From positions 1-27,892 of the forward strand of contig NZ_JPOE01000006.1 in the NCBI RefSeq assembly GCF_000733775.1: a stretch of 27,892 nucleotides of DNA, in the 5' to 3' direction. Source of the DNA: Thiomonas sp. FB-Cd. GTDB taxonomy: Bacteria > Pseudomonadota > Gammaproteobacteria > Burkholderiales > Burkholderiaceae_C. Positions 1-27,892 of the stretch are shown here, in pieces (position 1 is the stretch's first letter; the number at the start of each line of letters is the position of its first letter). Position numbers and translations under genes: made by a program. The notes beneath the pieces were generated by a model. That model saw nothing but the letters and a program-made list of their open reading frames with translations, made no database searches and was not told the DNA's origin.

Positions 1-49
1 TGTCTTGCACCGCCGCCTGTCCGGATGCACTCGTTTGTTCAACACTCAT
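1..49 (-). CDS. 5' end of the 278-residue hypothetical gene (redundant copy, cut by window edge)
   Basis: These bases encode on the minus strand the first 16 residues of the basic hypothetical protein whose full gene lies at 19850-20686. The start ATG is at 49-47. The gene is not truncated biologically; the window simply begins inside it. Confidence 0.85.
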   Translation of the reverse strand, partial: MSVEQTSASGQAAVQD

Positions 50-50
50 G

Positions 51-78
51 AAACGGCATTATATCAAAAATACCGTTT
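51..78 (-). promoter_or_regulatory. Inverted-repeat operator over a -10 box, leaderless start of the 278-residue gene
   Basis: The arms AAACGGCATT (51-60) and AATACCGTTT (69-78) form a 10-bp inverted repeat with one mismatch. On the minus strand a perfect -10 box TATAAT lies at 63-58, inside the repeat. The start codon of the leftward gene begins at 49, only 8 bases beyond the -10, so the transcript would be leaderless or nearly so. No convincing -35 box is seen. A repressor bound here would block the -10 directly. The same site recurs at 20688-20715. Confidence 0.6.
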
Positions 79-142
79 GTAGAACTGCATATATTAAGAT
101 TCCACGTAAGGGCCATGCTGAGGTACACTTGTGGCGTCACTA

Positions 143-234
143 GGCCGCCAAGCCGACACAAAAGATCGTGTTGGCCGCCAAGCCAACCGACGAACGCACT
201 GCAGCGGATGCTGCACAGCAAGGGCCGCCAGCCC
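143..234 (+). other. Three 5' hairpins displaying CGCCA(A) loops (also a GGCCGCCAAGCC repeat)
   Basis: A motif GGCCGCCAAGCC occurs at 143 and 173, and as GGCCGCCAGCC at 223. Each copy folds into a hairpin: GGC/GCC around CGCCAA (143-154), GTTGGC/GCCAAC around CGCCAA (170-187), and GGGC/GCCC around CGCCA (222-234). The flanking stem bases differ between copies but still pair, which argues for selection on RNA structure more than on a DNA iteron. The loop CGCCAA is the exact reverse complement of the TTGGCG loops at 1012-1080. As DNA these could be read as spaced direct repeats near an origin, but the spacing (30 and 50 bp) is irregular. Confidence 0.6.
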
Positions 235-1004
235 GAGCTAGTCCGACGTAGCCGCATGCCTCTAATAGGGCTGGTGCGGCTGCAACGAGCGCTGGGGTGA
301 AATTCCCCTTTCGACTCAATCCCTGGCCGAAAGCTCAGGATTGGGCGACAACGAAACGGGCACGCCGGCAACGGTTGTGTAGCACCTGGCAGCAGCGAAA
401 TGGGAGACGGCTTTCGCCGTCGTTAACACCACGGTGGCCGCAGGCGAAAGCCGGCGGACATCTGCTCGACGTGTGGGCTTCTGAGGGCGCAGAAATGCGT
501 CAGGGTCGCGAGGGGAAACCTGGATCGACTGGCACCATCCGAAGGGTGGGTCGATGTACAGCTCAAGCACGTAAGCCTAGCCCCACGAGGGAGGGTTCGA
601 GAGGTCGTGATGCAATGGATTCACGTGAGGCGTTGAAGTTTCCAGCAAGTACCAGAGAGTTTTTGGAATCTTTTCCTGGGAAACCCGCAAGGGGTAAGGT
701 CTAAGACCTAAGCGAAGAAACGGAGCCGACTGCTAAACGATCGCAGTAGCTGAAGCGCCCGACACTCGCAAGAGAAGGGCATCTGTCTAAGTTGGGAATC
801 TCTGACGGCGGTTTGAGCTGGGATGGCACCTAGCGACGCGCAAGAGAGGGAGATGAGGCAAGTAGGAGTCCTGAAGGCGCAAGCCTTGTCGTGCTGAGCG
901 GAACGGTGCGAACAGGAACCGGCGACGAGCCGGGTACGAAAGCTGAAGTCGGACGAAAAAGTGCAAAGCGGCCTGGCGGCCGCGCGTTGTGTCAGTGACA
1001 GAAA

Positions 1005-1089
1005 CCAGCCTTTGGCGAGGCTGGATTCAGCAGGGCGCGGATTGGCCTTGGCGGGCTATGAAGCGGCATCCGGTTTGGCGACCGGATGC
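1005..1089 (+). other. Three consecutive hairpins with identical TTGGCG loops
   Basis: Hairpin A is CCAGCCT-TTGGCG-AGGCTGG (1005-1024). Hairpin B is TGGCC-TTGGCG-GGCTA (1043-1058, one G-U pair). Hairpin C is GCATCCGGT-TTGGCG-ACCGGATGC (1066-1089). The stems differ completely in sequence and length while the six-base loop is invariant, so the loop is the conserved element. It is complementary to the CGCCAA loops at 146-151 and 176-181 and to five of its six bases at 226-230. This supports kissing-loop contacts; protein recognition of the loop is an alternative. Confidence 0.7.
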
Positions 1090-1387
1090 AAAGTCAACAC
1101 GGCTGGCCCAGAGCATCAGGACAGCTAAGAAAGAGTCCGCGGACAAGTTCTGCGGGATGTTCACTTTGGGGCTCGGCGTTGCGGTAAGGGTGGCTCCCGA
1201 AACTGCGACGTGCGAACGGTGGTGTGCACTGGAACCACGCAAAACACCAGTTCAGCGTGATTGGCTCTCGCCCAGCCTGCCTACGGGCATGAAGGAGGCT
1301 GCTTGCAGCCGTGAGAAGGCTTTGAAGCCACGTCGAGGCTTGCCTCGAGATTGAGATAATCGGGCCTTGTGCCTGTTGATGATCCAC

Positions 1388-1425
1388 ACACCCAGTGCAG
1401 CCTCCAAGCTGCCTGGGTGTTTTTT
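1388..1425 (+). terminator. Strong rho-independent terminator ending the structured RNA
   Basis: ACACCCAG and GCAGC (1388-1401) pair with GCTGC and CTGGGTGT (1408-1420) around the loop CTCCAA. This gives a 13-bp stem with a single bulged T, followed by six T residues (1420-1425). It is oriented for plus-strand transcription. No plus-strand protein gene lies upstream, so the transcript it ends is noncoding. The copy at 22028-22065 is identical. Confidence 0.88.
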
Positions 1426-1640
1426 CATGCGCGGCGGCCAGGCCGGTGGGGTACAGCTGGGCATGCGCAATGCTTCGCCGGTGCGCTCACCACCAGCATG
1501 GCGTGCGACGAACTCGACGCGGCCGCGCGGCCGCGTCGCAGAGGGTCCGCGCGCGGCCAGAACCGCGTCTACAAGGATCGGGCGGCGCAGGCCAGCAGCG
1601 CCCGCGCTTCGGCGGGCGGCACCAGGCTGAACCGCGCCAC
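1426..1640. other. Spacer between RNA terminator and kfrA-like gene, with 24-bp GC palindrome
   Basis: No firm gene is seen. A perfect 24-bp palindrome made only of GC-rich sequence spans 1515-1538, with half-site CGACGCGGCCGC. On the minus strand a GTG codon at 1640-1638 directly abuts the kfrA-like stop. The frame it opens (better read in copy 2, leftward from 22282) starts plausibly for about 60 residues but then runs through the RNA terminator region. It may be a gene remnant truncated by arrival of the RNA locus, or a shadow frame. The two copies differ here by single G undercalls at 1447 and 1577. Confidence 0.4.
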
Positions 1641-2270
1641 CTACTTGCCGGCCGTGGGCAGACGCTCGAGCAGCTCGGCGTTCTGTTGCTGCAACGTCTG
1701 CAGCTTGCCGCGCATCTCCGCTAGTTCTTCGCGAACCTTGATGCCCTGCTCACGCGCAGTGGCCGCGGCGTCGCGCGCCTGGTCGAGGTCTTTGCTCAAC
1801 ACCTTGCTGGCGGCTTTCTCGGCGGCCAGGGCCTGCTTGATCTCGCCGAGCTGAGTTTGCAGGGCGCTTTCCAAGGCCGTGAGGGCCTCCAGGCGGGTTT
1901 TGGCATCCTCCACCTCAACCGTGAGCTGATCGGCCAACTGAGCGGCTTCCAAGCGACTTGCTTCGAGCTCGGCACGCGCGGCCTCCAGCGCTTCGCGCTC
2001 GCTGTTCAGGCGCGCGTTAGCCAGGTCGAGCGCTGCGGCCCATATGTCGGCACCGACCTCGGCCAGGCGCTCCATCACCAAGGGTGGGGCGGGCTCGCGC
2101 AACGGCGTGGACTTGTCGGCCTTGCGCGTGCGCCACTGGGCCATGGCCTCGCTGATAGTCGTGAAGCTGCCGCCGCCGACGGCCTTGCGCACGGCGGCGA
2201 GGGTCGGCGACTGGCCTGCGGCGTCGAGGGCGTCGGCGGCGGCCCAGATTTGTTCGGCGGTGATGGCCAT
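1641..2270 (-). CDS. kfrA: KfrA-like plasmid DNA-binding coiled-coil protein
   Basis: The 209-residue product starts MAITAEQIWAAADAL and has the KfrA_N pattern: an N-terminal DNA-binding region (about 1-60, including KAVGGGSFTTISEAMAQW) followed by a long charged, alanine- and leucine-rich coiled coil (about 80-205). KfrA proteins of IncP-type plasmids bind their own promoter and contribute to stable maintenance. The start at 2270 is chosen because AGGAGA sits seven bases upstream; a longer frame to 2333 lacks a ribosome site. The promoter overlaps a perfect palindrome (2297-2313), which fits autorepression. The Tn3-family transposon inserted only 17 bp upstream of its promoter, so older upstream control may have been cut off. 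Its terminus faces the structured RNA. The name is by domain similarity only. Confidence 0.82.
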   Translation of the reverse strand: MAITAEQIWAAADALDAAGQSPTLAAVRKAVGGGSFTTISEAMAQWRTRKADKSTPLREPAPPLVMERLAEVGADIWAAALDLANARLNSEREALEAARAELEASRLEAAQLADQLTVEVEDAKTRLEALTALESALQTQLGEIKQALAAEKAASKVLSKDLDQARDAAATAREQGIKVREELAEMRGKLQTLQQQNAELLERLPTAGK

Positions 2271-2295
2271 GGGAATCTCCTGTAGCGCGTAATAG

Positions 2296-2323
2296 ATAGT
2301 ATGTATCATACTACAATCTACAA
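2296..2323 (-). promoter_or_regulatory. kfrA-like promoter with overlapping palindromic operator
   Basis: On the minus strand TTGTAG (2323-2318) and TACTAT (2301-2296) are separated by 16 bp. The palindrome TAGTATG-TAT-CATACTA (2297-2313) covers the -10 box. The layout fits autorepression by the KfrA-like protein. Confidence 0.6.
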
Positions 2324-2339
2324 AATACAACAAAGGTCG

Positions 2340-2344
2340 TGGTC
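2340..2344. repeat. Target-site duplication, left copy (TGGTC)
   Basis: TGGTC directly precedes the left inverted repeat and recurs directly after the right one at 8687-8691. A 5-bp duplication is standard for Tn3-family insertion. Confidence 0.9.
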
Positions 2345-2381
2345 GGGTTCTAAGCCAGAACCGCCGAAATTTCCGTCATCC
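2345..2381 (+). repeat. Left terminal inverted repeat of the Tn3-family transposon
   Basis: The outer end reads GGG TTCTAAGCCAGAACC here and GGGG in copy 2 (22987). The missing G is a run undercall, since the right end also has four. It pairs with 8649-8686 with three mismatches (positions 14, 27 and 36). Confidence 0.92.
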
Positions 2382-5300
2382 CAGCTCCAGCCCCGCCACG
2401 AGCGCATCCAGGTCGATCATCTTGCCGTCGCTCTGGAAGGTGTAATGCCCGTTCAGCAGGATGTGCCGCCAGGCCGCCGGCGATATCTGGGTCAGGAGAG
2501 CGTGCGCCTTGGCGTTGCCGCTCGCCTCGTACTTCATCAGCAGCCGCGAGAGGATGGCCGAGTTGTAGAAGATGACCGCGTTGGCGATCAGCCTGGCGCA
2601 CTGGTTGCTGATCTCAATTTCGATGTCGGTGCGCCCGGTCAATTCCTTCTTGCCGCCGACCTGGGCGATGGTTGAGCGTAGCTGGTGATAGGACTCGATG
2701 CGGTTCTGTGAGCGGTGAACGTTGCGCTCCAGTTGCGGATCGCGCAGGTAGCGCAGCGTGTAGATGCTGCGGATGAGCTTGTCGAACTCGAACACCGCGC
2801 GCCGCGTGGGTTCGGCGCGGTGTAGGTGCATAGCTTGCGGATCAGCGTGCCCTGCGTCATCTCCTTCAGTCCGAGCGTGGCGACAATCTGGTCGAGGTTC
2901 GGCTTCTCGCTGACTATGAGATCGCGGTCGATTCTCCCGGCCGGCCGGATCAGGCACTGATCGTACAGCGCCGGATCGTCGGCACTGTAGAGTTCCTTCA
3001 ACTGATCGCCAAGGTCGGTGAAGCGCGGCTCGAAACGCAGGCCGAACCAGTGCAGGATAGCGAAGTTGGCCTTGTTGACGCTGTGCATGTCGCCGGTGAT
3101 CGCGGTCGGCACGATGTCCGACGTGTTGCGATACCAGATGTCGAACACGTGATGGGCCTCGTAATCGTGCGCGCCGATCAGGTAGCCGTTGAGCGGCACG
3201 TGGTTGCACAGCAGCGTGTAGGCGACCACGCCCTTGCCGCGCCCAAAGTATTTGCGCGAGTGGCGCGCTTTCACGGTCGGCCGCTCGACGCCGAATTTCT
3301 GACCATCGACGGCACCGTACAGTGCATCGAGGTCGAACGAGTAGTACGGGAAGATCGGCAGCGCGGCGATGGCGTTGCTGATGCAGTCGTTGGCCGCGTG
3401 CAGCGTTGCGTGGCGCAGGTACTGTTGGTAGGCGCTCTCCAGCACGTGGTACGGGATGTCGCTGGTGCGTGCCATGACCTGGTTGCCGTGGTTCATCGCC
3501 TGCGCGATGATGACCGCCATCAGGCTGTCGGCGTCGGCGACCTTCTTCGCATAGCGCGGCTGCAAAGGCGTCAGCGCCGACAGGAACTGGCACTGGCCGT
3601 TGACGAAGCGGAACACGTCGGCCACGTCGCAGAACGGCAGTTGCTCGTAGAACGCCTTCTCGCGCGCCTTCTGGTTCTCGCCCTTGGGCTTGCGCCATGT
3701 CAGCTTCTGCGTGTCCTTGTCGTATTCTAGGTGCGTCAGCTTGCCCTGCTTCAGCTCGCGGTTGAAGGCCAGCCACTGAGCGCGCAGCTCGGTCGCGAGC
3801 GCATCGAGCTGGGCATCGAGTGGCTGCCGCAGGAACGGGATGTCGATCTGCGCCAGCACGGCGGCCTTCTCATCCAGCGAAACCAGCTCGTCGGAAAAAT
3901 GCCGGTGCTGCAAGCTGTCGTCGAGGTAGAGTTCACCCGACTGGAAGCGCTTCCTGACCTGGCGGTACAGCCAGAACTCGTAGCGGTCGGCATGCAGGTC
4001 CGTCGGCTTGCCATCGGCATCGAAGGTCAGCAGGTACGGTCGCAAGCGTTTCGGCAGCGTGGCCGCTGGACATTCGGCGAGCGGCCGTTGCGATAGGCGC
4101 TGCTGTTTGGCGAACACGTCCTTGGCCCAGGCCAGCGCCACGAGCCACGGGCTGCCCGGATCAGTGCCAGCGAGGTCGAGCGCGACATACAGCGGCCGAA
4201 GATGGCGGCGGATGCGCTCAGCCAGGCCGTCCACCGCCTGCCAGTGCAAAGCCAGCTTGCTCACCGGCTTCACGCTCATGCGCTGCGCGGTGGTTTGCAG
4301 CGTATCGCGGGGCATGATTTTGTAGGCGCGCTGGCGCACATCGCCGAACGGCGTGGGATCGGGCACGCTGTCGTCGATGTAAAGCGACAGCAGGCGGCCG
4401 ACCTGCGGTGTGTCTTGCTGACGGCGCACCTGCTCGGCGACAAAGGATTGCTTTGCGCCCGCACTGCTTTCGTCCTCCAACTGCTTCATGTGGTAGGCCA
4501 TCGCATCGACCAGGTTGTCGGAAAGCTGCCGGTAGCGCACCCAGGCATAGCAAAGCAGGTAGAGGTAGGTCTGATCGGCCTTCAGGTTGCGTAGATCGTG
4601 GACGGTGTAGAAGTTCGCCAGGCTGGCGTAGTACAGCAGATTCTGCTGCGAGACGCCGAGCTTGGGCAGCAGCGCCTTGGCGATCCGGTGCAGCGGCTCC
4701 AGCGTGGCGCGCTTTTCGCGTTCGCGGGCCATCTGACGCCAGCCAAAGTCCTTGGCGTCCTGCTTGAGCGCCGCCAATTGCGACAGGGTGTCGTCACGCA
4801 CTAGAAGCCGACCCAGCGCGGCCTTGGCCGATTCGTCCAACACTTCCGACAGCAGGCCAGCCAGCCGCCGACGCTCGGCGGACAGGGCTTCGCTCACCAG
4901 CTCTTGCAGGGTGGTATAGCCGGGCCGGATGATCTTGTGCTCGTTTAGCCAGACGATCAGCTCGGCGGCGATGAACCCCGGCATCACGTCGCGCCGCACG
5001 GTCTGCGCGGCCTGCTGCGCGAGCTGCGCCAGGAACTCGGCCGCCCACGGCCGGTAGCCGAACAGATCGGCAATCCACTCGCGCTGGGTGTAGTGCTCGT
5101 GCTTGGAGATTGGCTTGTGCTCGAAGGACTCGCCGTGGAAGTAGCGGCTCAGCACGAAGGCGCAATCGTGCTCGACCTCACTCCAGTCGAAGCGGAAGAA
5201 GGCATGCTTGGCCTTGAAGTAACCGATCTGCAAGATGCAATAGACCTGGGCATGGAGACCAGGCCGGCTGCTGGCGAGCGCCAGTTCGGTTTCAGTCAAC

Positions 5301-5404
5301 GCCAAGTATTCCAGCCGCTGGGCGTCGTCGAAGTCCGGCAGGCCGTACAGGGCTTCCTGCTCGGCGTCCGACAGGACGGTCAATCGTTCGCTCTTGGTCG
5401 TCAT
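2376..5404 (-). CDS. tnpA: Tn3-family transposase TnpA (copy 1, frame broken by a missing G near 2808)
   Basis: This is the DDE transposase that binds the 38-bp ends and performs replicative transposition. Here the frame is broken by one missing G in the run at 2808-2810; copy 2 (23019-26048) has GGGG at that place and an open frame of 1009 residues, close to the roughly 1000 usual for Tn3 transposases. The break is therefore most likely a sequence error. The start ATG overlaps the tnpR stop as ATGA, so the two genes are probably translationally coupled. The stop lies inside the left inverted repeat. Domain details are given under copy 2. Confidence 0.93.
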
Positions 5405-5994
5405 CGCGATGACGCTCCACGAGAGCCCGTCCAACCAACCCGTGCCAGGGTCTCGATCAGCGTGGTTCGCTTGACGCCGAAGTTGCGGCACACCGCCGCC
5501 TTGGACATGCCGCCATCGAGCGCAGCGACGATGGCCTCCAGCTTCTCGCCGGTGATCGCCTGCGGCCGGCCGCCGATCCGGCCGCGTTTGCGGGCGGCAG
5601 CCAGACCGGCGACGACACGTTCCTGGATCAAGGCGCGTTCGTACTGCGCGAGCGCGCCGAACACCTGGAACAGAAACTCGCCCGAGGGCGTCGTGGTATC
5701 CAGGTTCTCCGTCAGCGAGCGGAACGCCACCTGCTTTTTCTTGAGCGAGGTCACGATGGCGAGCAAGTGCGACAACGAACGGCCGAGCCGGTCGAGCTTC
5801 CACACGACCAACACGTCGCCAGGGCGAACGAATTCGAGCGCCCGCGCCAGGCCCGCGCGGTCGTCCTTCGCGCCGGAAGCATGATCCTCGAACAGATGCC
5901 GCGCATCGACGCCGACGGCGAGCAGCGCATCGCGCTGCAAGTTCGTGCTCTGGCGGTCGGAGTCCGACGACACGCGCATGTAACCTACCAACAT
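5401..5994 (-). CDS. tnpR: Serine resolvase TnpR of the Tn3-family transposon
   Basis: The 197-residue product begins MLVGYMRVSSDSDRQSTNLQ, with the nucleophile serine in the VSS motif. It continues with the resolvase core (GDVLVVWKLDRLGRSL, GEFLFQVFGALAQYER) and a C-terminal helix-turn-helix (about 150-190, KAAVCRNFGVKRTTLIETLA). It resolves cointegrates by recombination at res. The internal ATG at 5994 is preferred over a start at 6057 because the longer form would run through the res-like repeats, and family members start close to the GYxRVSS motif. No good ribosome site precedes either start. Its stop overlaps the tnpA start. It is divergent from the ParD/ParE pair. Confidence 0.9.
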   Translation of the reverse strand: MLVGYMRVSSDSDRQSTNLQRDALLAVGVDARHLFEDHASGAKDDRAGLARALEFVRPGDVLVVWKLDRLGRSLSHLLAIVTSLKKKQVAFRSLTENLDTTTPSGEFLFQVFGALAQYERALIQERVVAGLAAARKRGRIGGRPQAITGEKLEAIVAALDGGMSKAAVCRNFGVKRTTLIETLARVGWTGSRGASSR

Positions 5995-5995
5995 A

Positions 5996-6140
5996 AGCGG
6001 AAAACCATTAAGACGAGGTTTCCGTATGGTAGCGTCTGGCGACAGAGTTTTCCGCACAATTTTGCGGCCACTCGGAGGTTGGTGCAGAGGACCGTTGAAG
6101 GCCTGTCGAAAAACAAATGTTTTCCGACAGGCCTTGGCCT
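5996..6140. other. Probable res site of the transposon
   Basis: The spacer between tnpR and the toxin-antitoxin pair holds several GGAAAAC/GTTTTCC repeats (5999, about 6048) and a nearly perfect 38-bp palindrome at 6098-6135. The palindrome core has TGTCG and CGACA ends around an A/T-rich centre, like a resolvase crossover subsite. The position just upstream of tnpR is where res lies in this family. The palindrome could alternatively act as a two-way terminator between divergent operons, but there is no T run after the stem. Confidence 0.5.
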
Positions 6141-6232
6141 AGCGCACGCCCGCCTTGCAGCGTTCTGTGAATAGCGCTTAGTAATGACGGCGTATATACT
6201 TTGTTAGTATCAAGTGGCAGGAGGCCCCGATC

Positions 6233-6511
6233 ATGTCAAAACAAGCCGTTTTCACGATGAAGCTGGAGCCTGAGTTGCGCGCCGAGTTTATGGCCGAAGC
6301 CGAGGCGGCCCATCGCCCGGCGTCGCAAGTGCTGCGCGAGCTGATGCGCGAGTTCGTTCAGCGCCAGCGCGAGTCGCGCGAGTACGACGAGTTCCTGCGC
6401 CGCAAGGTCGAAGCCGGCCGGGCTTCGATGCGCGCTGGATTGGGGCGGTCGAACGATGAAGTTGAGGCCGAATTCGCCGCACGGCGTGCCAGTGTGGCGA
6501 GCCAGGCGTGA
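6233..6511 (+). CDS. parD: ParD-like ribbon-helix-helix antitoxin
   Basis: A 92-residue protein starting MSKQAVFTMKLEPELRAEF. The N-terminal strand and two helices (about 4-45) match the ribbon-helix-helix fold that binds the operator; the charged C-terminal tail (RREYDEF-like, 55-92) would wrap the toxin. AGGAGG lies nine bases upstream of the ATG. A short repeat ATACT-TTGTT-AGTAT (6196-6210) precedes it and may be the operator, with TATACT as a possible -10. Its stop overlaps the GTG start of the toxin (GTGA). Toxin-antitoxin pairs beside the resolvase gene are known in several Tn3-family groups and are thought to belong to the transposition module. Confidence 0.82.
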   Translation: MSKQAVFTMKLEPELRAEFMAEAEAAHRPASQVLRELMREFVQRQRESREYDEFLRRKVEAGRASMRAGLGRSNDEVEAEFAARRASVASQA

Positions 6512-6792
6512 GGGTTGTTTGGACGCCCGAAGCGCAGCAAGACCGTGCCGATGTGTGGGACTACATCGCAGCCGACAATCCGCGCGCGGCGGCCCGGATG
6601 GATGAGATTTTCAGCGACGCGGCCGCCCGCTTGATCCAGCACCCCATGCTGGGCAAGCCGGGAAAGATTCCCGGGACCCGCGAGTTGATCCCGCACGAAA
6701 GCTATCGCCTGGTGTATCAGATCGACGGCGAAACGGTGTGGATACTGACGCTGGTTCATACTGCCCGCCTGTGGCCGCCTGTGCGCGATTAA
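6508..6792 (+). CDS. parE: ParE/RelE-superfamily toxin
   Basis: A 94-residue protein, MRVVWTPEAQQDRADVWDYI, with the ParE/RelE pattern: an N-terminal strand, two helices (AQQDRADVWDYIAADNPRAAARMDEIF), and C-terminal strands (ELIPHESYRLVYQIDGETVWILTLVHTARLWP). ParE toxins of this type poison DNA gyrase; RelE relatives cut mRNA, and the sequence alone does not decide. The GTG start overlaps the antitoxin stop by four bases, so translation is coupled. In copy 2 (27152-27434) the frame is broken by two single-base losses in C and G runs near the contig end, which look like sequence errors. Confidence 0.83.
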   Translation: MRVVWTPEAQQDRADVWDYIAADNPRAAARMDEIFSDAAARLIQHPMLGKPGKIPGTRELIPHESYRLVYQIDGETVWILTLVHTARLWPPVRD

Positions 6793-7198
6793 GATATGAT
6801 CATGGCAACAATGAAACGGCGCGTTGACAGACTGCTTTCGAGCCAGACCGCGGTCGGCGGCAGGCGGCCAGTTGCGGACGGTCAAGCATCTTCCCGGTAG
6901 CGGACGTTCAATAGTGTCTCTGACCTGCTTCGCTCCCTCTATGAAGGGAGGTCGCTGGCCCATCCGCGCACTCACAGCCTGCCAGTAGGCGCAAATTGGC
7001 AGCGCTCCGTCCGGCAGCGCACAGACTGCGGCCGTACGTCCGCGTAGGTTCGCTTCAGCAGTTTCGATTCGAAAGTTCAATGTGATTGCTGCGGGCGGTC
7101 GTCGCAGTTGCGCGGAGGCGATGATGCACAAGCACGGGATCGGCAGATAGGTTCTTCGAAGCTGCAAGAGTTAAAACATTCACACATGAAAGATTGAA
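6793..7198. other. Noncoding spacer before the chlorite dismutase gene
   Basis: About 400 bp without a credible gene. It holds a consensus TTGACA (6823-6828) without a matching -10, and two inverted repeats: CTCCCT/AGGGAG (about 6940-6957) and CTGCCA/TGGCAG (about 6979-7002). GTTAAAAC just before the cld-like gene (GTTAGAAAC in copy 2) resembles the GTTRRRY core site that begins a gene cassette. No integron integrase or clear attI is seen. Copy 2 has many single-base losses here. Confidence 0.4.
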
Positions 7199-7759
7199 AT
7201 GGATACACGATTATTTGCTTTCGTCGGCGCAGACATTGGCCCTTGGCGGATTGTCAGGGCCGAAACGAGAGTTGGCGAGCCCCTGCCTGAAGCCAAAAGG
7301 CTCAACGTCGTATCCGCTTCAGAGTTGCAGTCTGAAACCAATGCACCCTGGATACTTCGTGGAATAACCAGCAATGAACGATATGTCATGCGCGCAGAGA
7401 AGAATGAAATTGTAGCGAAGCAGCAAGGTCTGGCGCGCCCAGAAGCAACGTGCGGTGCGCTAATACCGATCCGGAAGAACGCAGCTTGGTGGGAGCTCAC
7501 GCAAGACGAACGCCGGAGCGTTTTCGAACAGTCGAAGCACGTCCAAATCGGGCTTCAGTATTTGCCTGCAGTAGCGCGCAAGCTCCACCACTGCCGCGAC
7601 CTCTCAGAGAATGAACCGTTCGATTTTCTGAATTGGTTCGAATACGCGCCAATTCATGAGGTTGAGTTCAACAGGCTGCTTTCCGAACTGCGTGCGTCAG
7701 AGGAATGGAAATACGTCGACCGAGAAGTCGATATTCGTCTTACGCAAGCACAGGTCTAA
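7199..7759 (+). CDS. cld: Dimeric-type (clade 2) chlorite dismutase
   Basis: Chlorite dismutases are haem enzymes that turn chlorite into chloride and O2. The 186-residue product matches the short, dimeric group typified by the Nitrobacter winogradskyi enzyme: GPWRIV near the start, RPEATCGALIPIRKNAAWWE (80-99), QDERRSVFE, and YLPAVARKLHHCRDL followed by the FDFLxWFEYAP motif (141-151). His114 and Arg127 fall at the positions of the proximal haem ligand and catalytic distal arginine, with the same 13-residue spacing. There is no signal peptide, so it should act in the cytoplasm. The TAA stop lies inside an attC-like site, as in integron gene cassettes. G+C is lower than in tnpA. A small cupin gene follows. 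The role is inferred as detoxification, since no (per)chlorate reductase is present. Confidence 0.87.
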   Translation: MDTRLFAFVGADIGPWRIVRAETRVGEPLPEAKRLNVVSASELQSETNAPWILRGITSNERYVMRAEKNEIVAKQQGLARPEATCGALIPIRKNAAWWELTQDERRSVFEQSKHVQIGLQYLPAVARKLHHCRDLSENEPFDFLNWFEYAPIHEVEFNRLLSELRASEEWKYVDREVDIRLTQAQV

Positions 7760-7834
7760 CCCGCCGATGAACACGGACCCCCAACAGCGGCGCGTTGCGC
7801 CGCCGTTTCGGGCCGGTTATCGGCAACGTAGAAC
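7754..7834 (+). other. attC-like cassette recombination site after cld
   Basis: GTCTAAC (7754-7760) is a perfect RYYYAAC core. An imperfect stem follows: CCGATGAACACGG pairs with GGCCGGTTATCGG, with an unpaired base as in attC sites. Between the arms is a GC-rich hairpin (GGCGC/GCGCC), and the far core is GTAGAAC (expected GTTRRRY, imperfect). The cld-like stop codon lies inside the first core, as is usual for cassettes. Confidence 0.6.
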
Positions 7835-7892
7835 TCTCGGATACAGTTGTTCTGTAATAACTTCTCAAGCCAAATTGATTTTTGGAGTGGAT

Positions 7893-8249
7893 ATGGAAAT
7901 GGAATCAAGAATATTTTCGGTAACAGAATATATTCGTCCGTCTGACGGCGAACCAATTCGTTCAGTGGTTCTGGAAACCAAGGACTCAGCAGTTGTTGTT
8001 TGGCATGCCCATCCTGGGCAAGAAATAACCGCTCATGTTCACCCGGACGGCCAAGATACTTGGACGGTTATCTCTGGAGAGGCTGAGTATTACCAAGGAG
8101 GCGGCAAAGTCGCTCATCTAAAGGCTGGAGATATTGCCATAGCAAAACCTGGCCAAGTGCATGGCGCTCTAAATACTAGTCCAGTGCCGTTTGTATTTGT
8201 CTCAGTGGTTGCATCTGGCAACGCGGGTTTTGCGTTGGCTGAAAAATAG
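7893..8249 (+). CDS. Small cupin-domain protein
   Basis: A 118-residue single-domain cupin. Motif 1 is visible as PGQEITAHVHPDGQDTWTVISG (two histidines of HxH, with the usual glutamate replaced), and motif 2 as AGDIAIAKPGQVHGALN (G-x-PxG-x2-H-x3-N). Such proteins bind one metal ion in a beta barrel. The start is set at 7893 by GGAG about six bases upstream; an in-frame extension to 7656 would overlap the cld-like gene. The gene sits between two attC-like sites, so it looks like a second cassette. Pairing with a chlorite dismutase suggests a shared role in oxidant or reactive-chlorine handling, but the substrate is not evident. Codon use is more A/T-rich than in the backbone. Confidence 0.82.
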   Translation: MEMESRIFSVTEYIRPSDGEPIRSVVLETKDSAVVVWHAHPGQEITAHVHPDGQDTWTVISGEAEYYQGGGKVAHLKAGDIAIAKPGQVHGALNTSPVPFVFVSVVASGNAGFALAEK

Positions 8250-8276
8250 TCTTTCTCAAATGTGTGCCCCAGAGAG

Positions 8277-8346
8277 TTCTAACCCATCCATCAACACGGA
8301 CGCTGCGCGATGAAGCCGCGCCGCGCCGGCTAACTCCACGTTGAGC
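8277..8346 (+). other. Second attC-like site after the cupin gene
   Basis: TTCTAAC (8277-8283) is the left core with one mismatch. GGCTAACTCCACGTTGAGC (8328-8346) resembles the right half of classical attC sites, ending in GTTGAGC, a perfect GTTRRRY core. The left arm ATCAACACGGACGC is shared in part with the first site (AACACGGAC). Confidence 0.58.
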
Positions 8347-8648
8347 GTCAGCTTTCCATATGTCTGGGGGTCTGCAACGGGTCGGGTGCCGTCGCGTGCG
8401 CAGTGTCAAAGCTGACATGACTAATACATGAGATGGGCTGATGCTCGCCGTCCGGTCAGGCAGCTGCCCCCCTGCAGGACTCACAGCAGTTGTATGCCAC
8501 CCGTCATCCGAGACGTCAGTCGGCCTCATCCAGACCGGAACAATCTGGACGTGACGTCCGGCTGGCATTGCCGTGATCGAAATGGCGGCTAGTGACACGA
8601 CTGTTGGGTCTACCCCATCGACCGGGCGCGGGACAAGCCACGTTGATC
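8347..8648. other. Noncoding cargo tail inside the transposon
   Basis: No credible gene. A perfect 9-bp inverted repeat GTCAGCTTT/AAAGCTGAC (about 8347-8355 and 8409-8417) encloses 53 bp and could be a remnant recombination site or hairpin. A minus-strand frame across this part overlaps the cupin end and lacks a ribosome site. Confidence 0.35.
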
Positions 8649-8686
8649 GGCTGACGGAATTTTCGGCGGTTCCGGCTTAGAACCCC
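8649..8686 (-). repeat. Right terminal inverted repeat of the Tn3-family transposon
   Basis: Read inward from 8686 it begins GGGGTTCTAAGCCGGAACC. It matches the left repeat at 35 of 38 positions and is followed by the TGGTC duplication. Confidence 0.93.
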
Positions 8687-8691
8687 TGGTC
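8687..8691. repeat. Target-site duplication, right copy (TGGTC)
   Basis: Identical to 2340-2344, confirming the right end of the transposon. Confidence 0.9.
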
Positions 8692-8719
8692 GGTGGCGCG
8701 TGATTGGGTTGGAGCTGGA

Positions 8720-8773
8720 GCGCGTCAAGGGCGGCGCCGCAGGCGCCGGGCGCAGCCTTCACCCTTGACGCGC
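8720..8773. repeat. Perfect 12-bp inverted repeat with nested GGCGCC stem
   Basis: GCGCGTCAAGGG (8720-8731) and CCCTTGACGCGC (8762-8773) are exact complements. Inside, GGCGCC-GCA-GGCGCC forms a second stem. No T run follows, so it is not a simple terminator. Confidence 0.7.
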
Positions 8774-8791
8774 GCATGCGACCCCACGCTG

Positions 8792-8836
8792 TTGCATGGC
8801 CGTCAGCGGCGGCAGTTCGCCCCGACGGCCATGCAA
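8792..8836. repeat. Perfect 13-bp inverted repeat
   Basis: TTGCATGGCCGTC (8792-8804) and GACGGCCATGCAA (8824-8836) enclose 19 bases. With the neighbouring repeat it gives two tandem cruciform-capable units. Confidence 0.7.
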
Positions 8837-9178
8837 AACAACGGCGCCTCGAAACGGCAGCTCCTAGCCGGTGGACAGTGCGCTACGCGCACCGTGGGGA
8901 CAAGCCGATGGACGTGGGTGGACAGGCTACGCCTGCCCACGCCCCGCCCACAGCTTGCCGCCCACTCTGCCCACCGGCTGCGTCGGCAGCGACCAGGCGC
9001 GCGACGACTGCGCGGCCTACGGCCTTGCTCTAGCTACCACTCTGAGAAAAAGCCGAAAACCCTGGGAGCAGCAGGGGCCCTGCCCCAGACACCCTGGGCT
9101 TCTTCTATTCAAGGCGAGCAAAACGAAAACCGGGGAGGCTAAGCCAGCAACTACATACAAGGGCGTGCAAATCGAAAA

Positions 9179-10690
9179 CTACTGGCACCACCGCCAGGCC
9201 GTGTTTAAGCTCACTCCGAGCTGGCCGGCGATCTTTTCCAAGGGTAGCCCCTGTTCCCGCAACTGGCGCGCTTCTGCTCGCTTCCCTGCGCTAGCCAGGC
9301 GCCGCGCCTTAACTGACGCCTCTTGGCCACGGGGAGCCGCCTCCTGCGGACGGATCGACGATGCGTACTTACCGCCTAGGGCAAAGCGCTTTCTGACCTC
9401 CCGCTGCCAATCGTCGAAATCCAGACCTTCCAGCTTGGGCAAAGCTAACGCGCCCGGGTTCTTGGTGCCATGACCGGCTCCGCGCAGAAGTCGCGCTTCG
9501 TCGCTTGAAAGCCCGAGCCGTTCAACGAGAGTTGCGGTTTTCATGCGATACAAGGCATCTCTTCCGCCCGACTTGAGACGTCGATAGACGCTCGAAGCAC
9601 TGCTTCGAGCCTCTTCGACCGTCAGCGTCGGTGCAATTTCTTGGGCCAGCTGGGGAAGCTCGAGCCACAACTTCCCGGCGTCGCCTAGACCCCAGGCAAG
9701 ACTGTTTGCGGCGATCCAGAGCCATTCATCCCGCTGCCCTTGCGCGATACCACCGCGCTTGCCCGCAGCTTCACGCATAGCGCCCAAACGAGCCCAGTGA
9801 AGCGACTGCGCGGCTTCCTCGGCCGCAAGAGCTGCGGCCGACACCGAACGCCCCAAAGCCTCGGTTGCTCGCCGCCGGTTCTCATCGAACATGGCGTACT
9901 GCTGTCCGGCCTGTCGCCAAGCCTGGCGAAGCGATTGGGCGGCTTCCGCACGCGCCATGTCATCGTGCCGAAACCGCGCGACCTGGTTGCGGGCGTAGGG
10001 CAAAACCCACTCACAGAGCACGTCGAAATTGTGGTCCGGGCCTGCGTGCGTCACATAAACCGGTCGCGGGATGATGCGGCCGTGCGCGTCGGGCTTCGGG
10101 TTCATCGTGCCCGCGATCCGCAAGACACGGCTCACGTCCTTTGCGCTGTCGTCAACCGGCCAGTTGGCGCTTCGCAGTTTGTCGGCGATCGCGCGCATGG
10201 CCGCAGCCCATCTCGGCAGTGCTTGGGCTGGGAGTCTCGACTCAAGAACCCACTTGAGATGCAGACCGCGCCCGGACCAGACAATGATGCTCGGCTCTGG
10301 GATGCCCAGGTCAATGCAATCCTGCAATGCCTTGCTAGTCCAGTGATCGACCGTCCGAGCGTCATGCGTTGGGCTACACAAGTCCAGGTCGGCCCACAAC
10401 AGGCCAAAGCTCCAGAGGTTGAGCGCGCGGCGATTGGGCGCCTGGAACTCGTTCTGCACCACGAAATGGTGCTCCTGCTCCCAATGCCGCCGTTTAGCGA
10501 TCTGCGCCAGCAGCCAGTCCAGGCGAGCGGCGGGCACGGCCTTCTGGCGCATGTGCACATCGCCAGGCTCGCGCCAGTTCCAGGACAGGAACGGGAAATT
10601 TGGATCGTCGACGGCGCGGTGGTAGCGCCGAGCCTCGGCTAAGCCGACCGAGGGATCGAAAAGCTCAAGCTGCGGATTGCTGGCAAACAC
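9179..10690 (-). CDS. rep: Primase-type (AEP-like) plasmid replication initiator
   Basis: A 503-residue protein with the archaeo-eukaryotic primase pattern: an acidic D-x-D motif at WADLDL (D101, D103), SGRGLHLKW with H144, and DVSRVLRIAGTMNPK (185-199). These match the catalytic and nucleotide-binding motifs of RepB/primase-like replication proteins. A helix-turn-helix lies at the C-terminus (about 475-503, LEKIAGQLGVSLNTAWRW). It is the only replication gene on the plasmid, so it probably both recognises the origin and primes. The GTG start at 10690 has AAGGG seven bases upstream and lies inside an overlapping leader ORF. An antisense transcript covers the leader. The plasmid incompatibility family was not recognised. 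Confidence 0.8.
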   Translation of the reverse strand: MFASNPQLELFDPSVGLAEARRYHRAVDDPNFPFLSWNWREPGDVHMRQKAVPAARLDWLLAQIAKRRHWEQEHHFVVQNEFQAPNRRALNLWSFGLLWADLDLCSPTHDARTVDHWTSKALQDCIDLGIPEPSIIVWSGRGLHLKWVLESRLPAQALPRWAAAMRAIADKLRSANWPVDDSAKDVSRVLRIAGTMNPKPDAHGRIIPRPVYVTHAGPDHNFDVLCEWVLPYARNQVARFRHDDMARAEAAQSLRQAWRQAGQQYAMFDENRRRATEALGRSVSAAALAAEEAAQSLHWARLGAMREAAGKRGGIAQGQRDEWLWIAANSLAWGLGDAGKLWLELPQLAQEIAPTLTVEEARSSASSVYRRLKSGGRDALYRMKTATLVERLGLSSDEARLLRGAGHGTKNPGALALPKLEGLDFDDWQREVRKRFALGGKYASSIRPQEAAPRGQEASVKARRLASAGKRAEARQLREQGLPLEKIAGQLGVSLNTAWRWCQ

Positions 10691-10781
10691 GGAAAACCCT
10701 TGTGGCGCAAGGATTTCCGCTTGCCACGTGCGCGCCGGCGCAGCCTATAATGTGGCTGTCGTCTCGGTAAGCGTTCGGCAT
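10665..10781 (-). CDS. Leader peptide overlapping the rep start (38 residues)
   Basis: The frame MPNAYRDDSHIIGCAGAH starts at ATG 10781 with AAGGA about eight bases upstream. It ends at TGA 10667-10665, 23 bases inside rep in a different frame. The rep start codon is thus within the leader. Leader peptides of this kind in IncFII- and IncL/M-type plasmids couple rep translation to their own, and an antisense RNA acts by blocking the leader. The layout here is the same; the peptide sequence itself is not recognised. Confidence 0.55.
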   Translation of the reverse strand: MPNAYRDDSHIIGCAGAHVASGNPCATRVFRVCQQSAA

Positions 10782-10887
10782 GTGCTTCTTCCTTGAAGTT
10801 CGTTCCAAATGCCCCGCGACGGTGTGTCCAGCACCACCCGGGTCGACGCCAATTCTAAGCCCCCTAGAGTGATCTAGGGGGCTTTTT
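10758..10887 (+). ncRNA. Probable antisense RNA controlling rep
   Basis: A perfect -10 TATAAT lies at 10746-10751 on the plus strand, with TTGCCA at 10721 (19-bp spacer) or GCCACG (17-bp) as -35. Transcription from about 10758 would run to the intrinsic terminator at 10858-10887, giving about 130 nt. It is fully complementary to the rep leader, including the leader-peptide start and its ribosome site. It contains a hairpin GGCAT..CTTC/GAAG..ATGCC (about 10777-10813). This is the classical layout of a copy-number antisense RNA. Confidence 0.65.
10858..10887 (+). terminator. Intrinsic terminator of the antisense RNA
   Basis: A perfect 11-bp stem AGCCCCCTAGA/TCTAGGGGGCT with loop GTGA, followed by five T residues on the plus strand. 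Confidence 0.85.
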
Positions 10888-10939
10888 CCTTTTCCGGGCG
10901 AGGACTTGCAGGGCAAGCAGAAGCCCATGATCAGCATCT

Positions 10940-10971
10940 AGCCTCATATATTCATATAAGGCTATGAGGCT
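10940..10971. promoter_or_regulatory. Inverted repeat AGCCTCATA/TATGAGGCT at the end of the antitoxin gene
   Basis: Nine-base perfect arms at 10940-10948 and 10963-10971 around an A/T-rich centre. It overlaps the antitoxin stop. It lacks a T run, so a terminator role is weak. Its CTCAT/ATGAG half-sites match those of the palindromes at 11812 and 12665. Confidence 0.5.
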
Positions 10972-11288
10972 GATACCTTCCCGCTTTCGGAAAAGTTCCC
11001 AATGCGCACGCTCCCCTCGGGAAAGCGTGCAGTGATCTCCAGCTGGCCACCCATCGCTTCGATGTGGCTGCGAAGCGTCGAGATGTACATATCCGTGCGC
11101 TTCTCCATCTTTGCAATCGCGGGCTGCTGCACGTGCAGAACCTCGGCGAGCATCTTTTGCGATAGACCACGTGCCTGCCGAAGCTCATAAAGCGGCATCT
11201 CGGCGAGCATCTTCTGTGCCTTCGCCTCTGCCAGTTCCCGTGCGCGCGGCGACATCGCTGCACGCAGTGCTGCGAACTTCTTCGCCAT
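10962..11288 (-). CDS. HigA-like XRE-family antitoxin
   Basis: A 108-residue protein, MAKKFAALRAAMSPRARELAE, with an XRE helix-turn-helix in its second half (about 37-90: LYELRQARGLSQKMLAEVLHVQQPAIAKMEKRTDMYISTL, split here by description only). It would neutralise the upstream toxin and repress the operon. AGAGGAA lies just upstream of the ATG at 11288. The gap to the toxin gene is 88 bp, and the toxin comes first, the order usual for higBA. The long N-terminal helix before the HTH is typical of antitoxins paired with Gp49-like toxins. Confidence 0.82.
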   Translation of the reverse strand: MAKKFAALRAAMSPRARELAEAKAQKMLAEMPLYELRQARGLSQKMLAEVLHVQQPAIAKMEKRTDMYISTLRSHIEAMGGQLEITARFPEGSVRIGNFSESGKVSAS

Positions 11289-11376
11289 TTTTTCCTCTCA
11301 AATTGCCGCTGCCAATCTGCGTCAGCTCGCGATTCTCCCTAGTGACTCAATCAATACGCCGCGCCCACCATGGGCC

Positions 11377-11742
11377 TCAAGCGTCCCCTTCTTGCTCTGT
11401 CTTCAATTCTTCCTGGTGTTCGTCGTACAGGTCGTCGGCCTTCGGAACGAACTCCTTGTACCAATCATCGTTGCCGGTTTTCTCCCCTCCGATCAGAAGG
11501 ATGGCCGTCCTGCGTGGATCGAAGGCGTAGAGCGTCCTGTAGGGTCGCCCTTCGTGCTGAGTCCTCAGCTCCCGCATGTGTCCATGTCTCGAGCCCTCGA
11601 TGCCACTGCTATGGGGGAACCGCAGGTTAGGACCCCGCTCTTCGAGCAACCGAACCGACGCCGCGACCGAGGCTTGCTCCTCTTCATCGAGCGATCCCCA
11701 CCACTCCTCAAATTCGTCGGTGTACTCTACTTCCCATGCCAT
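11377..11742 (-). CDS. HigB/Gp49-like toxin (RelE superfamily)
   Basis: A 121-residue protein from MAWEVEYTDEFEEWW, with the Gp49-like pattern WGSLDEEEQASVAASVRLLE, then LRFPHSSGIEGSRHGHMREL, YRTLYAFDPRRTAILLIGG, and a C-terminal lysine/tyrosine segment. Such toxins cut mRNA on the ribosome. The ATG at 11742 is preferred over TTG at 11778, because that TTG is the first triplet of a consensus -35 box; the -10 ends seven bases before the ATG, so the mRNA would start at or next to the start codon. No ribosome site is visible, which fits leaderless translation. The antitoxin gene follows 88 bp downstream. Confidence 0.8.
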   Translation of the reverse strand: MAWEVEYTDEFEEWWGSLDEEEQASVAASVRLLEERGPNLRFPHSSGIEGSRHGHMRELRTQHEGRPYRTLYAFDPRRTAILLIGGEKTGNDDWYKEFVPKADDLYDEHQEELKTEQEGDA

Positions 11743-11749
11743 GGAAGGA

Positions 11750-11790
11750 ATAATGGCACCAGAAAAGAATTCCGTCAAGGGAATTTTCTG
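11750..11790 (-). promoter_or_regulatory. Promoter and operator of the HigBA-like operon
   Basis: On the minus strand TTGACG (11778-11773), a 17-bp spacer and CATTAT (11755-11750) form a near-consensus promoter. An imperfect inverted repeat AGAAAA..ATTCC/GGAAT..TTTTCT (11761-11790) covers the -35 and is a likely antitoxin operator. Confidence 0.65.
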
Positions 11791-11811
11791 GAGGCGCTCG
11801 CTTTTATACGC

Positions 11812-11831
11812 ATAGACTCATATGAGTCTAT
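11812..11831. promoter_or_regulatory. Perfect 20-bp palindrome ATAGACTCATATGAGTCTAT
   Basis: It lies between the parG-like stop and the toxin promoter. It contains ACTC/GAGT boxes, the tetramer bound by ParG-type ribbon-helix-helix proteins. A looser repeat ATGAG/CTCAT follows at 11836-11850. It could be an operator or part of a partition centromere. Confidence 0.6.
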
Positions 11832-11833
11832 TA

Positions 11834-12040
11834 TCATGAGTGGCTCTCATTGGTGTAGCGCTGCATCGCCTTGGAGATCAACTCGGTCAGTGTGATCCCC
11901 TCATCTAGGGCCGCCCGCTTCCACGCCTTGCGCGTCGAGGCTGGCACCAAAAAATTAATCCGCACCATGTCTTGGTGCGTGACGTGGTGCACAGGAACGT
12001 CCGGCCGCACAGCTTCCAACGGTTTGCTTTTTAGAGCCAT
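11834..12040 (-). CDS. parG: ParG-like ribbon-helix-helix partition protein
   Basis: A 68-residue protein with a flexible basic N-terminus (1-23) and a ribbon-helix-helix C-terminus (MVRINFLVPASTRKAWKRAA, then DEGITLTELISKAMQRY). Size and layout match ParG of parFG systems: the fold binds centromere and operator, while the tail stimulates the ParA ATPase. Its ATG lies inside the end of parA (10-bp overlap) behind GGAGGGGGCAGG, so the two are coupled. The ACTC-type palindromes on both sides of the pair are the expected binding sites for such a protein. Confidence 0.75.
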   Translation of the reverse strand: MALKSKPLEAVRPDVPVHHVTHQDMVRINFLVPASTRKAWKRAALDEGITLTELISKAMQRYTNESHS

Positions 12041-12666
12041 CCTGCCCCCTCCAGCTCCTGGATCACGAAATCAATCTCGGCTTTGGCCTGGCCGTCTGCC
12101 AGGTCATACACAGAAACGCCATCCGTCAGCGCCTGGGCAAACGCCGTGCGGTTTCCAACCATGGTGTCAAGTTGATCAAAGCCGTATTCGTTCCACTCGC
12201 CACCCTGGATTAGCTTCGAGAGCCTGGTACTCGAGCTCGCTCGATTGACCAGAAACGCAGCGTCAATATGCCCGCCAACGTCGAGCTTGGACTTGATGAG
12301 TTTCACCGTGGCGGCAGACGCCCACACATCGGCTCCGCTTGGCTGGATCACGACCAATGCGACGTTAGCGATCCGCACAACCGCCGCTGCCATCGCTTCG
12401 GCCTTCGCAGGAGTGTCGATCACGGCAATGTCCGCTGCCAGCGTTGGCAAAGACGCCAGCATCTGCGGACGGTCTAGGGCAACGACGGGCGGAAGTTCTT
12501 TGCCTTCGGGCGAAGCCGCACGCCAATCGCGTGCCGTTCCTTGCGGGTCCGCATCTACCAAGACAACACGCTGGTCGCCGCGGCGATGCAAAGCGGTGGC
12601 TATGTTGATAGCCAGGGTCGACTTTCCAGAACCACCCTTCTCGTTCATTAACGCAATGACGCGCAT
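12031..12666 (-). CDS. parA: ParA-family partition ATPase (ParF-like)
   Basis: A 211-residue Walker-type ATPase without an N-terminal HTH, as in type Ib (ParF) systems. The deviant Walker A motif NEKGGSGKST is at 8-17; VVLVDADPQGTARDW follows, then DIAVIDTPAKAEAM (Walker B region). It positions plasmid copies at cell division. ATG 12666 is preferred to ATG 12672 because AGGAGG then lies at the best distance (8 bases). The leader hairpin formed by the operator would include this ribosome site. It forms an operon with the parG-like gene. Confidence 0.88.
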   Translation of the reverse strand: MRVIALMNEKGGSGKSTLAINIATALHRRGDQRVVLVDADPQGTARDWRAASPEGKELPPVVALDRPQMLASLPTLAADIAVIDTPAKAEAMAAAVVRIANVALVVIQPSGADVWASAATVKLIKSKLDVGGHIDAAFLVNRASSSTRLSKLIQGGEWNEYGFDQLDTMVGNRTAFAQALTDGVSVYDLADGQAKAEIDFVIQELEGAGWL

Positions 12667-12696
12667 ACTCATCGCCTCCTATGAGGCAATGAGTAT
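12665..12696. promoter_or_regulatory. parA operator hairpin with nested repeats
   Basis: Outer arms ATACTCAT (12665-12672) and ATGAGTAT (12689-12696) enclose inner arms GCCTC/GAGGC (12674-12687). The site overlaps the parA -10, ribosome site and start codon. The half-sites carry ACTC/GAGT boxes. Confidence 0.65.
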
Positions 12697-12720
12697 AGAT
12701 TCATTTACGCCGCGATTCAA
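12692..12720 (-). promoter_or_regulatory. parA promoter
   Basis: TTGAAT (12720-12715) and TATACT (12697-12692) on the minus strand are 17 bp apart. The -35 lies in the last codons of the upstream gene; the -10 overlaps the operator. Confidence 0.65.
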
Positions 12721-13287
12721 ATACATACCTTGCGTCGACCCCAGCCACGGCTAAGGCGCCTGCATGAAGACGTGCCCACTCCAAGGCTTGAAACATCTTC
12801 GCTGTAGATCGTCGCAGTCGACGGAAATCAACCCAGGTCTCGGGCCACGGATCTTGCCCGCCCCTGTATGCGGTTGCAGGCCCATCGGGATAGCGAAACA
12901 CCGTCGAATTCGGATCGAGTCGATCGAACTCAGCGATTCGCCCCGTGAGCCACGCCACTTGGCTTGCTGGATACTGCTTATCAAGCCATGGCTTGATCGC
13001 GCGAACAAGCTCACTCAAGCGATGTCCTTGCGTGCCAGCGGGGAGCAGCGCCTTTATATAAAGCTCCAACGCATGTCGGTAGCAAAACAAAATCGGGTAC
13101 GCAGCCTCCCACGACTCGCGCTGCGACGCAGCTGCGTCCATCAAGCGATCGGCCGCCGTAGCAAAGGCGCGCGCACCTCAACGGTGACCATGCTCCCCAT
13201 GCCTGGAACGATCGCGCCGAAATAAAACTCATCCTCCCCGAGTCCATCTGGAAGATCCGTGAAGATGTTCTGTGCGTCGTCACTCAT
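12701..13287 (-). pseudogene. HEPN-like hypothetical protein, frame interrupted near 13160
   Basis: Two frames join into one plausible protein. The first, from ATG 13287, reads MSDDAQNIFTDLPDGLGEDE and ends at a TGA at 13141. The second carries on from about 13165 with DRLMDAAASQRESWEAAYPI and LFCYRHALELYIKALLP, ending at 12701. Dropping one base in the GCGCGC stretch near 13165-13175 would make it continuous (about 195 residues). The YRHALELYIK helix resembles helices of HEPN-type proteins in defence loci; function is unknown. The start overlaps the stop of the preceding gene (ATGA), so it belongs to that operon. The break may be a sequence error, given how often the two assembly copies disagree at runs. 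Confidence 0.5.
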
Positions 13288-13486
13288 CGCGGCACCATGC
13301 CAACATACGCTTGGGGCCGACCAGAATGTGGACGCCCCGCTGCTGGTACTCCTTACGCCATTTGACTTCGCCGGCCAACGCCCGTTGGTAGATGACGGCG
13401 CGACCAGGTCAACTATCGCTGGTGGCAACCAGGATGCCGCCTGGCTCGCCGAACGGTGAGAAGAGGCGGATCGAAAATGGTCGCAT
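13280..13486 (-). pseudogene. Short defence-operon gene with an in-frame stop (GIY-YIG N-domain-like)
   Basis: From ATG 13486 (GGGGAG six bases upstream) the frame reads MRPFSIRLFSPFGEPGGIL, meets TGA at 13411-13409, and continues in the same frame as GRAVIYQRALAGEVKWRKEY to TGA 13280. The layout resembles the N-terminal domain found before GIY-YIG nucleases, in which a conserved tryptophan occupies the place of the TGA; TGG to TGA would explain the stop. No GIY-YIG nuclease half follows, so it is either truncated or a short relative. It overlaps the next gene by ATGA and directly follows the fragment at 13488-13668. Confidence 0.4.
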
Positions 13487-13487
13487 T

Positions 13488-13668
13488 TCAGCTCCCCGCC
13501 GCACTCAACGCCGGCAGCCCATTCACGATCTTCACCATCTCCACGCTCGCCCGGCCCCCCGATTCACCAAGTCGACAATGTACTGCGGCTGGCCATGTTC
13601 TTCGGCCCATAGGTTCGGATTGTTCACGATCCCGCTGTCCTTGTCGGAACACTGGATGTTTCGAAAGA
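13488..13668 (-). pseudogene. C-terminal fragment of a type ISP-like restriction/helicase enzyme
   Basis: The frame contains IQCSDKDSGIVNNPNLWAEE and PQYIVDLVNR, then (after adding one G to the six-G run at 13555-13560) ASVEMVKIVNGLPAL and a stop at 13490-13488. The pattern DKDSGIVNxPNxW..PxYIVDL..SVExVKIVxGLP is the extreme C-terminus of the large type ISP restriction-modification and helicase-like enzymes as I remember them. The other thousand or more residues are absent: upstream is a stop and then unrelated sequence. The fragment leads without gap into the next gene, so it is the tail of a deleted defence operon. Confidence 0.5.
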
Positions 13669-13728
13669 GGCTTCATCCAAAGCCTTGCGGAAGGTTTTTA
13701 GGAAACTGTTCGAGTGAGGAGATTGGTG

Positions 13729-13923
13729 ATGGACTTGATCTTCGACATCGGAATCCGCATCAAGTCCTGTATCACGACGTTTGGCGTTATCGGGATAACG
13801 ATCTATGCAGGGGCGCGGCGCAAAAAGCGGCACCGGCAGAGACTCGGAAAACGAGCCGAGGAGCTCGGTTTTAGAGCTGCATTTGTCCCGTTTTGGGACA
13901 AACTGGGCTGCAGTGAGCGATGA
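13729..13923 (+). CDS. Possible small membrane protein (64 residues)
   Basis: ATG 13729 has GAGGAG nine bases upstream. The product has one hydrophobic segment (about 12-28, KSCITTFGVIGITIYAG) followed by a strongly basic stretch (RRKKRHRQRLGKRAE). A hairpin TTTGTCCC-GTTTT-GGGACAAA (13882-13902) lies in its 3' end. I do not recognise it. It could be a chance frame in the scar between the decayed operon and the R-M operon. Confidence 0.3.
   Translation: MDLIFDIGIRIKSCITTFGVIGITIYAGARRKKRHRQRLGKRAEELGFRAAFVPFWDKLGCSER
13882..13902. repeat. Perfect 8-bp hairpin TTTGTCCC/GGGACAAA
   Basis: Arms 13882-13889 and 13895-13902 with loop GTTTT, located upstream of the R-M operon. No T run follows; role unknown. 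Confidence 0.5.
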
Positions 13924-14070
13924 GCTTTACCAGAAGAAACTCGGCCCGGCGCAAGGCATGCACCCACCTATCAATAGGCCTATCCACTGCGAGTCCTGTC
14001 GAACGAAAATGAATATTAACTTGCGTCTTTGTGATGTAAAGTGATGCATCTAATTCAAGGAGACTCCAAG

Positions 14071-14271
14071 ATGGTCGCCAAACGTGGACGTAAGCCGGCT
14101 GGCAAGCCCCGCGCTGCGCGGGCGTCGGCAAGCCTGCCACCCGAGATTTACAGCACCCTGCAGGACATCGCGAAGCAAAAGAAGGTCTCTGTGGCGTGGG
14201 TCATTCGCGATGCAGCCGAGAAGTACATCGCTGACCAGTGGCCTTTGTTCAATGCGGGGCAGGGTGGATGA
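14071..14271 (+). CDS. RHH (CopG-like) protein leading the R-M operon
   Basis: A 66-residue protein with a basic N-terminus (MVAKRGRKPAGKPRAARA) and a ribbon-helix-helix core (SASLPPEIYSTLQDIAKQKK, then VSVAWVIRDAAEKYI). It is probably the regulator of the operon, doing what a C protein does in other R-M systems. The start at 14071 is supported by AAGGAG eight bases upstream. Its stop directly abuts the GTG start of vsr. A palindrome ATAGGCCTAT (about 13975-13984) upstream may be an operator. Confidence 0.7.
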   Translation: MVAKRGRKPAGKPRAARASASLPPEIYSTLQDIAKQKKVSVAWVIRDAAEKYIADQWPLFNAGQGG

Positions 14272-14679
14272 GTGGATACCGTCAGCAGGCAACGGCGCTC
14301 CGAGATCATGGGGCGCGTCCGATCGAAGGACACGGGCCCCGAGCTCATCGTACGACGGCTGGTACATGCGATGGGCTTCCGCTACCGCCTGCATGGCAAA
14401 GATCTACCTGGACGGCCAGATCTGGTGTTCCGCCGCCGAGGCAAGGTCATCTTCGTACACGGCTGCTTCTGGCATCGACACGACGGCTGCGTGCTAGCGC
14501 GGCTGCCGAAGTCACGGACGGACTTTTGGCTCCCAAAGCTCGAAGCGAACAAGGAACGAGATGAGCGGAACAGGCGAGATCTGAAGCGATCTGGCTGGAA
14601 GGTTTTGACGGTGTGGGAATGTCAGCTCAGCCGGGTCGAGCTGTTACGAAAAAAGATCAGGAGATTTCTCGATGCGTAG
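14272..14679 (+). CDS. vsr: Vsr-type very-short-patch mismatch endonuclease
   Basis: Vsr nicks next to T:G mismatches left by deamination of 5-methylcytosine and so protects methylated sites from C-to-T mutation. The 135-residue product has the family residues at nearly the same numbers as E. coli Vsr: GRPDLVF with D50, and FVHGCFWHRH with H63, H68 and H70. LPKSRTDFWLPKLEANKERD and the C-terminal WECQL are also present. The GTG start follows the regulator stop without a gap. The last eight bases overlap the methyltransferase gene, so the three genes form one operon. Confidence 0.92.
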   Translation: MDTVSRQRRSEIMGRVRSKDTGPELIVRRLVHAMGFRYRLHGKDLPGRPDLVFRRRGKVIFVHGCFWHRHDGCVLARLPKSRTDFWLPKLEANKERDERNRRDLKRSGWKVLTVWECQLSRVELLRKKIRRFLDA

Positions 14680-15868
14680 CGTTGAATTGTTCGCCGGAGC
14701 TGGCGGCCTAGCGATGGGAATGTCCCGCGCCGGCTTCCGACACGCCGCAGTCGTCGAATGGGATCACGACGCTTGCGAGACATTTCGGCATAACCAAGCA
14801 CTGCACGCCCACGACGTTGATGAGTGGCCACTCTTCGAGGGCGACGTGCGCGAGTTTGACTTAGCCGGCGTCGGCCGTGACGTGATGGTCATCTCAGGCG
14901 GGCCGCCATGCCAACCCTTTTCGATGGGCGGCAAGGCCCGCGGCTTTCGTGACGAGCGCGACATGTTCCCCCAAGCGGTTCGCGCCGTGCGAGAGCTTCG
15001 GCCGAGAGCGTTCATATTCGAAAACGTGAAGGGCCTGCTCCGGCAGTCCTTCGCGTCGTACTTCGAGTACATCCTCCTGCAACTCTCGCACCCTGAACTC
15101 ACGCGGCGAAAGAGCGAAACTTGGGATCGCCATCGCTCTCGGCTTGAACGCCATCACACATCAAACACCGAACGGGCAACCTACAACGTAGTCTTCCGAC
15201 TGCTCAACGCTGCTAACTACGGGGTACCTCAGCGGCGCGAGCGCGTCTTCCTGGTCGGGTTCCGCTCCGACCTTGGCATCCAATGGAACTTTCCCGAGGA
15301 AACGCATAGCGAGAATGCGCTACTCCGGGATCAGTGGGTAACGGGGGAGTATTGGGAAAGGCATCGAGTCGCGAAGCGAAACAGGCCGCTTCTCTCGCCT
15401 CGTCTTGAAGGCCGCATCGCCAAGTTGCGTGAAGGCGCTTTCTTCGACGCCGCCTTCCCGTGGAGAACGGTCCGTGACGCGATCTGCGGCCTCCCAGATC
15501 CGGAAAAAAATCCGCGGAACGGCATCCCGAACCACCAGTTCAATCCCGGAGCGCGCAGCTACCCAGGTCACACGGGAAGCCCACTAGATGAACCAGCCAA
15601 GACATTGAAAGCGGGCGATCATGGCGTGCCAGGGGGTGAGAACATGCTAGCCCGCCTGGATGGCTCAGTTCGCTATTTCACTGTGCGAGAGGCCGCGCGT
15701 CTGCAGACTTTCCCGGATGACTACATCTTCCGTGGCTCCTGGACGGAAACCATGCGCCAGCTCGGCAACGCAGTGCCGGTTCGCCTGGCGGAAGTGATCG
15801 CTGGCTCGGTTGCCGAAACGCTGCGGTCGTCCGAAACTGGAATAGGCGGAGGACTCGCGGCCGCGTGA
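14672..15868 (+). CDS. DNA (cytosine-5) methyltransferase
   Basis: A 398-residue C5 methyltransferase with motifs in the standard order: I ELFAGAGGLAMG (5-16), IV GGPPCQPFS with catalytic C80, VI ENVKG (117-121), VIII YGVPQRRERVFLVG (183-196), the target-recognition region (about 200-330), IX REAARLQTFPDDY (339-351), and X QLGNAVPV (363-370). It protects the host from the nuclease encoded downstream. AGGAG lies eight bases before the ATG. Some SacII sites (CCGCGG, for example 1137, 12576 and 15512) exist on the plasmid, but the real target cannot be read from the sequence. Confidence 0.95.
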   Translation: MRSVELFAGAGGLAMGMSRAGFRHAAVVEWDHDACETFRHNQALHAHDVDEWPLFEGDVREFDLAGVGRDVMVISGGPPCQPFSMGGKARGFRDERDMFPQAVRAVRELRPRAFIFENVKGLLRQSFASYFEYILLQLSHPELTRRKSETWDRHRSRLERHHTSNTERATYNVVFRLLNAANYGVPQRRERVFLVGFRSDLGIQWNFPEETHSENALLRDQWVTGEYWERHRVAKRNRPLLSPRLEGRIAKLREGAFFDAAFPWRTVRDAICGLPDPEKNPRNGIPNHQFNPGARSYPGHTGSPLDEPAKTLKAGDHGVPGGENMLARLDGSVRYFTVREAARLQTFPDDYIFRGSWTETMRQLGNAVPVRLAEVIAGSVAETLRSSETGIGGGLAAA

Positions 15869-16008
15869 CGGTTGGACACCCCTTCCTGCTTGACGCGATG
15901 AATGGATAATCTCGGAGATCAATCACCGAGAAGCTCCTTGCCCCCACCGAAGCACAGCGCCGCGCGTATAGCCACGGCACCGAGCCTTCCAGTCCAGGTC
16001 ACCTGGTG

Positions 16009-16779
16009 ATGGAAGGCTTCGCCGAATTCGAGTTCGATTTGCCCCGCGCTTTGAAGGCCGAGCTCATCGGACTACTCGACGGGATGGAAACGGGCCCTCT
16101 TCAACAGGATGTCACGTCGGAAGTACCTGAAGCACAGGGCGTCTATCAGCTCTTCTATGGCAACACCTTGGTGTACGTTGGCAAAACCGACGCGGAAGCC
16201 GGGCTTCGCACACGGCTATCTCGCCATGCGCGAAAGATCCTGCACCGCCCGACACTGACGGGCGCTGTCAGCTTCAAGGCTGTACGAATCATGGTTTTCA
16301 CGGCCATGGACCTGGAAACGCAGCTCATCAAGCACTATCGCGAGACTGCGAACGGGGCGGCCGCTTGGAACGGAAGCGGGTTCGGCTCTAACGACCCTGG
16401 TCGCCAACGCGAGACCACCAACAAGAGCCCCGAGGGCTTCGACGCGCAACACCCGATAAATATCGACCTTCCTGCGCAACTGATCCCACCTGGCACAAAG
16501 ACCGCAGCGGCGGCACTGGCTGAGCTCAAGGTCGCGCTGCCTTACACGCTGCGCTATGAAACCCTGCGGAATGCTCAGGGTCGCGCGCAGCGCGGGCAAC
16601 CTCATGCCGATCTGCTGACAGCGAACGTAACCATCCCAGAGGGCTCGCAAACAGTGCGGGGACTGATGCGAATCATCCGCACGGCGCTGGGCACCGAGTG
16701 GCAGGCGACCGCCTTTGTGAGCCATGTCATCCTCTACAAGGAACAGCATTCCTACCAGTACGGCGAAGTCATCATCTAA
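16009..16779 (+). CDS. Eco29kI-like GIY-YIG restriction endonuclease
   Basis: A 256-residue protein with a GIY-YIG core: GVYQLFYGNTLVYVGKT (about 45-61) contains the two tyrosine motifs, RLSRHARK gives the paired Arg and His, DLETQLIKHY the metal-binding Glu, and WNGSGFGSNDPGRQRE the asparagine region seen in Eco29kI-type enzymes. That family cuts a GC-rich palindrome (CCGCGG for Eco29kI) and pairs with a C5 methyltransferase, as here. The start is uncertain: GTG 16006 and ATG 16009 are adjacent, and the open frame extends upstream to about 15909 without an ATG. The C-terminal 90 residues are longer than in Eco29kI (214 residues). The gap to the methyltransferase is 140 bp. Confidence 0.82.
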   Translation: MEGFAEFEFDLPRALKAELIGLLDGMETGPLQQDVTSEVPEAQGVYQLFYGNTLVYVGKTDAEAGLRTRLSRHARKILHRPTLTGAVSFKAVRIMVFTAMDLETQLIKHYRETANGAAAWNGSGFGSNDPGRQRETTNKSPEGFDAQHPINIDLPAQLIPPGTKTAAAALAELKVALPYTLRYETLRNAQGRAQRGQPHADLLTANVTIPEGSQTVRGLMRIIRTALGTEWQATAFVSHVILYKEQHSYQYGEVII

Positions 16780-17163
16780 CAAGCTAGAGCAAGCGGGCTA
16801 TGGAGCGCTGGCCTGTGTACTTCGTCGCGAGCCGACATTTCGTTCCTTTCCGGCGGCTACGACGTCGCATTGATTCCGACCCACGCGCGGCCGCGCACTG
16901 GCTCGAGAAAAGCGTTAGCCGGGGCTCGCCCTAGGGTCAGCTCTTCCTGGGCATGCTGTACGTACGTCAGGGGAGATAGGCCAGGAACCGCAAACGGGTT
17001 CTTGATGGCGTCGCATGGTTGAAAAAGGCAGCAGCTGACGGCAACCCGTTTTCTCAATTGAAACCCGATCAGCTTCGGTGACGCGGCGCCGAATTCGCCT
17101 GAAACACTCACACTTGGTCCACATAAACTCGCGCTCGCCGCAAAGCCATCGGCAGCCGATCTC
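16780..17163. other. Intergenic stretch between convergent R-M and recombinase genes
   Basis: About 380 bp. No credible gene; a minus-strand frame at 16857-17111 lacks a ribosome site and known motifs. The flanking genes converge here. No strong terminator with a T run was found. Confidence 0.4.
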
Positions 17164-18138
17164 TCAGATCACGATCCGCTCGATCTCATCGAGGCTGACC
17201 TGGTCGCCGCGCCGATCGTAGAGGCCCGTGGTGCGCGCGGACTCGTGGCCCGCCATCTGCTGCGCGATCTCCAGCCGCCCGCCGTTGCGCAGGTACTCAG
17301 TGATGCCCGTCGCGCGGAAGCTGTGGCAGCCGATCCGGGTCTGGATGCCCGCATCTTCGGCCCGACGCCAGATCATGCGGTACACGTCGGACTGACTCAG
17401 AGGTCGCTCGGAGAGCGCCCCTGAGCGCCCGAGCGCCGAGCGGAACAGCCACCCCTTGTCCCCCACGATCCCCGCGCCCCCGATGTACGCGTGCAAGAAC
17501 TCCTCGAGCTTGTGGTGACAAGGCATCTCGTGCTGCTTGCCTCCCTTCTCGTGCAGGCGGACCCATGAGCGGCGCCCCTGGTCATAGACGTCCTCGCGGC
17601 GCATCTTCACCACGGCGCCCACGCGCGCGAAGGTGTAGACCATGAGGGCGATGAGCGCGCGGTCGCGCAGCCCGATGGGCGTGGACACGTCAATCGAATC
17701 GAGCAGTTGCCGCGCCTCGTCGGCCAAAAGCACCGGGGTCTTGCCCTTCTTCACGGAGTGCCGCGGACCGCGCACGGAAGCCGCCGGATTCACCGGCAGC
17801 ACCTGGCCGATCACGAGCCAGTCGAAGAGCATGCGCAGCGCCGCCAGGCGCTGCTTGACCGAAGGCGCGGCCACCTGCAGCCCCTCGATGTAGGCGGCCA
17901 CATGCACGGGCTGCACCTGACGCACGTCGCGGATGCCGCGCAACGCACACCAGGCGGCAAAGTCCGAAGCCGCGCGGGCGTAGGCCTTACGCGTGTGCGG
18001 GTTGCGAATGTTGACCGTGAAAAACTCGACGCAGCGCCGTCCGGCATCCGGCGTCGGCGCGAACAACGCGAACGACTCGGCGAGCGGGGCCATGACCGCC
18101 AAGGCCAAGGCGGCCCGGGGCGGGGCTGGCGCGGTCAT
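17164..18138 (-). CDS. XerC/D-like tyrosine recombinase
   Basis: A 324-residue integrase-family protein. The N-terminal SAM-like core-binding domain spans about 35-125 (NPHTRKAYARAASDFAAWC). The catalytic domain has R172 (FARVGAVV), K198 (LHEKGGKQH), H272 and R275 (CHSFRATGI), H298 (AGHESARTT) and nucleophile Y307. All six catalytic residues are present. Its start overlaps the stop of the upstream nuclease-like gene (ATGA). A 28-bp dif-like palindrome lies just before that gene, so resolution of plasmid multimers is the likely job. There is no integron integrase patch near motif III, so it is not expected to move the cassettes. Confidence 0.9.
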   Translation of the reverse strand: MTAPAPPRAALALAVMAPLAESFALFAPTPDAGRRCVEFFTVNIRNPHTRKAYARAASDFAAWCALRGIRDVRQVQPVHVAAYIEGLQVAAPSVKQRLAALRMLFDWLVIGQVLPVNPAASVRGPRHSVKKGKTPVLLADEARQLLDSIDVSTPIGLRDRALIALMVYTFARVGAVVKMRREDVYDQGRRSWVRLHEKGGKQHEMPCHHKLEEFLHAYIGGAGIVGDKGWLFRSALGRSGALSERPLSQSDVYRMIWRRAEDAGIQTRIGCHSFRATGITEYLRNGGRLEIAQQMAGHESARTTGLYDRRGDQVSLDEIERIVI

Positions 18139-18644
18139 GGCGTGAGATCGCCAAGCAGGGCGACGAGAACCTCTTCGACCGTCTCCAGGCGATCAAACCT
18201 GCCGGCCTGGATCTCCCGATGATTCGCCCGTGGCGGGCGCTCGCCCTGGCTGTTGTGGGTAGCTCGGCGCGGCACCGCCGGTCCGAGCGGAGGAAGGGGC
18301 TCACCCGGCGGGCCATCGAACCAGAAGAAGGGCCCGAGGTCCAGCCCATCGTTGACGTGGATCCAGAGGACGCCGCCGGCGGGCTTGCCACTCAAAGCGA
18401 GCGGGACGGAAACCTTGCCTGGTCGATTCGCCGTTCCGGTCTTGAACTGGATATGCCGCACGACATCGCCGCGCGCGATCACCAGGTCATAGCCATGCGC
18501 ATCGAACTCGCTTCGCAGGATTTCCACATCGACGATGCCACGCCGCCACAGACTGCGCAACATCTCGCCGACGAAGACGTGCTCGACGATGCGCTCGCGC
18601 AGCGTCGAGTGTGTGCTGTGGATCTCCTTGCTGGATGTGCCCAT
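18135..18644 (-). CDS. PD-(D/E)XK-like protein coupled to the recombinase
   Basis: A 169-residue protein starting MGTSSKEIHSTHSTLRERIV. The segment EFDAHGYDLVIARGDVVRHI followed by QFKTG resembles a PD-(D/E)XK nuclease core, with D53 and Q66-x-K68 and a preceding helix carrying E21. The rest is proline-rich and not recognised. The ATG at 18644 follows GAGGAGGGGAGGG, a strong ribosome site; a longer start at 18683 would run through the 28-bp palindrome. It overlaps the recombinase by four bases, so the two are coupled. Whether it cuts DNA, or is a regulator or directionality factor, cannot be told. Confidence 0.6.
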   Translation of the reverse strand: MGTSSKEIHSTHSTLRERIVEHVFVGEMLRSLWRRGIVDVEILRSEFDAHGYDLVIARGDVVRHIQFKTGTANRPGKVSVPLALSGKPAGGVLWIHVNDGLDLGPFFWFDGPPGEPLPPLGPAVPRRATHNSQGERPPRANHREIQAGRFDRLETVEEVLVALLGDLTP

Positions 18645-18659
18645 CCCTCCCCTCCTCTC

Positions 18660-18687
18660 ATGAATGATAACGTCCTTTATCATTCAT
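18660..18687. other. dif-like 28-bp recombination site (perfect 11+6+11 palindrome)
   Basis: Arms ATGAATGATAA and TTATCATTCAT are perfect complements around the six-base centre CGTCCT. This is the exact geometry of XerC/XerD sites (dif, cer, pdif: 11-bp arms, 6-8 bp centre), including the inner ATAA/TTAT ends. The right arm matches the E. coli XerD arm TTATGTTAAAT at 7 of 11 positions. It sits just upstream of the operon that ends in a tyrosine recombinase. It could also act as an operator for that operon. Confidence 0.6.
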
Positions 18688-18708
18688 AATCGGCCACGCC
18701 GCATCGCA

Positions 18709-18733
18709 GCTGACTTTGGAGCACAAAGTCAGC
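18709..18733. repeat. Perfect inverted repeat GCTGACTTTG/CAAAGTCAGC
   Basis: Ten-base arms around GAGCA, 21 bp beyond the dif-like site. A degenerate copy of the arms follows at about 18740-18756. No T run, so not a terminator. It may be an accessory recombination site or operator. Confidence 0.6.
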
Positions 18734-18776
18734 CCAATTCAGTCACTAACTTTGAGATGGGCCGGGATCTGCGCGC

Positions 18777-18890
18777 TTAGATGAAGGCTTTGAGGATGTG
18801 GTGCGCGAGCTCGATCAGATCTCCGCTCAGCCATTCGGCCAAGTGAAGAAGTTCAAGCACGTCCACCAGCATCACGACGCGATCGCGCAT
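18777..18890 (-). CDS. Possible 37-residue amphipathic protein
   Basis: The frame MRDRVVMLVDVLELLHLAEW continues LSGDLIELAHHILKAFI and stops with TAA. Leucines and acidic residues alternate as in an amphipathic helix pair. No ribosome site is seen, and a terminator lies directly upstream, so expression is doubtful. It may be a toxin-like or membrane-active small protein, or a chance frame. Confidence 0.3.
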   Translation of the reverse strand: MRDRVVMLVDVLELLHLAEWLSGDLIELAHHILKAFI

Positions 18891-18902
18891 GACATGTAGA
18901 CG

Positions 18903-18934
18903 AAAAAAAGCCCGCGCGGACATCCCGAGCGGGC
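18903..18934 (-). terminator. Intrinsic terminator for the leftward HTH gene
   Basis: On the minus strand GCCCGC and GCGGGC (18934-18929 and 18915-18910) form a stem followed by seven T residues. It lies 100 bp downstream of the HTH gene stop. Confidence 0.75.
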
Positions 18935-19034
18935 ACAAAAAAGCCGGCGCAGGGCCAGCTTCACGTTCGCAACGCGCAAAAATACACGCTACAAGCGAAT
19001 TATGGAAAACGACGCGGTTTCTGTCAACACCCCC

Positions 19035-19328
19035 TCAACGCCGTCGACCGTAACGCTTCTCTAGCTCCGCCTTGTGTTCCGCGCGTAGCGTCCAGTACAG
19101 GCCATTGCGATCTTCTTTGTCGGCTTCCCACCAGGCCAGGATCGCACTCTTTCGATAGAACCTCTGCCCTTTGTGCTCCAGCGCTGGCTGGACGGGAAGT
19201 CGTCGAACGCTATTCCGGCCAATTCCCAATGCGAACGCCACCGAACTGGTGGAAAACAATTCCTCGCCTGGCGTCGCGGCCTCCCAAAATTGATGCGCCG
19301 GCCTGAAATGATCGAGGTAGTAAGACAT
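19035..19328 (-). CDS. Small helix-turn-helix (excisionase/MerR-like) protein
   Basis: A 97-residue protein. The middle part LFSTSSVAFALGIGRNSVRR (24-43) followed by GQRFYRKSAILAWW (54-67) has the winged-helix pattern of excisionase or MerR-like DNA-binding domains: helix-turn-helix, then a basic wing and a tryptophan-rich helix. It may be a transcription regulator or a directionality factor for the recombinase encoded to its left. Only a weak ribosome site precedes the ATG. A palindrome CCACC-G-GGTGG lies just upstream (about 19355-19365). It is followed by its own terminator. Confidence 0.6.
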   Translation of the reverse strand: MSYYLDHFRPAHQFWEAATPGEELFSTSSVAFALGIGRNSVRRLPVQPALEHKGQRFYRKSAILAWWEADKEDRNGLYWTLRAEHKAELEKRYGRRR

Positions 19329-19411
19329 AGCCTACGCGTTCAATTTAACGTCACCACCCGGTGGAACTCGACGGTTTTATAAAGTGCTTTATGTGTGGCC
19401 GCCGATGGTCA

Positions 19412-19463
19412 TTGCAAAAATACGACAAAACGTTATATACTGATTATATTTTAACGATTTTGT
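19412..19463 (+). promoter_or_regulatory. A/T-rich promoter and operator for the rightward small gene
   Basis: TTGCAA (19412-19417) and TATACT (19436-19441) are 18 bp apart. The imperfect inverted repeat ACAAAACGTTA/TAACGATTTTGT (19425-19435 and 19452-19463) covers the -10. The tract 19400-19500 is the most A/T-rich of the plasmid. Confidence 0.5.
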
Positions 19464-19569
19464 TGCTTTTAATTAATGAGTGTGAGATAATAAATTTAAT
19501 CGCTCAATCCAGAGCGGTAAGCCCAAACCAGGACATGCAAATGAACTGAAAACAAGAAAGGAATTTAAT

Positions 19570-19779
19570 ATGAAAAACAACCAATGGAGGCAATCACCTC
19601 GCACCAACGCAAACAGCCGTAGCCCCGAAGATATCTGGACCAAACGCTTTGATCTTCTCTACCGACTTTTCGTTATTTTCCATGCGATGCTCATATCGTC
19701 CAACGCCTCAGGACTTACCGTGCATCACCTCGAAGTCATGCTCAGAACGTCTGGGCAGCTACTGCCACATCTTTTCTAA
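19570..19779 (+). CDS. Small hypothetical protein (69 residues)
   Basis: ATG 19570 has AAAGGA about eight bases upstream. The product MKNNQWRQSPRTNANSRSPE continues DIWTKRFDLLYRLFVIFHAM and ends HLF. It has a polar N-terminus and a hydrophobic helix (about 28-45), perhaps amphipathic or membrane-touching. I do not recognise a family. The A/T-rich promoter with overlapping repeat upstream supports it being expressed and regulated. It converges with the 278-residue gene. Confidence 0.5.
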   Translation: MKNNQWRQSPRTNANSRSPEDIWTKRFDLLYRLFVIFHAMLISSNASGLTVHHLEVMLRTSGQLLPHLF

Positions 19780-19849
19780 TATTCCAGGCAACTGCGTCAC
19801 CGTCGCCGCAACGAAGTGATTCTGTCGCTGCGTTGGTAACGCTTTCTGC

Positions 19850-20686
19850 TCACAGGTTCGGCGGCGCCTCGCTCACCTCTTGGGCATTTTTCCGTCCCTT
19901 CGGGATGGATTGCATGAGATCTGACCATCTCATTCCAACGTCTGGAAGACGCCTGACATAGCCGATTGTCGGAGGAATCTTCGGAGGATCATCGGTTTTA
20001 CTTCGGGTCCGTTTCCACTCCGCCTTGACAATCGCCCACAATTTTTTGACCTGCTCACGCACTCCCGCGAAACCTGGGCTCCTAGATAGCGAGTTAATGA
20101 GCTGCTCGAGGACTGCGTCCTGCCTCCCTCGAATGGCAAATACGACCTGGTTGTGCAAGAGCCGGTACTGCTCGCGGGTGTACTTCCAGGTCAGGACCGG
20201 CGCATTTGCACCAGGCTTGGTCATGCGCACGAGCTCATAGCCAGCCAAGGTGATCCGCGCCTCGAACGGATTGAGCCAGCGCTCCTCGTGACAGATCGTC
20301 TTGCCAGGAAAGTAGAAAAGCGTCCACTGCACAAACCCAGTTTGCTCGTCGAGCCAACCCAGCCATCTCGCCACATCCTCTCCAGCCCGTCGGGCACGAT
20401 GATCGGCGATCTTCCCTGGGTTGAGCACGTACCGACTGGCGAACTTTTGGGCCAGGAATGGCGCCTTGCCCAACGGGATCGAACCTGCGATGTAGTGCAA
20501 GGCACCGGCACGCACCGCATCGCCGAGGCGCTGCATGTACACCGTCTTCTTCGTGAAGATGAACGGGTTCGACGACGGCACCCCGCGGTACGCGGACGCG
20601 CCCTTCTCGCCACTTGTACGAGCTCGTTTCGGCGGCATGTCTTGCACCGCCGCCTGTCCGGATGCACTCGTTTGTTCAACACTCAT
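19850..20686 (-). CDS. Unrecognised basic 278-residue plasmid protein, divergent from the structured RNA
   Basis: The product starts MSVEQTSASGQAAVQDMPPK and has a basic, low-complexity N-terminus (1-40), then a region with VYMQRLGDAVRAGALHYIAG, WLGWLDEQTGFVQWTLFYFP and YELVRMTKPGANAPVLTWKY, and a basic tail (KAEWKRTRSKTDDPPK). I recognise no family or catalytic motif; there is no membrane segment. The ATG at 20686 is only 8 bases from a TATAAT box, so the mRNA is probably leaderless; the operator palindrome (20688-20715) overlaps that box. It is divergently transcribed from the giant RNA with about 80 bp between, so it is a candidate partner or regulator. The assembly joint falls inside its 5' end. 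Confidence 0.7.
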   Translation of the reverse strand: MSVEQTSASGQAAVQDMPPKRARTSGEKGASAYRGVPSSNPFIFTKKTVYMQRLGDAVRAGALHYIAGSIPLGKAPFLAQKFASRYVLNPGKIADHRARRAGEDVARWLGWLDEQTGFVQWTLFYFPGKTICHEERWLNPFEARITLAGYELVRMTKPGANAPVLTWKYTREQYRLLHNQVVFAIRGRQDAVLEQLINSLSRSPGFAGVREQVKKLWAIVKAEWKRTRSKTDDPPKIPPTIGYVRRLPDVGMRWSDLMQSIPKGRKNAQEVSEAPPNL

Positions 20687-20687
20687 G

Positions 20688-20715
20688 AAACGGCATTATA
20701 TCAAAAATACCGTTT
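20688..20715 (-). promoter_or_regulatory. Operator/-10 region of the 278-residue gene (copy at the intact gene)
   Basis: Same sequence as 51-78: arms AAACGGCATT and AATACCGTTT with TATAAT inside on the minus strand, next to the start ATG at 20686. Confidence 0.6.
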
Positions 20716-20766
20716 GTAGAACTGCATATATTAAGATTCCACGTAAGGGCCATGCTGAGGTACACT

Positions 20767-22065
20767 TGTGGCGTCACTAGGCCGCCAAGCCGACACAAAA
20801 GATCGTGTTGGCCGCCAAGCCAACCGACGAACGCACTGCAGCGGATGCTGCACAGCAAGGGCCGCCAGCCCGAGCTAGTCCGACGTAGCCGCATGCCTCT
20901 AATAGGGCTGGTGCGGCTGCAACGAGCGCTGGGGGTGAAATTCCCCTTTCGACTCAATCCCTGGCCGAAAGCTCAGGATTGGGCGACAACGAAACGGGCA
21001 CGCCGGCAACGGTTGTGTAGCACCTGGCAGCAGCGAAATGGGAGACGGCTTTCGCCGTCGTTAACACCACGGTGGCCGCAGGCGAAAGCCGGCGGACATC
21101 TGCTCGACGTGTGGGCTTCTGAGGGCGCAGAAATGCGTCAGGGTCGCGAGGGGAAACCTGGATCGACTGGCACCATCCGAAGGGGTGGGTCGATGTACAG
21201 CTCAAGCACGTAAGCCTAGCCCCACGAGGGAGGGTTCGAGAGGTCGTGATGCAATGGATTCACGTGAGGCGTTGAAGTTTCCAGCAAGTACCAGAGAGTT
21301 TTTGGAATCTTTTTCCTGGGAAACCCGCAAGGGGTAAGGTCTAAGACCTAAGCGAAGAAACGGAGCCGACTGCTAAACGATCGCAGTAGCTGAAGCGCCC
21401 GACACTCGCAAGAGAAGGGCATCTGTCTAAGTTGGGAATCTCTGACGGCGGTTTGAGCTGGGATGGCACCTAGCGACGCGCAAGAGAGGGAGATGAGGCA
21501 AGTAGGAGTCCTGAAGGCGCAAGCCTTGTCGTGCTGAGCGGAACGGTGCGAACAGGAACCGGCGACGAGCCGGGTACGAAAGCTGAAGTCGGACGAAAAA
21601 GTGCAAAGCGGCCTGGCGGCCGCGCGTTGTGTCAGTGACAGAAACCAGCCTTTGGCGAGGCTGGATTCAGCAGGGCGCGGATTGGCCTTGGCGGGCTATG
21701 AAGCGGCATCCGGTTTGGCGACCGGATGCAAAGTCAACACGGCTGGCCCAGAGCATCAGGACAGCTAAGAAAGAGTCCGCGGACAAGTTCTGCGGGATGT
21801 TCACTTTGGGGCTCGGCGTTGCGGTAAGGGTGGCTCCCGAAACTGCGACGTGCGAACGGTGGTGTGCACTGGAACCACGCAAAACACCAGTTCAGCGTGA
21901 TTGGCTCTCGCCCAGCCTGCCTACGGGCATGAAGGAGGCTGCTTGCAGCCGTGAGAAGGCTTTGAAGCCACGTCGAGGCTTGCCTCGAGATTGAGATAAT
22001 CGGGCCTTGTGCCTGTTGATGATCCACACACCCAGTGCAGCCTCCAAGCTGCCTGGGTGTTTTTT
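20767..22065 (+). ncRNA. Candidate giant structured noncoding RNA (copy 2)
   Basis: Same locus as 130-1425 with three run-length differences (GGGGG at about 20931, GGGG at about 21182, TTTTT at about 21308). The six complementary-loop hairpins are at 20780-20871 and 21645-21729; they and the terminator (22028-22065) are identical to copy 1. The longer G run at 20931 lies in the GGGG/CCCC hairpin. Confidence 0.72.
22028..22065 (+). terminator. Intrinsic terminator of the structured RNA (copy 2)
   Basis: Identical to 1388-1425: 13-bp stem and six T residues. Confidence 0.88.
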
Positions 22066-22282
22066 CATGCGCGGCGGCCAGGCCGGTGGGGGTACAGCTG
22101 GGCATGCGCAATGCTTCGCCGGTGCGCTCACCACCAGCATGGCGTGCGACGAACTCGACGCGGCCGCGCGGCCGCGTCGCAGAGGGTCCGCGCGCGGCCA
22201 GAACCGCGTCTACAAGGATCGGGGCGGCGCAGGCCAGCAGCGCCCGCGCTTCGGCGGGCGGCACCAGGCTGAACCGCGCCAC

Positions 22283-22912
22283 CTACTTGCCGGCCGTGGG
22301 CAGACGCTCGAGCAGCTCGGCGTTCTGTTGCTGCAACGTCTGCAGCTTGCCGCGCATCTCCGCTAGTTCTTCGCGAACCTTGATGCCCTGCTCACGCGCA
22401 GTGGCCGCGGCGTCGCGCGCCTGGTCGAGGTCTTTGCTCAACACCTTGCTGGCGGCTTTCTCGGCGGCCAGGGCCTGCTTGATCTCGCCGAGCTGAGTTT
22501 GCAGGGCGCTTTCCAAGGCCGTGAGGGCCTCCAGGCGGGTTTTGGCATCCTCCACCTCAACCGTGAGCTGATCGGCCAACTGAGCGGCTTCCAAGCGACT
22601 TGCTTCGAGCTCGGCACGCGCGGCCTCCAGCGCTTCGCGCTCGCTGTTCAGGCGCGCGTTAGCCAGGTCGAGCGCTGCGGCCCATATGTCGGCACCGACC
22701 TCGGCCAGGCGCTCCATCACCAAGGGTGGGGCGGGCTCGCGCAACGGCGTGGACTTGTCGGCCTTGCGCGTGCGCCACTGGGCCATGGCCTCGCTGATAG
22801 TCGTGAAGCTGCCGCCGCCGACGGCCTTGCGCACGGCGGCGAGGGTCGGCGACTGGCCTGCGGCGTCGAGGGCGTCGGCGGCGGCCCAGATTTGTTCGGC
22901 GGTGATGGCCAT
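22283..22912 (-). CDS. kfrA: KfrA-like protein (copy 2)
   Basis: Same 209-residue protein as at 1641-2270, with the same ribosome site and the promoter/operator at about 22938-22965. No difference from copy 1 within the gene was seen. Confidence 0.82.
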   Translation of the reverse strand: MAITAEQIWAAADALDAAGQSPTLAAVRKAVGGGSFTTISEAMAQWRTRKADKSTPLREPAPPLVMERLAEVGADIWAAALDLANARLNSEREALEAARAELEASRLEAAQLADQLTVEVEDAKTRLEALTALESALQTQLGEIKQALAAEKAASKVLSKDLDQARDAAATAREQGIKVREELAEMRGKLQTLQQQNAELLERLPTAGK

Positions 22913-23018
22913 GGGAATCTCCTGTAGCGCGTAATAGATAGTATGTATCATACTACAATCTACAAAATACAACAAAGGTCGTGGTCGGGGTTCTAAGCCA
23001 GAACCGCCGAAATTTCCG

Positions 23019-26000
23019 TCATCCCAGCTCCAGCCCCGCCACGAGCGCATCCAGGTCGATCATCTTGCCGTCGCTCTGGAAGGTGTAATGCCCGTTCAGC
23101 AGGATGTGCCGCCAGGCCGCCGGCGATATCTGGGTCAGGAGAGCGTGCGCCTTGGCGTTGCCGCTCGCCTCGTACTTCATCAGCAGCCGCGAGAGGATGG
23201 CCGAGTTGTAGAAGATGACCGCGTTGGCGATCAGCCTGGCGCACTGGTTGCTGATCTCAATTTCGATGTCGGTGCGCCCGGTCAATTCCTTCTTGCCGCC
23301 GACCTGGGCGATGGTTGAGCGTAGCTGGTGATAGGACTCGATGCGGTTCTGTGAGCGGTGAACGTTGCGCTCCAGTTGCGGATCGCGCAGGTAGCGCAGC
23401 GTGTAGATGCTGCGGATGAGCTTGTCGAACTCGAACACCGCGCGCCGCGTGGGGTTCGGCGCGGTGTAGGTGCATAGCTTGCGGATCAGCGTGCCCTGCG
23501 TCATCTCCTTCAGTCCGAGCGTGGCGACAATCTGGTCGAGGTTCGGCTTCTCGCTGACTATGAGATCGCGGTCGATTCTCCCGGCCGGCCGGATCAGGCA
23601 CTGATCGTACAGCGCCGGATCGTCGGCACTGTAGAGTTCCTTCAACTGATCGCCAAGGTCGGTGAAGCGCGGCTCGAAACGCAGGCCGAACCAGTGCAGG
23701 ATAGCGAAGTTGGCCTTGTTGACGCTGTGCATGTCGCCGGTGATCGCGGTCGGCACGATGTCCGACGTGTTGCGATACCAGATGTCGAACACGTGATGGG
23801 CCTCGTAATCGTGCGCGCCGATCAGGTAGCCGTTGAGCGGCACGTGGTTGCACAGCAGCGTGTAGGCGACCACGCCCTTGCCGCGCCCAAAGTATTTGCG
23901 CGAGTGGCGCGCTTTCACGGTCGGCCGCTCGACGCCGAATTTCTGACCATCGACGGCACCGTACAGTGCATCGAGGTCGAACGAGTAGTACGGGAAGATC
24001 GGCAGCGCGGCGATGGCGTTGCTGATGCAGTCGTTGGCCGCGTGCAGCGTTGCGTGGCGCAGGTACTGTTGGTAGGCGCTCTCCAGCACGTGGTACGGGA
24101 TGTCGCTGGTGCGTGCCATGACCTGGTTGCCGTGGTTCATCGCCTGCGCGATGATGACCGCCATCAGGCTGTCGGCGTCGGCGACCTTCTTCGCATAGCG
24201 CGGCTGCAAAGGCGTCAGCGCCGACAGGAACTGGCACTGGCCGTTGACGAAGCGGAACACGTCGGCCACGTCGCAGAACGGCAGTTGCTCGTAGAACGCC
24301 TTCTCGCGCGCCTTCTGGTTCTCGCCCTTGGGCTTGCGCCATGTCAGCTTCTGCGTGTCCTTGTCGTATTCTAGGTGCGTCAGCTTGCCCTGCTTCAGCT
24401 CGCGGTTGAAGGCCAGCCACTGAGCGCGCAGCTCGGTCGCGAGCGCATCGAGCTGGGCATCGAGTGGCTGCCGCAGGAACGGGATGTCGATCTGCGCCAG
24501 CACGGCGGCCTTCTCATCCAGCGAAACCAGCTCGTCGGAAAAATGCCGGTGCTGCAAGCTGTCGTCGAGGTAGAGTTCACCCGACTGGAAGCGCTTCCTG
24601 ACCTGGCGGTACAGCCAGAACTCGTAGCGGTCGGCATGCAGGTCCGTCGGCTTGCCATCGGCATCGAAGGTCAGCAGGTACGGTCGCAAGCGTTTCGGCA
24701 GCGTGGCCGCTGGACATTCGGCGAGCGGCCGTTGCGATAGGCGCTGCTGTTTGGCGAACACGTCCTTGGCCCAGGCCAGCGCCACGAGCCACGGGCTGCC
24801 CGGATCAGTGCCAGCGAGGTCGAGCGCGACATACAGCGGCCGAAGATGGCGGCGGATGCGCTCAGCCAGGCCGTCCACCGCCTGCCAGTGCAAAGCCAGC
24901 TTGCTCACCGGCTTCACGCTCATGCGCTGCGCGGTGGTTTGCAGCGTATCGCGGGGCATGATTTTGTAGGCGCGCTGGCGCACATCGCCGAACGGCGTGG
25001 GATCGGGCACGCTGTCGTCGATGTAAAGCGACAGCAGGCGGCCGACCTGCGGTGTGTCTTGCTGACGGCGCACCTGCTCGGCGACAAAGGATTGCTTTGC
25101 GCCCGCACTGCTTTCGTCCTCCAACTGCTTCATGTGGTAGGCCATCGCATCGACCAGGTTGTCGGAAAGCTGCCGGTAGCGCACCCAGGCATAGCAAAGC
25201 AGGTAGAGGTAGGTCTGATCGGCCTTCAGGTTGCGTAGATCGTGGACGGTGTAGAAGTTCGCCAGGCTGGCGTAGTACAGCAGATTCTGCTGCGAGACGC
25301 CGAGCTTGGGCAGCAGCGCCTTGGCGATCCGGTGCAGCGGCTCCAGCGTGGCGCGCTTTTCGCGTTCGCGGGCCATCTGACGCCAGCCAAAGTCCTTGGC
25401 GTCCTGCTTGAGCGCCGCCAATTGCGACAGGGTGTCGTCACGCACTAGAAGCCGACCCAGCGCGGCCTTGGCCGATTCGTCCAACACTTCCGACAGCAGG
25501 CCAGCCAGCCGCCGACGCTCGGCGGACAGGGCTTCGCTCACCAGCTCTTGCAGGGTGGTATAGCCGGGCCGGATGATCTTGTGCTCGTTTAGCCAGACGA
25601 TCAGCTCGGCGGCGATGAACCCCGGCATCACGTCGCGCCGCACGGTCTGCGCGGCCTGCTGCGCGAGCTGCGCCAGGAACTCGGCCGCCCACGGCCGGTA
25701 GCCGAACAGATCGGCAATCCACTCGCGCTGGGTGTAGTGCTCGTGCTTGGAGATTGGCTTGTGCTCGAAGGACTCGCCGTGGAAGTAGCGGCTCAGCACG
25801 AAGGCGCAATCGTGCTCGACCTCACTCCAGTCGAAGCGGAAGAAGGCATGCTTGGCCTTGAAGTAACCGATCTGCAAGATGCAATAGACCTGGGCATGGA
25901 GACCAGGCCGGCTGCTGGCGAGCGCCAGTTCGGTTTCAGTCAACGCCAAGTATTCCAGCCGCTGGGCGTCGTCGAAGTCCGGCAGGCCGTACAGGGCTTC

Positions 26001-26048
26001 CTGCTCGGCGTCCGACAGGACGGTCAATCGTTCGCTCTTGGTCGTCAT
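23019..26048 (-). CDS. tnpA: Tn3-family transposase TnpA (copy 2, intact)
   Basis: A 1009-residue transposase, MTTKSERLTVLSDAEQEALY, with the N-terminal DNA-binding region typical of Tn3 transposases (about 1-170) and the RNase-H-like core near the C-terminus. The catalytic acids can be placed by family motifs: D700 in AVDGQKF, D772 in TAITGDMHSVNKANF, and E904 in NRIESYHQLR. Their spacing (72 and 132 residues) is close to that of Tn3 TnpA (76 and 130). LHWFGLRFEPRFTDL after the second Asp is also typical. The start ATG overlaps the tnpR stop. The frame is open upstream of this ATG, but that extension is the tnpR region read in another frame. Confidence 0.95.
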   Translation of the reverse strand: MTTKSERLTVLSDAEQEALYGLPDFDDAQRLEYLALTETELALASSRPGLHAQVYCILQIGYFKAKHAFFRFDWSEVEHDCAFVLSRYFHGESFEHKPISKHEHYTQREWIADLFGYRPWAAEFLAQLAQQAAQTVRRDVMPGFIAAELIVWLNEHKIIRPGYTTLQELVSEALSAERRRLAGLLSEVLDESAKAALGRLLVRDDTLSQLAALKQDAKDFGWRQMAREREKRATLEPLHRIAKALLPKLGVSQQNLLYYASLANFYTVHDLRNLKADQTYLYLLCYAWVRYRQLSDNLVDAMAYHMKQLEDESSAGAKQSFVAEQVRRQQDTPQVGRLLSLYIDDSVPDPTPFGDVRQRAYKIMPRDTLQTTAQRMSVKPVSKLALHWQAVDGLAERIRRHLRPLYVALDLAGTDPGSPWLVALAWAKDVFAKQQRLSQRPLAECPAATLPKRLRPYLLTFDADGKPTDLHADRYEFWLYRQVRKRFQSGELYLDDSLQHRHFSDELVSLDEKAAVLAQIDIPFLRQPLDAQLDALATELRAQWLAFNRELKQGKLTHLEYDKDTQKLTWRKPKGENQKAREKAFYEQLPFCDVADVFRFVNGQCQFLSALTPLQPRYAKKVADADSLMAVIIAQAMNHGNQVMARTSDIPYHVLESAYQQYLRHATLHAANDCISNAIAALPIFPYYSFDLDALYGAVDGQKFGVERPTVKARHSRKYFGRGKGVVAYTLLCNHVPLNGYLIGAHDYEAHHVFDIWYRNTSDIVPTAITGDMHSVNKANFAILHWFGLRFEPRFTDLGDQLKELYSADDPALYDQCLIRPAGRIDRDLIVSEKPNLDQIVATLGLKEMTQGTLIRKLCTYTAPNPTRRAVFEFDKLIRSIYTLRYLRDPQLERNVHRSQNRIESYHQLRSTIAQVGGKKELTGRTDIEIEISNQCARLIANAVIFYNSAILSRLLMKYEASGNAKAHALLTQISPAAWRHILLNGHYTFQSDGKMIDLDALVAGLELG

Positions 26049-26638
26049 CGCGATGACGCTCCACGAGAGCCCGTCCAACCAACCCGTGCCAGGGTCTCGA
26101 TCAGCGTGGTTCGCTTGACGCCGAAGTTGCGGCACACCGCCGCCTTGGACATGCCGCCATCGAGCGCAGCGACGATGGCCTCCAGCTTCTCGCCGGTGAT
26201 CGCCTGCGGCCGGCCGCCGATCCGGCCGCGTTTGCGGGCGGCAGCCAGACCGGCGACGACACGTTCCTGGATCAAGGCGCGTTCGTACTGCGCGAGCGCG
26301 CCGAACACCTGGAACAGAAACTCGCCCGAGGGCGTCGTGGTATCCAGGTTCTCCGTCAGCGAGCGGAACGCCACCTGCTTTTTCTTGAGCGAGGTCACGA
26401 TGGCGAGCAAGTGCGACAACGAACGGCCGAGCCGGTCGAGCTTCCACACGACCAACACGTCGCCAGGGCGAACGAATTCGAGCGCCCGCGCCAGGCCCGC
26501 GCGGTCGTCCTTCGCGCCGGAAGCATGATCCTCGAACAGATGCCGCGCATCGACGCCGACGGCGAGCAGCGCATCGCGCTGCAAGTTCGTGCTCTGGCGG
26601 TCGGAGTCCGACGACACGCGCATGTAACCTACCAACAT
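26045..26638 (-). CDS. tnpR: Serine resolvase TnpR (copy 2)
   Basis: Same 197-residue resolvase as at 5401-5994. The res-like region follows at about 26640-26784. Confidence 0.9.
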   Translation of the reverse strand: MLVGYMRVSSDSDRQSTNLQRDALLAVGVDARHLFEDHASGAKDDRAGLARALEFVRPGDVLVVWKLDRLGRSLSHLLAIVTSLKKKQVAFRSLTENLDTTTPSGEFLFQVFGALAQYERALIQERVVAGLAAARKRGRIGGRPQAITGEKLEAIVAALDGGMSKAAVCRNFGVKRTTLIETLARVGWTGSRGASSR

Positions 26639-26876
26639 AAGCGGAAAACCATTAAGACGAGGTTTCCGTATGGTAGCGTCTGGCGACAGAGTTTTCCGCA
26701 CAATTTTGCGGCCACTCGGAGGTTGGTGCAGAGGACCGTTGAAGGCCTGTCGAAAAACAAATGTTTTCCGACAGGCCTTGGCCTAGCGCACGCCCGCCTT
26801 GCAGCGTTCTGTGAATAGCGCTTAGTAATGACGGCGTATATACTTTGTTAGTATCAAGTGGCAGGAGGCCCCGATC

Positions 26877-27155
26877 ATGTCAAAACAAGCCGTTTTCACG
26901 ATGAAGCTGGAGCCTGAGTTGCGCGCCGAGTTTATGGCCGAAGCCGAGGCGGCCCATCGCCCGGCGTCGCAAGTGCTGCGCGAGCTGATGCGCGAGTTCG
27001 TTCAGCGCCAGCGCGAGTCGCGCGAGTACGACGAGTTCCTGCGCCGCAAGGTCGAAGCCGGCCGGGCTTCGATGCGCGCTGGATTGGGGCGGTCGAACGA
27101 TGAAGTTGAGGCCGAATTCGCCGCACGGCGTGCCAGTGTGGCGAGCCAGGCGTGA
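26877..27155 (+). CDS. parD: ParD-like antitoxin (copy 2)
   Basis: Identical in sequence to 6233-6511. Confidence 0.82.
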   Translation: MSKQAVFTMKLEPELRAEFMAEAEAAHRPASQVLRELMREFVQRQRESREYDEFLRRKVEAGRASMRAGLGRSNDEVEAEFAARRASVASQA

Positions 27156-27434
27156 GGGTTGTTTGGACGCCGAAGCGCAGCAAGACCGTGCCGATGTGTG
27201 GGACTACATCGCAGCCGACAATCCGCGCGCGGCGGCCCGGATGGATGAGATTTTCAGCGACGCGGCCGCCCGCTTGATCCAGCACCCCATGCTGGGCAAG
27301 CCGGGAAAGATTCCCGGACCCGCGAGTTGATCCCGCACGAAAGCTATCGCCTGGTGTATCAGATCGACGGCGAAACGGTGTGGATACTGACGCTGGTTCA
27401 TACTGCCCGCCTGTGGCCGCCTGTGCGCGATTAA
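27152..27434 (+). pseudogene. parE: ParE-like toxin (copy 2, frame broken by two missing bases)
   Basis: Compared with 6508-6792 one C is missing at about 27170 (GACGCC for GACGCCC) and one G at about 27317 (CCCGGACC for CCCGGGACC). Both are short-run losses in the error-rich contig end. Copy 1 should be taken as the true gene. Confidence 0.75.
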
Positions 27435-27832
27435 GATATGATCATGGCAACAATGAAACGGCGCGTTGACAGACTGCTTTCGAGCCAGACCGCGGTCGGC
27501 GGCAGGCGGCCAGTTGCGGACGGTCAAGCATCTTCCGGTAGCGGACGTTCAATAGTGTCTCTGACCTGCTTCGCTCCTCTATGAAGGGAGTCGCTGGCCC
27601 ATCCGCGCACTCACAGCCTGCCAGTAGGCGCAATTGCAGCGCTCCGTCCGGCAGCGCACAGACTGCGGCCGTACGTCCGCGTAGGTCGCTTCAGCAGTTT
27701 CGATTCGAAAGTTCATGTGATGCTGCGGCGGTCGTCGCAGTTGCGCGGAGGCGATGATGCACAAGCACGGGATCGGCAGATAGGTTCTTCGAAGCTGCAA
27801 GAGTTAGAAACATTCACACATGAAAGATTGAA

Positions 27833-27892
27833 ATGGATACACGATTATTTGCTTTCGTCGGCGCAGACATTGGCCCTTGGCGGATTGTCAGG
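27833..27892 (+). CDS. cld: Chlorite dismutase, first 20 codons (cut by window end)
   Basis: The first 60 bases match 7199-7258 exactly. The complete gene is at 7199-7759. Confidence 0.87.
   Translation, partial: MDTRLFAFVGADIGPWRIVR

Follow-up and report, generated by a model that had tools for sequence, protein, structure and literature searches.

An RNA and a divergent gene on a probably circular plasmid

The window, the whole 27,892-nucleotide stretch of Thiomonas sp. FB-Cd DNA analysed here, carries a large RNA on its plus strand (130-1425) and, divergent from it, the minus-strand gene acpG (19850-20686), which encodes a protein of 278 amino acids and whose first codons also appear at the contig start (1-50). 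The RNA occurs a second time at 20737-22080, on the same strand. The first 7,258 and last 7,255 bases of the contig (1-7258 and 20638-27892) align at 99.7% identity, the differences being 19 gap openings and no mismatches, and since this terminal redundancy of ~7.26 kb differs by indels only, there is probably one RNA on a circle of ~20.6 kb. The contig is thus likely an untrimmed circle in which each feature within the redundancy is counted twice, and the two RNA copies are probably one locus. Elsewhere on the plasmid, at 2376-5803 (second occurrence from 23019), domains of a Tn3-family transposase are spread over two overlapping frames, a break that may be genuine or an indel from long-read sequencing, and a C5 cytosine methylase followed by a sub-cut-off match to an Eco29kI-like endonuclease (14672-16779) forms a probable restriction-modification pair.

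Only short mechanical open reading frames (ORFs) overlap positions 130-1425, and the plus strand of this region folds at -557.7 kcal/mol over 1,296 nt (single-sequence fold, native sequence only). An intrinsic terminator is found at 1388-1425, where a 13-bp stem carrying a single bulged T precedes six T residues, much as a sequence-only reading of this DNA had described; it is absent from the list produced by a consensus terminator scanner. That reading had placed the RNA at 130-1425. The conserved domain, bounded by a helix at 241-247/948-954 (RNAalifold on homologues, mapped to the window), reaches only from about 241 to 954, so that 130-240 and 955-1425 fall outside the conserved model.

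Covariation supports a structured plus-strand RNA

We identified 74 RNA cores, of which 71 were at least 700 nt long, 54 were non-redundant and 53 were aligned. One RNA whose stretch contains IS256 (locus L005), three RNAs shorter than 700 nt and near-duplicates with at least 90% identity were left out before covariation was counted. The RNAalifold consensus for the 53 homologues contains 176 pairs, and standard pairs fill 88.8% of its cells. Of the 176 pairs, 114 show at least three standard pair types, each present in at least two sequences. When column pairs were ranked by an APC-corrected G-statistic, the structure accounted for all of the 20 best, 47 of the best 50, 65 of the best 80 and 71 of the best 100; the ranking was made without the structure, which was itself predicted from the same alignment. 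At paired positions, G-U cells exceeded A-C cells by 1,166 to 206 and the folded strand is therefore the plus strand.

This covariation is weightier evidence of a structured RNA than the folding energy. Together with the strand bias, it establishes as real the large structured plus-strand RNA that the sequence-only reading had proposed, and a homologue search followed by covariation analysis, along the lines of the check proposed there, yielded homologues in many proteobacteria and 20 top covarying pairs that all belong to one structure. Structure and conservation likewise argue that this RNA is noncoding, ends in a terminator of its own and rides on a mobile element.

The RNA is a circularly permuted group II RNA

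A covariance model of the 5' 126 alignment positions (R1), built from these homologues, gave ten matches in 60 genomes including that of the window: two in the window and eight in three other genomes. All eight of the latter coincide with cmscan matches to RF00029 (group II intron D5-D6) at the same places. These cross-matches led us to the circularly permuted (CP) group II RNA, also called 'T-large' RNA, which Roth et al. described in 2021 (PMC8637638). In the published description, CP group II RNAs have domains D5-D6 placed 5' of D1-D4 and splice sites reversed within the RNA, typically less than 100 nt apart, and produce small circles (32, 35, 50 and 86 nt) and branched RNA in vitro; in Polaromonas naphthalenivorans the RNA is expressed, and the account given there reports no processed form seen in cells (PMC8637638).

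R1 detects the RNAs of pPNAP05 (113.8 bits) and pTT8 (34.9 bits, E 8.6e-8), neither of which is in the model, and the window RNA is 58.7% identical to that of pPNAP05 over 807 alignment columns. An eye count on the alignment, from after AAU to before GGGCGAC, gives the pPNAP05 RNA a linker of 32 nt between the splice sites, the circle length given in PMC8637638. The window RNA has D5- and D6-like domains 5' of D1, reversed AY-like and GUGYG-like splice sites, and D1-D3 with covarying helices. Canonical introns run from D1 to D6 and so end in D5-D6; here D5-D6 lie at 250-317 and D1 starts at 343, and we found no intron-encoded protein inside the RNA. At the level of sequence, membership in the CP group II class is established, and we put the joint identification, a circularly permuted group II ribozyme with AcpG as the adjacent protein, at a probability of roughly 0.93.

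The class itself is already published (PMC8637638), and the suggestion of an undescribed class made from the sequence alone gives way to it; we dropped our own candidate of a new RNA class after the RF00029 cross-matches and the published description. In Rfam 15, neither GOLLD, ROOL, OLE nor any other model matched the window at gathering scores, and a search of positions 1-1700 with E up to 10 returned just two chance matches to other families. The sequence-only reading had named, as evidence against a free-standing giant RNA, a match to a group II intron covering most of its length. This was borne out in a form it had not foreseen, as group II domains in permuted order that the Rfam models did not report in positions 1-1700. 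Because Rfam 15 did not recognise the CP group II class in our scans, such RNAs sit in unannotated gaps of many plasmid records. A blastn search of 72,556 plasmid records gave nine with a match, none of them under an annotated feature of the collection's incomplete gene table. New here are the identification of this RNA in the window, a broad collection of relatives that covary very strongly and, for AcpG, a lead from predicted structure that opens its role to testing.

Domain architecture and predicted processing

The RNA begins with variable hairpins (130-240) that contain three GGCCGCCA(A)GCC strings at 143, 173 and 223 and are probably the P1/P2 region, assigned by position only. Within the conserved domain (241-954; RNAalifold and covariation in 53 homologues), D5 (250-281) is recognised from alignment and consensus structure by an AGC triad (250-252; A in 51/53 sequences, G in 53/53, C in 51/53), five pairs and a UN bulge (272-273; U in 53/53). 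It is followed by D6 (287-317), whose branch-site A, at 314, is bulged in the consensus structure of R1 and conserved in all 53 sequences. The 3' splice site is an AY-like AAU (318-320), with U in every sequence at alignment column 95 and A in 48 of 53 at column 94. Next come a linker of 22 nt (321-342), the predicted excised RNA circle, and the 5' splice site GGGCGAC (343-349; GUGYG-like), invariant in the 53 homologues, with which D1 starts. Linkers span 13-135 nt across the 51 measurable sequences of the 53, three exceeding 100 nt.

The three domains downstream are named from their order. D1 (343-794) has a closing helix near 349-352/791-794 (covarying columns 127-130/544-547), D2 (799-847) a covarying helix at columns 552-556/598-602 and D3 (854-947) one at columns 609-614/686-691. 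The structured 3' part at 955-1387, outside the bounded conserved domain, includes a probable D4 in the single-sequence fold and leads into the terminator.

Following the chemistry published for these RNAs, A314, the branch-site A of D6, would attack the 5' splice site at 342/343, and the freed 3' end would next attack the 3' splice site at 320/321, releasing a 22-nt RNA circle and leaving a T-shaped branched RNA that retains the active site. Through the reverse reaction, other RNAs or DNAs could become substrates of this branched RNA. Self-processing in vitro is published for relatives, and the window copy is predicted to be catalytically active.

Distribution among plasmids and genomes

To follow the RNA more widely, we derived a DNA pattern with two gaps from its conserved middle. 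The pattern gave two matches in the window as compared to none in 100 shuffles, and it matched 22 of 29 loci, a set that includes the window's own two loci and repeated records. It identified 52 stretches in the genome collection and had no match in viral contigs; positions 1-1700 likewise had no blastn match among 50,697 phage records. In 51 of the 52 stretches, the 5' core, which lies outside the pattern, was found directly upstream in the same orientation, the exception (L073) being cut off at the locus end. Record titles were proteobacterial save for two metagenome bins, labelled Verrucomicrobiaceae (L035) and Oscillospiraceae (L069). Searches from other members extended the set to Escherichia coli, Acinetobacter, Halomonas, Komagataeibacter, Novacetimonas and others. 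Overall, the RNA recurs on plasmids and in genomes of many proteobacteria, usually beside acpG.

In E. coli, the RNA was present in 21 of 5,426 genomes. Of the RNA-bearing records, 15 are 27-35 kb long and coincide with the 15 matching acpG, while seven are about 3 kb long and have no acpG match; one genome carries both a large and a ~3-kb RNA plasmid. One small plasmid, a 3,082-bp RepL plasmid (L024), has a long CP group II RNA match without acpG, and its strain also harbours a 34-kb plasmid with a type IV secretion system (T4SS) and both RNA and acpG. Among other individual loci, Thiothrix unzii pTunz1 carries two CP group II RNA copies (about 17.1-17.8 kb and 32.5-33.2 kb), and a 253-kb, perhaps chromosomal, contig from an Acidovorax metagenome bin has one within ~4 kb of a type II/IV secretion ATPase (T2SSE, MshEN). 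A nhaA-I riboswitch was seen at 4801-4851 of the locus from Acinetobacter plasmid pAb242_12 (L027).

AcpG is a conserved neighbour with a possibly RT-like predicted fold

AcpG was the sole widely shared neighbour of the RNA, found at 49 of 71 loci and on the opposite strand at 48 of these 49, with some of the loci that lack it cut off near the RNA; the next most shared neighbour cluster occurred at nine of 71. Its profile matched 37 of the 52 genome stretches (35 by BLAST clustering), and tblastn with the window protein gave matches in 26 plasmid records. On pTT8, the profile had only one significant match among 104 ORFs (E 7e-14), to a gene divergent from the pTT8 RNA that is TTHC007 by its position in the description of PMC8637638. 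A different uncharacterised protein family lies upstream of the RNA on the opposite strand, in the place otherwise taken by AcpG, in five acetic acid bacteria loci (L025, L045, L061, L065 and L076); it was rejected as AcpG, as hhalign shows no relation.

The published account presents AcpG as an associated protein for which no homology to any known protein class was detected (PMC8637638), and no later report on AcpG appeared among the papers listed by literature searches that did not extend to bioRxiv, so one may exist. The window protein belongs to no Pfam or NCBIfam family. However, two AlphaFold models of AcpG resemble group II intron reverse transcriptase (RT)/maturase and spliceosome entries, the models having been made from the same sequences and being mutually related. 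Foldseek for AcpG against PDB and BFVD gave nothing significant, and a PDB profile search with AcpG found nothing. Sequence-profile similarity to group II intron RT/maturase was not found either (hhalign of the AcpG profile against seven RTs, 0.1%), and the YxDD motif is absent from the A4 consensus and from the invariant columns of AcpG. On balance, we lean towards an RT origin for AcpG. The reading we prefer is of a catalytically dead palm-thumb protein, derived from an RT, that would assist the ribozyme in folding or in its action, in the manner of a maturase.

In the description of PMC8637638, CP group II ribozymes are so far without an account of their biological role, and homology of AcpG went undetected. 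Should AcpG be a stripped RT/maturase, this class would not have lost its missing intron-encoded protein but would keep it as a next-door gene, and the pair would parallel, in bacteria, the RT-like spliceosome core.

What the ribozyme may do for the plasmid

We considered whether the ribozyme and AcpG could form a DNA-transfer module that replaces relaxase and oriT, in which the ribonucleoprotein (RNP) would nick DNA by reverse splicing and pass it to the coupling protein. MOB-suite classed all 26 AcpG-matching plasmids as non-mobilizable, as well as 34 of 35 plasmids matching the E. coli RNA (14 of the 35 being Acinetobacter matches of only 68-76 bases), compared to 1,701 among the best 5,000 Rep_3 matches and, for plasmids that carry the E. 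coli VirB4 family, 50 of 148, a set that includes the ten E. coli CP group II plasmids themselves; plasmid records overlap between these counts, which are not independent. Given the VirB4-family control, the relaxase argument is weaker inside that family, and a relaxase that escapes typing may be present. Nine of 71 loci have a VirD4-like gene clustered close to the RNA; the other 62 show none within the stretches covered. Of two members tested, one (L004) has Pfam coupling-protein matches above cut-offs and the other (L028) only a sub-cut-off match to TIGR03743. The E. coli plasmid pFHI_NMBU_11_03 has a VirB set with adjoining acpG and no annotated relaxase, and a 3-kb plasmid in the same strain bears the RNA without acpG. 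However, just one of seven 3-kb plasmids shares its genome with a large plasmid, and there is no T4SS gene among the 20 window ORFs scanned. Taken together, we regard a transfer module as unlikely, though it deserves testing. The fuller version, in which AcpG is a fossil group II RT reduced to palm and thumb and standing outside the intron, and joins the permuted ribozyme in a Prp8-like RNP that serves plasmid transfer with reverse splicing in place of a relaxase, seems quite improbable as a whole. Since typed relaxases are nearly absent from these plasmids, the question of function comes down to a simple mating test.

A role as a plasmid replication or copy-number RNA would fit the E. coli distribution, in which none of 23 places is chromosomal, and a Rep_3-type gene clustered nearby at eight of 71 loci. 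Yet 15 of the 52 genome loci lie on contigs longer than 200 kb, and the pTT8 ribozyme could be deleted without loss of replication, a chromosomal copy being the caveat (cited in PMC8637638). On pMtBL, OriR is placed at 1918-2759 (PMC10033558), which excludes its CP group II RNA (about 3105-3905) from the origin. We therefore consider this role very unlikely.

Alternatively, the RNA might be a functionless, scrambled remnant of a canonical group II intron, as back-splicing looks futile and canonical group II intron RT genes are also present in the window's own genome. This is highly doubtful, because catalytic positions are retained in between 51 and all 53 of the sequences, most of which are alpha-, beta- or gammaproteobacterial, and compensatory changes occur throughout the alignment. 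Finally, a new and unrelated class of giant RNA in the manner of GOLLD, ROOL and OLE, which might form an assembly of RNA alone, would suit the size, ornate structure, mobile-element setting and lack of Rfam matches, but the D5/D6 motifs, the RF00029 cross-matches, the matches to published CP group II loci and the lack of matches in the viral contigs (DNA pattern) and the 50,697 phage records (positions 1-1700) leave it with hardly any likelihood. A CP group II ribozyme with AcpG remains our reading of the locus.

Comparison with known systems

The window RNA is, like GOLLD, ROOL and OLE, a large and ornate bacterial RNA of the kind often found on mobile elements, but no Rfam model of theirs matches it. 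With canonical group II introns (RF00029) it has D5, D6 and D1-type elements in common, as the R1 cross-matches indicate, while its D5-D6 stand 5' of D1. The window protein is a profile relative of the AcpG (TTHC007) family and likewise the divergent neighbour of the RNA; in contrast to the published description of AcpG as having no detected homology (PMC8637638), two predicted models of its family resemble group II RT/maturase and spliceosome entries. The closest correspondence is with the CP group II RNAs, with which the window RNA shares domain order, the D5 triad and UN bulge, the bulged A of D6, reversed splice sites with a short linker, a divergent acpG gene and plasmid location. The window copy, known from its sequence, is a new member of this class, with a linker of 22 nt as compared to the published circles of 32 nt and longer.
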